Origin: Gammaproteobacteria bacterium
GTDB lineage: Bacteria; Pseudomonadota; Gammaproteobacteria; Pseudomonadales; Azotimanducaceae
DNA: 64,000 nt
Assembly: GCA_018666555.1 (NCBI GenBank)
Contig: JABIZD010000102.1
Span: forward strand, 1-64,000
Reading direction: 5' to 3'
In this document: positions 1 to 64,000 of the stretch, piece after piece
Position numbering within the stretch: position 1 is the first letter of the stretch
How the letters are laid out: the number at the start of each line of letters is the position of its first letter
Translations under genes and position numbers: made by a program
Notes under the pieces: model-generated
What the model saw: the letters and a program-made list of their open reading frames with translations, nothing else
What the model was told of the DNA's origin: nothing
The model's database searches: none

Positions 1-126
1 ATGGAGTTACAGACCTGGATTGCAGCCTGTGCTGCCCACTATGCCTGTGGAGGCGCGCGTCCCAACTTAGATGTTTATACCGTTGCACCGGAAATCGGCA
101 TTGCCTGTGGAATTGTTCACAGTTAG
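1..126 (+). CDS. C-terminal end of an unrecognised protein (partial)
   Basis: An open frame runs from the first base of the window to a TAG at 124-126, giving 41 residues rich in Ala, Cys and Gly and ending ACGIVHS. The ATG at base 1 is probably internal, because the window cuts the gene. I do not recognise the family from this tail. The next gene starts 334 bases later on the same strand, so membership in one operon is unlikely. It may also be a chance open frame. Confidence 0.3.
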   Translation: MELQTWIAACAAHYACGGARPNLDVYTVAPEIGIACGIVHS

Positions 127-460
127 GTGCAACCTACCCATACGCTCCAGACGGCCTAGCCCTTCATAAAGATTAAGGATTAATTCTTGTTATCAAGAAA
201 TACAGTTTCTCGGAATATCCGGGCAACGCGAATCAGACCAAAATCGCTGAGGATGCATTACAGCGCAATTTTTCCTATTATGAAGGTTAACCATTTGCTA
301 GCAGGAACAGTAAACCGAGCAATGTAAACAGGAGAGAACCCTACACCTGCCACCTTCAGCGACTTGGATTATCGGCAGGATCAACTTATTCTGACTTGAC
401 TCGTGATTAACTTATCACCCCAACTAAGGGTGCCAAACTGACGACGCAGGGATACAAACG
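127..460. other. Intergenic stretch upstream of the ThDP enzyme gene
   Basis: 334 bases without a credible gene. The only clear signal is an AGGGA ribosome-binding site at 448-452, 8 bases before the ATG at 461. I see no convincing promoter, repeat or terminator hairpin. Confidence 0.5.
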
Positions 461-2374
461 ATGACAAAAAAACAATCGGACACACCCTCAAAGACCGGTT
501 CAAAAATCAGTCGACGGGGTTTTATCGGCGCAAGTGTTGTCGGCGGCGCAACCACGGTTCTAGCACCAACCGCATTGGGCAATACTAACGAAGCTGCAAC
601 AAACCCAGCCAAATCGCTGCCGCCAAGCGAAGCGCAAATGGAGCGCGAAGTCGGCAGCAGCATGCCCCCTGAACCCATACACAATGTAAAGCGAGCGGCA
701 TCAGATTTAATGGTTCAGGTATTAAGAGACCTGGAGATCGAGTACGTTGCCCTCAATCCCGGATCAAGTTTTGAGGGTTTACAGGAATCGCTGGTCAACT
801 ACGGTGACAACCCAAACACAATGCCAGAGGTAATTTCCGCCCTACACGAAGGCTCCGCTGTCGACATGGCCCACGGCTATGGCCGCGCAGAAGGCAAACC
901 AATGTGCGCGCTGATACAGGGCACGGTTGGGCTTCAAAATGGGTCCATGGCTATCTACCAGGCTTTTCACGGCAACACCCCGCTCATCGTATTGGCGGGT
1001 AATGACCAACATAACTTTCTTAAGGTCCATACCGGCGAAGACATCGCTGCTCTGGTGCGGCCGTTTACTAAATGGGATGCCCAACCTGAAACACTTGAGG
1101 AAACTCTGGTCGCACTCCAGGAGGCCTACCGGCAGACCATAACACCACCATGCGCCCCGGTTCTGGTGGTTTTAAACTCAGAGATTCAAAAACAGGAAGC
1201 TGGAGATGTACAGCTGCCCACCTATACATCCCCTGATATCCAGGGTATCAGCCAGGACCAGGCAGATGTTATAGCACAAGATCTCATTCAGGCAAAAAAC
1301 CCGCACATATCCGTAGGTCGATTGCGAACGCCGCATGGAATTGCCAGCGCGGTAGAGCTAGCTGAGTCAGTGGCCGCATCCGTTGACACCACGGCAACCC
1401 AGGGTCCAATGAGTTTCCCCCAACGGCATCCCCTGGTAGGGCCTGGTACCGATAAAGATTACGACTACCACCTGGGGCTCGAAAGAAATGCCTCACAAGT
1501 ATCGATCACCGGCCCCAGTTTAAAATCACTCATGAAACGGGATGTGGCGGGTGTCAGGTTTGGCTGGATGCAAGACCCGTCGATGAGACGAGGGCCTACA
1601 CCCGAAGTCCTGCTCAATGCGGACGCGGAAGCCAGTATCCAGCTGATAACTGACGCTGTCAGACAAAGACTAACTGAAGAAGTTACCCGCTCAATCGGCG
1701 AAAGAAACCAGGCCAACACCAAGAATAACCAGACGTTCAAAATGAAATCTCTACGCCAGGCTATAGAGAAGAAACGGCCCGGCTGGAATGGTACGCCAGT
1801 AAGCCTGGCTCGAATGTACGCTGAGTTATGGCCTCTGATCAAGGATCTGGATTGGTGCCTGGCCTCGCCAACGCATTTCAGCGGACGCCATCATCGGGAG
1901 CTCTGGGATCACGATAAACCCTACAGTTATCTGGGCCAATTCCCGGCAGCAGCGCTTGGCTACGGGCTTGGAGCCTCAACCGGTGCCGCTTTAGCTGCCA
2001 AGGACAGGGATCGGATTGTCATTAATATTCAGGCTGATGGTGACTTTAATTATATGCCGGGTTCCATATGGAGTGCCGCGCATCACAGGTTACCCATGCT
2101 GATCATCATGCATAACAACCGGGCCTGGCATATGGAACTGATGTACCTTCAATATATGGCAGGCGTCAGGGGGCGCGGCACTGACAGAGCTCACATTGGT
2201 ACCACATTCAGGGACCCATATATCGATTTTGCCAAAATAGCCGAGGGCTATGGCATGAAAAGTGAAGGACCTATCAGTGATCCAGAGCAAATGGTCGCTG
2301 CCTTAAAACGAGGTGTCGACACAGTCAGAAACGGCGAACCTTACCTCATTGATGTGCTGACACAGCCAAGGTAA
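461..2374 (+). CDS. Tat-exported thiamine-diphosphate-dependent enzyme (acetolactate synthase/benzoylformate decarboxylase superfamily)
   Basis: 637 residues. The N-terminus has a twin-arginine signal (S-R-R-G-F-I-G near residues 18-24, then a weakly hydrophobic Ala/Gly/Val stretch), so the folded enzyme should reach the periplasm. The ThDP enzyme architecture follows: a PYR domain at about 70-245 with the activating Glu130 in ALHEGSAVDMAHGYGRA, a middle domain at about 265-400, and a PP domain at about 440-630. The Mg/ThDP motif begins ADG (525-527) and ends with Asn-Asn at 552-553; the spacing is canonical but the usual first Gly is Ala. The family cleaves or forms bonds next to a 2-oxo group; the substrate cannot be read from sequence. 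An AGGGA site precedes the start. The cytochrome c gene begins 5 bases after the stop, suggesting that electrons from the reaction go to the respiratory chain (inference). Confidence 0.85.
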   Translation: MTKKQSDTPSKTGSKISRRGFIGASVVGGATTVLAPTALGNTNEAATNPAKSLPPSEAQMEREVGSSMPPEPIHNVKRAASDLMVQVLRDLEIEYVALNPGSSFEGLQESLVNYGDNPNTMPEVISALHEGSAVDMAHGYGRAEGKPMCALIQGTVGLQNGSMAIYQAFHGNTPLIVLAGNDQHNFLKVHTGEDIAALVRPFTKWDAQPETLEETLVALQEAYRQTITPPCAPVLVVLNSEIQKQEAGDVQLPTYTSPDIQGISQDQADVIAQDLIQAKNPHISVGRLRTPHGIASAVELAESVAASVDTTATQGPMSFPQRHPLVGPGTDKDYDYHLGLERNASQVSITGPSLKSLMKRDVAGVRFGWMQDPSMRRGPTPEVLLNADAEASIQLITDAVRQRLTEEVTRSIGERNQANTKNNQTFKMKSLRQAIEKKRPGWNGTPVSLARMYAELWPLIKDLDWCLASPTHFSGRHHRELWDHDKPYSYLGQFPAAALGYGLGASTGAALAAKDRDRIVINIQADGDFNYMPGSIWSAAHHRLPMLIIMHNNRAWHMELMYLQYMAGVRGRGTDRAHIGTTFRDPYIDFAKIAEGYGMKSEGPISDPEQMVAALKRGVDTVRNGEPYLIDVLTQPR

Positions 2375-2379
2375 ATAAA

Positions 2380-2805
2380 ATGATCAAAAACCTATTAAGC
2401 AGCCTAGTCGTTTACTTAGTAAGCGCCCTTTCATCGCCTGTATTAATAACAGCAGAGCCAATAACTGGCAACGCCGCAAATGGCAAGGAACCCTACTTTA
2501 ACCATGGCTGCTATGCCTGTCATGGGTACCGTGGCATTGGCAAGCACAATATCGCCAATGATGTCAGTGGCATCATGATGAACGAAAGCGTTTTCCTGAT
2601 ATTCCTTCGGGCTCGCAGTGAGCTCAATCCGCCTTTACCATTCCAGGGGATGCCGCACTATCCAGAATCCAGTCTGGCCGATGCTGAAGCGCTGGATATC
2701 TATGCCTATATTAGAACCTTTAAGGATTCGCCACCGCTGGCAGAATCCAATACAACGCTACAGGCAATAATCAGATCCGCGCAGTCCCAGCACCAGGCCC
2801 AATAG
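2380..2805 (+). CDS. Small class I cytochrome c, exported
   Basis: 141 residues. A Sec signal peptide spans about residues 1-26. The single heme attachment motif is C44-Y-A-C47-H48, and the likely axial Met is in PFQGMPHYPESS, followed by the typical C-terminal helix (ALDIYAYIRTF). The protein is therefore a periplasmic one-heme electron carrier. It lies 5 bases downstream of the Tat-exported ThDP enzyme with an AAGG site inside the end of that gene, so the two are almost certainly co-translated. The natural reading is an electron acceptor for the ThDP enzyme, in the manner of cytochrome subunits of periplasmic dehydrogenases, but no close precedent is evident to me. Confidence 0.88.
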   Translation: MIKNLLSSLVVYLVSALSSPVLITAEPITGNAANGKEPYFNHGCYACHGYRGIGKHNIANDVSGIMMNESVFLIFLRARSELNPPLPFQGMPHYPESSLADAEALDIYAYIRTFKDSPPLAESNTTLQAIIRSAQSQHQAQ

Positions 2806-3018
2806 ATAGCCTACCTAATATCAAGGTAACTCATCTGCCGGCACACCGAGAAATCCAGGCAAGCGCGTTTTTCTGATTCCAAAACTGACCTCCCACGCCT
2901 TGCCGTTGCGGCCGGATAGAAATCCACTCACCCGGGCCTGACTTCATATCAGCCAAGACGATAAAGGGCTGCTGTGAAACAATCCGAGCATTTAAACTGC
3001 CTCGCAAGGCTACCTGGA

Positions 3019-4359
3019 TTATCTCACCTTTAACTGATATGCAAAGAGTCCGCCGATCAACATGGGGATACCGAAAAGGAGGAAATTGCTGGTAATTGAA
3101 AAACCCGTAGCAAGCATATAGCCCGCTAATCCTGGACCAATGACCGCGCCCAATCGCCCCAAACCAATGGCCCAGCCTACGCCGGTACTACGAATTTCGA
3201 TCGGGTATAACTTGGCAGCAACAGCATACATACCGGTGTAGCCTCCTTGAAGACTGACGCCAATCAGGAAGATAAGCGTCATGAGCAAGACCTCAGTGAC
3301 AGCGGTCCAGGACGCGGCGGCGGCAAAAACCCACATAAGAATCGCTGCAGTAATCGCAAAAATACTGATCAGGTTGGACAGTGACCATTTCGACGCCATC
3401 GAACCGAGCATAACGATTCCGACCACACCACCAAAATTAAACAGGGTAAAGGCGAGATTACCGGACTCTGCTGAGTAACCGAGGTCAATAATCAGTTTCG
3501 GTATCCAACTCATCAGGAAATACAGTGTACTGATACAGAGGAAAAAGGTTGCCCATAATGTGAGCGTAGAACGCCGCAGTTCCGGGGTAAGTAACGACAG
3601 CATTTTTTCAAGAATCCCTTGCCGATCAACCTCCACCGCTCCATCTGACTGATTGATCAATGGCATTTCGTTTAGAGGCTGAATCGAAAACCCAGCCAAT
3701 ATATTATTGACCTTCTGTAATGCGTTAGCCGGTTGTTTTTTACACAAAAACTGAAGCGATTCCGGGATAAAAATGAAGGCAACGATGGCCAGCACCAGGG
3801 TGACTGAGCCGCCGGCAACAAACATACCACGCCAGCCAAATTCAGGCACAATACTACTCGCCACCATCCCGGTCATCATGGCCCCCAGGGGATATCCCGC
3901 GGTCACTGCGGTCACCGACAGGGCTCGAAACCGTTCAGGACTGTATTCCGAGGCGAGTGTGGCAACACTTGCCAGCATGGCACCGGCACCCAGGCCACTG
4001 ATAAACCGGAGGACAATCAACCAGGTCAAAGAATCAACCAGGGAAGTCAGTACGACAGTCGACCCCACCAACAACAGCGTGATGATAATCATGGTACGTC
4101 GACCGATAACATCAGACAGCGTTGCCAAAAACATGGCCCCCATCATCATCCCGAGCAGGGAAAAGCTGAACACGAGGCCCAACTTATCCGTACTCAGTCC
4201 CATTTCTTCACCGATCTGGTGGGCAGTTACGGCCATGGCGGTAATATCAAAGCCGTCTATCATATTAAAGATCAGGCAAAGCCCGACGATCATAATCTGT
4301 TTAGCGGAGAAACCGCCGCGGTCGATGAACTCACTGATATTGAGAGGGGCTGCAGTCAT
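3019..4359 (-). CDS. MFS transporter, aromatic acid:H+ symporter (AAHS) type
   Basis: 446 residues with about 12 membrane segments. The loop between segments 2 and 3 carries the MFS signature (DVIGRR), and the opening (GGFSAKQIMIVGLCLIFNMIDGFD) is typical of the AAHS group that imports benzoate-type acids with protons. The start overlaps the P450 stop as ATGA, so translation is coupled. It is the last gene of the minus-strand operon hpaG-hpaR-P450-MFS, which points to uptake of the aromatic substrate of the Hpa pathway or of the P450. The exact substrate is not readable from sequence. Confidence 0.88.
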   Translation of the reverse strand: MTAAPLNISEFIDRGGFSAKQIMIVGLCLIFNMIDGFDITAMAVTAHQIGEEMGLSTDKLGLVFSFSLLGMMMGAMFLATLSDVIGRRTMIIITLLLVGSTVVLTSLVDSLTWLIVLRFISGLGAGAMLASVATLASEYSPERFRALSVTAVTAGYPLGAMMTGMVASSIVPEFGWRGMFVAGGSVTLVLAIVAFIFIPESLQFLCKKQPANALQKVNNILAGFSIQPLNEMPLINQSDGAVEVDRQGILEKMLSLLTPELRRSTLTLWATFFLCISTLYFLMSWIPKLIIDLGYSAESGNLAFTLFNFGGVVGIVMLGSMASKWSLSNLISIFAITAAILMWVFAAAASWTAVTEVLLMTLIFLIGVSLQGGYTGMYAVAAKLYPIEIRSTGVGWAIGLGRLGAVIGPGLAGYMLATGFSITSNFLLFGIPMLIGGLFAYQLKVR

Positions 4360-5657
4360 TTTTTCTTATCCCATTTAGCGTAAAGTTTTAAAGGACCTCG
4401 GAAGGTTATATTCGGGGCAAACGAAAATGTCTGGTTTTCAACCAGCCTCAGGCTGGGCACCCGGGTTACCAATGCCTCAATGGCTATCTGTGCTTCCAGC
4501 CTGGCCAGTCTTGCCCCCAGGCAGAAATGAATTCCATAGCCAAAAGCAATGTGCTTATTTGCATTATGCCTATCAATATCAAAATCAGCAGGACCAGGGA
4601 AAAGACTTGGATCACGATTGGCAGCACCCAGACTAATAAATACGCGAGTGCCTTTGGGTATCTTAACCCCTTCTAATTCAGTGTCCTGGGTAGCCACACG
4701 GCGCCAGCTTATCTGAGGGGAATCAAACCGAAGCACCTCTTCAAGCATACCCGGTATAAGAGACGGATCCTGGCAACAGGCATCCCACTGTTCGCGCCTG
4801 GGCAAAATATTTCGCAGCGCAAGCCCAATGAAATTACTGACAATTTCATGACCGGCAAAAGACAACCCGTAGATGATCGACTCGACTTCCCTGTAGCTGA
4901 GTTGTTCCGGATCTGCTTTGTGCGCAGCAAGCAGCTCAGAGGTGAGGTCATCGGCAGGTTGTAAATTTCTCTTGGCAACAAAGTCCCGACAATAGCGCCA
5001 GTACCTCAACATATTCTCGGCGATCTCGACCTGTTCCTGATCGGTGGGTTTACCCCAGGTGAAAATCAATCTGTTCGAAGTCCAGTATATCAGCTTGTCA
5101 TCATCGACTTCCGGAAAGCCAATAAACCTGAATATGACTTGCCCTGGCAGGGGATGGGCGAAACACGAGATAAATTCGGCCGGGCTACCCTGATCAAAAA
5201 TCTGGGTCAACAATCTATCCGTCGTTTCCCTTATATAAGGTTCAAGCAACTTCATACGTCGGCCATTAAAACCATCACGTGTGTATTTGCGAATTCGAGT
5301 ATGTTCCGGCTGCTGGCAATTAGACATGACCGCCTGGGGATTGTAATCCTCAGCAGACATGACGGTCCTGGCCTTGTCGCAGACTGGAAATACAGGGTCC
5401 TGAACGTTTTCTGATGAGAACACCTCGTGGTTCTTGAGTACCTGCATGACGTTATCCATTCCCGTCACAACCAGATATCCGAGTTGCTCGGCAAAAAAAA
5501 TGGGTTTCTCAGCGCTCAATTGTTCAAGCTCGGGATAGGGATCATTCAGATAATCCGAGCTGAAGGGCGTAAACACTGAATCGACAGGACACCCACTCGG
5601 CTCGGCAGCGGCTGGAACGCTGATTTTATGATAAGCATCCGGTTTACTTTGGCTCAT
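4356..5657 (-). CDS. Cytochrome P450 monooxygenase
   Basis: 433 residues, soluble bacterial type. The heme-binding loop is FGYGIHFCLGARLAR with the proximal Cys near residue 379; the K-helix ExxR is EEVLR. The I-helix reads SFAGHEIVSN, where the alcohol residue that usually follows the acid (Thr in AGxET/AGxDT) is Ile, which is unusual. The enzyme would hydroxylate or dealkylate a small substrate with O2 and two electrons. No ferredoxin or reductase gene adjoins it. A GGGAG site precedes the start. It sits between hpaR and an aromatic-acid importer, so an aromatic acid is the likely substrate; a role replacing the missing 4-hydroxyphenylacetate hydroxylase is speculative. Confidence 0.92.
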   Translation of the reverse strand: MSQSKPDAYHKISVPAAAEPSGCPVDSVFTPFSSDYLNDPYPELEQLSAEKPIFFAEQLGYLVVTGMDNVMQVLKNHEVFSSENVQDPVFPVCDKARTVMSAEDYNPQAVMSNCQQPEHTRIRKYTRDGFNGRRMKLLEPYIRETTDRLLTQIFDQGSPAEFISCFAHPLPGQVIFRFIGFPEVDDDKLIYWTSNRLIFTWGKPTDQEQVEIAENMLRYWRYCRDFVAKRNLQPADDLTSELLAAHKADPEQLSYREVESIIYGLSFAGHEIVSNFIGLALRNILPRREQWDACCQDPSLIPGMLEEVLRFDSPQISWRRVATQDTELEGVKIPKGTRVFISLGAANRDPSLFPGPADFDIDRHNANKHIAFGYGIHFCLGARLARLEAQIAIEALVTRVPSLRLVENQTFSFAPNITFRGPLKLYAKWDKKK

Positions 5658-5726
5658 TAAAGCTCCCAGGAGGTTAGGTAAATGTTCTCTGCATCATCAC
5701 TTTATCTTACACATTCTATTTCTGTT

Positions 5727-6221
5727 CTAAATTTTTTCCTGGCCAGACCCTTGAGAGGCGCTAACCGTTTCGCTTGCATCAATCTTCGCAACTATCTCAT
5801 CAAGTAATTCATAGAGTAGTTCGAGCTTACCGTATCCGAACTTTTCCGTGATACCGTTATAATGTTCGACCGAAACCGGCGCGATTTCGTTGAAAAGCTT
5901 TTGTCCCGCTGCAGTCAGTGCTATCACTGACCTGCGGTTATCAGTTTCGGACTGGCTCCTTCTAATCAGAGTGCGTTGTTCCAGATTCCGAATAATCCGA
6001 GACAAACTGGGCATGAGCAGGAAACAGCGATCTCCTAACTCGGTAATATCAAGGCCTTGTTCCTCGTTGAGCGCACGAATGACACGCCATTGCTGCGCAG
6101 AAAGTCCGTTTTCGCGCAACGATGGCACGAATTTCTTCATGACTGCCTCTCGAGCGCGAAGCAGTGCCATGGGTAAAGACCGATCAAAACCACGCAGTTG
6201 TTTAACCGAGGTGGTGGCCAT
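5727..6221 (-). CDS. hpaR: MarR-family regulator, HpaR-like
   Basis: 164 residues with a central winged helix-turn-helix (LSAQQWRVIRALNEEQGLDI through LIRRSQSETDNRRSVIALT). It matches the homoprotocatechuate-pathway repressor HpaR/HpcR in layout, including the N-terminal SLPMALLRAREAVMKKF and the position beside hpaG. Such repressors bind palindromes in the divergent promoter region and release on binding the aromatic acid. The start codon overlaps the hpaG-like stop (TGATG), so it is translated from the hpaG message. Two near-identical palindromes at 7104-7115 and 7168-7179 are its likely operators. Confidence 0.85.
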   Translation of the reverse strand: MATTSVKQLRGFDRSLPMALLRAREAVMKKFVPSLRENGLSAQQWRVIRALNEEQGLDITELGDRCFLLMPSLSRIIRNLEQRTLIRRSQSETDNRRSVIALTAAGQKLFNEIAPVSVEHYNGITEKFGYGKLELLYELLDEIVAKIDASETVSASQGSGQEKI

Positions 6222-7093
6222 CAGACAGACTCATCAATTACTTCATTCGACAAAATGCCAACCCCATCTACCTCTACCTCTACCGTATCTCCGGCTTTCA
6301 AATAGATCGGTGGATCAAATCTGGCACCGGCCCCATTGGGAGTGCCTGTGGCAATAATATCGCCTGGCTTGAAATTGAAGAACTGGGACATATAGGCGAT
6401 CTGATACTTGATTGGAAACATCATATTAGCGGTTGTATCATTCTGCCTTTGTTCGCCATTGATGCGTGTCTTAACTCGCATATCCTCATAAATCGATGCT
6501 TTAAACTCATCAGCACTGACCATCCAGGGCCCAATACTACCGGAGTGATAGAAATTTTTGCCCTGGGTTACATTAAACTTTGAGTGTCGTAACCAATCCC
6601 TGATGGTACCTTCATTCATGATAGTTAATCCGGCGATATGGTCATAGGCATCCTGTTCGGAAATACGATGACCACCTTTGCCTATAATGACCGCGATCTC
6701 GCCTTCATAGTCGAGTTGCACAGATTCTGGCGGACGCAACAAATAATCTGTATGCGAAGTCAGAGAATCCGGTGTTCGCATAAAAAGACTCGGAAATTTG
6801 GGCGCCTCGGAACCATCTTTATACTCTGCATTACGATTAGCATAGTTCACACCAATACAGGCGATTTTCTCTGGACTGGCAATCGGTGGCAGATAACTGA
6901 TATCTGCGGTACTGATATCCGGCGTCAGACCGGCAGCAAGATTCTTTGCCTCATCAAGCCGCTGGGTCTCCAGAGCCTGCTTAAAATCGCAGGCCATTCG
7001 ACCACCCAAGTCGATGACTCCATTACCAGTGATCACACCCCACGATGGACGGCCTGCAGCCATAAAGGAAAGAAATCGCATAGTTTGTCCCAT
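6221..7093 (-). CDS. hpaG: Fumarylacetoacetate hydrolase-family enzyme, HpaG-like decarboxylase/isomerase
   Basis: 290 residues: a short N-terminal domain, then a FAH-fold catalytic domain from about residue 75 (ACIGVNYANRNAEY, metal-binding LDYEGEIAVIIG, and NEGTIRDWL through TQGKNFYHSGSIGPWM). In E. coli HpaG two FAH domains in one chain decarboxylate 5-oxopent-3-ene-1,2,5-tricarboxylate and isomerise 2-hydroxyhepta-2,4-diene-1,7-dioate. Here there is one domain, so it either does both steps or only one. It heads the minus-strand operon, divergent from hpaE. Assignment to the Hpa pathway rests on neighbours; by sequence alone it could be another acylpyruvase-type enzyme. Confidence 0.8.
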   Translation of the reverse strand: MGQTMRFLSFMAAGRPSWGVITGNGVIDLGGRMACDFKQALETQRLDEAKNLAAGLTPDISTADISYLPPIASPEKIACIGVNYANRNAEYKDGSEAPKFPSLFMRTPDSLTSHTDYLLRPPESVQLDYEGEIAVIIGKGGHRISEQDAYDHIAGLTIMNEGTIRDWLRHSKFNVTQGKNFYHSGSIGPWMVSADEFKASIYEDMRVKTRINGEQRQNDTTANMMFPIKYQIAYMSQFFNFKPGDIIATGTPNGAGARFDPPIYLKAGDTVEVEVDGVGILSNEVIDESV

Positions 7094-7103
7094 TTCAATA
7101 TAT

Positions 7104-7115
7104 TTAACCTGTTAT
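7104..7115. promoter_or_regulatory. Putative HpaR operator, site 1
   Basis: TTAACCTGTTAT, with half-sites TAAC and GTTA around a 2-base centre. It differs at one of 12 positions from site 2, 64 bases away. It lies 11 bases upstream of the hpaG-like start, well placed to block transcription of the minus-strand operon. Binding by HpaR is inferred from position and symmetry. Confidence 0.55.
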
Positions 7116-7167
7116 ATATATTACACATAAAACTCGCGGGTTTAATATACTTAGCAGGATTTTATTA

Positions 7168-7179
7168 TTAACATGTTAT
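7168..7179. promoter_or_regulatory. Putative HpaR operator, site 2
   Basis: TTAACATGTTAT contains the perfect 10-base palindrome TAACATGTTA (7169-7178). It is 26 bases upstream of the hpaE start, so a bound repressor would overlap the plus-strand transcript start or leader. Together with site 1 it brackets the divergent promoter region. Confidence 0.6.
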
Positions 7180-7205
7180 GCAAATGAAGCGAACAGGAGC
7201 TACTC

Positions 7206-8723
7206 ATGACGACCTATGAGGACAATCTTTTAAAATCGCGGGATTACCTTCGAAGATTCAGTGAGACTGTCACCGGTCATTTCATTAATGGTCAGTTTGA
7301 GGTACCTGCAGGAGCACAGACCTTTGAAAACCTGGCGCCTGCCGACAACACGTCATTAGGCAAAATTGTTGCCGGAACAGAACAGGATATTGACCGCGCC
7401 TGTGAAGCAGCAAAGACAGCATTCCCCGAATGGCGTGATATGCCAGGCTCAGCACGCAAAAAACTGCTCAATCATTTTGCTGACTTAATCAATGATCGTG
7501 CTGAGGAAATTGCCCTGATTGAATCCATGGACTGCGGCCAGCCTATCCGGTTCATGAAACAGGCTGCATTGCGGGGAGCTGATAACTTCCGCTTCTTCGC
7601 AGACAAGGCACCCGAAGCAACTAATGGCCAGGCTCTCTACCAGGAGGCGCATACTAACTATACGATGCGCTCGCCTGTAGGACCGGTCGGTATCATTACG
7701 CCCTGGAACACACCCTTCATGTTGTCTACCTGGAAGATAGCTCCAGCACTAGCCGCCGGATGTACTGTTGTTCACAAACCGGCTGAAATGTCACCTCTGA
7801 CTGCCATGTTGCTGGCCGAAGTTGCTGAACAGGCCGGTATTCCTGATGGTGTCTGGAACACGGTAAACGGGTTTGGTGAAACGGCGGGACGACGACTCAC
7901 CGAGCATCCTGCTATCAGGGCGGTCGCGCTGGTGGGAGAAAGTGCCACTGGATCACACATTATGCGCCAGGGTGCTGATACCTTAAAACGCCTTCATTTC
8001 GAATTAGGCGGCAAAAATCCGGTGATCGTTTTTGACGATGCTGATTTTGACCGCGCCCTGGACGCCGTTGTTTTCATGCTCTATAGCCTCAATGGCCAGC
8101 GTTGCACCTCCAGCTCAAGGCTCCTGGTCCAGAGCGGCATAAAAGCTGAATTCATGATTGCACTGCAACAACGAGTCAATAATCTTAGTGTAGGTCATCC
8201 CCTTGATCCTGATACGGAAGTGGGTCCCGTCGTAAGCCAGGAACATTTTCAAAAAGTGATGAGCTACATGGATATTGCCAAAACAGATGGTGCGACCATT
8301 GCTGTCGGCGGTAAGGCCAGAGAGGACCTGGGTAACGGCAACTATATCTGCCCCACCTTGTTCATTGATGCTGATAATTCCATGCGAATTGCCCGAGAAG
8401 AAATTTTTGGCCCGGTGCTGACTGCCATGTCATTTGATTCAGAAGCCGAAGCTGTTCAACTGGCAAATGATACGCCCTATGGCCTTGCAGGATATATCTG
8501 GACACGGGATGTCGGCCGCACCATGCGTCTGGCTAAAAACCTTGAAGCTGGTATGCTCTGGTTCAATTCAGAAAACAACAGAAACCTGCCGTCGCCGTTC
8601 GGTGGCATGAAAGCCAGCGGTATCGGCCGCGACGGCGGTGATTTCAGCTTCGACTTTTATATGGAAACCAAGAACGTGTGTGTCGCACACGATCTTCACA
8701 ATGTGCCAGTGCTTGGTCGTTAA
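7206..8723 (+). CDS. hpaE: 5-carboxymethyl-2-hydroxymuconate semialdehyde dehydrogenase
   Basis: 505 residues, a full-length NAD(P)-dependent aldehyde dehydrogenase. The general base Glu266 lies in FELGGKNPV and the nucleophile Cys300 in NGQRCTSSSR; the cofactor-domain GESATGS precedes them. In the pathway it oxidises the ring-cleavage product of homoprotocatechuate to 5-carboxymethyl-2-hydroxymuconate. A GGAG site precedes the ATG. It is the first gene of the plus-strand operon hpaE-hpaD-hpaF-hpaH, with a putative HpaR operator just upstream. The specific substrate is inferred from the neighbours, since this family is broad. Confidence 0.9.
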   Translation: MTTYEDNLLKSRDYLRRFSETVTGHFINGQFEVPAGAQTFENLAPADNTSLGKIVAGTEQDIDRACEAAKTAFPEWRDMPGSARKKLLNHFADLINDRAEEIALIESMDCGQPIRFMKQAALRGADNFRFFADKAPEATNGQALYQEAHTNYTMRSPVGPVGIITPWNTPFMLSTWKIAPALAAGCTVVHKPAEMSPLTAMLLAEVAEQAGIPDGVWNTVNGFGETAGRRLTEHPAIRAVALVGESATGSHIMRQGADTLKRLHFELGGKNPVIVFDDADFDRALDAVVFMLYSLNGQRCTSSSRLLVQSGIKAEFMIALQQRVNNLSVGHPLDPDTEVGPVVSQEHFQKVMSYMDIAKTDGATIAVGGKAREDLGNGNYICPTLFIDADNSMRIAREEIFGPVLTAMSFDSEAEAVQLANDTPYGLAGYIWTRDVGRTMRLAKNLEAGMLWFNSENNRNLPSPFGGMKASGIGRDGGDFSFDFYMETKNVCVAHDLHNVPVLGR

Positions 8724-8734
8724 GGAGACTCACC

Positions 8735-9586
8735 ATGGGTAAACTTGTCTACGCTGCAAAAATCACCCACGTGCCGTCAATGTATCTATCAGAGATGGAC
8801 GGCCCCCATAAGGGGTGCCGGGATCACGCCATCGAAGGTCACCACCATATCTCAAAACGGTGTCGAGAACTGGAAGTCGACACTATTGTCGTATTCGATT
8901 CACACTGGTTGGTCAACTCGGGTTATCACATCAATAATGCTGCGCACTTCAAGGGCATCTATACCAGCAATGAGTTACCGCACTTTATCAAAAACCTGCC
9001 TTATGAATATGACGGCAATACAGAGCTCGGGCACCTGATAGCCGAAGCTGCCACTGAAGCAGGAGTGCATACGCGAGCCCACCATGATACCAGCCTCAAT
9101 CTGGAATATGGCACACTGGTCCCGATGCGCTATATGAACGAAGACCGGCGCTTCAAGGTCGTCTCCATAGCAGCCCTACTCGCTGTCCATAATCTCGACG
9201 ATAGCGCCAAATTAGGCCGGGCTTTAAGAACTGCCATCGAGGACAAATATGATGGCAAGGTAGCCATATTTGCCTCGGGTTCACTGTCCCACCGATTTGC
9301 CCAGAATGGTACAGCTGATGATTTCCTGCACAAGGTCTGGTCACCGTTCCTGGAGGAGTTCGACCAGCGAGTCATCTCGATGTGGGAAAACGCCGAGTGG
9401 CAGCGTTTTACTGACCTTTTACCCGAGTATGCTGACAAGTGCCATGGCGAAGGCTTCATGCACGATACTGCCATGTTGCTTGGCGCGCTGGGCTGGAATG
9501 AGTACAAGGCTAAAGCCAAGGTCATCAGTCCTTATTTTGGTAGCTCAGGGACTGGCCAGATCAATGTCGAATTCCCGGTACTTTAG
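8735..9586 (+). CDS. hpaD: 3,4-dihydroxyphenylacetate 2,3-dioxygenase (class III extradiol)
   Basis: 283 residues, the same length as E. coli HpaD/HpcB. The frame stays open upstream to 8678, but the ATG at 8735 is chosen because AAGGAG (8722-8727) sits just before it and the protein then begins MGKLVYAAKITHVPSM, with His12 at the LigB-type iron-ligand position. A second likely ligand is His in VVFDSHW. It opens the homoprotocatechuate ring with O2 and Fe(II) in the cytoplasm. It starts 11 bases after hpaE and ends 2 bases before hpaF. Confidence 0.93.
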   Translation: MGKLVYAAKITHVPSMYLSEMDGPHKGCRDHAIEGHHHISKRCRELEVDTIVVFDSHWLVNSGYHINNAAHFKGIYTSNELPHFIKNLPYEYDGNTELGHLIAEAATEAGVHTRAHHDTSLNLEYGTLVPMRYMNEDRRFKVVSIAALLAVHNLDDSAKLGRALRTAIEDKYDGKVAIFASGSLSHRFAQNGTADDFLHKVWSPFLEEFDQRVISMWENAEWQRFTDLLPEYADKCHGEGFMHDTAMLLGALGWNEYKAKAKVISPYFGSSGTGQINVEFPVL

Positions 9587-9588
9587 CC

Positions 9589-9957
9589 ATGGCACATTTT
9601 ATCTACGAATACTCTGCCAACCTGCCTGAACCGTTATTGAATCTTCAAGACCTGATGCAGAAAATGCATGCAAAAGCAGCAGAAACCAAACTGTTCCCGC
9701 TGTCTGGCATCAGAAGCAGGGCCATGAAATGTGATCATTTCAGGATCGCAGATGGGGACCCGGAAAAGGGTTTTATTAATCTCAGCATGAAAATAGGCCG
9801 CGGACGTGACCTGCAAACCCGGATGCAGGCAGGTGAAATGTTTTGGCAAATTATGCTCGACCACCTGGCTCCGCTCATGGCTCAACAGCCAATAACCGTG
9901 TCTTTTGAAATGCGGGAATTAGAAGAACAGGTCAAATTCAATCACAGGAACTTTTAG
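9589..9957 (+). CDS. hpaF: 5-carboxymethyl-2-hydroxymuconate delta-isomerase with Ala in place of Pro1
   Basis: 122 residues, close to E. coli HpaF/HpcD (about 126). The conserved framework is visible: HFIYEYSANL at the start, FPLSGIRSRA, INLSMKIGRGRD and VSFEMRELE. Family members use the amino group of Pro1, exposed after Met removal, as catalytic base. Here the second codon is GCA, so the mature N-terminus is Ala (ATG GCA CAT TTT). No alternative start exists between the hpaD stop at 9586 and this ATG. The role is isomerisation of the carboxylated ring-fission product before HpaG. Whether Ala1 supports full activity is unknown. Confidence 0.9.
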   Translation: MAHFIYEYSANLPEPLLNLQDLMQKMHAKAAETKLFPLSGIRSRAMKCDHFRIADGDPEKGFINLSMKIGRGRDLQTRMQAGEMFWQIMLDHLAPLMAQQPITVSFEMRELEEQVKFNHRNF

Positions 9958-9958
9958 C

Positions 9959-10759
9959 ATGCTTAGCAAAGCGCAGATTGAAGACGCAGCCAACCGTCTC
10001 TACCAGGCAGAGAAAACACAACAGCAGATCAGAGCACTGACCCTGTCCTTCGATATGGACATGGAAGATGCTTACGCAGTCCAGAAAACCTGGGTTGATC
10101 GAAAGTTAGAAGATGGTGAAAAAGTAATCGGCTATAAAATCGGCCTCACTTCCCGAACCATGCAGCTTGCCATGAACATCGATACACCAGATTACGGTGT
10201 GCTTACCGATGCCATGAAATTCGCCAATGGCGCTAAGATCTCTGCGCAGGCTTTCCTGGACCCAAGAATTGAATGTGAATTTGCCTTTGTAATGGACAAA
10301 CCCCTGTCCGGCGATAACGTTTCTCTCGAAGAAGTCATGGATGCGACTGCATACATACAACCGGCGCTGGAGCTGATTTCTGCCCGCAGCCTTCGCGTTG
10401 ACCCGGAAACCGGTTATACCCGAAATGTCTTTGACACGATTGCTGACAATGCCGCCAATGCCGGTATTATCTGTGGCGGTGAAAAAATGGCACCGCAAGA
10501 TATAGACTTGAAATGGGCTGGAGCCGGCCTCTACCTCAATGGTGACATTGAGGACACCGGACTCGGTGCTGCTGTCATGGGCCATCCAGGCCATGGTATT
10601 CGATGGGTCTGCAAACGTTTTGCCGCACATGGTATCGGCCTTGAACCCGGCCAGGTCATTCTTTCCGGATCTTTCACCAGGCCCGTCGCTGTTAAGACTG
10701 GAGATCGTATTTTCGCCGATTATGGTGAATTCGGTTCAATTGAGGTGAGTTTTGTATAG
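9959..10759 (+). CDS. hpaH: 2-oxo-hept-4-ene-1,7-dioate hydratase
   Basis: 266 residues, matching E. coli HpaH (267) in length and type (hydratase/decarboxylase family with MhpD). Recognisable segments are VIGYKIGLTSRTMQ, the acidic metal-binding FLDPRIECEFAFVM and the C-terminal LEPGQVILSGSFTRPV. It adds water to the linear diacid so that an aldolase (HpaI) can split it into pyruvate and succinate semialdehyde. No hpaI follows; the next gene is unrelated and 265 bases away. The ATG is one base after the hpaF stop. Confidence 0.93.
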   Translation: MLSKAQIEDAANRLYQAEKTQQQIRALTLSFDMDMEDAYAVQKTWVDRKLEDGEKVIGYKIGLTSRTMQLAMNIDTPDYGVLTDAMKFANGAKISAQAFLDPRIECEFAFVMDKPLSGDNVSLEEVMDATAYIQPALELISARSLRVDPETGYTRNVFDTIADNAANAGIICGGEKMAPQDIDLKWAGAGLYLNGDIEDTGLGAAVMGHPGHGIRWVCKRFAAHGIGLEPGQVILSGSFTRPVAVKTGDRIFADYGEFGSIEVSFV

Positions 10760-10861
10760 TGGTTTCATCTAGCTATATCACCCTTGATTCTGCCAATTTG
10801 AATGTGCTGTCTTTGAACCCATTTTATCCCGCCCCACCCTATACCCTTTTCTAGGCCTTCT

Positions 10862-10901
10862 CGGGACTGCTCAAATAGGGGCCGGGACTGCTGAAATAGG
10901 G
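10862..10901. repeat. Two-copy direct repeat, 21-bp period
   Basis: CGGGACTGCTCAAATAGGG at 10862-10880 and CGGGACTGCTGAAATAGGG at 10883-10901, identical but for one base, separated by two bases. They lie between hpaH and the next gene, directly before two small hairpins. They could be protein-binding sites on one helix face or a remnant of an intergenic repeat element. Confidence 0.7.
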
Positions 10902-10946
10902 ATAAAGAGACTTTTATCTCCAAAATGCAACCGCCTGAAACGGTTG
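10901..10946. other. Two adjacent small hairpins after the direct repeat
   Basis: Hairpin 1: GATAAA (10901-10906) pairs with TTTATC (10913-10918), loop of 6. Hairpin 2: CAACCG (10928-10933) pairs with CGGTTG (10941-10946), loop of 7. Neither is followed by a T-run, so a standard intrinsic terminator for the hpa operon is not clear. They may belong to the same element as the direct repeat. Confidence 0.45.
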
Positions 10947-11024
10947 TTGGGCCTTCCTTAAGAACCTATTATGAGAGCAAAACCTGATTATCGGTCGCAG
11001 CGCCTGCGGCAAACTGGAGGGATT

Positions 11025-12068
11025 ATGCTGTTGAGACTGATTTGCCTGTCTATCGTGCTGCTGTTCAATTCTGGTAGCCTTGCGCACCATTCGAGAGCAG
11101 CTGTCGACCTCAACCTGAAAGCCGAAGTAATCGGCACGGTCGACCTATTGACCTGGAGGAACCCACATATATTCATAAGCGTCTCGGGAACTGATAAACA
11201 GGGTAACAACGGAACCTGGGTGCTTGAAGGGCACTCAATATCAGGCATGCTGAACCACGGCTGGCGCAAAGATTCAATAAAGGTAGGTGATCGCGTAACG
11301 GCTATCTTCAGCCCAAATAGAAAAGCAGACATAAAAAATGGCCTGATAGACCACTTTATCCGAGAGGACGGTAAGCATTTCTATGCTTTCAAATCAGCCC
11401 CCGATGACAAAAATTTTAATCCCAAGTTCAAAAAACCGATCAAACCTTCTAAAGACTTTTCCGGCAATTGGAGTTACCCGCGTTCCCTGTTGAGCGTCTT
11501 GGTGAGCGGTGCGCCTGATTACAGTCGTTATGCTCTTTCCGCGCAGGGCAAAGCAATGCTTGAAGCTTTCGACCCTTCGGTGGACCCAGACCTTAAATGC
11601 GAGAGTCGGGGCCTTCCTAATCTGGCCTTGTATGTTTACGGGTATCGCTGGAAACGATTCGGCGATCGGATAGAGATTGAAAAGGAACAAGCAATTATCG
11701 CTGAGGAACACAGAACAATCTACCTGAATGCTGAACAGGTGCCTGAGCAAAAACCCAGTATGCTTGGATTATCAGTGGGCCACTTTGAGGAAGAGGGTCA
11801 ATTACTGGTGGTAGAAACCAGCAACTTCCTGGCAACCACCTGGGGCATTACCGAGGGCATTGATTCCAGTAGCAGCAAACGTGTGCTGGAACACTACCGT
11901 TTGACCAATGGCGGCCTACGTATGCAGGTTTCAATCTTAGTTGAAGACCCTGTCTACCTCGACAAGCCTTTTCGACTATATGGCGTCTATGATAAGAAAA
12001 GAGACCGGGAATTTGTGCATTCACCTTGTGACATTGAAGTTGCCCAAGAGCATCTCAAATACGAATAA
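11025..12068 (+). CDS. Exported DUF6152-family protein
   Basis: 347 residues. The start at 11025 is preferred over an upstream in-frame ATG (10971) because GGAGGG (11017-11021 region) precedes it and it gives a clean signal peptide (MLLRLICLSIVLLFNSGSLA). The mature protein opens with HHSRAAVDL and AEVIGTVDLLTWRNPHIF, the hallmark of DUF6152, a periplasmic domain of unknown function common in bacteria with many hydrophobic-compound genes. The rest (about 130-347) is poorly conserved to my eye. It stands alone on this strand. No enzymatic role can be assigned. Confidence 0.75.
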   Translation: MLLRLICLSIVLLFNSGSLAHHSRAAVDLNLKAEVIGTVDLLTWRNPHIFISVSGTDKQGNNGTWVLEGHSISGMLNHGWRKDSIKVGDRVTAIFSPNRKADIKNGLIDHFIREDGKHFYAFKSAPDDKNFNPKFKKPIKPSKDFSGNWSYPRSLLSVLVSGAPDYSRYALSAQGKAMLEAFDPSVDPDLKCESRGLPNLALYVYGYRWKRFGDRIEIEKEQAIIAEEHRTIYLNAEQVPEQKPSMLGLSVGHFEEEGQLLVVETSNFLATTWGITEGIDSSSSKRVLEHYRLTNGGLRMQVSILVEDPVYLDKPFRLYGVYDKKRDREFVHSPCDIEVAQEHLKYE

Positions 12069-12324
12069 CCCGTTAACCTGACCGGCAAAATAACCCAGTA
12101 ACCCGTCTCTGCCTCACTCTAAAAAGCTCACCTGGATTTAATGCCGGCTGCCTCGAGAAAGGCCAACAACTCGAACAAACGTTTTATCCGGGTCGCCAGC
12201 CCAGGTCGGAGGTTTCCTGTTAGCCTGGTCGGGCATGTGCAGTCATTTTTTCTGGGGCACCATTGGCAACGGCTGTCGAGCCCACACACCAGAAACTACT
12301 CGGCCCTTCTGTTATCACAAAACG

Positions 12325-13482
12325 TCAGCTTAATCCGACGAGAATTTCACTCACCATCAAACCGACAAAGGAACCCAACATGGAACCCACCAGAGACATG
12401 ATAATAGCGATAGGCACGAGGTTTTTATCATAGGCAGCGGCTACGATCGTCGCCGATGAAGCGCTGCCAATATTGGCGATGGAAGCAATGCAACAAATAT
12501 GCAGATTAACTCTCAATAGCCGGCCAATCAGCAGGACCGTGGCACCATGAATAGTCAAAATCATGAAACCAGCCAGGATGTATCCCGGCGCCTGGGTAAC
12601 GGCCATTAAATTAACTTCTGCACCAATGAGGGCAACAATAATGTACAACATAATGCTGGATAGCTCATGACTACCGCACAGTTTCCCGAATTTCGTTGGT
12701 GCCAGAACCATACCCGCCAGAGAAGCAACAATAATGGCCCAGACCATCGCATTCAGAAATCCCTGCGAAGCTGCCAGGGATCCCAGCGTATGCGACAAGG
12801 CAGCCACTACCAGGGCCAATCCTAACATCAGCATAAGAGCCTGAAAGTCCGGGTTCTCAGTCGAACCTGTATCTTTTAATTCATCAAGCACTTTATCTAA
12901 ACCGATGTTATCGGCTTTCAAAAAATCATTGAAACGGGATTTAAAAGGTTTCAGGGCGATTAGAATAACCAGCCAGACTGAATAACACAGCGCACCCATC
13001 AGCAGCGTATAGGTCATGGCCGAATCGCTTACTTGCAATGCTTCTTTCACGGCGACAAAATTCTGGGTGCCACCGGTCCAGCCTGCCGACATAACACCAA
13101 AAGTAAGCGGTGTTTCATCTCCCAGCATAGGACCCATGATCTGCTGAACAATAATAAAAGCAATCATCACAGAAGCAGTTGACCCAAGTAACAGGGTCAC
13201 TAGCCTTGCCCCGAGCTTACGGATTACCCTCAGGTCAAATTTAATGGCCATAAGAAAGAGCATCGCTGGAATCAGATTATCTCTGACTTGTGCCCTGGTG
13301 CTGCGCACTTCGGTCGTCATCTCCCAAAAGCCCAGGGTATACATCGCCATCGAACCAAACATCACCAGTACGACGCTCGGAAACCAACGGAACAAAGCAC
13401 TCGGATATTGCTGCTCAACCCAGACAAGAATTCCGCACAAACCACAGATCACCGCTATAAATGCAAAACCGGTCGTTATCAT
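12325..13482 (-). CDS. DUF819-family integral membrane protein
   Basis: 385 residues with about 10-11 membrane segments. The frame extends upstream to 13536, but the ATG at 13482 has GAGGGG just before it and begins directly with a membrane helix. Features of the YjcL/DUF819 family include AMLFLMAIKFDLRVIRKLG and the SAGWTGGTQNFVAVKEAL segment. The family is thought to be a transporter-like permease of unknown substrate. It is the downstream neighbour of a GPH symporter on the same strand, with about 150 bases between them. Confidence 0.8.
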   Translation of the reverse strand: MITTGFAFIAVICGLCGILVWVEQQYPSALFRWFPSVVLVMFGSMAMYTLGFWEMTTEVRSTRAQVRDNLIPAMLFLMAIKFDLRVIRKLGARLVTLLLGSTASVMIAFIIVQQIMGPMLGDETPLTFGVMSAGWTGGTQNFVAVKEALQVSDSAMTYTLLMGALCYSVWLVILIALKPFKSRFNDFLKADNIGLDKVLDELKDTGSTENPDFQALMLMLGLALVVAALSHTLGSLAASQGFLNAMVWAIIVASLAGMVLAPTKFGKLCGSHELSSIMLYIIVALIGAEVNLMAVTQAPGYILAGFMILTIHGATVLLIGRLLRVNLHICCIASIANIGSASSATIVAAAYDKNLVPIAIIMSLVGSMLGSFVGLMVSEILVGLS

Positions 13483-13632
13483 TTTAGCCCCTCTACAGCC
13501 AGCCCACGAATCCTGTTTACAAGCCCGGATTATCATCCTGGATCAAAACTGGTCCTGTCTTCAGCACGATGCCGAAGCTCCGTCTCGCGTCCTTCCTTAT
13601 ATCACCCATTAGCAATAAAGCCTTTTTTCTAT

Positions 13633-15048
13633 TCACCTTGACGCCTTCAGTTCCTCAAGGATCTCTTTGTGACGCGCTCTGCTGATCCCATAAAAACTAA
13701 TGCAGACCACCGCCATCGCAGTCAGAATGATCACTGCGGGTCCGAGCGCCCAGCCAAACCGATTAACCGCTTCAACTGACACCATGGACGGATCTGCTCC
13801 CGGAGGAATTCCAGCAAAATCAATGATAAGGCCAGCGAAGATCGCACCCGAACCGGCGATGGCTTTTCCGGCAAACGAGGCGGCAGCATAATAAATACCC
13901 TCCTGCCTTCTGCCATGACGCCGCTCATGTTCATCCGTGATATCAGCAATCATCGATGATCCAAGTGGAATCGCTGCTCCAAGACCCAATCCTGAAACAG
14001 CACCACTGATAATATACAGGGGCGCGATCAAGGGATCTCCATTCGGGGGTAGAAGATCAAGTAAACGCAGGATAATAACGTAGGAAGTAAACACCGCGTA
14101 CCAGCAATGGCCAGCAATATAGAGATGCTTTTTTTCTTTTATAATTCTGGACAGAGGGCTCGTCAGAAGGGCGCCACTGACCACTCCAACGACGCCACCA
14201 GTAAAAAGCAACGTCATCTGGCTAGCTGTTAGTTCAAAAAAATAGGTTCCCGTATAAATAATGAGGGCTTGAACCATACCCTGGCTCATTCCGGCAATAA
14301 TCGAAGCCAGCACTACGGAGGCAAAGGACGGGATCAGAAAAGCGCGAGCCATATCCCGAATCATGAGCGCAGGAGAAAAGACATCATCTGGCTCGGGCTG
14401 GGGTAAATTGGGAATCTGACTGTGCGTTCCCAACGCTGATGCCCAGACCCCTGCCACCATGATAAAAAAGCAGGCTAACGCAAATGGTGGGTAAGCGTCG
14501 GGATTCAGCTGCCCGTTTTCGAATTCAGAGGTTGCTGCAAAAAACACCAGCGGACCACCGATGAGTACAGCAAACATACCTAGCAGCTGCAGCACCATGC
14601 GAACCGAGGATAGGACGGTCCGCTCGTCATAATCGCTAGTTAATTCAGCACCAAGGGACATATGCGGTACCGAATAAAAAGTCATGAAGGTACGAGTCAA
14701 TATTGAAAACAAGGTCAGCCACCAGAACAGACCCATCTCCCCCAAACCTGAAGGTGGTGCAAACAAAAAGTAGAAAGAGGCGGCAAACGGAATCGCCGCC
14801 AGATACATATAGGGATGCCTTCTGCCCCATCGAGAACGAGTGACATCAGACAGGGAACCCACTAACGGATCACTAATCGCATCAATCAGCAAGGCAATAA
14901 AAATAGCCATGCCAGAAAGTGTCCCGGATAACCCGAGAACCTGATTGTAATAGAACAGTAAAAAGAAGCCGAACGCGGCTGACTTTATCCCTTCAGGTAA
15001 TTGCCCTACACCAAATGCCAGTCTTATTCGCCATGAAACCTGTCGCAT
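13633..15048 (-). CDS. GPH-family sugar/cation symporter (MelB-like)
   Basis: 471 residues with 12 predicted membrane segments. The N-terminus (LAFGVGQLPEGIKSAAFGFF, then DAISDPLVGSLSDVTRSRWG and RRHPYM) is diagnostic of the glycoside-pentoside-hexuronide:cation symporter family, in which the Asp residues of helix 2 bind the coupling cation. The conserved C-terminal segment GSSMIADITDEHE is also present. GPH homologues in environmental proteobacteria often lie far from sugar genes, as here, so the substrate is open. It is divergent from the CoA-transferase gene. Confidence 0.87.
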   Translation of the reverse strand: MRQVSWRIRLAFGVGQLPEGIKSAAFGFFLLFYYNQVLGLSGTLSGMAIFIALLIDAISDPLVGSLSDVTRSRWGRRHPYMYLAAIPFAASFYFLFAPPSGLGEMGLFWWLTLFSILTRTFMTFYSVPHMSLGAELTSDYDERTVLSSVRMVLQLLGMFAVLIGGPLVFFAATSEFENGQLNPDAYPPFALACFFIMVAGVWASALGTHSQIPNLPQPEPDDVFSPALMIRDMARAFLIPSFASVVLASIIAGMSQGMVQALIIYTGTYFFELTASQMTLLFTGGVVGVVSGALLTSPLSRIIKEKKHLYIAGHCWYAVFTSYVIILRLLDLLPPNGDPLIAPLYIISGAVSGLGLGAAIPLGSSMIADITDEHERRHGRRQEGIYYAAASFAGKAIAGSGAIFAGLIIDFAGIPPGADPSMVSVEAVNRFGWALGPAVIILTAMAVVCISFYGISRARHKEILEELKASR

Positions 15049-15480
15049 GCGCCTAAGTTAAGCACAACCCAGCAACTCAGAGAACCCATTATTCAGTGAT
15101 CGCGATTATGTCAGCCCATTAGCCATAAAACTTAAACTGAGAAAATCCGCACCAGGATCTGTCTGCACCTGCTTTAGGTAAGCACTCAGTCAACTACAAT
15201 GATTCATCCAGGGATTTATGCCTGCACTGTCAGCATAGCAGCCACGTTCAATTTCAAACGGGCCAAGTATTAGTGGTACTTTATCGAATTACGACGGGCC
15301 ATGACCTTAATGTGAATCTAACTGGACTGGATACCACTTGGTTCATGTCTCGAGGCCGCAAAAAACAAAGTTTGCCCGGTTGACCCAGTTGCCTGAATAA
15401 TGGGTACACTATCGATAAGCAACTTTGCTGCAGAACAACTGTCGTAGAGAAGTCACTGAGTATCTGCAAGAGGAATTTAC
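15049..15480. other. Divergent intergenic region, GPH symporter / CoA-transferase
   Basis: 432 bases with no gene I can support. A weak promoter candidate for the plus strand is TTGACC (15380-15385) and TACACT (15405-15410) with a 19-base spacer, longer than ideal. An AGAGGA ribosome-binding site lies about 7 bases before the TTG at 15481. Confidence 0.4.
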
Positions 15481-17889
15481 TTGTTAGAAAACTATGTTGT
15501 ACTCGACCTGACCGATGAGCGAGGTGAAATTGGTCCTATGTTACTGGGCGACCTCGGCGCCGATGTGATACGCATTGAGACAATTCGCGGTTCATCAGCC
15601 AGACGCTGCGGACCGTTTATGAAAAACGCAGCCAAGGACATGCAGAGCCTGCAGTTCATCGCTTTTAATCGCAACAAACGCTCCATCGTTCTGGATCCAA
15701 CAACGACAGAGGGTAAAACTGACCTGCAAGAACTCATTCGTCGGGCGGACTTTATCTTCGTATCGGCTCCCCGAGCAGAGGTCGATCAACTCAGCATTAG
15801 CTTTGAAGAAACCTGTTCTATTAATCCACGTATTGTTTACGTCAAGATTTCGCCATTTGGGCATGACGGCCCCCACGCTGGTCTCTCCAGCAACGATCTG
15901 GTCATTGCCGCCCTGGCAGGCCCAGTTTCGCTACAAGGAATACCTGACCGGGCCCCAGTAAGAGTTTCAGTTCCCCAGGTCTGGCGCCATACCGGAGTAG
16001 AGGCTGCCGCCGGAGCGATGGCCGCTTTGCACCGGATGCACAAGGTCGGTGAGGCACAATTCGTCGATGTCTCTGCCCAATGCACAATGACCTGGACCAT
16101 GCTCAACGGTATGGATGCACATGCTATTCAGGGATACGATTTTGAACGAGCCGGTTCCTTTATGAGCAACATGACCAATCCTGTTGAACTCGTGCACCCA
16201 ACCTCAGATGGTTATATCGTCGCGCTGCCTCATTCCAAAGTGATTTTGGGGTGCATGTCCTGGATGATTGAAGATGGTGTTATTGATGAAAGTTATCGTC
16301 ACATCAACTGGGCTGAATACGATCTAAGCATTAGAGACCCCAATGCCCAGCCAATCAATTTAAAAAGGGGCACAGAAATCTGCCAGCAATTTTTTGCCCG
16401 CCATAGCAAACAGGAACTGTACCAGTTTGGTCTCAAGCAGGGTATTACACTGGCACCTGTAAACACCTTAGATGAATTACTCGCGCTGCAGCACCTGCAG
16501 GAAAGAGACTACTGGCTAGGCCTGACTTTACCGGATGGTCAAAGCGCTCGCACGGCTGGTTTATGGTGTAAAGCTTCGGACTCGCCGTTATCGGTACGTT
16601 ACCCCGCACCAGAATTAGGTCAACACAGCACTGAGATCCGCCAGTGGCTGCGTCAACCGGCAACCCCCAGGGACTACCCGCCGACACAAGAGCCGACCAC
16701 ATTACCCTTTACGGGGATTAACGTGGCTGACTTCTCCTGGGTAGGCGTCGGCCCCATCTCAGCAAAATACCTTGCAGACCATGGCGCATCGGTTGTCCGA
16801 GTCGAATCAGCAAGCAGACCGGACGTACTAAGAGCAGGAGTCCCCTTTGCAGGCGAACCAGATCTTAACCATTCCCAGTTTTTTGGTAATTTCAACACCT
16901 CAAAGAAGAGTTTAAGCCTTGATATGAAGTCAAGCGAAGCGATCGATATTGCCCGCAAACTCATTACCGAATCCGATGTCATAATAGAAAGCTTTGCTCC
17001 CGGAGCCATTGGCCGCATGGGCCTTGGTTACCAGGAAGTACGCAAAATTAATCCCGAAATCATCATGATCAGCACCTGTCTCATGGGCCAAACTGGACCT
17101 GCAGCCCAACTTGCTGGTTACGGTTATCATGCTGCAGCCCTGGCAGGCTTTTATGAAGTAACGGGCTGGCCGGATAAGAAACCCAGTGGTCCATGGGTCG
17201 CCTACACCGATACAATTGCTCCCAGGTTTATCTCAATATTACTGGCAGCGGCGCTGGATTATCGACGCCGGACTGGCCGCGGTTGTTTCATTGATGTAGC
17301 CCAAATTGAAACATCGCTTCACTTCCTGGCACCAGAGCTACTCGACCTGCAGGTAAATCATGAATCTGCCTCAAGACTTGGCAATCGCAGCAACAGTGCA
17401 GCTCCGCAAGGTTGTTATCCGTGTGCGGGAGATGACCAGTGGTGTGCCATCGGCATCGACAACGATAAACAATGGCAAGCGCTCTGTAGAGAAATTGACT
17501 ATCAACCGGGCAAGATTGTAACCCTGCCTGATCGACTCAAAAATCATGACGAAATCGACGCGGTTATCAGCCAATGGACACGGCTTCGCAGGGCACCGGA
17601 GGTAATGCAAAAACTGCAGCAGGCCGGTGTGCCCGCTGGGATGGTGCAGCGCAGCAGTGATTTACTGGTGGACAGGCAATACCAACACCGTGATTTCTAC
17701 AGATACCAGAACCATGAAGCGATGGGGAAAATACCTTATGCCGGTCATCAATACAAAATCGCCGGTTATGACAACGGCCCTAGGGCACCCGCGCCCATGC
17801 TTGGCCAGCACAGTTTTGAAGTACTAACTGAACTGGGCATGACGGACGAGGAAATCGCAATGGCTTATGCCACCGGCGTTATTAACTGA
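15481..17889 (+). CDS. Double-domain family III CoA-transferase (CaiB/BaiF)
   Basis: 802 residues, twice the usual 380-410. Two complete family III units are joined: about residues 1-390 (GDLGADVIRIE, with the likely catalytic Asp in QFVDVSAQ) and about 405-800 (DFSWVGVGPISAKYLADHGA, with Asp in CFIDVAQIETSLHF). Single-domain members are interlocked dimers that move CoA between carboxylic acids through an enzyme-bound anhydride; a fused chain could form the dimer internally. The start is TTG with AGAGGA upstream; no ATG nearby fits. No acyl-CoA gene adjoins it, so the substrate is unknown. Confidence 0.88.
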   Translation: MLENYVVLDLTDERGEIGPMLLGDLGADVIRIETIRGSSARRCGPFMKNAAKDMQSLQFIAFNRNKRSIVLDPTTTEGKTDLQELIRRADFIFVSAPRAEVDQLSISFEETCSINPRIVYVKISPFGHDGPHAGLSSNDLVIAALAGPVSLQGIPDRAPVRVSVPQVWRHTGVEAAAGAMAALHRMHKVGEAQFVDVSAQCTMTWTMLNGMDAHAIQGYDFERAGSFMSNMTNPVELVHPTSDGYIVALPHSKVILGCMSWMIEDGVIDESYRHINWAEYDLSIRDPNAQPINLKRGTEICQQFFARHSKQELYQFGLKQGITLAPVNTLDELLALQHLQERDYWLGLTLPDGQSARTAGLWCKASDSPLSVRYPAPELGQHSTEIRQWLRQPATPRDYPPTQEPTTLPFTGINVADFSWVGVGPISAKYLADHGASVVRVESASRPDVLRAGVPFAGEPDLNHSQFFGNFNTSKKSLSLDMKSSEAIDIARKLITESDVIIESFAPGAIGRMGLGYQEVRKINPEIIMISTCLMGQTGPAAQLAGYGYHAAALAGFYEVTGWPDKKPSGPWVAYTDTIAPRFISILLAAALDYRRRTGRGCFIDVAQIETSLHFLAPELLDLQVNHESASRLGNRSNSAAPQGCYPCAGDDQWCAIGIDNDKQWQALCREIDYQPGKIVTLPDRLKNHDEIDAVISQWTRLRRAPEVMQKLQQAGVPAGMVQRSSDLLVDRQYQHRDFYRYQNHEAMGKIPYAGHQYKIAGYDNGPRAPAPMLGQHSFEVLTELGMTDEEIAMAYATGVIN

Positions 17890-17891
17890 TT

Positions 17892-17909
17892 CGCGCAGGT
17901 TCCTGCGCG
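17892..17909. terminator. Perfect inverted repeat between convergent genes
   Basis: CGCGCAGG / CCTGCGCG separated by TT, so about a 7-bp GC-rich stem with a GTTC loop. It lies 2 bases beyond the CoA-transferase stop and 30 bases beyond the SDR stop. No T-run follows on either side, so termination is plausible but not proven. Confidence 0.45.
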
Positions 17910-17939
17910 CGCCATCGTCGCCAGATCAAAACCAGAACT

Positions 17940-18770
17940 TCAGGCACGCGTTAAAGTCTGGTCCTCGCGCAGGGCATCAAGCTGATTCTGCACCCCTTTC
18001 GCCCATCGCGGATGGGTCAAGATCCAGAACTTGTTTTCTGCAATCGCGGATGCGACTAACTCGCCGACTTCGTCGGGATCCATGCCTTGTTCCAGTCCGG
18101 CCTGAATATTTCTCGCCATCTTGGCTGATTTTTCGCCATCCACTTTCGGCTTGGATCTGCCAGGGCGAAACTCAACGGAATTGCGGCTGATATTCGTATT
18201 TATTGGTCCTGGACAGAGCACCGAGGCAGTAATCGGGCTCTTTTTTGAGCGGAGTTCTCGTTCGGTAGCCGCCATTAGTGCAACCACGCCATGTTTAGCT
18301 ACATTGTAAGCGCCCATCATCTGGCTGGAGATCAACCCCGCCATGGAAGATGTGGCATTGATGTGTCCTTCGCCTGCTGCCTCTATCAGCGGCAGAAATA
18401 CCTTAACGCCGTAAATAGGCCCCCAAAGATCTACATCAATAATCCACTTCCAGTCCGCCAGTTTCATATTACGCGCAGAAGTTGGAATTCCTACACCCGC
18501 GTTATTACACATTACATGCACATTACCAAAGGTGCCAATGGCTTTATCTGCCAGTGCTTCAACCTGGTCTAGTTTCGAGACATCACAACTCTGGCCCACT
18601 ACCTGCACACCGGCATCACTAAACTCAGATATCGCTCGGTCGAGTGCTGACTGGTCAAGATCAGCTAACACCAGTTTCATCCCCCTTGCAGAAAACGCAC
18701 GCGCCATACCCAGGCCAATTCCACTTGCCGCTCCCGTTATCACTGCAACGCGATCTGAAAATTCCTGCAT
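17940..18770 (-). CDS. Short-chain dehydrogenase/reductase (SDR)
   Basis: 276 residues, a classical SDR. It has the nucleotide-binding TGAASGIG (12-19), NNAGVG, the catalytic Ser in NATSSMAG and the YNVAK active-site Tyr/Lys. It is an NAD(P)-dependent alcohol/ketone oxidoreductase in the cytoplasm. Acidic Asp after the second strand (VLADLDQ) favours NAD over NADP. GGGGAG precedes the ATG. It is convergent with the CoA-transferase. The substrate is not readable. Confidence 0.9.
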   Translation of the reverse strand: MQEFSDRVAVITGAASGIGLGMARAFSARGMKLVLADLDQSALDRAISEFSDAGVQVVGQSCDVSKLDQVEALADKAIGTFGNVHVMCNNAGVGIPTSARNMKLADWKWIIDVDLWGPIYGVKVFLPLIEAAGEGHINATSSMAGLISSQMMGAYNVAKHGVVALMAATERELRSKKSPITASVLCPGPINTNISRNSVEFRPGRSKPKVDGEKSAKMARNIQAGLEQGMDPDEVGELVASAIAENKFWILTHPRWAKGVQNQLDALREDQTLTRA

Positions 18771-19269
18771 TTGACTCCCCTACTTTTGCCTTTGTTATAA
18801 CCACAGACATTCATTCCTAGCCTGCCGTACAATCTATTCCAGGCAAGGGCTGCTTTCAACAGTTCACTAATTTCTCCACGCCTTTAGTCGGTCTTGCACC
18901 TGCATCGACAGCTAAACAAGTCACCAAACCTTGCGCCAAAAGGGCAATATACACTAGCAGGATCTGTCTTTCCTACAGACTACAAAATCTGTTAACGGGC
19001 AACCAAGCCTAACCCAGGGGAACGGGACCTGCTTGCACTCATCAGCGTTTAAAACTGCCGCGCCGGTCAGCCGAACAACAAATCACAGGTACGCAGCGAG
19101 CGAGATAGCGAATATTTAGACCCAATGCATGGCATTCAGGCCGCAAATAAACGAAAATTGTTTTTCTCGCTGACCAAGCTGATCTAGACATAATGCAACG
19201 AGAGTCAGCGGAGATGATCCCAGCAGATACAGGCAATGTTGAATCATCAATCGAACACATGAGGTCCTA
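18771..19269. other. Divergent intergenic region, SDR / PhyH oxygenase
   Basis: 499 bases. I see no supported gene, no strong promoter and no long repeat. A GAGG ribosome-binding site lies about 5 bases before the PhyH start. Confidence 0.45.
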
Positions 19270-20052
19270 ATGCAGCATGCAATCCAGCAGCATAGTAAGT
19301 CGATCCTCCAGCAACTGCAGAGCGACGGATTTTCACAATTGAGTAACCTCTGCTCATCAACTTTAACAGCCCAACTATTAAGCGTTTCAAGCAAAATCGC
19401 ATCTGACGTCAGACAACGCCTGGGTAAAAGACCAATCGGGATTGGTAGCCGTTCCGGCTATAGGGAAATTGTGCAGCGCTCGCCGGGGCGATGGGACGTA
19501 CCCATTACTCCGGAACAATTTGCAATAGACCATAAGCAGATGCCGTGGTGGCCCCTTATCACAGCTGTGCTAGGCCAAAGCGCCGAACACGCATTCAGTG
19601 GCGTGGTCTCTTCTGAACCCGGTAGTAAAGAACAATGCTGGCATATAGATTCCCCCCACGAGGCAGCAGAGCATCTATCCGCTCACGCCATTAACATATT
19701 CATAGCATTAACCCATATCCCGCTGCTTATGGGCCCGACCGAACTTGCCCGTGGTTCACACCAGCGGACTAATCACTTGGCCAATCAGACTCTGGCAGTG
19801 GACCAGCTGCTGTACCAGCATGCAGACACCTCACCCGGCATGCTGGTAACGGCAAAGGAACAAACCACACCCGAAACTCGCTCAAGTGCTATGAGTGAAG
19901 GCTCCTGCCTGATATTTGACGATCGAATTATGCACCGCGGATTGGCAAACCAAGCCCATCAAACCAGGCATATCGCCTATTTTTCCTATAAGCGACAAGG
20001 CTACCTGCCGTATACCCATTTCGAATCAACTCGATCCTTATTTGAGTCATAA
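19270..20052 (+). CDS. Phytanoyl-CoA dioxygenase (PhyH) family protein
   Basis: 260 residues. The iron-binding facial triad is visible as His125-x-Asp127 (CWHIDSPHE) and distal His222 (DRIMHRGLANQ), followed by the Arg of QTRHIAYFSY that usually binds 2-oxoglutarate. It is therefore a non-heme Fe(II)/2-oxoglutarate oxygenase that hydroxylates a small molecule. GAGG precedes the ATG. It stands alone between two large intergenic regions, so the substrate is unknown. Bacterial members act on lipids, osmolytes and natural products. Confidence 0.82.
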   Translation: MQHAIQQHSKSILQQLQSDGFSQLSNLCSSTLTAQLLSVSSKIASDVRQRLGKRPIGIGSRSGYREIVQRSPGRWDVPITPEQFAIDHKQMPWWPLITAVLGQSAEHAFSGVVSSEPGSKEQCWHIDSPHEAAEHLSAHAINIFIALTHIPLLMGPTELARGSHQRTNHLANQTLAVDQLLYQHADTSPGMLVTAKEQTTPETRSSAMSEGSCLIFDDRIMHRGLANQAHQTRHIAYFSYKRQGYLPYTHFESTRSLFES

Positions 20053-20578
20053 AGTCGTCATCACTGCAAAAGCGGTCTTACAAACAGCGGATTGGCAACC
20101 CAGAACAACCTGCGTCTCACCCGCACTCGCCTGAGCGCGCTGTAACCTGTTCTGATTTACAAACCTTGGCCGCTTTTCTAGACAGCCTGACGCGCTCATG
20201 ATTGGACTGTGGCGATGCCCTGAAACAAGGCAAATCCTGCCTCTAGCCAGATCCAATGCACTTTTTAGCAGTCTGGCTTGAACTTACTGCTCCTGGATAT
20301 AAAAAGCTTCGCAATCCAGCGCCCACGAATGATGGTACTCTCGAATACCTGGGTACGCTCCAGAGCGATTGCACAGCAATGAAATAACGGGTTGCGACAA
20401 TTCTTGGGTGACTGCAACTGCGAATTCACGGCCAAGGACTAAGAGACTATAAAAAAGCGAAAGGCCTCTTGCCTGACACCGATTAACGGAACAAAGCCAT
20501 TGTTCAGCATTTATTACCGCAGCGGGCCTTTTGATTACGCTTCCATGGTTAGCCCTAGAAAAACGGTAGGAACTATCA
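20053..20578. other. Intergenic region between convergent PhyH and FAD oxidoreductase genes
   Basis: 526 bases, long for a convergent gap. I found no credible gene, no T-run terminator and no clear repeat. It may hold a decayed gene, but no recognisable protein fragment is visible. Confidence 0.4.
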
Positions 20579-21850
20579 TCAGATCATCCTGTCTCTGAGA
20601 GCATGCCACTTCATCAGCAGGTTCATCCCTAATGGATAACCCCAGTAATAAAATGGCGCAGTAAAGGGCAGATCATCAAAGGCGGTACGGCAGTCATCTC
20701 GACCCAGTATTTTGCCCGCCAAACGGGAGCCGAGAAAGACGCTGCGGACAACGCCTGACCCACAATAACCCATGGCATAATGTACCCCATCAAGGGTGCC
20801 CGTATGCGGCGCATGGTCAAATGTATAAGCCACTGTACCTGCCCAACAATGACTAAAGGGTATGTCAGCAATCTCCGGATAGATCTGGCTATAGGTTTTT
20901 CGAATTCCAGCAGCAATTCGATCATACGCATCTAAAGGCCCCTGGCTGCGACTGCCCAGTAACAGACGTTTGCCGTCTGGGGTCCTTCTATAGTAAACAA
21001 CCAGCCGACGGGTATCGCCATGCATGCGACTGTGTGGTGAGAGCCTGTCCAGCAAATCTGGCTCGAGTTCTTCAGTCACAGCAATAGCTGAACGAATCGG
21101 AATAATTCGTCGCCGGAATTTCCTGAAGGCATAGGGTGTGTACCCGTTGGTCGCAACCACAATTTCCCGTGCCTTAATAGACCCCGATGCGGTGCTCAGG
21201 CGATATCCGTCTTTGTCCCGGTCCCAGCCCTGAACAAAGGTGTTGTTGACCAGCATCCCACCACTGTCTACTACTCTCTGAGTCAAGGCATCGACGAGCT
21301 TGGCGGGATTAAGCCCGCCGTCCTGGTGATAGACAACACCCCCTCGGTACAGGTCAGTTCCGACTTCATGATGCTGCTCGCTGTGCGGGATTACATCTGC
21401 TTTAAAACCGGGAATAGTTTCAAGATCTTTGACTTCCTCTGTTAGCTTTTGAAAGTCCTGATCCGACATCGCGCCTCGAAAGCGGCCTGTCATCTGAAGG
21501 TCACAATCTATCCCTTCGGTATCAATAAACGCACGAAAAAAACCAATCGCTGTCAGACCCTCACTTAATATGTCTTTAGCCTGTTTTTCACCATACTTTG
21601 AAGTCAGCCCACGTAACCCAAGCTTATGCATGCTCGGCCCGATCATGCCGCCATTCCTACTTGAACAACCAGAACCAGGCTCCCCGGCATCCATCACCGC
21701 AACCGAACGCCCAGCCCTGACAAGACCGAGCGCTGTGGACAGTCCAGTGAAGCCAGCACCGATAACCGCGACATCAACTGCTTCAGGCTTTTCTATGAAA
21801 GTAGGCCTTGTGCCAGACCGATGATCGTTCCAATAAGCGTAGGTTTTCAT
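20579..21850 (-). CDS. FAD-dependent amine/amino-acid oxidoreductase (DAO family)
   Basis: 423 residues from the ATG at 21850, chosen because AGGA lies 8 or so bases upstream; an ATG at 21877 in frame has no such site. The FAD motif is VIGAGFTG (29-36) with VMDAGEPGSGCSSRNGGM following, as in gamma-glutamylputrescine oxidase and PuuB-like enzymes. The N-terminal YAYWND also fits that group. The C-terminal GVHYAMGYCGSGV is the second FAD contact. It likely oxidises an amine or amino acid with O2, giving H2O2. No puu or glutamine synthetase-like genes are adjacent. Confidence 0.85.
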   Translation of the reverse strand: MKTYAYWNDHRSGTRPTFIEKPEAVDVAVIGAGFTGLSTALGLVRAGRSVAVMDAGEPGSGCSSRNGGMIGPSMHKLGLRGLTSKYGEKQAKDILSEGLTAIGFFRAFIDTEGIDCDLQMTGRFRGAMSDQDFQKLTEEVKDLETIPGFKADVIPHSEQHHEVGTDLYRGGVVYHQDGGLNPAKLVDALTQRVVDSGGMLVNNTFVQGWDRDKDGYRLSTASGSIKAREIVVATNGYTPYAFRKFRRRIIPIRSAIAVTEELEPDLLDRLSPHSRMHGDTRRLVVYYRRTPDGKRLLLGSRSQGPLDAYDRIAAGIRKTYSQIYPEIADIPFSHCWAGTVAYTFDHAPHTGTLDGVHYAMGYCGSGVVRSVFLGSRLAGKILGRDDCRTAFDDLPFTAPFYYWGYPLGMNLLMKWHALRDRMI

Positions 21851-22211
21851 AGCATCATCCTGGTTATAAAAATTCATACTCTGTTAAAACTACAAACGAC
21901 TTCCTGACCGCAGCGACTATTCTGAAACCTTGTTGAGATAACCTTGAAAGCACCTTGAGTTTTTTGCGCCCGTCCGGGCTAACCAGTTACCCAGACCTTC
22001 TGATGAAGCCAAATCATTCTTGCTCATGGTGTTATCACAAGTTGAGCGCTGCCACTGCTCTTGAATTTAACACATCTGATTTATCCAATCCCAGCGACTA
22101 AAGCAGCTTGACCTAATCTATCCGAGCTGATTAACCAAAATCGAACCTTCAGTGCTGTTTCGCGGATTACATGATAATTTCAATATGAATCTAAAAAAAA
22201 AGAGGAATCCC
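21851..22211. other. Divergent intergenic region
   Basis: 361 bases between the FAD oxidoreductase and the exported protein. AGAGGA at 22201-22206 is the ribosome-binding site of the latter. An in-frame ATG at 22152 is not favoured. I see nothing else. Confidence 0.4.
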
Positions 22212-22994
22212 ATGACCGACTTCAAATTCATCTCCATGGTTAGCATTGCTTTTATTTCACTTACCGTTAATGCCGATCAACAACAGGCTAATGCCTCCCC
22301 GGCTTCGGCAAATCCAATCTCGACGCAAATACAACTTTGTAATCTCAATCCCGGCAAAACGATGAATGACTACGACAAAATTATTCAGCAGTATTTCAAG
22401 TGGTCAAAAAAACATGATGTTGAAGTCGTGTTCACACGCAACCTGCCACTATTTTCACATGCCGATGCCAGCCACCCCGGATATGACTTTATCGAATACC
22501 TCTACTCCGATTATGAAACCAGTGGCAATGGCTGGGATAAATGGCTCAGCACACCTGACGGCCAAAAGCTCGCGGCAGAATGGCAGGCGACAGCAACCTG
22601 CCACGTCAAAATGGCCAGCCTCTATGTGCAACATCGTGATCCTAGAATTATGACGGATGATGATAGAGTTATCACCCAAAACTGGTGTACTCGTAACGAC
22701 GGCGTTTCTCCTGACCAGTTGATTGCAAAACATCGAGAGGTCGCTGAAAACTACCCCGATGATGCCTCTAACATGGCCTGGGCCATACTCTATCCGCAAA
22801 TTGGTGGCGCCCATGCACCTGGTGATTTCGCCCACGTCAATGCCTACCCTGATGTGGCTGCACTAATGGCTCGCCAATCCTGGTACAACAATGATGAAGG
22901 CTGGCGGGCAATCAGGGACTACAATGTCTCTTATGCTTCTTGCCGGGGTGAATCTGCCTTTGTTGAAAAGGTGTTGCATCGACCCGGTTCATAA
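22212..22994 (+). CDS. Exported two-repeat protein of unknown function (paralogue of 31300-32166)
   Basis: 260 residues. The ATG at 22212 follows AGAGGA and begins a signal peptide (MTDFKFISMVSIAFISLTVNA). The mature part appears to hold two related alpha/beta units: residues about 40-150 start with LCNLNPGKTMNDYDKIIQQY and contain FIEYLYSDYETSGNGWDKW; residues about 155-250 start with NWCTRNDGVSPDQLIAKHRE. Each unit begins at a Cys followed by N or R and ends near a CH or CR, suggesting a disulfide per unit. The pattern resembles dimeric ferredoxin-like barrels. It shares layout with the lipoprotein at 31300. Function is unknown. Confidence 0.7.
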   Translation: MTDFKFISMVSIAFISLTVNADQQQANASPASANPISTQIQLCNLNPGKTMNDYDKIIQQYFKWSKKHDVEVVFTRNLPLFSHADASHPGYDFIEYLYSDYETSGNGWDKWLSTPDGQKLAAEWQATATCHVKMASLYVQHRDPRIMTDDDRVITQNWCTRNDGVSPDQLIAKHREVAENYPDDASNMAWAILYPQIGGAHAPGDFAHVNAYPDVAALMARQSWYNNDEGWRAIRDYNVSYASCRGESAFVEKVLHRPGS

Positions 22995-23004
22995 TCTTGC
23001 CCTG

Positions 23005-23030
23005 TGGAGGCCGAGATAACTCGGCCTCCA
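23005..23030 (+). terminator. Strong hairpin after the exported two-repeat gene
   Basis: TGGAGGCCGAG (23005-23015) pairs perfectly with CTCGGCCTCCA (23020-23030): an 11-bp stem, mostly GC, with a 4-base ATAA loop, 10 bases after the stop. A T-run is lacking, so it may terminate weakly or protect the 3' end of the mRNA. Confidence 0.65.
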
Positions 23031-23264
23031 ACTGTGACACACAAATCACAGAGATCTGTGTACCGCCCATGCCAATTACAGCTATTGCCAAACTGACCGG
23101 ATAGGGTGATCCCAGGGAAATATTGTCTCATTAAGCTCTGATCGGCAATCAGGCAAATCGAATCCTCGGCCAAAAAGAACGCCGAACTATACTGTGATCC
23201 TTTATTGTCTGTGCTTCAGAAACACCGGGAGTATACCCTACCTGTCAATTTGACAGCTCAGATA

Positions 23265-25238
23265 TTAGGGGTTTCGATCAGCCAAGGCAGCTAACATAGG
23301 CTGTAGCTGTTTTTCATATTTACGCCACTCCTCCGAACTGCCCTGATACATTTTTCGGCGTACCTGCCTACCACTCGGTGTTCTCACCGGACGTTTATTT
23401 TCGTAAAAATTAAGACAATCGAGTTCCCAATCAAGGCCGCAATAATCTAGTAAACCGCGAGTTTCCTGTTCCTGGTTGCGAGTCAGTGCCTCGTAATTTA
23501 GATCGTAAATCTGATTGGGAAATTCATTCCTCCAAAATGCCATAAGATCTAAATAAAGATTGTAATACGCTGCTATGTCTTTGAGGACATTGGTGTACGG
23601 ATGGCCCTTAAACTGAAGTTTGAACATTGACCAACAACTTGCAGCCGGTTCTCTTTGGACATTGATTATCTTGACCTGGTCAAAAACAGACAGAAGAAAC
23701 CCTACCCACTTAAAATTCGGCGGCATCTTATCTGTTATTAGCATCTTGCTAGTATTAAGCGTTTCAAGCTCTGATAGATATTCATCTCGCAACATCATGA
23801 GATTATCTGTTGCAATGGAATCTCCACCAGAATCTGAAACATCCTTAACAGCAGAATTTAATAACCGACCCAATGTTTCTAACTCGCCCCCACCAAATAC
23901 CTGCGAATGGCTGGCTAAAATCTGCTCCGTGAGGGTCGTTCCTGAACGTGGCATACCAACAATAAATATCGGTTGGGGGCCTGAGGCTACTTGAATCGAT
24001 TGAGTCTCTCTGATGCGGGCAGCATTGACCGCATTAAACAGCTTCTTAATCTGCTCAAACTGAATTTTTTCTGGCTGAATGTTATAGGCAAACGATTGCT
24101 TTCTCAGTCGATTTCCTGTTTCCAGATACCTAAATGCCTTCTCTAGTTCGCCAAGGTCTTCATAAGCCTTGCCTAACGCAAAACTCAAATGCATCACCTC
24201 ATTGTCCGGCAAGGCCGGGATATCAATTCTCCTTATCATCTCTGCCAACTGTGGGTCATGTGATGTGTAATTCTTCAGTCGACTGAGATTATTATGGGCT
24301 TCGGCAAATTCTGGCTTTAACTCCAAGGCACGATCAAAACAGGAAATTGCTTCCTCATAGCGACCGAACTCGCAAAGCGAATTACCTAGGTTATTGTGCA
24401 CCTCTGCAAAGGTAGGTTGGAGAGCAATAGCCCTGCTATAGCAGTCAATGGATTCTTCATGGTGACCAAGATCACTCAATGCATTACCCAGGTTACTATG
24501 CGCTGCTGCTAAATCTGGCTTAATGTCGATAGCTTTGCGGATGTTCTCAACCGCTTTTGCATGAAGCCCCATATCATTCAAAGTAGCCCCCAGTCCGTTG
24601 AAAGCCTCTGCATAAACTGGCCGCCGGGCTATGGCTTTTTCGAAGCTGGTAATGGCGTCTGCCGGTCTTCCCAGGAGGCGCAAAGTATGCCCAATACTGT
24701 TATAAGCCTGCACAAAATTCGGGTCAATTCTTAAGGCTTTGGCAAAGTACTGAAGTGCTAAGGTAGGTTGATTAAGGTCAGCACAGACGTTTCCTAGATT
24801 ATTATAAGCCTCAACATAGTCTGGTTTTAGGTCAATTGAGTTCTGATAATATCCCTGAGCTTTTTTTAGCTCACCCATGTTGTGAAGCAGGCTACCTAAA
24901 TTATTATGGGCTTCCGCATAATCAGGCATTTTTCGCAATGCATTTTCAAAACAACTGAGGGCATCATTATAATTCCCCAGTTCATTCAGCGTATTGCCCT
25001 TATTATTAAGCGCTTCCGGGTAGTCTGGTTTTAATCGCAGCGCATTATCATAATGAAGCAGCGCGTCGTTGAATTGCTTTGATGCTGCATAGAGCACACC
25101 TAATATATTCTCCAACATCGATGAATCAGGATATCTGGCCACTAATTCATGGCCTGACAGCAAGGCCTCTTTTAATTGGCCTTTATTGTAGAAGGCAACT
25201 ACCTTATCTAGTTCTACTTTTGATGGCGTCTGATTCAC
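23265..25238 (-). CDS. TPR-repeat sulfotransferase
   Basis: 657 residues in two parts. Residues about 1-340 are a run of roughly nine tetratricopeptide repeats (units such as YVEAYNNLGNVCADLNQPTL). Residues about 425-650 are a PAPS-dependent sulfotransferase domain with the 5'-phosphosulfate loop IFIVGMPRSGTTLTEQ and the 3'-phosphate-binding region NVQREPAASCWSMF. It would transfer sulfate from PAPS to a protein or glycan held by the repeats. The start is GTG without a clear ribosome-binding site. A second protein of the same build lies at 61293-63308. Confidence 0.88.
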   Translation of the reverse strand: MNQTPSKVELDKVVAFYNKGQLKEALLSGHELVARYPDSSMLENILGVLYAASKQFNDALLHYDNALRLKPDYPEALNNKGNTLNELGNYNDALSCFENALRKMPDYAEAHNNLGSLLHNMGELKKAQGYYQNSIDLKPDYVEAYNNLGNVCADLNQPTLALQYFAKALRIDPNFVQAYNSIGHTLRLLGRPADAITSFEKAIARRPVYAEAFNGLGATLNDMGLHAKAVENIRKAIDIKPDLAAAHSNLGNALSDLGHHEESIDCYSRAIALQPTFAEVHNNLGNSLCEFGRYEEAISCFDRALELKPEFAEAHNNLSRLKNYTSHDPQLAEMIRRIDIPALPDNEVMHLSFALGKAYEDLGELEKAFRYLETGNRLRKQSFAYNIQPEKIQFEQIKKLFNAVNAARIRETQSIQVASGPQPIFIVGMPRSGTTLTEQILASHSQVFGGGELETLGRLLNSAVKDVSDSGGDSIATDNLMMLRDEYLSELETLNTSKMLITDKMPPNFKWVGFLLSVFDQVKIINVQREPAASCWSMFKLQFKGHPYTNVLKDIAAYYNLYLDLMAFWRNEFPNQIYDLNYEALTRNQEQETRGLLDYCGLDWELDCLNFYENKRPVRTPSGRQVRRKMYQGSSEEWRKYEKQLQPMLAALADRNP

Positions 25239-25509
25239 TTTCGGTTCGAAAATACTTTGAAGTTGTTTTATTAAGCAATTAATTCTTGTCGAATTAACGA
25301 CGCTGTCCGTCTTTCTCGGTTGAAGTAACCGGTCCTAACTATACCATTAAACTCTCGTTTTAGCTTAAGAGGCCTTATTGATTACAGATTCTACCAACAA
25401 AACTTTTCGCGCTCCCCTACCGCATTTATAATCCTTAGTCTGTTATGCGTCGCTTTCAGTTCGTATTCATCTCCAAGGAAGAAGCATTACTGCTTCTAAG
25501 GTTATAGGT

Positions 25510-26730
25510 TTAACTGTCATCACTTAAAACGGGTGGTTTAGCCGACAATATCAGTAAAATACTAATGATCATGGCACAGATGCTAAACCACCAGATGGGT
25601 ACAAATGAGCCTGTGGTATCGCGTATCCAGCCGGCAGCAGGGGCACCTAAAGTTGCGAATATCAGTGTAACTGGCATGGCTAATCCGCGCACCGAACCAA
25701 TATTTTCTGTACCAAAGTAAGCAGGCCAGATCGCATTCTGCATAATAATCACACTCGCCGCACCGAGCCCAAATGACGCCGTAGCGATGAATAGTTCAGT
25801 TCTCGTGTCGGTGTAGATGGTTAACAACAGCATCACAATAGCAAAAGAATAACCAATCGCCGTAAGATAGCGAATCGGATAGCGGTCAATAAGCAGGCCA
25901 ACGGGTATTGCTACCATCGCACTGATCACCGCCTCAGTCGAAAAAGCCACAGCAATCCATTCAGCAGCCAAACCTTGATCGATAAAATGAGGCACCCTGA
26001 ACATGGCGACGGTACTGATGGTGAACATCAAAATTCCAAAACTAATGGAAATCTTCCAGAAAGCCGAAGTTCGCGCTGCCTGCGATCGAGTCCATTGATG
26101 GCTCGATTGCATCTGCTGGCTAGCACCCGCAACTGCATCAGTAATTCCTGGTGAGTCAGGCTCTTTAGGTGCCGGTCGCAGAAGAACCGACCCTAAAAAC
26201 ATCAGACAGGCACCACTTATCCCGAAAACCTTCCAGGCAAACTGCCACCCAGACTCAGCTATAACATATTGCGTTAACGGGGTGAAAAAGAAGATCCCCA
26301 CAGGCATACCAATGAAGATAATTGACATGGCACGTCCCCGATTTTGCTTGAACCACTTGGCTACGACAACAGAACCATATAAATCTCCCCCGGCACCTTG
26401 CAGGCCGATCAATCCAAGTAACCCGATCAGCAGCACCAGGTCCCATCGGCTTTCAACAAAACTAAGTGAAAACACCACCACGCCGGCTATAACGCTAACC
26501 CCCAATAACATTGGCCTGGCTCCAAAGCGGTCAATGCCGCGCCCTATAAATGGACTGGCAAACGCAAAAGCGAGCTGTCGCGCTGACATAGCCACACCAA
26601 AATAGAACAAAGGGATACCCAATTCTGCGTGCATAACAGGAATGAAAAAGCTGATTACTGGCCCAGCTAACAGCACAGTCATCGCTGAGACCAGGATTAG
26701 CGCAAAAAGAATTATGTTTTGATATCGCAT
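25510..26730 (-). CDS. MFS transporter, OFA/monocarboxylate-like
   Basis: 406 residues with 12 membrane segments. The frame is open to 26790, but the ATG at 26730 has GGAG 7 bases upstream and begins MRYQNIILFALIL. The first cytoplasmic loop carries the MFS signature as GRGIDRFGARP. The two-halved layout with a charged central loop resembles oxalate/formate and monocarboxylate carriers, so a small organic acid is likely. It follows the FMO-like gene on the same strand with 224 bases between. Confidence 0.82.
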   Translation of the reverse strand: MRYQNIILFALILVSAMTVLLAGPVISFFIPVMHAELGIPLFYFGVAMSARQLAFAFASPFIGRGIDRFGARPMLLGVSVIAGVVVFSLSFVESRWDLVLLIGLLGLIGLQGAGGDLYGSVVVAKWFKQNRGRAMSIIFIGMPVGIFFFTPLTQYVIAESGWQFAWKVFGISGACLMFLGSVLLRPAPKEPDSPGITDAVAGASQQMQSSHQWTRSQAARTSAFWKISISFGILMFTISTVAMFRVPHFIDQGLAAEWIAVAFSTEAVISAMVAIPVGLLIDRYPIRYLTAIGYSFAIVMLLLTIYTDTRTELFIATASFGLGAASVIIMQNAIWPAYFGTENIGSVRGLAMPVTLIFATLGAPAAGWIRDTTGSFVPIWWFSICAMIISILLILSAKPPVLSDDS

Positions 26731-26954
26731 CAAAGCTCCTTTGTCAGTTACCCTGACCTGAGCAACTGTCGAGAGCGTTAAAAGATTCAATCAACTCAAT
26801 TGAGATGGAACTCCTGTCATAGCCTCCAACTCAAACTGGCCTGTAGCAGTCTAACCGAGGAGCCAGGGCAACAACTTCATTAAGGTAGCGCTTCTCAAAC
26901 AACCGCACAACAGGTGATCTCGCCAACTGCGAGAGGTGGGTCGCACTAGCGCAA

Positions 26955-28340
26955 TCAAGGTGACGACACTAAGCTGGTTTCAGACTCTGATACAAAACGC
27001 TGCAGGTTCTGCAAAGCCTTACGGCCAAGGGCCTGCTGTTCGTCTGTCGGAGCCGGTGGCTCTATACCCGCTTGACTGAATCCGTCCAGTCGGGAAGCTG
27101 TCAGCCAACTACTTATTTCTGGATCGCTTGCCCAGGCCGCACCATTTCTTGCATTACCCAGGGAGGTTCTCAGATAGTCAATTTCTGTATCAGGGTGAGG
27201 TACGGGTGTACAAATCTCGTTTTTTGTATCTTCATCTGCCTTGGTAACTTCAATATGGGCTATAAAAGCAGCACTAAAGACCTGCTGACAGGTTCGTACT
27301 GACTGCAGGGTAATTTGCTGGCCACTAAATATCGGCTTGGCAGGTCGATGAGCCAGCCCATCCGCGGTGCAATCAATTAAAATACTATCTTCACCAATAT
27401 TCATACTGCCCTGTTCCAGGCTGATATGTCCGGGCATCACAGCAGTCACCCGACCTTTACGAATAATCTGCTTGATTCGTCGCAACTGTTCAATTTCCAG
27501 TTGCGTTACCGTGGCGCAGCGATACATGCTAGGAGCCTGCCCCGGATCAATTCGCAAAAGCTGACCTGCATTTTCCAATATCCCGAACAACTCTGTCACA
27601 TCCGGGGCATGGGCAAACGCTTGCATCTGATGGGCAAAGCCTGTTGCAGTACGTTCACTCAACTTAAACGGTTGAATAAATTCACGATTGAGTAGCCAGG
27701 AATCGCGCGGCATTATCCAACGGATATGCTTGGGATCAACCCCCCTGCCTAACAACCATAAGCAGGCATCCATACCGGTTTTACCGGCACCGATAATGAC
27801 ATAGCTCCTGTTTGGTCCGGCCATGTCGGGGAGCCCATTGACGGGTACACAGCTAACCCCGTCGGCAACTGGAAAATCAGGCGGACGCATTGCGGGAACC
27901 TGCACCTTCATATAAGTGGCATCGACTATTTTTTTCGCGTCCAGTTCGATGACCTGCCCTGTCACGGTCGACACCACGCTGCCATCACTGGTCAGTTCAG
28001 CATTTGGAACAAACTGAATCCGGCCGCTTGGAAGCAGTTTTTCTACCATAACCCGCTGAAAATAATGGCAGACCTCACTGTTTGTCGCCAACTCATAGAG
28101 GCCCTCATTCCAACCGTCAGAATCAATTCGATTCTGGCCTAGCGTCATAGAATTAACACCATAAAAAGCCGAAGGCTGGTGCAGAGTCACAAAAGGATAA
28201 GCAGTATTCCAATGTCCCCCAGGCAGGTCACGTTTATCAATTATAATTGCTGTTGCATTGCTTTCATGGACCAGAACATCAGCAAAAGCCATTCCCATGG
28301 CTCCCGCTCCAACAATCAAATAATCAGCTTCCAGTGTCAT
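26955..28340 (-). CDS. NAD(P)/FAD-binding oxidoreductase, flavin-monooxygenase-like
   Basis: 461 residues from the ATG at 28340, chosen because it places the FAD motif VGAGAMG at residues 9-15 as usual; the frame is open to 28385 but neither start has a clear ribosome-binding site. A second dinucleotide motif, YVIIGAGKTGMD, lies near residue 185, as in flavin-containing monooxygenases and lysine/ornithine hydroxylases. HWNTAYPFVTLHQPSAFYG resembles the substrate-side segment of FMO-like proteins. The reaction cannot be specified; N- or S-oxygenation or a reductive role are possible. Confidence 0.75.
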   Translation of the reverse strand: MTLEADYLIVGAGAMGMAFADVLVHESNATAIIIDKRDLPGGHWNTAYPFVTLHQPSAFYGVNSMTLGQNRIDSDGWNEGLYELATNSEVCHYFQRVMVEKLLPSGRIQFVPNAELTSDGSVVSTVTGQVIELDAKKIVDATYMKVQVPAMRPPDFPVADGVSCVPVNGLPDMAGPNRSYVIIGAGKTGMDACLWLLGRGVDPKHIRWIMPRDSWLLNREFIQPFKLSERTATGFAHQMQAFAHAPDVTELFGILENAGQLLRIDPGQAPSMYRCATVTQLEIEQLRRIKQIIRKGRVTAVMPGHISLEQGSMNIGEDSILIDCTADGLAHRPAKPIFSGQQITLQSVRTCQQVFSAAFIAHIEVTKADEDTKNEICTPVPHPDTEIDYLRTSLGNARNGAAWASDPEISSWLTASRLDGFSQAGIEPPAPTDEQQALGRKALQNLQRFVSESETSLVSSP

Positions 28341-28916
28341 ATTGGAGTACAGCAGAAAAATGAGCCTCCAGCATATACTATTCATAGCTATCGGGAATAG
28401 CCTGGCCGGTTTACCGCTCCAGATGGCTTACAGCAAACCTACCCATAACAGTCCCGACCCGCTTCACTTATGTTCTCCTGAGTCAGTCCTTTTGCGGTTT
28501 ACGCGTTACCAATACGCTGGTTATAGAGCTTAAAAAGCACCGTCGCTGATTCTCACGGAAATATTTCACCTTGTTATCAATAAGCCCCTGTTCGTGGCCC
28601 TGGATAAAATAGCTCAAGCTACTGCCTATTTCCTATTCTCCGGCCAGGCACAGACCAGACCCGCTCAATAACCAAAGCGGCATAAGCTCGCTTATAACCG
28701 CTCGATAGAAACACGCCTAGGAATATCTAAACAGTCAATGACCTGAAAACCGGACCTGTTTATGGATCGCCTAATGACTGAAAAAAAATAACTATTTTTC
28801 ATGTTGGGGTAATGCCAGTATAGAATTCAATAGCGCAGGCACGGGCAATTGGACCAGCAATTTCTGTCCGAGGCCCAGACTTAACAATCAAAAAGACAGG
28901 CAAAGGGAGTAATACA
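28341..28916. other. Divergent intergenic region, FMO-like / nhaC
   Basis: 576 bases without a supported gene. An AT-rich inverted repeat TGAAAAA (28779-28785) / TTTTTCA (28795-28801) lies about 115 bases before nhaC. GGGAG at 28905-28909 is the nhaC ribosome-binding site. Confidence 0.4.
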
Positions 28917-30779
28917 ATGAACAGGATTATCTATAGCCTAATCATTATTTTAATCTTTGATCTGTCTCCCGCGTTAGCGCAACAAATATCCATCGAATCA
29001 CCGCCTATCATGCTGACAGGCGTCAAAGCCCAACTAAGCGTCAAGGGCCTATCCGACGGACCCTACAGTGTCGCCGTTAACAATGAAGTTATTGCTGTCA
29101 TAGAAAAAGTCTCGCCGCTTGAGCCCGTAGCGTTTTCACAGGCCCACTCAGGAACAGCGGAGATAACCGTCATTCAGGACCACTCTGTCATCGCCCGCAA
29201 GTCCGTTAATGTCATCCCAGCCTGGATTTCGTTAATGCCACCTCTGGTTGCAATTCTGCTTTCTTTCATCCTCCGTTCGGTCATCCCGTCCCTGTTTGCC
29301 GGGCTATTAGTCGGCGCATGGGCCATCAATGGCTTGACCTGGCAAGGAGCTGTGCAGGGCCTGTTTGAGACCATGACGGTCTATGTACTCAACGCCATGA
29401 CCGACCCCGATCACGGCGCAATTATTCTGTTCAGCCTACTCATCGGCGGGATGGTAGGCATCGTATCTCGTAACGGCGGCATGGTCGGTATCGTCAATTT
29501 AGTGTTACCAATCGCCCGCACTCCACGGCGCGGCCAGACAGTGATCGCATTACTCGGACTGGGCATTTTTTTCGATGACTATGCCAATACCATGATTGTC
29601 GGTAATGCAACTCGGCCGGTGAGTGACAACCTGAAGATTTCCCGCGAAAAACTGGCTTATCTGGTTGATTCCACTGCAGCACCCGTGGCAACCATTGCTG
29701 TGATCACCACCTGGATCGGTTTTCAAGTTAGCTTGATTGAAGAGGCTATCACTCACCTAGACGGAATAGAGCAAAGTGCTTATAGCCTGTTTTTACAATC
29801 CATTCCTTTCAGCTTTTACCCATTCCTGGCGCTATTTTTCGTTTTTCTCATCGTTCTCTCCGGCAAGGACTTTGGTCCAATGTATAAAGCAGAGCTACGG
29901 GCACGCGACACTGGTGCCGTAACACGTACTGATTCCAACCAAAGCAATGACCGTCAGATGGACGATTTTCAGGAGAAACCAGCGATTCCCTGCCGCGCGA
30001 TAAATGCCCTGGTTCCCATCGGCAGTCTGGTGATTGGCGTGATTGGCGGTATGTATATCAGCGGTGAAGGCGATTCTCTACAGGATATCATCGGAAGCGC
30101 CAATGCCTATGTGGTACTCATCTGGGCATCTCTGCTGGCATGTCTGGCGGCCTTCCTTATTACCTTGAGCCAGGGCCTGCTGACATTAAATGAAACCGTT
30201 GAAGCCTGGGTCATTGGCGCTCGGTTCATGCTGACAGGCCTTGTATTACTGGTCATGGCCTGGGCAGTCGCCGACGTAACCAGTGTTCTGCAGACCGCTT
30301 CTTATTTGATTTCGCTGCTTGGAGATGCCCTTTCACCCCAACTATTACCAACTGTTATTTTCTTTCTGGCAGCCATCGCAGGGTTTGCTTCTGGATCCAG
30401 CTGGGGTGTCATGGCGATCCTTATGCCTCTAGTCATTCCCTTGTGTTGGGCGGTACTGGAAATCAACGGCATGGCAAATTCCGAGCACCTGCATATATTA
30501 TATTCTTCCATCGCCTGCGTACTGTGTGGCGCTGTCTGGGCGGATCATTGCTCACCACTATCTGATACAACCGTGCTGTCTTCGCTGGCAACCGGCTGCG
30601 ACCACATGGATCACGTGACCACACAATTACCCTATGCGGCATTAACTGGCGCTGTTGCCTTGTTGATTGGTACCTTACCCGGTGGTTATGGAGCTCCCTG
30701 GTGGCTGATGCTACTGATTGCAGCGCTAGTATTATTTACCGTTCATCGACTGCTGGCAAAATCTGCCGACCATCCATAG
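28917..30779 (+). CDS. NhaC-family Na+/H+ antiporter with N-terminal periplasmic domain
   Basis: 620 residues. A Sec signal (to about residue 22, ALAQQ) and about 80 residues of beta-rich periplasmic sequence (ITVIQDHSVIARKSVNV ends it) precede a 10-12 helix transporter. The transporter contains the family's acidic core GLGIFFDDYANTMIVGNATR and the late segment WADHCSPLSDTTVLSS. NhaC proteins exchange Na+ for H+ or act in organic-acid exchange. The added N-terminal domain with cleavable signal is not part of standard NhaC. It stands alone; GGGAG precedes the ATG. Confidence 0.85.
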   Translation: MNRIIYSLIIILIFDLSPALAQQISIESPPIMLTGVKAQLSVKGLSDGPYSVAVNNEVIAVIEKVSPLEPVAFSQAHSGTAEITVIQDHSVIARKSVNVIPAWISLMPPLVAILLSFILRSVIPSLFAGLLVGAWAINGLTWQGAVQGLFETMTVYVLNAMTDPDHGAIILFSLLIGGMVGIVSRNGGMVGIVNLVLPIARTPRRGQTVIALLGLGIFFDDYANTMIVGNATRPVSDNLKISREKLAYLVDSTAAPVATIAVITTWIGFQVSLIEEAITHLDGIEQSAYSLFLQSIPFSFYPFLALFFVFLIVLSGKDFGPMYKAELRARDTGAVTRTDSNQSNDRQMDDFQEKPAIPCRAINALVPIGSLVIGVIGGMYISGEGDSLQDIIGSANAYVVLIWASLLACLAAFLITLSQGLLTLNETVEAWVIGARFMLTGLVLLVMAWAVADVTSVLQTASYLISLLGDALSPQLLPTVIFFLAAIAGFASGSSWGVMAILMPLVIPLCWAVLEINGMANSEHLHILYSSIACVLCGAVWADHCSPLSDTTVLSSLATGCDHMDHVTTQLPYAALTGAVALLIGTLPGGYGAPWWLMLLIAALVLFTVHRLLAKSADHP

Positions 30780-31299
30780 GTGAAACATCCTAAACTCAAC
30801 TAATTGGAGCCAGAGCATCAGTAAGCGATCACTTTCCTACCCTGAACGCCTGAGTTATCACTTCCCAGTCCAAAAAATGCTGAACCGGCAACAAATCCGG
30901 AAAATAGCACTGATTTTAAACTTCCGGGCAAGCATGCCCGTACCGGTAGTCGAACTAAGCTATGAAAGCGGTTGTTATCAAAGTATCGATTCGTCTCAAA
31001 GTGAAGATATGCAATGCCTGTATAGGCGTTCCTGTGATTGATCCTTACCGCTGACTTAATCCCCAGGCCCACCACACCGAAACACGGCTTTCCTCAATAA
31101 ACCCTTTTCTAATAGGGCGGTCTGCGCCAACACTGATTAAATGTCTTTCTCTGAACTAAACCAGAAAAGGATCTTCATCTCGCGGCCTGGGAAGAAAATA
31201 TTTGTCCACAACTTCTTTCAAATTGGTATCAAAAGAACTAATATTTTTATTCCACTAAATACTGATTGGTTGATACAGCCACCTAAAAAGGAAATTTAT
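30780..31299. other. Intergenic region upstream of the lipoprotein gene
   Basis: 520 bases. I see no credible gene. An in-frame ATG at 31141 would extend the lipoprotein but would bury its signal peptide, so it is not used. AAGGAAA ends 5 bases or so before the ATG at 31300. Confidence 0.45.
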
Positions 31300-32166
31300 A
31301 TGAAACGATTTAGCTTATTAATACTTTTTGCATTTCTATTTGCTGGCTGCGCCCAGGAAGAAGAAGCCGTCGTCGCGGCTCCTGCTACCCAGAGTGAGGC
31401 TGTATCGACTGAAGCCTATCCACCTAATGAGCCGGATGCCTACTACGAATACCTGTGGTGCAAACAGGGGGAAAATTTTTCCAGCGAAAGCTACCAGGCC
31501 ATGGTAAAGGACTGGAATATCATGATCGATGGCCTCGATCATAAAGTGAATGCGGCTTTCGCTTACGTTCCACGAGGCTGGGAAGACCCGAATTTCGACG
31601 GCATGTGGGTTTTGAACTGGGCTGACAAAGCAACTATGGAAGCAGGCTGGGCTGACTACGTTGCAGCTAATGGCCAACAAAAAATGGAAGAAATGCATCC
31701 TGATGTGCTGAACTGCGGCAGCCAAACGGGCATAGACCGGTTTGGAACCACAGCTTATATACCGCGAGATATGCCTGCTGGTTTTGCTAGCGCCGAATCT
31801 CCCTATTATCTGACTAACCAGCTATGTAGCTTCAACGAAGGTCAAGGTGCCGCTGATTTACGCAGGGTAGTCAGAGGAACCTACCTGCCGCTGCTGGATA
31901 GCATTGCCGCAGCGAACCCGGACAGCAGTTATTTCTTCAGGATCGGCGCAGTAGACTTTGAGCCACTGCCAGAATATCCCGCCAACTTTAACTGGGTCAA
32001 TCTGTGGCAGACAGCCGAGGAAGGTGAAGCATCCTCAGCTGATTTTGCAGCTTCTGAGGAGGGCCAGGAAGTACTTGCCATGTTCGATGAAGTTGCCACC
32101 TGCAACCCACAGCCGGCGCAGGCTTGGAATGGCTATGTTATTAGAAGAACTCCTTCTTCCTCATAA
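31300..32166 (+). CDS. Putative lipoprotein with two repeated alpha/beta units
   Basis: 288 residues. The ATG at 31300 follows AAGGAAA and gives a lipoprotein signal (MKRFSLLILFAFLFAGC, Cys17 followed by Gln-Glu-Glu). An acidic/Ala/Thr linker leads to two related units: about 45-150 (YLWCKQGENFSSESYQAMV, ending VLNCGSQ) and about 175-280 (QLCSFNEGQGAADLRRVV, ending VATCNPQ). Each is bounded by a Cys pair. The repeated W-x-x-x-A motif (WADKATMEAGWADY, WQTAEEGEASSADF) and length suggest ferredoxin-like barrels. It resembles the exported protein at 22212-22994. After Cys, Gln at +2 predicts outer-membrane location. Function is unknown. Confidence 0.7.
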   Translation: MKRFSLLILFAFLFAGCAQEEEAVVAAPATQSEAVSTEAYPPNEPDAYYEYLWCKQGENFSSESYQAMVKDWNIMIDGLDHKVNAAFAYVPRGWEDPNFDGMWVLNWADKATMEAGWADYVAANGQQKMEEMHPDVLNCGSQTGIDRFGTTAYIPRDMPAGFASAESPYYLTNQLCSFNEGQGAADLRRVVRGTYLPLLDSIAAANPDSSYFFRIGAVDFEPLPEYPANFNWVNLWQTAEEGEASSADFAASEEGQEVLAMFDEVATCNPQPAQAWNGYVIRRTPSSS

Positions 32167-33191
32167 TTTAAAGGCCAGTTTAGTATCAAGTAAGAATCAT
32201 CAGGCAGTCACGTCAGCATCACTTGCTGGCCTGGCTGCCTGCTATCTATTTCCTGCTAAATGCACACTGAACACACCAGACAGGTTTTTGGACAAGCAGG
32301 TTTAGTAGTAAACAGGGTTAAAGAATACCCCTTCTGCGATCCGGATTAGTGAAACCCTGTCGCCAAAGCCGAATGGGACCAATCACCCCTGATCTCTTTT
32401 ACAGCAAGGGGGATCGCCTGGGGAGGACAACACTCAATTCAAGTGTCCGGACATAACGGGGTTAATCGGTTCAACCAATGATATCAACCTCCGGATCTTC
32501 AAAGTACAGGTCACGAGACTGACTTAATTCAATAAAAGGCTTATGAAGGGATTGCGGAACATACGAGGTAAAACAATAGTCATGCCACAAAATGTTTAGG
32601 CTAACGGATAAGCTAACAGGCCTGCTTGTTCTCATTCCACACCAGGCGATCCGGCCTTTTAAGCATCCTGCTAGAGCAGGAGAATATCTGCGCTAATAAG
32701 CCATTTCTGCCCTGTTTAGCCTATATTCCTCTCGCTTCAGGTTTTTTATATCTGGGCTTTCGAATTACTCGGCAAAACCACCTTCATACCAGCATTTGGA
32801 GAAAAAGCATGCAAGGGTCCTTCATAATGACAAGCCCTGTCGACCATATTCTCCACCTACTGCAGTGCTTCGGATTTCGAATCTGAGCAAGTGCTACTTT
32901 CTTGAAATGGCGATGACATGCCTAAAAACCTGTACAAATTTATCCCAACACTGACACGCCGATAACCAATTCGGATCAAGCAATCATGAGCGAATCAATG
33001 ATGGCTGACCTGCTTAATCTTTAGGCAATTTTAATTAAAAGGGACCACATTGACTAGCGCCGGGATCACATTTCCGGCGCCGCAAATGAATTTTAGTGGG
33101 CCGCTCTGCCTCTCCCCTCATTCCGTACGAATCGGTAATACAACTTCTACTAAATAGAATAACCGTCGCGACTCTACCCCCTTGAAACAAC
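32167..33191. other. One-kilobase stretch without a recognisable gene
   Basis: 1025 bases between the lipoprotein and the amidohydrolase. Open frames here are short, have no ribosome-binding site and encode no recognisable protein. A hairpin lies at 33057-33080. It could be a degraded gene, a leader or regulatory RNA; I see no direct evidence for any of these. Confidence 0.5.
33057..33080 (-). terminator. GC-rich hairpin downstream of the nucleoside-hydrolase/TRAP operon
   Basis: GCGCCGG (33057-33063) pairs with CCGGCGC (33074-33080) around a 10-base loop, about 110 bases after the amidohydrolase stop on the minus strand. No T-run follows, so termination is a guess. Confidence 0.4.
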
Positions 33192-34493
33192 CTAATAAAC
33201 CTTTGCATGTTTATATATTTCGCCGTCTTTCATGACGAAGCCAATATCACCCATGCGCTCGATATCCTCAAGCGGATTACCATTGACGGCAATAATATCG
33301 GCTAGCTTCCCCGGCTCCAGGCTGCCAAGAATATCCGCCTTATCAGCTAGATCAGCAGCTACAATCGTGGCAGACTGAATAGCTTCTATAGCAGGCATAC
33401 CGGCCTCAACCATATAGACGAATTCTTTCCAGTTATCACCATGTGCTGACACACCCGTATCTGTACCGAAGGCAATACGCACGCCTGCCTTATAAGCCTT
33501 CGCAAATGTATCCTGGATCATGGGCCCAATGGCTCGTGCCTTAGGCCGAACCAGGTCCGAAAAATACCCTTCGATCTCGGCTTTTTCCGCAACAAACTTG
33601 CCAGCAATTATTGTTGGTACGTAATAGGTACCATTTTTTTTCATCAGTCGCATGGTCTCAGCATCCATAAGAGTTCCATGCTCAATTGAATCCACCCCGG
33701 CACGCACTGCTCGCTTCATGCCTTCAGCACCGTGAGCATGTGCTGCCACCTTGAAACCATAATCTTTCGCGGTCTGGACAATAGCTTCCAGCTCATCCAT
33801 CTGAAACTGGGGATTCTGACTATTTTTAGCCTGACTTAATACACCGCCAGTCGCGGTTATTTTAATCAGATCAGCACCCTCCTTATACCGCTGACGAACC
33901 GCCTTGGCGGCATCACTGGCTCCATTTACGACGCCCTGTGCAGGCCCGGGATCACCCCGTAGCCTACTGTTACGGCCGTTCGTTGGGTCTGCATGCCCGC
34001 CTGTGGTCGCCAGGCTCTTACCTGCCGCAAGGACTCTGGGTCCACGGATATCACCCCGGTTAATGGCATTACGCAAACTGATCGCCAGGTTATCCGCGCT
34101 CCCCAGATCGCGAACCAGGGTAAACCCTGCCATCAATGTTCGCTCCGCGTATTTCACTGAACCAAAGGCATAATCTGCTGGATCGAGCCTGAACTGATTA
34201 GAGTAATTACTCGGCCCTGTTTCTGAAATCAAATGCACGTGCATATCCATTAACCCGGGCAGGCAGGTCATGTCTTTAAGATGAACCACGTCTGTATCAG
34301 ACTGCGGAGCATTAAAAGTATTTATACTGTCTATTTTCTGATCAACAATAGTGATCATCTGGTTCCTCAATAAGGCCCCCGTGGTAACATCTATCATGCG
34401 GTCACACCGCAATATTGTGGTTTCCCCGGCAGCTACCGAACATCCTATCGCTAACAACAAAAAAAGACTGACCCTCTGCATAATCCCCTTCAT
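33192..34493 (-). CDS. Exported metal-dependent amidohydrolase (imidazolonepropionase/prolidase-like)
   Basis: 433 residues from the ATG at 34493 (GGGGAG upstream); the ATG at 34481 with AGGGGAT is nearly as good. A signal peptide (to about residue 25, VAAGE) is followed by an amidohydrolase barrel. Metal ligands are visible: HVH in [10 protein letters not shown], then [21 protein letters not shown] and [12 protein letters not shown]. The family includes Xaa-Arg and Xaa-Pro dipeptidases and cyclic-amide hydrolases. It is the last gene of the nucleoside hydrolase-TRAP operon, 164 bases after dctP. It may act on the base or on peptides in the periplasm; the substrate is open. Confidence 0.87.
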
Positions 34494-34657
34494 GGACTGA
34501 AACTCCCCGGCTGATAGCCTGCTGAAATATAGAAACGACTCTCTTAAATTATTCTGCGCAATCGAACACCGATATGAGACCACATTATCATCATAACTTT
34601 CTACCCAAGACTAACCGAGATAACTCCCAGCGCCCGCATCACCAAAATATCACACTC

Positions 34658-35692
34658 TCATCCGGACTCACAGTGATGCACAGCCTGATCAAAACGCTTT
34701 AACCACTTCTCGCCATAGGTGTCGACATACCATTGCCGCATTCCAACAACCGCTTGCTTGAACAGTTTGCGCTGGTCTGCACTCGGCACATGCAGCGTTC
34801 CACCTGACTCCTGGAAGGTGATATAAGATTCTGTTTCCCAGCGCCTGATTGCCATACGGGTAGTCGTTTTCAATTCAGCAAATCCTTCTAATACGATTGT
34901 CTGCAAGGATTCGGGGAGCTGCTGCCAGGACTTCTCAGAATACCACCACAAGCCGCCCATATAGGCGTGAGCATCCAAGGTCACATACTTAATCTGTTCG
35001 TGCAGTTGCATGCTGACAATATCATGAATGCCATTCTTGGTTGCATCAACCACTCCGGTAGCCAGGGCAGGGTAGACTTCAGGCCAGCTGATGGGAGTAG
35101 GATTACCGCCCAGGCGACGAACCAGTTCCTGCTGCAGTGGCGCTGTAATCGTTCGAATCTTTAGCCCCCTGACATCTTCTGGGGTAAGAATAGGTCGATC
35201 CGTGCTGGCAAAGTTCCTCCAACCGCCGGTGTTGGACACTGTCATCAATCGAATACCCAGATCTGCCTCCAGGATCGTTTGACTTAGTAACTCTGCAATT
35301 GGACCATCAAGTACACACTCGGCTACTGCATCATCACGAAAGGCGTAAGGTAGGTCCAGGACCTGTGCCGGCCCGTAGACACTTCCAAATCCACCCGTTG
35401 TGAACATAAAAACCTGTAGCACTCCGGCCTGAAGTGCTTCCAGACACTCTCTTTCCGCTGAACAGAATTGTCCTGAAGGATACAACTGGACTCCTATAGC
35501 ACCGCCACTCTTGGTCTCCACATAGTGTTTGAAAGCCAGTGCGCCATCATAGTCCTCATCGTCCGACGTGCCGAGCAGGGAAACACGAATCTTATGATTC
35601 ATTTGTGGTCCACTGGCCGAATTAAGAATACCTACCAGGCAGCAGACCGTGATCAACAAAAACAGACTGAGTAAAAACTGTTGCCTGGTCAT
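34658..35692 (-). CDS. dctP: TRAP transporter solute-binding protein (DctP family)
   Basis: 344 residues. A signal anchor (LLSLFLLITVCCLVGIL) is followed by a DctP fold. The ligand-binding region IRTITAPLQQELVRRLGGNP, with the Arg that usually grips a carboxylate, and PISWPEVYPALATGVVDATK are typical. It captures an organic solute in the periplasm and delivers it to the DctQM permease encoded by the two genes just upstream. Retention of the Arg suggests that the solute carries a carboxylate or similar acid. The start is 10 bases after dctM. Confidence 0.9.
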   Translation of the reverse strand: MTRQQFLLSLFLLITVCCLVGILNSASGPQMNHKIRVSLLGTSDDEDYDGALAFKHYVETKSGGAIGVQLYPSGQFCSAERECLEALQAGVLQVFMFTTGGFGSVYGPAQVLDLPYAFRDDAVAECVLDGPIAELLSQTILEADLGIRLMTVSNTGGWRNFASTDRPILTPEDVRGLKIRTITAPLQQELVRRLGGNPTPISWPEVYPALATGVVDATKNGIHDIVSMQLHEQIKYVTLDAHAYMGGLWWYSEKSWQQLPESLQTIVLEGFAELKTTTRMAIRRWETESYITFQESGGTLHVPSADQRKLFKQAVVGMRQWYVDTYGEKWLKRFDQAVHHCESG

Positions 35693-35702
35693 CTGCCCAA
35701 CA

Positions 35703-36989
35703 CTATGCGAATCCCAGCCAGCGTGGCAATGCTAGGGACAGAACCGGGAAATAGGTGATCAGGAAAATAACCAGAACTTCCACCAACAAAAACGGCAGCA
35801 TATGCACAGCGATGGTTTCTACCCTTTCCCGGGAGACAGCTGAACTAACAAACAGCACCAGTCCCATCGGTGGCGTTGCCAGCCCGACCGTCACATTGAC
35901 ACACATCACTACTGCAAAATGCAATGGATCGATTCCCAGGCTGATAAACATGGGCCCAAGGACCGGACCAAGCACCAACACTGCAGGCCCGGCATCTAGA
36001 AACATGCCGATCAGTAGTAGGAAAATATTAAGCAGGAACAGCAATACCAGTACATTGTTACTGATACTGGCCATACCATCGGCGACGGTATGGGCCAGTC
36101 CAGAGACCGTAATAATCCAGGCGAACGCAACCGAGGCTCCAACCAGCAACAGCACAATGCCAGACTGCGCAACTGATGACACAAATATGCGGAACAACGA
36201 TTTCAATTGCAAAGTGTGCAGATAGAATACCGACACCAGGATCGCATATACCGCAGCCACAGCAGCGGCTTCCGTTGGCGTGAATACACCGCCAAGAATA
36301 CCGCCAAGAAGAATCACCGGCGTCAATAATGCGGGCAGGGTACGACGAAATGCCACTCCCCTTTGACGCCAGCTTACAGGTTGGTTTGCCACTGGATAGC
36401 CACGCTTCCTGGCCAGGTAATTGGTCATGACCATTAATCCGATAGCGATCATCACCCCAGGGACCAGACCGGCAGCAAACAGTCCTGCTACCGACACATT
36501 CATGATAAAGGCATAGAGGATCATAATGCCAGAAGGCGGAATAATTGGACCGATAACTGACGATGCAGCTGTGATCGCTGCTGCAAACGGCCGACTGTAG
36601 CCATTCTGATGCATGGCCGGAATAAATATTTTCCCAAGCGCGGAGGCATCAGCCACAGCAGAACCAGACAGGCCAGCAAACAGCAATGACGAGCCAATAT
36701 TGACTTGTGCCAGACCTCCGCGAACATGACCAATCATGGCCTGACTGAAGTCAACAATGGATCGAGTAATACCACCCGCATTCATAATCTGCCCGGCGAG
36801 GATGAAAAAAGGCAGAGCCATCAATGGAAACGAATCCAACCCATTATAAAGCCGCGATAACAGGGTTTTATAGAACACCTGTTCACCGTCAAGTGCCAGG
36901 CTCAATCCTGGTCCAATCAACAATGCGAACACCACGGGCATACTGGCGGCGAGCAAAAAAAGGAATATCCAGAAATAGGCTAAGGACAT
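35703..36989 (-). CDS. dctM: TRAP transporter large permease (DctM family)
   Basis: 428 residues, about 12 membrane segments. Family segments include SFPLMALPFFILAGQIMNAGGI, GGLAQVNIGSSLLFAGLSGSA, and PPSGIMILYAFI. It is the ion-coupled (usually Na+) translocating subunit. Spacing to dctQ upstream is 13 bases and to dctP downstream 10 bases, so all three are one transcript. Confidence 0.93.
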   Translation of the reverse strand: MSLAYFWIFLFLLAASMPVVFALLIGPGLSLALDGEQVFYKTLLSRLYNGLDSFPLMALPFFILAGQIMNAGGITRSIVDFSQAMIGHVRGGLAQVNIGSSLLFAGLSGSAVADASALGKIFIPAMHQNGYSRPFAAAITAASSVIGPIIPPSGIMILYAFIMNVSVAGLFAAGLVPGVMIAIGLMVMTNYLARKRGYPVANQPVSWRQRGVAFRRTLPALLTPVILLGGILGGVFTPTEAAAVAAVYAILVSVFYLHTLQLKSLFRIFVSSVAQSGIVLLLVGASVAFAWIITVSGLAHTVADGMASISNNVLVLLFLLNIFLLLIGMFLDAGPAVLVLGPVLGPMFISLGIDPLHFAVVMCVNVTVGLATPPMGLVLFVSSAVSRERVETIAVHMLPFLLVEVLVIFLITYFPVLSLALPRWLGFA

Positions 36990-37002
36990 AGGCGGTCTCG
37001 GA

Positions 37003-37551
37003 TTATTCTAAATCAAAAGCATCATCGAAAGCGGGTAGGTCGAAGTCCTTACTCGGATGCTTTAGGGTCAGGAAATTACGCAGCAGCTGCTCCGCACCAA
37101 CAAGCAGCATCATAGAAAATACCACCGGTACAATAGAGTAAAACCAGGCAACTTGAATCGGCAGACTGTCGGCACGTACCATCAAACCGCGCTGCCAGAA
37201 GCCGATGCTCTCCCAGAAGAACACAACGATGATCCAAAACACCATTAAATTAAGCGCCAAAGTTAACAAATTTTTGAAAAGCGGTGGCATCTCAGTAATA
37301 AACAACTCAATACGAACATTTGCCCCGACCCGGTATGCCCAAGGCGCGACTAGAAATGCCGTCCAGACCATCATCGCCTTGGCGATTTCCTCACTCCAGA
37401 TCAACGAGTCATTGAGCACATAACGAAACACGATTTGCAGGACTACAACCAGGAGCATAGCAACGAGAAGAAGCCCTGCTAGGTTCCTTGCTGCTGCACA
37501 GATGGCTTCATTAATTTTCGCCAGTAAACTAAGGGCTCGGAGCATAAACAA
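37003..37551 (-). CDS. dctQ: TRAP transporter small permease (DctQ family)
   Basis: 182 residues with four membrane helices. The family segment QIVFRYVLNDSLIWSEEIAK and the following MMVWTAFLVAPWAYR are clear. It forms the membrane complex with DctM. It lies between the nucleoside hydrolase (14 bases upstream) and dctM. Confidence 0.92.
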   Translation of the reverse strand: MFMLRALSLLAKINEAICAAARNLAGLLLVAMLLVVVLQIVFRYVLNDSLIWSEEIAKAMMVWTAFLVAPWAYRVGANVRIELFITEMPPLFKNLLTLALNLMVFWIIVVFFWESIGFWQRGLMVRADSLPIQVAWFYSIVPVVFSMMLLVGAEQLLRNFLTLKHPSKDFDLPAFDDAFDLE

Positions 37552-37564
37552 CTTCCTGAACTAG

Positions 37565-38572
37565 CTAACGCTCAATGAGAGCGGCTTCCAACATCTGCAT
37601 AACGCCGTCTGCATCAACTTCAGTGGTAATGGTCGCTAAAGGAATACCAAACCAAGGCCCAGCGACCTGATAATGCATTTCTTTTGCAGCCACCACATCA
37701 CCAATACTAATACCATCGGTGACAACACGAATGGCCCGCTGTTCCGTCTTGAAAAGTGATTGGTCGACGACAAAAGCCATCGCTGTCGGGTCATGATTAT
37801 AAAATCCATCGGTCACCCCCCCTTGTCGATAGAAGTCACGATAGAAGCGGCTAATATCATGAATGAACCTACCTTGTTTCCCGCCGTTGGCCCGAACATG
37901 CGCCAGCCATTGATCTGTAACCCTCACCTGACGCGTCGTATCTGCCGGTACCAGAATTACATTCCAATCCGTTCCCAGAACAATGTCTGCCGCGTGTGCA
38001 TCACCAAGGATATTAGCCGAAGCAACCGGGGAAACATTTCCCATCACCTGTAGCACCCCGCCCATCGCCACAACTCTTTTCACATGACTGGCCAAATCGG
38101 GCTCCAGAGCCAGTGCCAAAGCAATATTAGTCATCGGTCCGAGTACCACCAGGGTAATTTCACCCGGACTCGCCATGACTGTCCTGACGATAAATTCAGC
38201 GGCAGACTCAGCCAACGGCTGCCTTTCCGACTCAGGTAGGTTGATCTCACCAAAACCATCCCTGCCATGCACGAAATCAGGTGTTGGAAGTTTTTTTGAA
38301 TACAAAGGCTTTACCGCCCCTTCAGCAACCGGAACGTCTCTATCGACCAGGTCCAGCAACCGAAGCGCATTACGAGTCGCCAGATCTGTCTCAACATTTC
38401 CAAAGATAGTGGTCAACCCAACCACTTCAAGGTCTGGTGAGGAGAAGGCAAAGACTACTGCTAAAGCATCGTCTACGCCTGGATCCGTATCTATCAGAAC
38501 TTTCTCAGCCGCTCGACTGTTATTGCCAAACAACAGCAGGACCATTAGCACTATATTGCGGGGGTTTATCAT
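37565..38572 (-). CDS. Exported inosine-uridine-type nucleoside hydrolase
   Basis: 335 residues. A signal peptide (MINPRNIVLMVLLLFGNNSRA) is followed at once by the Ca-binding motif DTDPGVDDALA. The second Ca/ribose region reads NHDPTAMAF. The ribose-contact segment is GNVSPVASANILGDAHAAD, where family members normally have Glu two residues before Asn (VAEAN); here it is Ser. The enzyme would split a nucleoside into base and ribose, in the periplasm rather than in the cytosol. As first gene of the TRAP operon it probably feeds its product, or a related solute, to the transporter. Confidence 0.88.
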   Translation of the reverse strand: MINPRNIVLMVLLLFGNNSRAAEKVLIDTDPGVDDALAVVFAFSSPDLEVVGLTTIFGNVETDLATRNALRLLDLVDRDVPVAEGAVKPLYSKKLPTPDFVHGRDGFGEINLPESERQPLAESAAEFIVRTVMASPGEITLVVLGPMTNIALALALEPDLASHVKRVVAMGGVLQVMGNVSPVASANILGDAHAADIVLGTDWNVILVPADTTRQVRVTDQWLAHVRANGGKQGRFIHDISRFYRDFYRQGGVTDGFYNHDPTAMAFVVDQSLFKTEQRAIRVVTDGISIGDVVAAKEMHYQVAGPWFGIPLATITTEVDADGVMQMLEAALIER

Positions 38573-38805
38573 TGCTTATCGATTACCTCATCAATGAAGG
38601 CTGCAGCAAGCCTGTGATCTTCAAACATCGAAACAAAGAAGTTTTAACCTCATTTTTGCGAAATTGCAAAACAGCTTGTATCAAAGGTTCCCCTGTAATT
38701 TCGAAAATGCTCAAAACATTTTCTTGAATATATTTTCTAGGATAGAGTTTCTAGAACACGGTTAGTCTAGTTGCAATTCCCCTACATTTTCAGGAAAGTC
38801 TGCAC

Positions 38806-39489
38806 ATGATTCTTTTTCTTCTCGCTTTAGCACCTGGTCTGGCAATTGCTCTGTATGTCTATTGGCGTGATAAACACGAAAAAGAGCCCCTGGGATTACT
38901 CCTAAAATGTTTTTTCCTGGGAGCAGCCACCTGCATCCCAGCAGCGATCGCCGAGTCTTTCTTCCTCGACCACTTTGGCTTTGACCTGGACACAGACACC
39001 GATCTTACGTCGGCTTTCCTGGCAGCATTTTTTATTGTTGGGTTCTTTGAAGAGTTAGGCAAATATCTGGTCTTAGTCCTGTTTGCTTATCGAAAGCCTG
39101 CTTTCAATGAGCCTTTCGACGGCATTATCTATGCAGTTATGATCAGTCTAGGTTTTGCCACCCTTGAAAACATATTCTATGTAGCCCAGGGTGGTATGGG
39201 GACAGCTATAGTCCGCATATTCACAGCTGTGCCAATGCACGCTGCCTTTGGTATTTTCATGGGTTATTACGTGGGCAAGGCAAAATTTGAAAAATCATCT
39301 TCCGAATCCATCACTCGATTAAAAGGACTCACAATTGCTATCTGTCTTCATGGCGCCTACGATTTTCTGCTATTTCAAAACGAATCAGTTTTATTAACCC
39401 TCTCTGTACTTCCATTGATCATTGCCAGCTATGTTTATTGCAGCAAAGCAATGAAAGTTCATGCCAATGCGTCGCCGTTCAAAGATTGA
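38806..39489 (+). CDS. PrsW-family intramembrane metalloprotease
   Basis: 227 residues with about seven membrane helices. The metal/catalytic motifs are E82-E83-x-x-K (FFEELGKYL), E121 in FATLENIFYV and H145 in PMHAAFGIFMGYY, with a later HGAYDF. In Bacillus PrsW performs site-1 cleavage of an anti-sigma factor; other members act on unknown membrane proteins. No anti-sigma gene is adjacent. AGGAAAG precedes the ATG. It is convergent with the next gene. Confidence 0.88.
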   Translation: MILFLLALAPGLAIALYVYWRDKHEKEPLGLLLKCFFLGAATCIPAAIAESFFLDHFGFDLDTDTDLTSAFLAAFFIVGFFEELGKYLVLVLFAYRKPAFNEPFDGIIYAVMISLGFATLENIFYVAQGGMGTAIVRIFTAVPMHAAFGIFMGYYVGKAKFEKSSSESITRLKGLTIAICLHGAYDFLLFQNESVLLTLSVLPLIIASYVYCSKAMKVHANASPFKD

Positions 39490-39584
39490 TGCGAGAGCAT
39501 TTACCCCATAATAAAATCACCAGCACAACCAATATAGACAACAATCTGCAACCTCAATTGCTTTTTTTGCCGCAGGCATAGAAT

Positions 39585-40493
39585 TCAATCCGCAATACTT
39601 TCCATAAAGCTTTCCACTGCCGTAAGCCGGCCTTGAATCCCTCCCGGAGCAACAGGGTCGATGAGAATATGGGACACTCCGATTGATTCGAACTGGGCTA
39701 CAGTTGCTTGTATTTGCTCTGTGCTCCCAGTGAGTGATTTTTCTTTTTCCATGATACCCATGGGGTCAAGATACATCCTTACAGAAAAAGTCAGCTCCGT
39801 TGGGTCTCGACCAATATTTTCACAACACTGCTTAATTTCTGCAATTTCTTCACTAATTCGACTAATGGGCTGAAATGCCGCCTGAAAACCCTGGCCGTAC
39901 TTTGCAACCCGCTTAAATGCCATAGAGGTATCTCCTCCAATCCAGATTGGGATGTTTTTTTGGATAGGTTTGGGCTCAAACCTGACTTTGGGTAGCTGAT
40001 AATAATCACCCTGATATTCAGGTTCTTCATCAGTAAATAACGATTGAAAAATTTCCAATTGCTCGTTACTCCTTGCACCACGATTATCAAAAGGCATACC
40101 CAGCACTTCGGCTTCCTCCTTCATCCAACCAATTCCGGCACCCAGGATCAATCGGCCGTTTGACAGCACATCCAGGGTTGCTAACTGCTTTGCAGTAATA
40201 ACAGGAAGACGGTAGGGGAGAATCAGTACGGTGGTGCCAAGTTTCAGGTTCTCAGTGCAGGCTGATACAAATAACAGGGTACCAATAGGGTCAAGCCAGG
40301 CCATATCATTCGGTGCAGGGAAACTACCATCGTCGGTATAGGGGTAGTTTGGTTCAAACTGGGCCGGCCAGCAAACGTGATCGCTCACCCAGCCAGAGTG
40401 AATTCCCAGAGTGTCGATTCGTTCAGCAAAGCTTTTCAGGTTTTCCCGGCTGACCTGCTTACCCAGTTGCGGTAGATGTATGCCCCAGTCCAT
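39585..40493 (-). CDS. LLM-class flavin oxidoreductase (TIGR03619-type)
   Basis: 302 residues, luciferase-like barrel. Typical segments are DWGIHLPQLG, SDHVCWP, LGTTVLILPYRLPVITAKQL, DVLSNGRLILGAGIGWMKEE and IPIWIGG. Such proteins use FMN or F420; nothing in this sequence decides between them, though F420 is uncommon in gammaproteobacteria. It may oxidise aldehydes or reduce unsaturated compounds. It stands between two convergent/unrelated genes. Confidence 0.87.
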   Translation of the reverse strand: MDWGIHLPQLGKQVSRENLKSFAERIDTLGIHSGWVSDHVCWPAQFEPNYPYTDDGSFPAPNDMAWLDPIGTLLFVSACTENLKLGTTVLILPYRLPVITAKQLATLDVLSNGRLILGAGIGWMKEEAEVLGMPFDNRGARSNEQLEIFQSLFTDEEPEYQGDYYQLPKVRFEPKPIQKNIPIWIGGDTSMAFKRVAKYGQGFQAAFQPISRISEEIAEIKQCCENIGRDPTELTFSVRMYLDPMGIMEKEKSLTGSTEQIQATVAQFESIGVSHILIDPVAPGGIQGRLTAVESFMESIAD

Positions 40494-40678
40494 TGTTGCC
40501 CTCTATTCACTGATTGCTGTATTTCAAGATACGTTGCCCTGGGCAGGCACACAAGTCGGCAAAAAAAATTGCGCACTCGGAAATCATTCAACCTGCTAGT
40601 CCCCTTCAATTACCATGAAAACCAGAATCTCGAACTATCCGCATCCTGCCACGGTCTGGGACGTTGTAGGCACCAATC

Positions 40679-41182
40679 TCAGTTAACAGTGACACCTGTG
40701 ATACTGAGATAAGCCCCATCAGAATTCCGTTCTACGGGATGAACCTCGATTACCGCATCAGGATGAATTCCCCCCAGGATATGGGGGAATAACTCGTCAT
40801 CGGCACCAACAAAGTCAGGTTGAATATCTCCTACTGGAGCAGTCCCTTCAAATACGGTTCGCACACCGGTATCGGCAAGACTCTGCACTGTCATCTTCAG
40901 GCACAACCAATTCCCTTTCACATCCGGATAAAAATGGTTGGCTACCGCTAACAGTTTTTCTGGATTGGAGGTTCCGTGGGTAAACCCATCCTGATCATAA
41001 GTTGGGGGAAAGTACACCGTGCCCGTTGCCTTTGCCTGTTGCCAAAATTTTTCCTGAATCAAATGAAATACAAAAGGATGTTGAGTTGGGTTCATATCGG
41101 TTTCTGCATAGGTGGGATTAGAATAAAAACTGACTAGAACAACCGTTAGTAGCAAACATGCCAGCGAATAACCTACTTTCAT
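40679..41182 (-). CDS. DUF952-family protein with signal peptide
   Basis: 167 residues. The ATG at 41182 is chosen because GAGGAC ends 4 bases upstream; a GTG at 41194 is in frame. An N-terminal membrane/signal segment (SLACLLLTVVLVSFYSNPTYA) precedes a DUF952 domain: FVFHLIQEKFWQQAKATGTV, FTHGTSNPEKLLAVANHFYP, LCLKMTVQSL and FPHILGGIHPDAVIEVHPV. DUF952 is usually a short cytoplasmic protein of unknown function, related in fold to ADP-ribosyl-type enzymes. An exported form is unusual. Confidence 0.75.
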   Translation of the reverse strand: MKVGYSLACLLLTVVLVSFYSNPTYAETDMNPTQHPFVFHLIQEKFWQQAKATGTVYFPPTYDQDGFTHGTSNPEKLLAVANHFYPDVKGNWLCLKMTVQSLADTGVRTVFEGTAPVGDIQPDFVGADDELFPHILGGIHPDAVIEVHPVERNSDGAYLSITGVTVN

Positions 41183-41540
41183 TTTTGTCCTCACTTAATC
41201 ACCCAGTCGATAAAATACTAACACATGATAAATAGGGGAAAAGCAGTTTGTTACACTGAAAAAATCATCCTGGCCAATGGCAAGCTGCACTCACCCCAGG
41301 ATCTGTTCCAACAGATTCGACCTGATAAGATCTAAATGCGGCGTACTCTTTAAAAGGACATTAATACGCCGCATCTGTTGCTGCGATATCCAGGCGATCT
41401 GCCAAGCTGGTAGCGACTGCTCAGTAAACCAAACAACCGACTAAACCAGCATTTCGAGCAAGACTGAGATTTCCACCATATCCGAAAACTGAGGTATAGT
41501 TCAGCCTTCACATTCAAACCAGCGCTAACAGGAGTTTAAA
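41183..41540. other. Divergent intergenic region
   Basis: 358 bases between the DUF952 gene and the arylsulfotransferase-like gene. No supported gene or strong promoter. AGGAG at 41530-41534 is the ribosome-binding site of the latter. Confidence 0.4.
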
Positions 41541-42686
41541 ATGGGATGGTCAATTAGTCGGCCAACAGGTCTCACTTTTCATAAACCCGGACTGTCTACA
41601 AAAGGCTATACCTTACTAACACCCCATGGTGATCAGTCCACTTATCTGATCGATATGGCGGGCCGGGTAGTTCATCGCTGGGTGTTCAATCATATCCGAC
41701 CAGGATACGGTAGATTACTCAACAACGGTAACCTGTTAATGACCGGTTCGGATATAGATCTTCCGGCCGCACCCAAGGATGAACCGACAAAAGCGCCATT
41801 GCCCTTTGAACAACACGTCACTCGTCTCGGCGGCTATCACACGACGCTTTGTGAAGTTAACTGGCAGGGTGATATCGTCTGGGAATATGAAAATCGAAGC
41901 CAGCACCATGATTTCTTTCGATTCGCTAACGGTAATACCATGGTGCCAGAATGGGTTGAACTGCCAGAGAACCTGCACAAGGAAGTCCGTGGTGGCTACA
42001 AGATGCCAAGAGAGAGACTACCTCGTCTGCTAGGGGATGACCTCGTCGAAGTCGATAAAGAAGGTAAAGAAGTCAGGCGAATCCATACCTGGAAGCTGCT
42101 AGATCCTGTCAAGGATCCAATATCCCCAAGCACACGTCGATGGGAATGGACTCATCTCAACGGGATTGATATCAACGACAAAGGTGAAATCGTATTTTCA
42201 GCTCGTAATACTGATCGCGTTGCCATCATTAACGCTGCAGCAACTGAGATAACCTGGAAGTTCAATCGTAGCCATGGTCAACACAACCCAACCTGGGTCG
42301 GCGATAATATCCAGATTTTTGACAATGGCGATTCTTCTTCGTCACGAGTAATCGAAGTTAATCCTGATAACGATGAAATTGTCTGGACTTATCACGGCGT
42401 ACCCTTCCAGCAGTTTTACAGTGGACATATTTCCGGCGCATCTCGCCTGGCATCAGGCAATACACTGATATGTGAAGGCACCAGCGGGCGGATTTTTGAA
42501 GTTAACAAAGCCAGGGATGTCGTCTGGGAATGGATTAATCCTTTCGTCAATAACAACAAACGCGGCGAGGCAACCGTCAGTATTTATCGGGCGCATCGAT
42601 ACTCCGTAGATCACCCGGCTTTAACAGATAAGGATTTGGACCCTGGACAACACGGCAATTTGAACCGCATCAATGGCTTAATTTAA
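41541..42686 (+). CDS. Arylsulfotransferase (ASST)-like beta-propeller protein
   Basis: 381 residues without signal peptide. Repeated blade-like units with W-x-Y/F motifs (DIVWEYENRSQHHDFFRF, EIVWTYHGVPFQQF, DVVWEWINPF) and LASGNTLICEGTSGRIFEV are typical of ASST-like six-bladed propellers. HHDFFRFANGNTMV corresponds to the segment in AssT with catalytic His, but the enzyme chemistry is uncertain because most such homologues are uncharacterised. AGGAG precedes the ATG. It starts a same-strand run with an alpha/beta hydrolase and an FAD oxidoreductase. Confidence 0.8.
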   Translation: MGWSISRPTGLTFHKPGLSTKGYTLLTPHGDQSTYLIDMAGRVVHRWVFNHIRPGYGRLLNNGNLLMTGSDIDLPAAPKDEPTKAPLPFEQHVTRLGGYHTTLCEVNWQGDIVWEYENRSQHHDFFRFANGNTMVPEWVELPENLHKEVRGGYKMPRERLPRLLGDDLVEVDKEGKEVRRIHTWKLLDPVKDPISPSTRRWEWTHLNGIDINDKGEIVFSARNTDRVAIINAAATEITWKFNRSHGQHNPTWVGDNIQIFDNGDSSSSRVIEVNPDNDEIVWTYHGVPFQQFYSGHISGASRLASGNTLICEGTSGRIFEVNKARDVVWEWINPFVNNNKRGEATVSIYRAHRYSVDHPALTDKDLDPGQHGNLNRINGLI

Positions 42687-42718
42687 TAGCACCTATCACC
42701 GACTACGAGGTCAGCACT

Positions 42719-43828
42719 ATGACGGCATACAATCCATTTCAAAGGGGGCCACATCCGGTTGGCACCCGTCAATTCGAGTGGACTGATACTAAACGAGACT
42801 GCAGTATGCCAGTAGATATATGGTATCCAGCAACTTCAGAATATCAAGGACAGGACCTTGACCCAAACATCCAGGACAAGTTTGAGATAGTCCCCGGATT
42901 AGGTGCATCGAGTCAACAAGCTGTTAAGGATGCCCGCGCAAAGTCTGATCCAAGCCCGCTCATTATCTTCTCCCACGGTTTTGGCGGAGAACGACGCCAA
43001 TCGACTTTTTTCTATTGTCATCTGGCCAGTCATGGCTATGTGGTAGCGGCAATGGATCATGTCGGAAATACCACTGCTAATCTAATCTCTGGCGAGGCTG
43101 CAGCCGGCGAAGCCGCCGTAATAGAACGTTTTATCGACAGCCGACCTGCTGATGCCAGCTTTGTCATTGATCAGATGTTAGCCGGTAAATCAGGGCTGCA
43201 GGTCATAGAAGATCAGGTAGGCATGTCTGGCCACAGTTTTGGCGGCTGGACCACCCTGAAAACACTTGAAACAGACCATCGAATAAAAGCGGCACTGCCT
43301 CTGGCGCCAGCTGGGGGCGGCACAGCCCTGGATACAGACAATGCTATGGCAAAGTCCTTAAACTTTACCTGGCAAAGGCGAGTGCCGGTACTTTATCTGG
43401 TCGCTGAATTAGATTCGATCCTGCCACTCGAGGGAATGCAGGATCTTTACGATCGGAGTCCGGAACCCAGAGCAAGCGTTGTTCTCTTAAAAGGCGATCA
43501 CTTCCATTTCAACGATAACATCGCCCAATCCCATGATGGCTTCAAAATGATAATGGGAGGTATGGCCTCAACCATGGATGGCCAAGAGAGTATAGCCCTG
43601 CAGGAAATGCTGGCCAAGATGAAACCATCCTCAGAACTGGTACCGGCAGAGCATGCCTATGACCTCATTAACGGTTTAGGGTTAGCTCACTTCGATGCTG
43701 AACTAAAAGGCGTTAAGGAGGCAAGTCACTTTCTATCCAGTAACCTGGCACTGACATTGGCCGACCGATCCATCGCCGTCTCCATGCTGTCAAAGCAGGA
43801 AATTCATCATAAGGCATCCCTAGAGTAA
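42719..43828 (+). CDS. Alpha/beta hydrolase, PAF-acetylhydrolase/dienelactone hydrolase-like
   Basis: 369 residues. The oxyanion segment is IFSHGFGGERRQ, the nucleophile elbow GHSFGGW, an acidic residue in LVAELDSILP and the catalytic His probably in KGDHFHFND. The N-terminal layout (PHPVGTRQFEWTDTKR, DIWYPA) is that of platelet-activating-factor acetylhydrolase-like enzymes. It hydrolyses an ester or lactone in the cytoplasm. GAGG precedes the ATG, 32 bases after the propeller gene. Confidence 0.85.
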   Translation: MTAYNPFQRGPHPVGTRQFEWTDTKRDCSMPVDIWYPATSEYQGQDLDPNIQDKFEIVPGLGASSQQAVKDARAKSDPSPLIIFSHGFGGERRQSTFFYCHLASHGYVVAAMDHVGNTTANLISGEAAAGEAAVIERFIDSRPADASFVIDQMLAGKSGLQVIEDQVGMSGHSFGGWTTLKTLETDHRIKAALPLAPAGGGTALDTDNAMAKSLNFTWQRRVPVLYLVAELDSILPLEGMQDLYDRSPEPRASVVLLKGDHFHFNDNIAQSHDGFKMIMGGMASTMDGQESIALQEMLAKMKPSSELVPAEHAYDLINGLGLAHFDAELKGVKEASHFLSSNLALTLADRSIAVSMLSKQEIHHKASLE

Positions 43829-43894
43829 GCAGGTAGAGTTGCTGAAGGCGATATTGGCCCACCCTTGTCGATCATTCAAATGCAGGTACGAACC

Positions 43895-45256
43895 ATGCGA
43901 TTCATAACCGAACCGGCACGGGAAACACCCGTCATCCTCTCTACTGACGTCCTCGTGGTAGGCAGCGGCCCAGCTGGCCTGGCAGCAGCCATTGCCTCGG
44001 CTCGAGCAGGTGCAGAAACAACCCTGCTGGAACGCTACGGATGTTTCGGTGGCAACATTACCCAGGTCGGCGTGGAAGGGTTTGCCTGGTATCGCCATGA
44101 ACAGACGGTTGATTGCGAGGGCATCGGTATTGAATTTGAACAGCGCGCCAAAACCATGGGGGCTGCTATGCCCGAACCCCAATCAGATAGCCATTCGCTG
44201 GACGGTGAAGCCTTCAAATACGTCGCTGACCAATTGGTACTTGAAGCAGGCATCAGGCCGATGCTGCATCGCAGTGTCGTTGCGACAATCGTCAACAAAG
44301 GCGTCGTCGAGGGTGTCATTGTCGAAGGCAAATCCGGTCGCGAAGCTATATTAGCTCAAAGGATAATCGATGCTACCGGTGATGCTGATATAGCAACAAT
44401 GTCAGGAGCGCTGGTTCGCAAGACACCCATAGAACATATGATGGCCGCGTCGGTGATGTTTTCCATGACCGGTGTTGATAAAACCCGGTTTATTGACGGC
44501 GTTAAAGCTGACCCGCAAACCTATGCTGATTGGGCCGGGGGCGAGTGGTCCATTGAGACTACGGGCAAGGAGGATAAGATGTTTTCACCCTTCTTGAGGA
44601 AACCTTTTCAGCAAGCCATTAAAGCAGGCTATATACCTGAGAACCTGAACACCATCTGTGGCACCTGGGGAACTGCATCCGACCAGGGTGATCTGACCTA
44701 TTTAAATCTTGTCCACCTTGCCGGCATAGACGGCACCAATGCCGACCACCTGACTCAAGGTGAAATGCAGGGACGAAAACAAGCCATGATGGCAGTCGAT
44801 GCGTTGCGTCGATATTCGCCCGGTTGTGAAGATGCCAAATTACGCAACTTCGGTATGACCCTGGGGATAAGAGATACCCGCAAGATTGATGCCCAATACA
44901 ACATGACGGCTACCGACGTTCGCGAGCAGGGGCGATTTGACGACAGTATCGGCATATTCCCCGAATTTATCGATGGCTACGGCATCCTTATCCTGCCAAC
45001 TACAGGTCGTTACTTCCAGCTACCTTACCGGGCTATGTTACCCAAAGGCATTAATAATCTACTGGTGACAGGCAGAAGCACAGGCGGAGACCGGGACTCT
45101 CATGCGGCAGTACGCAATATGATGTGCTGCGCCGTCAATGGCCAGGGGGCTGGTGTCGCTGCAGCAGTATCGCTCCAGACGGACACCCCCTTCTGTGAGG
45201 TTAATATTGCCGACGTTCAACGGCAACTTAGCAAGCAAGGCGCACGCATAAGCTGA
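43895..45256 (+). CDS. FAD-dependent oxidoreductase (FAD_oxidored family)
   Basis: 453 residues from the ATG at 43895; in-frame TTG (43865) and ATG (43880) starts are possible. The FAD motif is VVGSGPAGLAAAIASARAGA, followed by LLERYGCFGGN. The second conserved segment is IDATGDADIATMSGA, and the C-terminal end carries LLVTGRSTGGDRDSHAAVRN. This is the family of PF12831 flavoproteins, often encoded with degradation genes. It likely reduces or oxidises a small compound; no substrate can be named. It is third in the run 41541-45256. Confidence 0.85.
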   Translation: MRFITEPARETPVILSTDVLVVGSGPAGLAAAIASARAGAETTLLERYGCFGGNITQVGVEGFAWYRHEQTVDCEGIGIEFEQRAKTMGAAMPEPQSDSHSLDGEAFKYVADQLVLEAGIRPMLHRSVVATIVNKGVVEGVIVEGKSGREAILAQRIIDATGDADIATMSGALVRKTPIEHMMAASVMFSMTGVDKTRFIDGVKADPQTYADWAGGEWSIETTGKEDKMFSPFLRKPFQQAIKAGYIPENLNTICGTWGTASDQGDLTYLNLVHLAGIDGTNADHLTQGEMQGRKQAMMAVDALRRYSPGCEDAKLRNFGMTLGIRDTRKIDAQYNMTATDVREQGRFDDSIGIFPEFIDGYGILILPTTGRYFQLPYRAMLPKGINNLLVTGRSTGGDRDSHAAVRNMMCCAVNGQGAGVAAAVSLQTDTPFCEVNIADVQRQLSKQGARIS

Positions 45257-45304
45257 GCAGACCGAGATCAGGACAGCGACCAGAAAGCCCCATTATTTTA
45301 GTTT

Positions 45305-45784
45305 CTAATCGCTTTCAGGAAACCAGTACGCCAGATATTCAGCATACATGACGTAATCATCCAGGCCTTGGGCTTCAATCTGGTGGCAGGTTTTCAGTAA
45401 CACTTGCCCGTCACTCTTATCCGTGACCGCAAGCAGACTCACGTGTGAGCGTAGTTTCACCCCTTGACCTATGACAACGGGTTGCAGTATTCGCACCTTG
45501 TCTAAACCATAGTTGAGAGAATGTGAGGCATCCTGCGGTTTTGATACTGCATCTTCAAAAAAATGAGAGAGCAGAGATACCATATGAAAGCCATGAATCA
45601 GGGTGCCTCCATAAGGGCCCTTCTGCGCTGACTCAGGGTCACAGTGCCCTGGCTTACGCCACCTTGATACCTCGCCAAAAATATTAACTTGTACCTGGTC
45701 AATAGATACCCATTGGCTGATTCCCAAACTGGAGCCGATGAATTCTTTGGCATTCGCTAGCAGCAATGATTTTCTGGTAGTCAT
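45305..45784 (-). CDS. MaoC-like hot-dog protein lacking the usual catalytic Asp
   Basis: 159 residues. The ATG at 45784 follows GGGGAG; upstream in-frame codons lack such a site. The hydratase-2 region reads FGEVSRWRKPGHCDPE followed by GPYGGTLIHGF. The family motif is (A/G)-x-x-D-x-x-x-x-H, with Asp five residues before His. Here His is present (GHCD) but the Asp position is Trp. The reading frame is clean here, with no sign of a frameshift. Fold assignment is good; enoyl-CoA hydratase activity is doubtful. It may bind an acyl thioester in another role. Confidence 0.78.
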   Translation of the reverse strand: MTTRKSLLLANAKEFIGSSLGISQWVSIDQVQVNIFGEVSRWRKPGHCDPESAQKGPYGGTLIHGFHMVSLLSHFFEDAVSKPQDASHSLNYGLDKVRILQPVVIGQGVKLRSHVSLLAVTDKSDGQVLLKTCHQIEAQGLDDYVMYAEYLAYWFPESD

Positions 45785-45975
45785 TTTTACTCCCCAAGGT
45801 AGCCCGGAATAACTCAGAGAAAACCACAAAGCCCAGGCCTATTTCAAGCGAATAGGAACAATTGCAGCAAATTTAGGTAGCGCTTAACCCTTCAAATAAT
45901 AGTCGGTTGATTGTAATTTCTGATTCCAGGCCTACACTGCAATTTAATCATCGCAGCAATTAAAGGAACCCAATC

Positions 45976-47046
45976 ATGTCAAATACCATGAGTACTCGAG
46001 ACTTCGCAAGCCAGGTATCACAAAGTGTCACTGGTGGGCTGAACTGCGCTTTAACCTTGCTGGGCGACCAACTCGGACTCTACAGACAACTAGCCGAAAG
46101 TGGAGCCATGAACAGCACCCAACTGGCACAACAAACTCAGCTCAGCGAACGCTGGGTAAGGGAATGGCTCTACCAACAAGCCTGCATCGGCCAGATAGAA
46201 TACCTGAAGGCCAGCGATGAATTCTACCTGTCCGAGCCTGCCAAGAAGGTCCTGGCGGAAACTGACCACCCGGCCTATCTCGGCGGCATGTTCCAGTCTG
46301 TTGTTTCCATTTATGACACGGTAAATCACCTACCGGAGTGTTTCCGTAGTGGAACAGGCCACAGTTTTGATGATAAAGGAGAAAGCTGTGCCTGCGGCAT
46401 CGAAAGAATGAGTCGCAAGTTCCAGGCAGATCACCTGGTCCCTGATCTGCTACCCCAGATTGATGGCATGGTTGAGCGACTCAAAGCTGGTGCAAGCGTC
46501 GCCGACGTCGGTTGCGGTGGAGCCACCTCGACCATTGCGATGGCCAGAGCATTCCCCAATAGTCAGTTCACCGGCTATGACATCTCACTGCATGCCCTTG
46601 ATCGAGCCCAAAACAACATCAACGCTGCCGGCGTCAAAAACCTGGTGTTACACAACCCCGTTGACCAACCATTACCCGAGGATGCCAGTTTTGACTTCAT
46701 TACTACTTTTGATGTCATTCATGATTCCACCCATCCAGATCAGTTGATTTCAGCTATCCGCCATTCGCTCAAGGAAGACGGGGCCTGGCTGTGTGCTGAT
46801 GTGAAGGGCTTGCCTACATTTGCGGAAAATCTGGAAGACAATCCTATGGCCACTCTGGCGTATTCGTTTTCAGTGCTGGTCTGCATGTCGGCTGGGCTGT
46901 CAACCGCGGATGGCGCAGGCCTGGGTACCCTGGGTTTTCATAAAGACAAAGCCAGAGAAATGACCAAAGCAAATGGTTTTAGTCGTTTCCGGGAAGTGCC
47001 ATTTGAAGGCGATGCATTCAATGCATTTTACGACATCAGGCCATGA
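45976..47046 (+). CDS. SAM-dependent methyltransferase with N-terminal winged helix
   Basis: 356 residues. The N-terminal part (about 15-100) is a winged-helix dimerisation domain (MNSTQLAQQTQLSERWVREW), as in Rv2258c-like and O-methyltransferase families. The SAM motif is VADVGCGGATSTIAMARAF near residue 175, with motif II DFITTFDVIHD. It methylates a small molecule in the cytoplasm. AGGA precedes the ATG. It is convergent with dedA and divergent from the MaoC-like gene. The substrate is unknown. Confidence 0.85.
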   Translation: MSNTMSTRDFASQVSQSVTGGLNCALTLLGDQLGLYRQLAESGAMNSTQLAQQTQLSERWVREWLYQQACIGQIEYLKASDEFYLSEPAKKVLAETDHPAYLGGMFQSVVSIYDTVNHLPECFRSGTGHSFDDKGESCACGIERMSRKFQADHLVPDLLPQIDGMVERLKAGASVADVGCGGATSTIAMARAFPNSQFTGYDISLHALDRAQNNINAAGVKNLVLHNPVDQPLPEDASFDFITTFDVIHDSTHPDQLISAIRHSLKEDGAWLCADVKGLPTFAENLEDNPMATLAYSFSVLVCMSAGLSTADGAGLGTLGFHKDKAREMTKANGFSRFREVPFEGDAFNAFYDIRP

Positions 47047-47100
47047 CAGAGGAGTAGGGCTGCCAGTCACTTATTCCTGCTGATAAGAGATGAAGGAAGT

Positions 47101-47715
47101 CTAACTACGACGTTTCACGAAAAACAGGTAGCCAAAAACAATCACAACAAGGCCAGCCGTAATCCAGAGCATGAAATCCTGGAGCAAGGGCTTCCAAAGT
47201 TCCTCGTGCGCACCCGCCTGATAACCGATGAAAACCAGGATGCAGCACCACAATCCAGCACCCAGACCCGTGAAGAATAAAAAGCGCGGAATATTCATCG
47301 CCGCGAGACCCGCTGGGACAGAGATTAACTGCCTAACGCCAGGAATCAACCGACAAACAAAGGTCGTGATCTCTCCATGGGATTCAAAATAACGACCTGC
47401 CTGGTCAAAATGTTTTTCGCGGATGAAAAAATAATGGCCTATTTTTTTAAACAAAGGCAAGCCAAGAAAACGGGCTAGCGTATAATTCAACATCGCCCCA
47501 CACAGGCTGCCACTTAATCCGGAGAGCACCACCCACTGCGAATTCATTTGTCCCTGAGAGACAAGATATCCTGCTGGAATCATCGCTATCTCACTCGGGA
47601 AAGGCACGAACGATGATTCAATGAACATCATTATGAAAATGCCCAGATAGCCCCAGTTGGCGACAAGTTCCAATACCGTGCTAACGAGACTGTCTAAAAG
47701 TTCATGCATTGGCAT
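47101..47715 (-). CDS. DedA-family membrane protein
   Basis: 204 residues. Family signatures are FVPFPSEIAMIPAGYL and the later RLIPGVRQLISVPAGLAAM. DedA proteins are integral membrane proteins linked to lipid-carrier (undecaprenyl phosphate) or phospholipid flipping and envelope homeostasis. The ATG at 47715 has only a weak AGGT; the ATG at 47709 is an alternative. It is a single gene. Confidence 0.92.
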   Translation of the reverse strand: MPMHELLDSLVSTVLELVANWGYLGIFIMMFIESSFVPFPSEIAMIPAGYLVSQGQMNSQWVVLSGLSGSLCGAMLNYTLARFLGLPLFKKIGHYFFIREKHFDQAGRYFESHGEITTFVCRLIPGVRQLISVPAGLAAMNIPRFLFFTGLGAGLWCCILVFIGYQAGAHEELWKPLLQDFMLWITAGLVVIVFGYLFFVKRRS

Positions 47716-47985
47716 TTTTTACCTGCTGGTGGCGCGACTATTATTTTCGCAGGATGACCACCAGGATGCAATTAACGCCTTGGCACATATCTTGGCCTTG
47801 GTCTTGTGACCGACAACAAATCGCCTTTTCAGCAACAGCCCAGCACTCAAACCATTGACCATTTTAAGGATCTCCGCCTGGCAAAAAATCCCATTCAGTG
47901 CCCAACGAACTGACAGCCCAGAGCCTTCTCCTGTTTAACAGCGCCTGATATGGTTGTATCTCGATCAATCACAAAAGTGGCAATA

Positions 47986-48651
47986 ATGAAATCCGATGAT
48001 TTAAAATTTTCAGGCCAGCTTAACATCAGCATTGAACTACCTTACCGGGTCTACCTGCCAAATGACTATGTCGATAATCACGCCTCTGGCTTCCCCCTGT
48101 TACTGTTCCTGCATGGAGCCGGAGAGCGTGGTAGCGACCTCACGGCTCTGGCCAAAACAGGCCTTCCCAAAGAGCTAGAGCAGGGCAAGCAACTGCCTTT
48201 TGTCACGGTCTGCCCACAGTGTCCTGTTAAAGAAGCCTGGGATGAACACAAACTCCTGGCCTTGCTCGACAAAATCATCGCTGATTACAATATTGACCTA
48301 TCAAGGCTGTACGTTACAGGACTGAGCATGGGCGGCAGAGGCACCTGGCAATTGGCAAATCTAGCAGGCAACCGGTTTGCTGCAATCCTACCGATATGTC
48401 CGCCGTTTTTCTGGGTGAACCCTGACAATTTTAAAACCCTCCCCGTCTGGTGCTTCCATGGTGTAATGGATTCAGTTGTGCCCATCACGGATTCAGTAAA
48501 AATGGTCCGCCTTCTCCGAGCCGCCGGCTGCGAGGTCAACTTCACAACCTATGCCAATGCAGATCATGACTCCTGGAGCGAAACTTATAGCAACCCGGCA
48601 ATCTACGACTGGCTACTTTCCCATCAGCGGCCCCAGGTCGATGAACCCTAG
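47986..48651 (+). CDS. Alpha/beta hydrolase, predicted esterase/phospholipase
   Basis: 221 residues from the ATG at 47986; an in-frame ATG at 47950 lacks a ribosome-binding site. The catalytic elements are LFLHGAGERGSDLTAL (oxyanion), GLSMGGRG (nucleophile Ser), HGVMDSVVP (Asp) and ADHDSW (His). This is the compact carboxylesterase/PHB-depolymerase-like group. No signal peptide is seen, so it acts in the cytoplasm. The natural substrate is unknown. Confidence 0.87.
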   Translation: MKSDDLKFSGQLNISIELPYRVYLPNDYVDNHASGFPLLLFLHGAGERGSDLTALAKTGLPKELEQGKQLPFVTVCPQCPVKEAWDEHKLLALLDKIIADYNIDLSRLYVTGLSMGGRGTWQLANLAGNRFAAILPICPPFFWVNPDNFKTLPVWCFHGVMDSVVPITDSVKMVRLLRAAGCEVNFTTYANADHDSWSETYSNPAIYDWLLSHQRPQVDEP

Positions 48652-48883
48652 GACTGACACAGCATTAACGCCCCTATTCAATGACCCTGGTTACTGAGCC
48701 CAGGCATTATCTGGATAAGGGGCCTTGATTGGCTGACCTAACTTCAACCTGAAAGTCACTGACTATCGCTGCCAAACCACCTAAGCAGAACAAGCCAGGC
48801 TAATCAGCAATGCCGGTTAGAAATCAGCTGGGCTGCCATTTTCTTGGTAGACTTGATTGACACAAGGCAACGGCAAAATAATC

Positions 48884-49642
48884 ATGGAACTAGAAACTGT
48901 AATCTACGAGAAAAAAGACGCCATCGCTTACGTCACTCTGAACCGTCCGGATAAACTTAATGCCATGGATGAACAACTGCATGAGGAACTCGGCCATATC
49001 TGGGCTGATTTCCGCGACGACCCAGCACTTCGCGTCGCCATTCTGTCCGGTAAGGGCAAATGCTTCAGCGCCGGAGCTGATCTTTCCAGTGGAGCTCCAG
49101 AAAAATACCAATACACCGGTGAATTCCCAGATATCAGCCAGACCCAAAAAGTATTCAAACCGATTATTGCCGCACTACACAGCCATGTCGTTGGATACGG
49201 CATGTGGATTGCACTGGATGCAGACATAAGAATTGCCACGGCAGATACTTCTTTCTGGTTACCAGAACCCCAGTGGGGTATCGCAACCATTCCCTGTGGA
49301 TGGTTCCCGCGGATAATGCCCTGGGCGATTGCCTCCGAGTTATTGCTGATGGCAGATCGAATAACGGCTGAACGAGCTTTTCAAATAGGCATGATTAATA
49401 AAATCGTTGCAGCTGACCAACTGATGCAGGAAGCCGAAAAAATGGCTCATAGAATCTGTTCCCTGAGTCCGGTAGCCGTCCAGGGCATGAAAGAATCCAT
49501 GGTGCGGGCGTCATCACTTGATTACAACGCAGTTGACCAGATCACGGACTGGGTACAGACCCGGGTCATGAATTCCGAGGACAGACAGGAAGGCGGTAGA
49601 GCCTTTACCGAGAAACGACAGGCGAATTGGAAAAACCAATAA
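48884..49642 (+). CDS. Enoyl-CoA hydratase/isomerase family protein
   Basis: 252 residues from the ATG at 48884; a TTG at 48857 is in frame. The crotonase features are VTLNRPDKLNAMD, FSAGADLSS, the oxyanion Gly in HSHVVGYGMWIALDADI and LPEPQWGIATIP with a likely catalytic Glu. It acts on an acyl-CoA (hydration or isomerisation). It is not part of the paa cluster 8 kb away, and neighbours do not define its pathway. Confidence 0.87.
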   Translation: MELETVIYEKKDAIAYVTLNRPDKLNAMDEQLHEELGHIWADFRDDPALRVAILSGKGKCFSAGADLSSGAPEKYQYTGEFPDISQTQKVFKPIIAALHSHVVGYGMWIALDADIRIATADTSFWLPEPQWGIATIPCGWFPRIMPWAIASELLLMADRITAERAFQIGMINKIVAADQLMQEAEKMAHRICSLSPVAVQGMKESMVRASSLDYNAVDQITDWVQTRVMNSEDRQEGGRAFTEKRQANWKNQ

Positions 49643-49657
49643 CCGCGCTTAACGCGG
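49643..49657. terminator. Weak hairpin after the enoyl-CoA hydratase gene
   Basis: CCGCG (49643-49647) and CGCGG (49653-49657) with a 5-base loop, immediately after the stop. No T-run follows. A separate T8A8 tract lies at 49770-49785, nearer the convergent dehydrogenase gene. Confidence 0.3.
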
Positions 49658-49821
49658 CAACGGTGGACGGGTTATGACTTCCAGCAGCCAGTCATGTTGC
49701 TCCGCAGGCTCCGTATCCTCATCTGTAAACCGACCAAAACAAAACCAGTCAAGGACCAGGGCTATAGGGTTTTTTTTAAAAAAAAGGCAGATTAAAAAAG
49801 AACTCAACTGTGGGTTTCACC

Positions 49822-50826
49822 TCAGGGTTTAAAAACAACCTTGATAGCTTCTTCAGCGAGTAACTGGGTTTCATACGCTTCGCCGGCCTGCTCCAGCTCA
49901 AAGGTGTGACTCACCAAAGGCTTACGATCAACCTTGCCACTATTTATCAGTTCGAAGGCTTCGACAAATTCATCTCGAGTCCAGGCCCAGGAACCCAATA
50001 CCCTGATCCCCTTACGAACCACAATGTTATAGTCAATGGTCACATCCTGTTCAAATACCGCAACAATAACCACCTTACCATTCTGTTTGGCCATGATCAT
50101 GGCTTGTTCGAGAACACTGGTTCCTTTGAAATTCTTACCGTAACCGGCACAATCGTAAACCACATCGACGTTGCCCTGCACCGCTTCAACTACATGCAGT
50201 TGTTCCGAACCGGTAATGGCTAACACTTCCTCAACGGCATTTTTATCACTGGCATTGATAGTGATATCAGCGCCTAGCTCCCTGGCCTTGGCAAGCCGCT
50301 TTTCAGATAAATCAACCAGAATAACCCTGGCAGACACACTGGCTTTGATGCATTGCAATATGCCCAGCCCAATAATACCAGCACCCATAATGACGTGAGT
50401 TTCGCCATCGGTTGCTTCACCCAGCCTGGCAGCATGCAGCGATGTTGCCAGGGGTTCCGTCGTCGCGGCTTCCACAAAGCTGACTGAATCATCAAAATGA
50501 ATGAGCGACTCAAGCATCTGTGGGGTTAACCTGATGAATTCCGCATTTGCACCAATACCCACGCAAACCACTCGATCACCGATTTCAACGCCACTGACCT
50601 GGCCATTTATTTCAACAACCTCACCGCTGAATTCGTGGCCAAGAACCCGGCCAGAGTCTAGAGGATTACCCAGTTGCAGAAACAAACCATGCCGATAGGT
50701 GTGAAGATCTGAGCCACAAATACCGCATGCCCGGACCTTGAGCAGCACCTCTCCCTGTTTCAATACAGGTCGGTCAATTTCTTCGAAACGCACATCCCTT
50801 GGTCCATGAAATACAGCTGCTTTCAC
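49822..50826 (-). CDS. Zinc-dependent medium-chain alcohol dehydrogenase
   Basis: 334 residues starting at GTG 50826, which follows GGAGAG; an apparent upstream extension to 51027 is not used because it lacks a ribosome-binding site and the family begins MKAAVFHGP. The catalytic zinc motif is CGICGSDLHTY and GHEFSGEV. The usual four-Cys structural-zinc loop is absent (GDRVVCVGIGANAEF), a shortened form. The Rossmann motif is IMGAGIIGLGILQ, with Asp after strand 2 (LVDLSEK) favouring NAD. It oxidises an alcohol or polyol; the substrate is unknown. Repeats upstream may carry its regulator site. Confidence 0.87.
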   Translation of the reverse strand: MKAAVFHGPRDVRFEEIDRPVLKQGEVLLKVRACGICGSDLHTYRHGLFLQLGNPLDSGRVLGHEFSGEVVEINGQVSGVEIGDRVVCVGIGANAEFIRLTPQMLESLIHFDDSVSFVEAATTEPLATSLHAARLGEATDGETHVIMGAGIIGLGILQCIKASVSARVILVDLSEKRLAKARELGADITINASDKNAVEEVLAITGSEQLHVVEAVQGNVDVVYDCAGYGKNFKGTSVLEQAMIMAKQNGKVVIVAVFEQDVTIDYNIVVRKGIRVLGSWAWTRDEFVEAFELINSGKVDRKPLVSHTFELEQAGEAYETQLLAEEAIKVVFKP

Positions 50827-50955
50827 AAAACTCTCCTTTCTCTGAGCAGAGACTATCTTCCCCCAGAGCACTGACCCGGTGCAACCCTTGGAGGTAACCC
50901 GTCTTTTTCCCGGTGAAGGAAGGTATCCGCAATTCTGGACAAACATACCCACAAA

Positions 50956-51001
50956 TTCGGAAAAAGATACTCGTATTCCGAACAAAGATACTCGTATCCC
51001 G
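50956..51001. repeat. Tandem repeat with palindromic core, 21-bp period
   Basis: AAAGATACTCGTATTCCG (50963-50980) and AAAGATACTCGTATCCCG (50984-51001) differ at one base. Each contains ATAC-NN-GTAT symmetry; the second reads GATACTCGTATC. The 21-bp period puts the copies on one face of the helix. They are 137-175 bases upstream of the alcohol dehydrogenase GTG, suggesting operators. Confidence 0.65.
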
Positions 51002-51289
51002 GCCCATAAAATCAGTAGTAAAACCATCTGAATGAGGCAGAGAACTAACGCTTTAAGTCAAATTGAGTCATGGGAATCAGGCGCCAGGTGTTGAAATTAA
51101 TCCGATAAAGCGCTTGCATTCACTAACTCAACCCCCTAAAGTCCGCGACATCAGATCCATCTGATCGCGCCATCTTTAGTTGTATGCATGGATAAAGCCA
51201 TGCGATCCCTCCCCAGAGAGTCAATTTCTGCATGTCGCCCCCGACAATATGGACCACAGATAAACGCAAACTATTTAGCGTTCGTCTTT

Positions 51290-51295
51290 TATAAT
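51290..51295 (+). promoter_or_regulatory. Consensus -10 box upstream of rhlE
   Basis: TATAAT at 51290-51295. No good -35 sequence lies 16-18 bases upstream. The inferred transcript would begin at about 51302, inside the palindrome. Confidence 0.5.
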
Positions 51296-51300
51296 AAATT

Positions 51301-51319
51301 TGCGATTAAATTAATCGCA
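51301..51319. promoter_or_regulatory. Perfect 9-bp inverted repeat at the rhlE transcript start / leader
   Basis: TGCGATTAAATTAATCGCA: TGCGATTAA and TTAATCGCA around a single A. It lies between the -10 box and the AGGAAA ribosome-binding site (51323-51328). It could be an operator or an mRNA hairpin that controls access to the ribosome-binding site. Confidence 0.6.
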
Positions 51320-51333
51320 CACAGGAAATAACT

Positions 51334-52731
51334 ATGCAATTCAGCCAACTCGGCTTACTACCAGAACTACTTCGTGCTGTTAATGAAAAAGGCTACAGCA
51401 AAACTACACCCATTCAGGAAAAAGCCATCCCTGCCGTACTGAACAAAAGGGACATCATGGCTTCGGCCCAAACCGGAACAGGAAAAACTGCAGCATTCGT
51501 ACTGCCTTTACTACAATTACTCAGCCAGGACCGTGACAATGATAAATCCCAAGTCCGCGTTCTCATTATCACTCCAACAAGAGAGTTAGCCGCCCAGATT
51601 CAGGACAGCGTTTTGACTTATGGACGCTACCTCGAGATCAAATCGATGGCCGTATTTGGCGGCGTCAATATCAAACCTCAAATACGTCAACTCAGAATCG
51701 GCACAGATATCCTTATCGCTACGCCGGGCAGACTACTTGACCTGGTGCAGCAGAAAGCAGTTCACCTTGGCCATGTCGGGACCTTAGTGCTAGATGAAGC
51801 AGACCGTATGTTAGATATGGGCTTCATCCCTGACATCAAGCGAATTCAAGCTTTAGTTCCAAAGACAAAACGGTCTCTGTTATTTTCAGCCACCTTCTCT
51901 GATGACATCAGAGCCCTTGCTAAAAGCATGCTCAATCAACCCCTGGAAATTGATGTTGCTCCGCGCAATACCACCATAGAAACCGTTAACCAAAAAATCC
52001 ACCCGGTCGATAAGAAAGTCAAGTCATCTCTGTTGATCCACCTCATCAAACAACAAAGCTGGCGCCAGGTACTGGTTTTTACCCGGACCAAACATGGCGC
52101 GAATCGTCTCGTCAAGGCCCTGACAAAAGCGGGTATAAGCTCGGATGCCATCCACGGTAATAAGACCCAGGGAGCTCGAACTCGTGCTTTAGCTGCCTTT
52201 AAGAATCACCAGACAGACATTCTAGTAGCAACCGATATTGCAGCTCGAGGGATCGATATTGTCCAACTCCCCTTAGTAGTTAATTTTGACCTGCCGAATG
52301 TAGCCGAAGATTATGTTCATAGAATCGGCAGGACAGGTCGGGCAGGCATCAAAGGCAGCGCAATTTCGTTAGTCTCAGCGGATGAGATCAAACAACTCAG
52401 AGATATCGAACGGTTCATAAAAATGCACCTGCAGAGAGACGAGGTCGATGGCTTCGAACCTATCGAGCAACTCTCGGAATCACGGTCACTTGCATCACCG
52501 GCCCCGGCAAGGATTAACCGAAGCATGAATAAAACCCGCTCTAAACAACGCTCCCACAAAAAAGGCTCACAGCCTCAGGCAGAATCTTCAGGGCAATCAA
52601 GCCAGGACAACCGCAATCAATCCTCGGGTCAGTCTGCGAATACCAACCGCAGTCGAGTCAGGAGTTTTTCTCCCAAACCAGCAAACCAACGTTCGAGGTC
52701 ATCCCAGGGCTCCAGACGTGAAATGAGTTAG
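51334..52731 (+). CDS. rhlE: DEAD-box RNA helicase, RhlE type
   Basis: 465 residues. All DEAD-box motifs are present: Q motif ([14 protein letters not shown]), I AQTGTGKT (45-52), Ia [15 protein letters not shown] (154-157), [17 protein letters not shown] and [10 protein letters not shown]. The tail from about 390 is rich in Ser, Gln, Arg and Asn, as in RhlE-type proteins that bind RNA. It unwinds RNA duplexes in ribosome assembly or mRNA decay, often at low temperature. The gene is preceded by a palindrome near its start and followed 7 bases later by an NYN-domain gene. Confidence 0.92.
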
Positions 52732-52738
52732 CCCGACA

Positions 52739-53221
52739 TTGCCCAAACTAGCCGTTTTTGCTGACATTCAAAATCTCTATTACACCAGCAGGGATGTCTT
52801 CGCGAGATCGGTTAACTATGAGGCAATCTGGAATCACCTTAGTGCGCAGGGTGAAATCGTCCAGGCGACAGCCTATGCCATAGAAAAAAATGATCCAGGC
52901 CAGCTTCGCTTTCAAAATGCGCTCAGGCTGATCGGGTTTACAGTAAAATTGAAACCATTTATCACGCGCCAAGACGGTTCCGCAAAGGGCGATTGGGATG
53001 TAGGCATTACCATCGATATGATGCAGGCAGCAGCAACCGCTGACACGGTGGTGCTGCTGTCCGGAGATGGCGACTTCGCAATTCTACTAAATCACCTACG
53101 CGAGCAATTGGCGACAAAAAGTACGGTTTATGGTGTCAGAAAACTCACTGCCCAGGCGCTGATCAATTCAGCAGATACTTTCTTTGCCATCAATGAATCT
53201 TTTTTAATGGATACACGCTAG
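52739..53221 (+). CDS. NYN-domain protein (LabA/DUF88-like), putative RNase
   Basis: 160 residues beginning at TTG 52739; the start is supported because the domain opens directly (PKLAVFADIQNLYY, first catalytic-type Asp9). Other acidic sites are GDWDVGITIDMMQ and LLSGDGDFAILLNHLRE. NYN domains have the PIN-like nuclease fold and usually cut RNA. The gene starts 7 bases after rhlE, so the two are co-translated: an RNA helicase with a putative ribonuclease. Confidence 0.85.
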   Translation: MPKLAVFADIQNLYYTSRDVFARSVNYEAIWNHLSAQGEIVQATAYAIEKNDPGQLRFQNALRLIGFTVKLKPFITRQDGSAKGDWDVGITIDMMQAAATADTVVLLSGDGDFAILLNHLREQLATKSTVYGVRKLTAQALINSADTFFAINESFLMDTR

Positions 53222-53648
53222 GGTAGAAGCACGGTCATAGGACAAGCCTACTGCAGGGTTCCCTTAACAGCTGAACGGCACCACTTCCACTATAGAGGCT
53301 AATCGGTTTTGATTATTACCTGGTCGGCCAAATACGGGATTTCAAAACACGCCTGCTAAGGCTATCCAACCATCCTCCAAAACATTCAACCATCCTGTGT
53401 TACCGTTATCTTGCCTCAACAAAATCAACATCCAGGCTGATAGCTCTGGTTCCGTGATTTGAGTGGCTCGACAGGATCCCTCCTTGCAATCGAAAACTCT
53501 ATGGCAACACCAATCACCCACAACTCGCTAGATGATGATTTTTTTTGCAGGCCTGCTTATCATATTAGGAATCGTACATACTATCATCATGATCAGATAG
53601 AATACTGATCCTGCGCTCGTCAGGTTGAATTATTCACACAGGCAAACA
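53222..53648. other. Intergenic region before the cupin gene
   Basis: 427 bases. A short direct repeat CAACCATCCT occurs at 53367-53376 and 53387-53396 (20-bp period). No gene is supported; an in-frame TTG at 53625 is not the favoured start of the next gene. Confidence 0.4.
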
Positions 53649-54263
53649 ATGCAAACATCTACCTTAAAAAGACAAGCAGCCGTCTCTGATTCCATACAAA
53701 AGGTCCGCCACATCATCAACAACCAGGGCGTCAGCTCAGCCGCCTTAGGTAAAGTTAAAAAAATCCTGCTGGCACTGGCAGCGCAAACAGAACTATTCAG
53801 CCCAGCCGACTACCCAACACCCACGGTCAGGGAATATGGCAAAGTCTATCTGCTCAGCGATGACGAAGATGGCAGCTTTTCCCTTTATCTAGTCAGCTCA
53901 CACCCGGTAGGTCCATCTCCCATCCATGACCATGGCACCTGGGCCGTCATCGCCGGTCTTGCTGGAGAGGAAGAAAACACGATCTATAAGCGCCTTGATG
54001 ACGGCCAGCAAGCTGGAAAGGCACACATCGAAATCGACCATACAATCACCCTGGCCCAGGGCGATGCCATTGCCCTCATGCCCGATGATATTCATCACAT
54101 TGTGACTACCTCTGAGGAACCAACGCGGCACTTTCACCTATACGGTAAAGGCTTTATCCAGCAAACAGAGCGTTTGGAATTCAACCTGCAGGAAGGAACC
54201 ACAAAAGCCGTTTCGGGTGCTTTTGTACCCGTGGATGAAAGTCGGCGAGTCCAATGCAGTTAA
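53649..54263 (+). CDS. Cysteine dioxygenase-like cupin
   Basis: 204 residues from the ATG at 53649; a TTG at 53625 is in frame but less likely. The iron triad appears as H93-x-H95 (PIHDHGTWAVIAG) and a His in PDDIHHIVT (149 or 150). This cupin layout is that of cysteine or 3-mercaptopropionate dioxygenases, which use Fe(II) and O2 to oxidise a thiol to a sulfinate. The substrate is not fixed by the sequence. It is a single gene. Confidence 0.8.
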   Translation: MQTSTLKRQAAVSDSIQKVRHIINNQGVSSAALGKVKKILLALAAQTELFSPADYPTPTVREYGKVYLLSDDEDGSFSLYLVSSHPVGPSPIHDHGTWAVIAGLAGEEENTIYKRLDDGQQAGKAHIEIDHTITLAQGDAIALMPDDIHHIVTTSEEPTRHFHLYGKGFIQQTERLEFNLQEGTTKAVSGAFVPVDESRRVQCS

Positions 54264-54642
54264 ATCCGAATCTCCTGACAACATAACCTGCTTTAGACTA
54301 TCGGGTTTCAATCATACCAGGGTCGAAACCGCGATTATCCGCATGGCCTGGATTTCTTTGTCGTCTGTCTTTGCTAACTATTTTTGCTAACTGTCTTTGC
54401 TGCCAATTTCTGCTATCTGAATCTGCTCGACTCTTACCGACAAGACAAAGCTATAAGCCAACCGCAGTAACCTGGCGAGAACTGATCCTTGGGCACAGCT
54501 CTTGGTAACCACTTTTCCTTGGTGAGAGTCCCGTTTACCAAACCGACCCAGAACTAATCAGGGCTAAGCTTTGCCCAGGATCGGGATTTTAATCCGCAAC
54601 AAACTAAACCCGGCAGGCGCAAAAAACTAGGTTGATAAAGCA
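54264..54642. other. Intergenic region between convergent cupin and carotenoid-oxygenase genes
   Basis: 379 bases. It holds the degenerate tandem repeat at 54365-54427. No gene or clear terminator is seen. Confidence 0.4.
54365..54427. repeat. Degenerate tandem repeat, 26-bp period with 13-bp sub-period
   Basis: Units at 54365-54390 and 54391-54416 and a partial unit at 54417-54427. All begin CTG and carry CTTTGCT or CTGCT; TTTGCTAACT recurs at 54370-54379 and 54383-54392. It is a simple-sequence duplication without obvious function. Confidence 0.55.
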
Positions 54643-56106
54643 CTAGCTACCGGGCGCTGGAAAAACCTCTGGCGTATAAAACCCATGGAACTGATGTGGA
54701 AGGTGATGCTTCAACTTCAGGGAACACACCTGCTCAAAAGCGGCATCAGCGCGGAATATAAGTAGCTCACTCTTGTGCTCAAAACCGTTGTAAACCACTT
54801 CCATTAAGTAACCATCATCTTCGCCCTTGGCATCCACCTTGGGTACGAATACGGGTTCAGAACCATAATAACCAGGCTGCAACGTGACTACATCAGCATG
54901 GCCGTCAAAGGTCACTCTGGAAATCGCATTAAAGAAGCTGTTGGCACCATTATCTACAGAACAGGCGGTATAGGTCACATTATTCTTGGTGCCCAGCAGG
55001 GTGTTATTAAAGGTTGGGAATTCGGATTCAACATCACTGACCTGTTCGGTTTGCATCTCTCCAGTCTTCATATTGAGGCGGTATCGAAGAAACCAGCCAC
55101 CACCAAATCGATTGGCGGTATTGAACACGTCACTCAAGGTGTCGTTAGCTTCAAAGCTATCCTGGAACATGCCATCGACAACAATGTTATCTCCTTCCTC
55201 GAAAGCATTACCAAAATGGATAATCGCACCCGGCGTCGTTTCAAAGCGCTTAACCTCCTTAAACGTATCGAGATCGACTACGACGACTTGCATGGCAACT
55301 TTATCATCAAATTTAACCTGGTCAGAAATGGTGGTTGTACCGAGAATAACGGGCAACATATTGCCAAACACAATTGAACCAAGGAAAAAGATCGCGTAAC
55401 GGTCTGACAAAGCAAAATCATGGCAGAAAGGAAAATTTTCAATCGGTATTTGCGCCTTCCTGAACAATTTACCTGCTGCATTGATTCGATACATATTGAT
55501 ACATGGCTTGGGTCCCTTCAGGCCAAAACCGGAAATGCCAGCACCATAATTAATATAATCTCCGGTTCTCGGATGCACCTTGCCATGGGCACTGAATACC
55601 ATTGAGGCCTCGAGTTCACCTTCATAGGTAAACTCGCCAAGGGTTTCAAGGGTTCCAGGATCTAAGGCCCAGGGTTTACCGCCTTCATTTAAGGCAAGTA
55701 AGTGCCCGCCATGGTAAATACCACTGGTATTAGCGGGATTTGCAGGCATCTTTAAAAAATTAGAACGCAGCCCTCCATCGATCTGTGTGCCAAAGCCCCT
55801 GTAAAGCACTTTCTGAGCCGCCGTCTCATCGACATACTTAGGCGTGCGCACATACCGGTTTTTAAAATGCACTCTACCTTCATTAAAGCTAAAAGCGCAC
55901 AGCATGCCGTCCCCGTCAAACCAATGACCATATTTTGTTTCACCAATTCTCTGGCGGCCTGGGCCATTGCGAAAAAAAGTACCTTTGATATCGATTGGTA
56001 TATCGCCCTCTACCTCAACCAACTCATAGTCGTATTCGGTATCAAGATTTTCCAAGCCACCATGGCAGGACGGTATCTCATTTACACCTGTGGTTTGTAC
56101 GCTCAT
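54643..56106 (-). CDS. Carotenoid oxygenase (RPE65/CCD family)
   Basis: 487 residues. The four iron-binding His are likely those in VFSAHGKVHPRTGDYIN, FPFCHDFALSD, GAIIHFGNAFEE and the C-terminal HQFHGFYTPE. The opening GTFFRNGPGRQ and GHWFDGDGMLCAF are family hallmarks. It cleaves a C=C bond of a carotenoid, apocarotenoid or stilbene with O2. No carotenoid biosynthesis genes are nearby, so a stilbene-type or apocarotenoid substrate is possible. GAGAG precedes the ATG. Confidence 0.9.
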   Translation of the reverse strand: MSVQTTGVNEIPSCHGGLENLDTEYDYELVEVEGDIPIDIKGTFFRNGPGRQRIGETKYGHWFDGDGMLCAFSFNEGRVHFKNRYVRTPKYVDETAAQKVLYRGFGTQIDGGLRSNFLKMPANPANTSGIYHGGHLLALNEGGKPWALDPGTLETLGEFTYEGELEASMVFSAHGKVHPRTGDYINYGAGISGFGLKGPKPCINMYRINAAGKLFRKAQIPIENFPFCHDFALSDRYAIFFLGSIVFGNMLPVILGTTTISDQVKFDDKVAMQVVVVDLDTFKEVKRFETTPGAIIHFGNAFEEGDNIVVDGMFQDSFEANDTLSDVFNTANRFGGGWFLRYRLNMKTGEMQTEQVSDVESEFPTFNNTLLGTKNNVTYTACSVDNGANSFFNAISRVTFDGHADVVTLQPGYYGSEPVFVPKVDAKGEDDGYLMEVVYNGFEHKSELLIFRADAAFEQVCSLKLKHHLPHQFHGFYTPEVFPAPGS

Positions 56107-56903
56107 TTCACGCTCTCTTATTTAACACGCCTTAGGCAAAGTCAAATTGCCCGCCTGGAATTGACCGGCCTGACAGCCTCTCGGTTCAATCTGGTTGCAA
56201 CTCCCTTAATCCTTAACTGCCCTGAAACTTAAAACAGCAGTAGACCTCGCGAATAACCAGACACAACAACTGGATACTGGAAACCAGAATTTAACATCCA
56301 TCCATTCGAATTGTGCCTGAAATCCATGCTTACATCGAGCACCGCGCCAAATACAGACGATACTCTTTTAAAAACCAACCGAGGGACCACAGTTCAAGAC
56401 AGCGTTAGAACTATCCGGGCCAGCTGCCATTTTTGATCCAGATAGCTTCCCACAAGGTCTGGTTTAAGAGCAACAATCTTCGTCTGGACAAGAAGCCATC
56501 AGACCCTATATTCAGTCCATTATTGCTTTCGTAAGAACCCCAATACAACCTCTACCTGGCCAAGACCGGTGCTGGTGCCAGTTTGCTAATGATGGATCGG
56601 ATCAGATTAATGTGTATCATGTCTTCACATTGCAAGAAAATTCATAAATTACAGACAGATGTTAATGTTCCGGTTATGCAATCACTGACCTAAGCGTTCC
56701 TGGTAACCAAGGTCTGTAAATCCTTGTGTGAAAGTAATCTCTTGCCTGCTTAACCGCTTATCACAGCATCAAGGTAACCTCGGTGAAGATAAAATACGAG
56801 CGACATGGAAACACAACACCATTGTCATTGTTACACTGGGATGTTATTTGCAGATTTAATGGTCAACAGCCTGATCATATAGCCAATACTGGAGAAGGAA
56901 CCG
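56107..56903. other. Long divergent region upstream of the paa operon
   Basis: 797 bases. No recognisable gene. GGTAACC occurs twice (near 56701 and 56774), too weak to call an operator. The paa promoter must lie here or upstream of the 31-codon frame at 56904, but I cannot place it. Confidence 0.4.
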
Positions 56904-56999
56904 ATGCAAACCGCAGCTAATAACCATAGCAACCAAAAGCGTATTAATGGATCACTCCAGACAAACCCATTCAGCTATCCAGGAGAGAAGAACCCTTGA
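56904..56999 (+). CDS. Short leader open frame overlapping the paaI start
   Basis: 31 codons, ATG at 56904 preceded by GGAGAAGGAA and ending in TGA at 56997-56999. That stop overlaps the TTG start of paaI (TTGA). The peptide is Asn/Gln-rich and has no known domain. The strong ribosome-binding site and exact overlap suggest a translated leader coupled to paaI. It may equally be chance. Confidence 0.4.
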   Translation: MQTAANNHSNQKRINGSLQTNPFSYPGEKNP

Positions 57000-57424
57000 A
57001 TCCTCAATCTCTGGCCAGAGCCTGCCTTGATGAAATGCTCAAGGACGATGCCTGCTCCGCTGCCCTTGGTATGGAGGTCGTCAACATTGACGAACGCTGC
57101 GCCAGCGTTCGGATGGTGGTTCGCTCTGATATGGTCAACGGTCATGGCCTGTGCCATGGTGGCATGATATTTTCACTGGCAGACAGTACCTTCGCATTTG
57201 CCTGCAATAGCGAAAACCACAGCGCACTTGCTGCAGCAGGACAAATTGATTTTCTTGCACCAGCTAAACTAAACGATGAGCTCACGGCTACGGCGACTGT
57301 GGTTAACCAGGGTAAGCGAAAGGGTATATATGACGTTACTGTGGTGCATCAACTGCAGGAACGCATTGCCATTTTTCGAGGCCATTCACATCGCTTGGGT
57401 ATACCGACGATACCCATAAACTAA
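56996..57424 (+). CDS. paaI: Hydroxyphenylacetyl-CoA thioesterase PaaI
   Basis: 142 residues, hot-dog fold. HGLCHGGMIFSLADSTFAFACNS carries the Gly and Asp63 that correspond to the catalytic Asp of E. coli PaaI. It rescues CoA from dead-end hydroxylated phenylacetyl-CoA adducts. The start is TTG 56996 with AGGAGAG (56981-56987) upstream; no nearer ATG gives the N-terminal helix. It is first in the operon paaI-A-B-C-D-E. Confidence 0.9.
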   Translation: MNPQSLARACLDEMLKDDACSAALGMEVVNIDERCASVRMVVRSDMVNGHGLCHGGMIFSLADSTFAFACNSENHSALAAAGQIDFLAPAKLNDELTATATVVNQGKRKGIYDVTVVHQLQERIAIFRGHSHRLGIPTIPIN

Positions 57425-57461
57425 CGACGCTACTCGGTAAACAGAGCGACAGGAGGAATCG

Positions 57462-58400
57462 ATGTCAGAGGAAGAGATTCTGTTTCAGCAACGAATCGAT
57501 GCGGAATTAAAAGTCGAGCCAAAGGATTGGATGCCAGAAAAGTACCGCCAAAACCTGATTCGGCAAATATCCCAGCACGCCCACTCCGAGGTGATTGGCA
57601 TGCAACCAGAGGGAAACTGGATCACTCGTGCTCCAACCCTGCATCGGAAATCTATCCTGCTGGCGAAGATACAAGATGAAGGTGGCCATGGCCTGTATCT
57701 ATACAGCGCTGCTGAAACACTTGGCATCAGTCGAGAAGAACTTGTCCAGGCTCTACATAGCGGTGCGGCCAAGTATGCATCAATCTTCAACTACCCGGCC
57801 CTGACCTGGGCGGATATGGGTGCAATCGGTTGGCTGGTCGATGGCGCCGCTATTGTTAACCAGATTTCCCTGCAAAGGACTTCATACGGTCCCTATGCGC
57901 GGAGTATGGTAAGAATCTGTAAGGAAGAAAGTTTTCACCAGCGTCAGGGTTATCACATCATGATGGTTCTGATGCAAGGCAGTCAGGAGCAGCAAGCAAT
58001 GGCACAGGATGCACTGGACCGTTTCTGGTGGCCATCCCTGATGATGTTTGGTCCCCATGACGCAGAATCTGCAAATTCTACACAATCCATGAAGTGGAAA
58101 ATAAAACGGAAAAGTAATGATGAGCTGCGCCAGAAATTTATTGACCAGAGTGTCAAGCAGGCAGAAGTGATCGGCCTGAAAATTCCTGATCCTGCATTAA
58201 AATGGAATAAAGCACGTGAACATTATGATTTTGGGAAAATTGACTGGGATGAATTCGCACGTGTTATCAAGGGCGACGGTCCCTGCAATCGGCAACGACT
58301 GCAACATCACATCCGCACCCATAACGAAGGTGCGTGGGTCCGAGATGCTGTCGCTGCTTATGAAGCCAAGCACAAAAAGCAACCAACCAGGGCAGCCTAG
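57462..58400 (+). CDS. paaA: Phenylacetyl-CoA epoxidase catalytic subunit PaaA
   Basis: 312 residues. The di-iron motifs are [19 protein letters not shown] and the later [18 protein letters not shown]. With PaaC it forms the core that epoxidises the ring of phenylacetyl-CoA with O2. AGGAGGA lies just before the ATG. It follows paaI by 37 bases. Confidence 0.96.
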
Positions 58401-58421
58401 CCGCGCCAAAGGGTTCCAATT

Positions 58422-58694
58422 ATGAAACTTTATGAGGTCTTTATTCGTTCCAGGCGAGGTCTGGACCACAAGCACACTGGAAGTCTTCTAGCAGACAGTC
58501 CCGAGCAGGCACTCGAATATGCCCGGGATATTTACACTCGTCGCAGTGAAGGTGTCAGCATCTGGGTCGTCAGTTCAGCAGATATCATCGCCTCACAGGA
58601 GACTGACTGTGAGAGTTTTTATGATCCTCATGATGACAAACCTTATCGACATGCAGCGCACTACCAACTACCCGATGAAGTCAACAGTATGTAA
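58422..58694 (+). CDS. paaB: Phenylacetyl-CoA epoxidase subunit PaaB
   Basis: 90 residues. MKLYEVFIRSRRGLDHKHTG and the following LLADSPEQALEYARDIYTRR match PaaB, a small subunit that bridges PaaAC heterodimers. The spacing to paaA is 21 bases and to paaC 8 bases. Confidence 0.95.
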   Translation: MKLYEVFIRSRRGLDHKHTGSLLADSPEQALEYARDIYTRRSEGVSIWVVSSADIIASQETDCESFYDPHDDKPYRHAAHYQLPDEVNSM

Positions 58695-58702
58695 GGCTGA
58701 AC

Positions 58703-59464
58703 ATGTTAATTGACAAATCGCAGTTAAAAATTTTTGTTCTCAGGCTCGCAGATGATGCCCTGGTAATAGCACATCGTCTGTCCGAGTGGTGTAGTCACGG
58801 GCCTTCTCTGGAGGAAGACCTGGCGCTAACCAATGTGGCTTTGGACTATATGGGCAGGGCGAGAATGTTTTACGGCTACGCCGCAGAAATAGCTGGCGAT
58901 GGCTCCACAGAAGACACCTATGCCTATGACAGGGATTGTCGCGATTTTACCAATCTGCTGATTCATGAACTTCCTCGGGGTGACTTCGCTTTCACCATGG
59001 CCCGGCAGTACCTTGTCGATGAGTTTAATCTCGCTTATATGGAACTCCTGCAGCAATCCAAGGACCCGACCCTCGCCGCCATTGCCACAAAGGCAAATAA
59101 GGAAGGTCTGTATCACTTGCGGCGCAGCCGCAAATGGTTACTGCGACTGGGTGACGGGACCGCAGAAAGCCACAACCGTTTGCAGCAGGCGATGGAGGAT
59201 ATATGGGGTTATACCACTGAACTATTTGAAATGGACGAGCTCGAACAGGCAATAGTCGAGGCAGGTATTGGTGTCAATGCTATCCATTTGCACCCCCAAT
59301 GGAAGCAGCGGGTCACGGCCACCTTAACCGAGGCAACGATCACGGTTCCGTCGAGTGACTGGGCTGTAACCGGTGGACGCAAAGGCATTCACACGGAAGC
59401 CCTCGGTCATATACTCTCAGATATGCAGTTCCTGCAACGAGCCTATCCCGGCCAGCAATGGTAA
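58703..59464 (+). CDS. paaC: Phenylacetyl-CoA epoxidase structural subunit PaaC
   Basis: 253 residues, ferritin-like helical protein. DDALVIAHRLSEWCSHGPSL and the following DLALTNVALDYMGRAR match PaaC, which pairs with PaaA but does not hold a functional di-iron site. The last codons overlap the paaD start by 7 bases, indicating coupled translation. Confidence 0.95.
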   Translation: MLIDKSQLKIFVLRLADDALVIAHRLSEWCSHGPSLEEDLALTNVALDYMGRARMFYGYAAEIAGDGSTEDTYAYDRDCRDFTNLLIHELPRGDFAFTMARQYLVDEFNLAYMELLQQSKDPTLAAIATKANKEGLYHLRRSRKWLLRLGDGTAESHNRLQQAMEDIWGYTTELFEMDELEQAIVEAGIGVNAIHLHPQWKQRVTATLTEATITVPSSDWAVTGGRKGIHTEALGHILSDMQFLQRAYPGQQW

Positions 59465-59991
59465 ATTTAATGTCGACACCAAGCTCTAAAATTTCTTTAC
59501 TATCAGTCGAGAATTATGATCGCCTCAAACGTCGCCAAGAATCGAATCACAAAGCCGTATGGAATTTACTCGATGCGGTCAAGGATCCGGAAATTCCTCC
59601 TTTAAGCATTTGGGACCTTGGCGTTCTACAAGACATTACGCAGCAGCAGGCCGTCATCACTGTGACCATCACCCCCACCTACTCAGGCTGCCCAGCCATG
59701 CAGGTCATCGCAGAGGACATTACCACTGTTTTACAACGCGCAGGATATAGCAACTTTAGAATCGCTACCCGCCTGTCACCAGCATGGACAACGGACTGGC
59801 TATCAGAATCGGCCCGCAACCGGTTAAGACAATACGGTGTAACGCCACCCCAAGAGGAAGATGCCATCTTTTGTCCCCAGTGCAGCTCTACCGAGGTCCG
59901 TCTGATCAGTGAATTCGGTTCTACCGCATGCAAAGCACTCTATCAGTGCAAGACCTGCCAGGAACCCTTTGATTACTTTAAGCGAATCTAG
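59458..59991 (+). CDS. paaD: PaaD, iron-sulfur/metal maturation protein of the epoxidase
   Basis: 177 residues. The N-terminal MIP18/DUF59 domain (NLLDAVKDPEIPPLSIWDLG) is followed by a zinc-ribbon-like tail with FCPQCSSTEVRL and the pair CKTC. PaaD is needed for epoxidase maturation rather than for catalysis. The ATG at 59458 lies within paaC; an ATG at 59470 is possible. Confidence 0.93.
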   Translation: MVNLMSTPSSKISLLSVENYDRLKRRQESNHKAVWNLLDAVKDPEIPPLSIWDLGVLQDITQQQAVITVTITPTYSGCPAMQVIAEDITTVLQRAGYSNFRIATRLSPAWTTDWLSESARNRLRQYGVTPPQEEDAIFCPQCSSTEVRLISEFGSTACKALYQCKTCQEPFDYFKRI

Positions 59992-59993
59992 GA

Positions 59994-61091
59994 ATGACCG
60001 CAGTGGAAACCCATTTTTACCCGTTAACAGTGGCGAGCATCGCCCCGGAAACAGCCGATGCGGTTAAAATCGGATTTAACATTCCGCCCGAAGTCCGCAA
60101 CAAATTCTCCCACAAGCCCGGTCAATATCTAACTATCAAGTCTGACTCGGGCCCGGATCCAATACGCCGTTCCTATTCAATCTGCTCTGGTATCAATGAT
60201 GCCGAACTACAGATCGCCATCAAGCGAATAGAAGGCGGCCAATTTTCTAATTTTGCCAACGATGCCATCAAAGTTGGAGATACCATTCATGCCATGCCGC
60301 CTGAGGGAAACTTCAGTGCGGTGCTGCATAAGGACCATGAAAAAAAATACCTTTTTATAGCGGCTGGCAGCGGTATTACACCGGTTATTTCCAATATCAA
60401 AAGTATTCTCGAAGAAGAGCCAAACAGTTCAGTCACGCTTCTATACGGCAATCAACGCACCAACACCATCATGTTTCGGGAAGCACTTAGTTTTTTAAAA
60501 AATCGCTATATGACTCGACTACACTGGGTCAATCTATTGAGCAGAGAGGACCAGGGTGCAGATGTATTAAATGGCCGACTCAATAATCGCAAGGGTAGCG
60601 CTCTGAATCAGAATTTGATTAATTTAAGCAGTTTCAACGACTATTTCATCTGTGGTCCTGAATCCATGATTTCTGAAGTTTCACTGGGCTTACGTGGTAT
60701 GCAAGTCCCGGAAGCCAACATCCACTACGAATTATTCTCATCCTCGGCAGAGGATGCTCAGCTAGTGGTTCAAAAGCATCATGCCAGGGCGCGACAATTC
60801 GCCGGCAGGATAAGTCATGTCACCATGGTGATGGATGGCCGCTCGGTAGGGTTCGAGCTCTCAGCCGATGGTGCTAACCTGCTCGACTCGGGCATTGACC
60901 AGGGCATGGACTTACCTTTCTCCTGCAAGGATGGCGTATGCGCAACCTGCAAAGCAAAACTGCTGGAAGGCGAAGTAGACATGGATATCACCCACGGCCT
61001 GGAGCCAAGGGAAATAGAAAACGGCTTTATTCTGACCTGCCAGGCACACCCAATCAGCGACAAGGTAGTCGTCGATTTTGATCACAAGTAA
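59994..61091 (+). CDS. paaE: Phenylacetyl-CoA epoxidase reductase PaaE
   Basis: 365 residues (E. coli about 356). FAD-binding RRSYSICSG, an NAD(P)-binding segment LFIAAGSGITPVISN, and a C-terminal [2Fe-2S] domain with SCKDGVCATCKAKL and LTCQAHP. It passes electrons from NADPH through FAD and Fe-S to PaaA. The ATG is 2 bases after paaD, with AGGA overlapping the paaD end. It closes the operon. Confidence 0.95.
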   Translation: MTAVETHFYPLTVASIAPETADAVKIGFNIPPEVRNKFSHKPGQYLTIKSDSGPDPIRRSYSICSGINDAELQIAIKRIEGGQFSNFANDAIKVGDTIHAMPPEGNFSAVLHKDHEKKYLFIAAGSGITPVISNIKSILEEEPNSSVTLLYGNQRTNTIMFREALSFLKNRYMTRLHWVNLLSREDQGADVLNGRLNNRKGSALNQNLINLSSFNDYFICGPESMISEVSLGLRGMQVPEANIHYELFSSSAEDAQLVVQKHHARARQFAGRISHVTMVMDGRSVGFELSADGANLLDSGIDQGMDLPFSCKDGVCATCKAKLLEGEVDMDITHGLEPREIENGFILTCQAHPISDKVVVDFDHK

Positions 61092-61292
61092 CACGACAGT
61101 TGAAGATTGTCTTAGCTCTGCCGTCTGCTGGTAATGACCCATAGTTGCCATCTTATTGCACTAAGCCTACTGACTTCTGATGACCCTGGACAGGAATATC
61201 AAATGCGGCGATAGGCTAACCAATTGGCGCAAGGTAGCAATTAACTCAAACAATGAATGCAGACAGGCATTAACCGTACGATTTCGGATGCA

Positions 61293-63308
61293 TCAAACAT
61301 AGCCTTGTAACAAGTCGTCACCCAGCATTTCCTTTAATGGATCGAGCCAAGGTTCAAACCCGCGCCAGGCGTCCAGCCCGGTATCATAGATTGGCAACCG
61401 TACCTGCTCTGAACTAGGCGTTCTGACACTTCTTTGGGTTTTATGAAATTCAACACAAGCCTGCTCAAAAGGCAGGTTGCAATAAGACAGCATTCTTTCT
61501 ACCTGGCCCTCAAGGTCGGCAACCACATCCTCATGATTAACTCTCAGGATTCGACCTGGCAGAACCTGGTCCCAATGATCCATGATTTCAATATAATCCT
61601 TGTAGTATCGACCAATTTCCTCGAGCCCATAGGTAAATTCCTGGCCATGAGAGAAAAATTGCTTAAAACCACTGAAACAACAGGCGAGCGGATTTCGTCT
61701 GGCATCGATAATCTTTGAATTCGGTAAAATGAGCTGAATGAGCGCGATATGCCTGAAATTATTTGGCATCTTGTCGATAAAGTAAGGCGCCTTGTCCCTG
61801 AGCACCTGGGTGTCCCGGAGATATCGACTGCCCATCTCTGCAAACTGCTGAGGACTCAGTGTTGCAAGACAATGGGGGTATTGAGGTTCCTCATGGATCG
61901 TCCGGCGTCCATCCAGTTGATGTGCAAATGCGCCTATATTTGCAAGTTCCTGTGTACCATCGACCTGACTATGGCTGGCCAGGATCTGCTCCAGTAAGGT
62001 AGATCCCGCTCTTGGCAGACCTACTATAAATATAGGATCCGCAGCCTTGTTACCAACATCTTTATGCTTCTTGAACAGGGCTTCTTTACAAACGGATTTC
62101 TGCAGTTTCATCCGGCTGGATAGCAGTTTGCCATCGAATCCCAAATGCTGTTTCCGCAGACTATTACCCCGCTCATAAAAGGTAAAGGCCTGCTCAAACC
62201 CTGCTGAGTCTTCGTAATGCTTTCCCAGAGCAAAACACAGATTAACCCGGTCAAGCTCATCAATCGTTTCCGACTGCTCCTGTTCGAGCATCCTTTCTAC
62301 TTCGTCAGCTGAAAACCGGTAAGTCTTGAGATTGGCCAGGCTCCAGAAAGCATCACCAAACTGTGGTCTTGCCAGGTAAGCACTGCGATAGGCCTCTATC
62401 GCCTCGGCAGAACGATCGATTGTCTTCAGCGCATGGCCTTTAAGAAGATGCAGCGTCGCATCATTGGGGGCCTGGTTAAGAAGGCGGGTATAGATGCCGA
62501 GTGCTTCCTCAAATCGTCCAACGGCGACGCACTGATTTGCATAGGCGGTCTGAAAACGCGGATTATCTGGTTGGGCCTTGAGCAGAACCTCGGACTGAAG
62601 CAGCGCCTGTTGATACTTCTGCCGCTTATATAGCACGTTCATATAATCAAAGCGAGCAAACTCATTTTCCGGCTCGAACGCCACCGCATTTTCCAGAAGC
62701 AAATCCGCATCATCTAATACTTCAGACCTGACTCCCAGTGCCGCCAGCAGACGCATCGCTTCTACTTGTTTCGGATAACGTAAAAGGAACTGCCTGCAGA
62801 TTTTTTCTGCCTTGAGAAACTGGCCTTCACTGATCAGATTGCGAACCGCTAACAGAGCCGCTGGCAACGCTTTGAGTTTAATAACCTGATCTGCAGCCTC
62901 GACCCCTAAGGGCTGTTGACCTAGCTGTTCGGCTAGCTGAGCGATACAAACCCAACTGGCTACAAGGGAATCATTCAGCGTAACCGCCTCCCGGAAAGCA
63001 GCCAATGCAGCGACGGACTGATTCTGGGCCAGGAGCAGATGTCCTTCTTCCTGCAAAGCACGCCCATAACGCGGAAATTGAACTTTGAGATGGTTGAGCA
63101 GATCCTGCGCTTTGGCAAAGTCACTGTTATATCGATAGCACACCGCGAGAAGATAGAGTACTTCCCTATCTGCCGGATGTTGCTCCAGAACCGGCAACAA
63201 CAGGTTTATTGCTGCCAGGCTATTGCCCTGCTCCAACAACGCCTTGGCTTGCTGGGTAGCGAGACCGGATTCTGGCCTGGGGGAATTAGTTTCTGTCGAC
63301 ATCGGCAT
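61293..63308 (-). CDS. TPR-repeat sulfotransferase (second copy type)
   Basis: 671 residues. TPR-like repeats cover about 10-370, with less regular units than in the protein at 23265. The sulfotransferase domain (about 435-660) has the PAPS loop PIFIVGLPRAGSTLLEQ, and the 3'-phosphate region IIDARRNPLACCFSGFKQFF. It shares the build and the C-terminal FxxxxRxVRTPSxxQVR motif with 23265-25238. The ATG at 63308 has no clear ribosome-binding site; the one at 63302 is an alternative. Confidence 0.87.
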   Translation of the reverse strand: MPMSTETNSPRPESGLATQQAKALLEQGNSLAAINLLLPVLEQHPADREVLYLLAVCYRYNSDFAKAQDLLNHLKVQFPRYGRALQEEGHLLLAQNQSVAALAAFREAVTLNDSLVASWVCIAQLAEQLGQQPLGVEAADQVIKLKALPAALLAVRNLISEGQFLKAEKICRQFLLRYPKQVEAMRLLAALGVRSEVLDDADLLLENAVAFEPENEFARFDYMNVLYKRQKYQQALLQSEVLLKAQPDNPRFQTAYANQCVAVGRFEEALGIYTRLLNQAPNDATLHLLKGHALKTIDRSAEAIEAYRSAYLARPQFGDAFWSLANLKTYRFSADEVERMLEQEQSETIDELDRVNLCFALGKHYEDSAGFEQAFTFYERGNSLRKQHLGFDGKLLSSRMKLQKSVCKEALFKKHKDVGNKAADPIFIVGLPRAGSTLLEQILASHSQVDGTQELANIGAFAHQLDGRRTIHEEPQYPHCLATLSPQQFAEMGSRYLRDTQVLRDKAPYFIDKMPNNFRHIALIQLILPNSKIIDARRNPLACCFSGFKQFFSHGQEFTYGLEEIGRYYKDYIEIMDHWDQVLPGRILRVNHEDVVADLEGQVERMLSYCNLPFEQACVEFHKTQRSVRTPSSEQVRLPIYDTGLDAWRGFEPWLDPLKEMLGDDLLQGYV

Positions 63309-63368
63309 GTAAGACTATGGAATTAACCCGTCAATCTTACTAGATGCCGATGCAAACATTAGCTAATT

Positions 63369-64000
63369 TTAATTCATATCGTATGAGACCCGAACGCCAA
63401 GGGTGCGCGGACGGTTAGTGGTGACTCTTTCGAAAAAGTCCTGGCGGTTGATGTGCAGTTCTGCACGCTCATCCGTGAGGTTACTCGCGAACAACTCAAC
63501 ACCCCAGCCATCGGAGAAATGAGCGACACCCACTGCTGCATCGAGTATTCCGTAACTCTCCTGGTCAGTATTGGGTTCGTCCGGAGTATCAACAATCGAG
63601 TTCAACGCTTCACCCGAATACTTGTAGCCCAATTGCCAGAAGGCACCAAGGTCCCTGCCAGCATCCCATTCATAACGTGCTCGGACACTGAACTGTACCT
63701 CTGGACTCAATGGCAAAGCGGATCCTGCATCTGCAACCACGATATCAAATGCAGGGTCTACTCGAACAAGCTCTGTATCATTGAAAGAAGCCGCTGCATA
63801 TATGGTTAAATTCTCTGTTGCCAGCCAGATGATATCGCCCTCTATACCCATTATTTCAGCGTCACCGCCGTTATCAACAATGGTCAGGATCGAAATATTC
63901 TGGGAGTCGAACTGAGATACCTGAATGTCTTGCCAATCGATCTGATAGATAGAACCGTTAAATCGAAGGTTTCCATCGGCCAGCGTGGTTTTCCAGCCAA
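63369..64000 (-). CDS. TonB-dependent receptor, C-terminal part (cut by window end)
   Basis: The frame is open from the window edge to the TAA at 63369-63371, about 210 residues. Alternating beta strands (ATENLTIYAAASFNDTELVR, VQFSVRARYEW, FWQLGYKYSGEAL, GWGVELFASNLTDERAEL) and the final RPRTLGVRVSYDMN are typical of an outer-membrane barrel end. The plug and TonB box are beyond the window. It would import a siderophore, vitamin or organic compound; the substrate is unknown. The last residue is Asn, not the usual Phe. Confidence 0.85.
   Translation of the reverse strand, partial: GWKTTLADGNLRFNGSIYQIDWQDIQVSQFDSQNISILTIVDNGGDAEIMGIEGDIIWLATENLTIYAAASFNDTELVRVDPAFDIVVADAGSALPLSPEVQFSVRARYEWDAGRDLGAFWQLGYKYSGEALNSIVDTPDEPNTDQESYGILDAAVGVAHFSDGWGVELFASNLTDERAELHINRQDFFERVTTNRPRTLGVRVSYDMN

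Follow-up and report, generated by a model that had tools for sequence, protein, structure and literature searches.

Near the start of the 64,000-nucleotide stretch of DNA analysed here (the window), a gene for a ThDP-dependent enzyme with a predicted export signal is followed by a gene for a cytochrome c. The features at and around this locus are as follows.

1–126, + strand: LigB-family extradiol dioxygenase, of which the start of the contig leaves just the C-terminal end (context)
461–2374, +: ThDP-dependent enzyme of the POX/decarboxylase superfamily bearing a Tat-type signal; 637 aa; Pfam TPP_enzyme_N and TPP_enzyme_C
461–580, +: predicted N-terminal twin-arginine signal region, residues 1–40, with SRRGFIG at residues 17–23 (RR codons 512–517)
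698–1033, +: PYR-type domain match (Pfam TPP_enzyme_N), residues 80–191, E 2e-19, above cut-off
848–850 and 1028–1030, +: codons of E130 and H190, inside the TPP_enzyme_N match
1889–2356, +: PP-type domain match (Pfam TPP_enzyme_C), residues 477–632, E 8.4e-23, above cut-off
2135–2137, +: codon of E559, inside the TPP_enzyme_C match together with D526, N552 and N553
2380–2805, +: predicted exported monoheme class I-type cytochrome c, dedicated partner; 141 aa; CYACH at 2509–2523, MPHY
3019–4359, −: MFS transporter of the aromatic acid/H+ symport type, scoring 339.5 bits against a cut-off of 418.55
4356–5657, −: cytochrome P450 (best matches under their cut-offs)
5727–6221, −: HpaR regulator of homoprotocatechuate degradation (over cut-off)
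6221–7093, −: fumarylacetoacetate hydrolase-family protein, HpaG-like (below cut-off)
7206–8723, +: HpaE 5-carboxymethyl-2-hydroxymuconate semialdehyde dehydrogenase (over cut-off)
8735–9586, +: HpaD 3,4-dihydroxyphenylacetate 2,3-dioxygenase (over cut-off)
9589–9957, +: 5-carboxymethyl-2-hydroxymuconate isomerase-like protein (below cut-off)
9959–10759, +: HpaH 2-oxo-hept-4-ene-1,7-dioate hydratase (over cut-off)

The product of the ThDP gene begins MTKKQSDTPSKTGSKISRRGFIGASVVGG... and combines both superfamily domains with the activating Glu and a GDG...NN metal site, as expected of the ThDP-dependent POX/decarboxylase superfamily, but with the first G of GDG replaced by A. Across 32 aligned rows (15 signal-bearing and 17 signal-less, the window enzyme counted in), E130, which activates the cofactor, never varies, nor do D526, N552 and N553 of the metal site. 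No match to the middle domain, TPP_enzyme_M, was found in this protein by Pfam at E ≤ 0.001, its structure model being of low confidence (pLDDT 58.5), and a Pfam scan of the two proteins found no flavin or Fe-S domain able to mediate electron transfer. The low pLDDT of this model and of that of the cytochrome (63.3; used for no conclusion) is probably due to shallow alignments. A fold search with the enzyme model (TM about 0.4), whose matches also include benzaldehyde lyases and carboligases, served solely to confirm the superfamily.

The signal region is followed by a linker reaching to about residue 78, and alignment of signal-less relatives begins only from about residues 74–81 of the window enzyme. 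R18, R19 and F21 do not vary among the 13 rows of an alignment of signal-bearing relatives with identities down to 34%, and every full-length member of the clade described below (15 of 15) carries RRxF; as background, a looser RR pattern is present in 10 of the 177 other neighbouring ORFs with at least 150 aa, several of which resemble Tat proteins. The RRxF motif, a moderately hydrophobic h-region and a Tat machinery in the genome (TatC is encoded in the window's own MAG) are the attributes of a Tat substrate, and we infer that the ThDP enzyme is probably exported by this route. An upstream alternative start in L008, which would place LLRRAIG ahead of the likely start, was rejected as a Tat signal, the hydrophobic stretch being absent after it.

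The cytochrome ORF begins after a gap of 5 bases. Its product has a hydrophobic leader, a PF00034 match scoring 31.5 bits (cut-off 21.3), a CxxCH site and, on the C-terminal side, a putative axial-Met motif (MPHY), which together are the marks of a class I cytochrome c. CxxCH and MPxY recur in 18 of 18 partner cytochromes of the clade, one of them diheme, and the window's own MAG encodes cytochrome c assembly proteins. The cytochrome family has a single match in the window's own genome and occurs in 5 of 206 genomes of the taxonomic family and 4 of 390 of the order; every match adjoins an exported ThDP gene, and across both sets (8 genomes) the family was seen nowhere else. A tblastn search of plasmids with the window cytochrome gave no match, although Caballeronia and Novosphingobium partners exist; these were missed because they are too diverged. 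A preliminary description of this DNA had reported, at coordinates that proved correct, a full-length ThDP enzyme bearing a twin-arginine signal and, at that spacing, an exported single-heme cytochrome c, and the domain matches, the conserved RRxF, the leader and CYACH bear out both predictions.

The same description proposed looking for co-occurrence of the two genes in other genomes, and held that homologues mostly lacking both signal and cytochrome would speak against it. When this was examined, the relatives were found to split cleanly. In a tree of the catalytic core, built with the signal region removed, the signal-bearing relatives form a single clade (support 98/100), which includes several gammaproteobacterial MAGs, a Caballeronia plasmid and a Novosphingobium plasmid. 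The next gene downstream encodes a CxxCH protein in 18 of the 18 clade loci having downstream sequence, at a spacing of −1 to +13 bases in 17 of them, whereas none of the 21 signal-less relatives examined has an adjacent cytochrome gene, and no mixed case (signal without cytochrome or the reverse) was seen among the loci examined. Moreover, distances among the enzymes and among their partner cytochromes correlate with r 0.97, a value reached in 0 of 5000 permutations. The single clade, the complete linkage and the correlated distances rule out chance adjacency, and because relatives divide into those with signal and cytochrome and those with neither, a functional pairing of the two proteins outside the cytoplasm is, as far as sequence can tell, well supported.

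The plasmid relatives come from 12 of 20 records (10 signal-less, 2 exported), leaving aside H15, H16, H18, H20–H23, H27 and a second place in H24. A class-level search of 369 genomes returned only the window's own genome, and a phylum-level search of 398 genomes found this genome again together with a single relative, G238, which lacks the signal. Strict thresholds (1e-120 and 1e-40) were applied and at most three candidates per genome were scored among the matches listed, and the apparent rarity of the exported family is therefore approximate. Scanning viral contigs with a profile of the exported enzymes found no relatives.

Turning to the active site, E559 is present in 15 of 15 exported enzymes and aligns with E473 of PDC, and H190 is present in 14 of 15 and aligns with PDC H114. 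These positions derive from alignment to the BFDC chain 4k9o and from Table 1 of PMC13327070, with the 4k9o chain numbering taken as UniProt minus one, hence BFDC L110 and L461. As tabulated there, a Glu at the E473 position occurs only in enzymes that protonate the carbanion, and the His and Glu pair is shared by PDC from bacteria and yeast, by indolepyruvate decarboxylase and by the 2-oxo acid decarboxylase of yeast; in pyruvate oxidase the two positions are occupied by I480 and Q122, and Gln at the H114 position is listed for carboligases, POX and benzaldehyde lyase. Not every aldehyde-forming 2-oxo acid decarboxylase has the Glu, since phenylpyruvate decarboxylase has Leu in its place (PMC13327070 Table 1). 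The window enzyme has the PDC/IPDC-type pair instead of the hydrophobic residue and Gln of pyruvate oxidase, and judging from these residues its active site resembles that of aldehyde-forming decarboxylases, not that of pyruvate oxidase.

In the window the pair is situated near homoprotocatechuate meta-cleavage genes, and six loci (the window, L042–L044, L032 and L033) have an HpaD-cluster gene within the same stretch, its match lying over cut-off where scanned (window and L032). The L042 homologue of the LigB-family fragment resembles 3-carboxyethylcatechol 2,3-dioxygenase, below cut-off. At L047 the cytochrome gene is followed by one for an FMN alpha-hydroxy acid dehydrogenase that has an RRRFLK start of its own. 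Among five annotated signal-less plasmid loci, two have an alpha-hydroxy acid oxidase gene beside or near the ThDP gene, which in one of them also lies between two aldehyde dehydrogenase genes; in the stretch shown, the other three have neither an oxidase nor an aldehyde dehydrogenase gene. Beyond the window's family and the group of L032 and L033 the neighbourhoods are heterogeneous, the cytochrome gene directly downstream being the sole constant neighbour of the exported ThDP gene.

The best reading of these observations, in which we place middling confidence, is a dedicated periplasmic 2-oxo acid decarboxylase that feeds electrons to its own cytochrome c. The ThDP enzyme would fold and load ThDP and Mg in the cytoplasm and then leave, folded, via the Tat pathway, and the cytochrome would be exported by its own leader and receive its heme from the c-type cytochrome assembly proteins. 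The substrate may be a 2-oxo acid, perhaps aromatic (an arylpyruvate or arylglyoxylate), as suggested by the active-site residues and the lineage-variable gene neighbourhoods. Its decarboxylation in the periplasm would yield a ThDP-bound carbanion/enamine, from which the cytochrome would take electrons (2-oxo acid + H2O → carboxylic acid, one carbon shorter, + CO2 + 2 electrons) and pass them on to the respiratory chain; the product acid could then be imported for aromatic ring cleavage by enzymes such as those of the nearby homoprotocatechuate genes. In its fullest form, which we offer tentatively and consider possible rather than probable, the proposal is of a flavin-free periplasmic 2-oxo acid:cytochrome c oxidoreductase that gives up its carbanion/enamine electrons singly and directly to the partner's heme and that arose once, from cytoplasmic decarboxylases, through joint gain of the Tat signal and the cytochrome. 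Both the direct transfer from ThDP to heme and the independence from flavin would be features of such an enzyme; we are aware of no ThDP enzyme whose electrons go directly to a heme. The preliminary description had likewise suggested periplasmic oxidation of a 2-oxo acid or aldehyde with electrons delivered to the respiratory chain. A paired function outside the cytoplasm is well supported, given how signal and cytochrome divide the relatives, but oxidation and electron delivery keep the status of a proposal; the His/Glu pair, which resembles that of aldehyde-forming decarboxylases, speaks against them, as does the absence of a recognised flavin or Fe-S domain.

That resemblance underlies a serious, if rather unlikely, rival: non-oxidative decarboxylation in the periplasm, with release of an aldehyde that a separate periplasmic dehydrogenase oxidises, the paired cytochrome perhaps serving as acceptor of that dehydrogenase and not as a direct partner of ThDP. 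His190 and Glu559 are the pair of the non-oxidative enzymes in Table 1 of PMC13327070, the nearest solved structures are benzoylformate decarboxylases (which suits the best reading too), and the signal-less relative flanked by two aldehyde dehydrogenases fits as well. At the same time, family models recognised no exported aldehyde dehydrogenase among the neighbours scanned (29 entries plus 5, most neighbouring ORFs lying outside the scan), and the only constant neighbour is the cytochrome gene. A periplasmic carboligase or lyase (benzaldehyde lyase or acyloin type) that uses aromatic ketols, and whose cleaved carbanion or product aldehyde is oxidised by the cytochrome, would suit the enzymes in the fold-search list and the aromatic degradation genes of several neighbourhoods; we consider it improbable, as that search rests on a low-confidence model and these enzymes have Gln where the exported family has His190 (PMC13327070 Table 1).

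Alternatively, the physiological substrate could be an aldehyde, its Breslow intermediate being oxidised to the acid by the cytochrome. Aldehydes arise during lignin and aromatic degradation and the proposed chemistry shares the same intermediate, but the His/Glu pair and the alpha-hydroxy acid oxidase neighbours indicate 2-oxo acids, which makes this quite improbable. Finally, the relatives without a signal resemble ordinary cytoplasmic enzymes, and the window enzyme might be another, with a fortuitous gene order and a mis-called start posing as a signal; RRxF in every full-length clade member, unbroken adjacency, a single clade and a dedicated cytochrome contradict this, and we regard it as very improbable.

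ThDP enzymes of this type normally work inside the cell. Among the open-access PubMed Central articles listed by literature searches, no title or abstract start described an exported ThDP enzyme paired with cytochrome c, in keeping with the preliminary description, which knew of no such system. The pair, which several groups of bacteria have kept together, points to an undescribed breakdown of organic acids outside the inner membrane. If the enzyme works there, ThDP chemistry is not restricted to the cytoplasm; if the proposed oxidation is true, 2-oxo acids would be oxidised without prior uptake and without NAD, CoA or ferredoxin, with energy conserved via cytochrome c, and this would be, to our knowledge, the first ThDP-to-heme electron transfer. 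The pair would also offer a tractable system for how one active site switches between aldehyde release and oxidation.

Among known enzymes, benzoylformate decarboxylase (MdlC) and 4-hydroxybenzoylformate decarboxylase provide the solved structures that come nearest in sequence and profile (4q9d, 1bfd, 7orx). Benzoylformate decarboxylases share domain order, the activating Glu and the metal-site D and N with the window enzyme, but BFDC L461 is replaced by Glu559 and L110 by His190, and opposite BFDC H70 one alignment (A1) has Gln in 7 of its 13 signal-bearing rows, the window's among them. The corresponding NCBIfam model, PRK07092, is missed (161.1 bits against a cut-off of 493), and we know of no signal or cytochrome partner for these decarboxylases. 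The best NCBIfam match, nearly full length, is PRK08327, a 'thiamine pyrophosphate-requiring protein' of unknown function, likewise missed at 169.5 bits against 456; the Caballeronia and Novosphingobium members score 225.5 and 245.4 bits, also below that cut-off. PDC, indolepyruvate decarboxylase and yeast 2-oxo acid decarboxylase, which are cytoplasmic and non-redox, have residues identical to those of the exported enzyme at the E473 and H114 positions, and none is named among the best 60 solved-structure matches, a set made up mostly of benzoylformate decarboxylases, acetolactate synthases, carboligases and benzaldehyde lyases. Pyruvate oxidase (PoxB), which uses FAD and is not known to be exported, is a ThDP enzyme that gives up carbanion electrons, a functional analogy. 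In that enzyme the electrons go to FAD, according to PMC13327070. Its active-site pair is Ile/Gln, against Glu/His in the exported enzyme. In gene arrangement the closest parallel is with periplasmic dehydrogenases such as the quinoprotein alcohol dehydrogenases, in which the gene for an exported enzyme adjoins that for its cognate small cytochrome c; their cofactor is PQQ, FAD or Mo, whereas here it would be ThDP.

Our analysis showed that the ThDP gene and the cytochrome gene of the window form a close pair, with a gap of 5 bases between the two ORFs:

461-2374, + strand: complete ORF for a ThDP enzyme of 637 residues (Pfam TPP_enzyme_N and TPP_enzyme_C, both over curated cut-offs)
2380-2805, + strand: ORF for a c-type cytochrome of 141 residues (Pfam Cytochrom_C, over curated cut-off)

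Residues 17-39 of the ThDP protein, SRRGFIGASVVGGATTVLAPTAL, make up a signal of the twin-arginine type, followed by a linker and, from about residue 79, the catalytic part. TatC and cytochrome c assembly proteins are encoded in the same genome, whose assembly is fragmented (217 contigs, 4.17 Mb in all) and has the window beginning at base 1 of contig C39. Another contig of this assembly, C143 (L053 1-563), overlaps the window start (1-557) with 83% identity over 567 bases and keeps its gene order of LigB dioxygenase end, ThDP gene start and RR signal; it may be either a second, diverged copy or a related strain co-binned in the assembly.

Across relatives, the signal and the cytochrome neighbour go together. 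All 15 full-length signal-bearing ThDP proteins (the window, L030-L033, L036-L039, L045-L048, L055 and L056) have RRxF close to the N-terminus, and R18, R19 and F21 are invariant in a 13-row alignment of such proteins. A CxxCH gene lies directly downstream in 18/18 loci with downstream sequence, namely these 15 plus L035, L040 and L041, which are without the N-terminus and were assigned to the exported clade by similarity; three further loci (L034, L016, L014) have the motif, and their sequence stops short of the cytochrome position. In 17 of the 18 loci the two genes are -1 to +13 bases apart, and in L047 the gap is 67; these figures are biased toward small gaps because our script took the start codon closest to the ThDP stop. 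The Caballeronia partner is a diheme cytochrome, and in Novosphingobium a second cytochrome c gene stands behind the first. Signal-less relatives had no CxxCH ORF within flanks of ~0.7-1.5 kb at 11 genome loci (L008, L018-L026, L029), and none adjoining the ThDP gene at 10 plasmid loci (L054, L057-L061, L067-L070; plasmid loci were compared from 12 of the 20 records matched by the Caballeronia protein); the two CxxCH frames of L054 lie >4 kb from the ThDP gene. The co-occurrence of both genes in other genomes, which the preliminary description had put forward as a check, is thus borne out, with an adjacent CxxCH gene in 18/18 loci of the signal-bearing clade vs 0/21 signal-less loci.

The cytochrome appears to belong to its ThDP enzyme alone. 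A profile of the partner family finds a single match in the window's own genome (E <= 0.001) and matches 5/206 genomes of the family and 4/390 of the order (E <= 1e-8), or 8 genomes with the own genome counted once, and every match adjoins an exported ThDP gene found in the ThDP searches of the same two sets; in a ninth exported genome, G459, the cytochrome beside the ThDP gene is diverged and escaped the profile. Pairwise distances of the two proteins correlate with r 0.97 (16 pairs, the partial pairs L040 and L041 dropped; 0/5000 label permutations as high), which shows joint inheritance and not contact, since shared ancestry alone also yields such values. When 15 exported and 17 signal-less rows were placed in a maximum-likelihood tree together with 2 outgroup rows, a branch with support 98/99 set the exported rows apart from all others, and the grouping is kept at 98/100 once everything before residue 79 is removed, so that the shared signal is not its cause. 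Gain of the signal is a likelier direction than loss, and only likelier, because the trees (L067-L070 left out) have a midpoint root and do not establish the signal-less rows as a group of their own.

The exported pair is rare in the sampled sets, yet found across more than one lineage. With the whole window ThDP protein as query (E <= 1e-40), relatives were present in 6/206 genomes of the family, 13/390 of the order (4 signal-bearing, 9 signal-less) and 2/398 of the phylum (the own genome and one signal-less), while an exported-only profile (E <= 1e-120) matched 1/369 genomes of the class, again the own genome. Scanning genome contigs yielded 12 loci of 57-88% identity, several of them contigs already in the genome sets and counted once (e.g. 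L009/L038, L010/L030, L011/L031), titled Gammaproteobacteria, Proteobacteria, Pseudomonadales, Cellvibrionales, Woeseia and Woeseiaceae MAGs. Among plasmid records, 10 were matched by the window protein and 20 by the Caballeronia protein, and the exported pair is carried by plasmids of Caballeronia zhejiangensis (Betaproteobacteria) and Novosphingobium sp. KACC 22771 (Alphaproteobacteria). One genome, G843, carries two distinct exported pairs, L047 (contig C43) and L048 (C90); they share 54-56% identity with the window and may serve different substrates.

Behind the window pair are HpaR, HpaE, HpaD (~6 kb away) and HpaH, all four over NCBIfam cut-offs and belonging to homoprotocatechuate meta-cleavage, together with an AAHS-like transporter and a P450 that each score under their cut-offs; upstream, the contig start retains just the final codons of a LigB-family dioxygenase. 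Several of the neighbours have homologues that accompany the pair in L042, L043, L044, L050 and L051 (BLAST clusters), and a divergently oriented HpaD gene directly adjoins the ThDP gene in L032 (titled Proteobacteria; over cut-off), as does an HpaD homologue in L033 (Woeseiaceae). Elsewhere the neighbours vary; MmgE/PrpD-family genes occur around the pair in L045 and L046. A 4,5-DOPA-extradiol-dioxygenase with N-terminal KRREFLR, possibly a Tat-exported ring-cleavage enzyme, is encoded in L042 (5146-6009, over NCBIfam cut-off), L043 (4997-5860) and L052 (4573-5436), the latter two labelled by BLAST cluster. DUF6152 proteins (window 10971-12068, L042 6022-7257 and 7345-8373; Pfam match in 3/3 scanned) belong to a BLAST cluster whose 21 members are spread over 10 of the 20 compared loci, often multicopy near aromatic-degradation loci.

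In L047 the cytochrome is followed by an FMN-dependent alpha-hydroxy acid dehydrogenase (13738-14949, PF01070). Its N-terminus reads RRRFLK, so the gene group apparently has a second exported enzyme, this one a flavoenzyme; the solved structures nearest to it are of hydroxy acid oxidases, among them those for lactate, glycolate and hydroxymandelate. The same locus has DUF1552 and DUF1587/1592-type proteins behind the pair (8977-12766), the DUF1552 one starting SRRHVLRG. On plasmids, the signal-less ThDP gene of Salipiger is flanked by two aldehyde dehydrogenases and then an alpha-hydroxy acid oxidase, and that of Rhizobium precedes an alpha-hydroxy acid oxidase; Phyllobacterium, Marinibacterium and Neorhizobium, three of the five annotated signal-less plasmid loci, have neither enzyme there. 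A route from 2-hydroxy acid via 2-oxo acid to acid fits L047, Salipiger and Rhizobium, and on these three loci the cytochrome would take the place of a cytoplasmic NAD aldehyde dehydrogenase.

Tat export is expected where a protein has to bind its cofactor before export. We propose as the most likely reading, with about even confidence, that the decarboxylase would bind ThDP first and then leave via Tat, and that its ThDP intermediate would be oxidised by giving electrons to the cognate cytochrome c. If direct ThDP-to-heme transfer is true, the chemistry is categorically new, and otherwise it is not; the component parts are of known kinds, the combination and its location are to our knowledge new, and open-access literature searched at title and abstract level gave no description of a cytochrome c paired with an exported ThDP enzyme. 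Alternatively, the identical exported enzyme would yield aldehyde only, a serious rival that we consider less likely; a dedicated exported ThDP-cytochrome pair, itself well supported, is common to both explanations.

What speaks for aldehyde release, and is the main evidence against electron transfer to the cytochrome, is the active site, compared in 15 exported and 17 signal-less rows. Position 559 is Glu in 15/15 exported proteins, and of the signal-less ones 15 have Asp there and 2 have Ser; H557 is present in 15/15 vs 0/17, H551 in 15/15 vs 1/17, and H190 in 14/15 exported and 17/17 signal-less. PMC13327070 assigns to this Glu protonation of the carbanion, which favours aldehyde release and disfavours a simple mechanism like that of pyruvate oxidase; it also describes the Glu-to-Asp exchange as very harmful in pyruvate decarboxylase (PDC), which makes the Asp of most signal-less relatives notable.

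Among the matches listed, benzoylformate decarboxylases are the closest solved structures; acetolactate synthases, carboligases and benzaldehyde lyases come next. The window protein lies under the cut-off of each of the 25 NCBIfam models listed, of 45 matched (top among them PRK08327, 169.5 vs 456 bits), and Foldseek assigns its model to the ThDP superfamily (best E 1.2e-21, TM ~0.4); the AlphaFold models of enzyme and cytochrome are weak, from shallow alignments, and were kept out of the mechanism. In a HMMER alignment to chain 4k9o, E559 falls on L461 and H190 on L110 of benzoylformate decarboxylase, if chain numbering is UniProt minus one. According to Table 1 of PMC13327070, benzoylformate decarboxylase, closest among the solved structures listed, has Leu and Leu at these positions, unlike the Glu and His of the exported family, and pyruvate oxidase differs likewise with Ile and Gln; phenylpyruvate decarboxylase has Leu and His, two 2-hydroxyacyl-CoA lyases and sulfoacetaldehyde acetyltransferase Glu and Gln, and AHAS and glyoxylate carboligase Val or Ile and Gln. 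Glu and His are shared with bacterial and yeast PDC, indolepyruvate decarboxylase and yeast 2-oxo acid decarboxylase, and by this criterion the active site belongs to the 2-oxo acid decarboxylase type.
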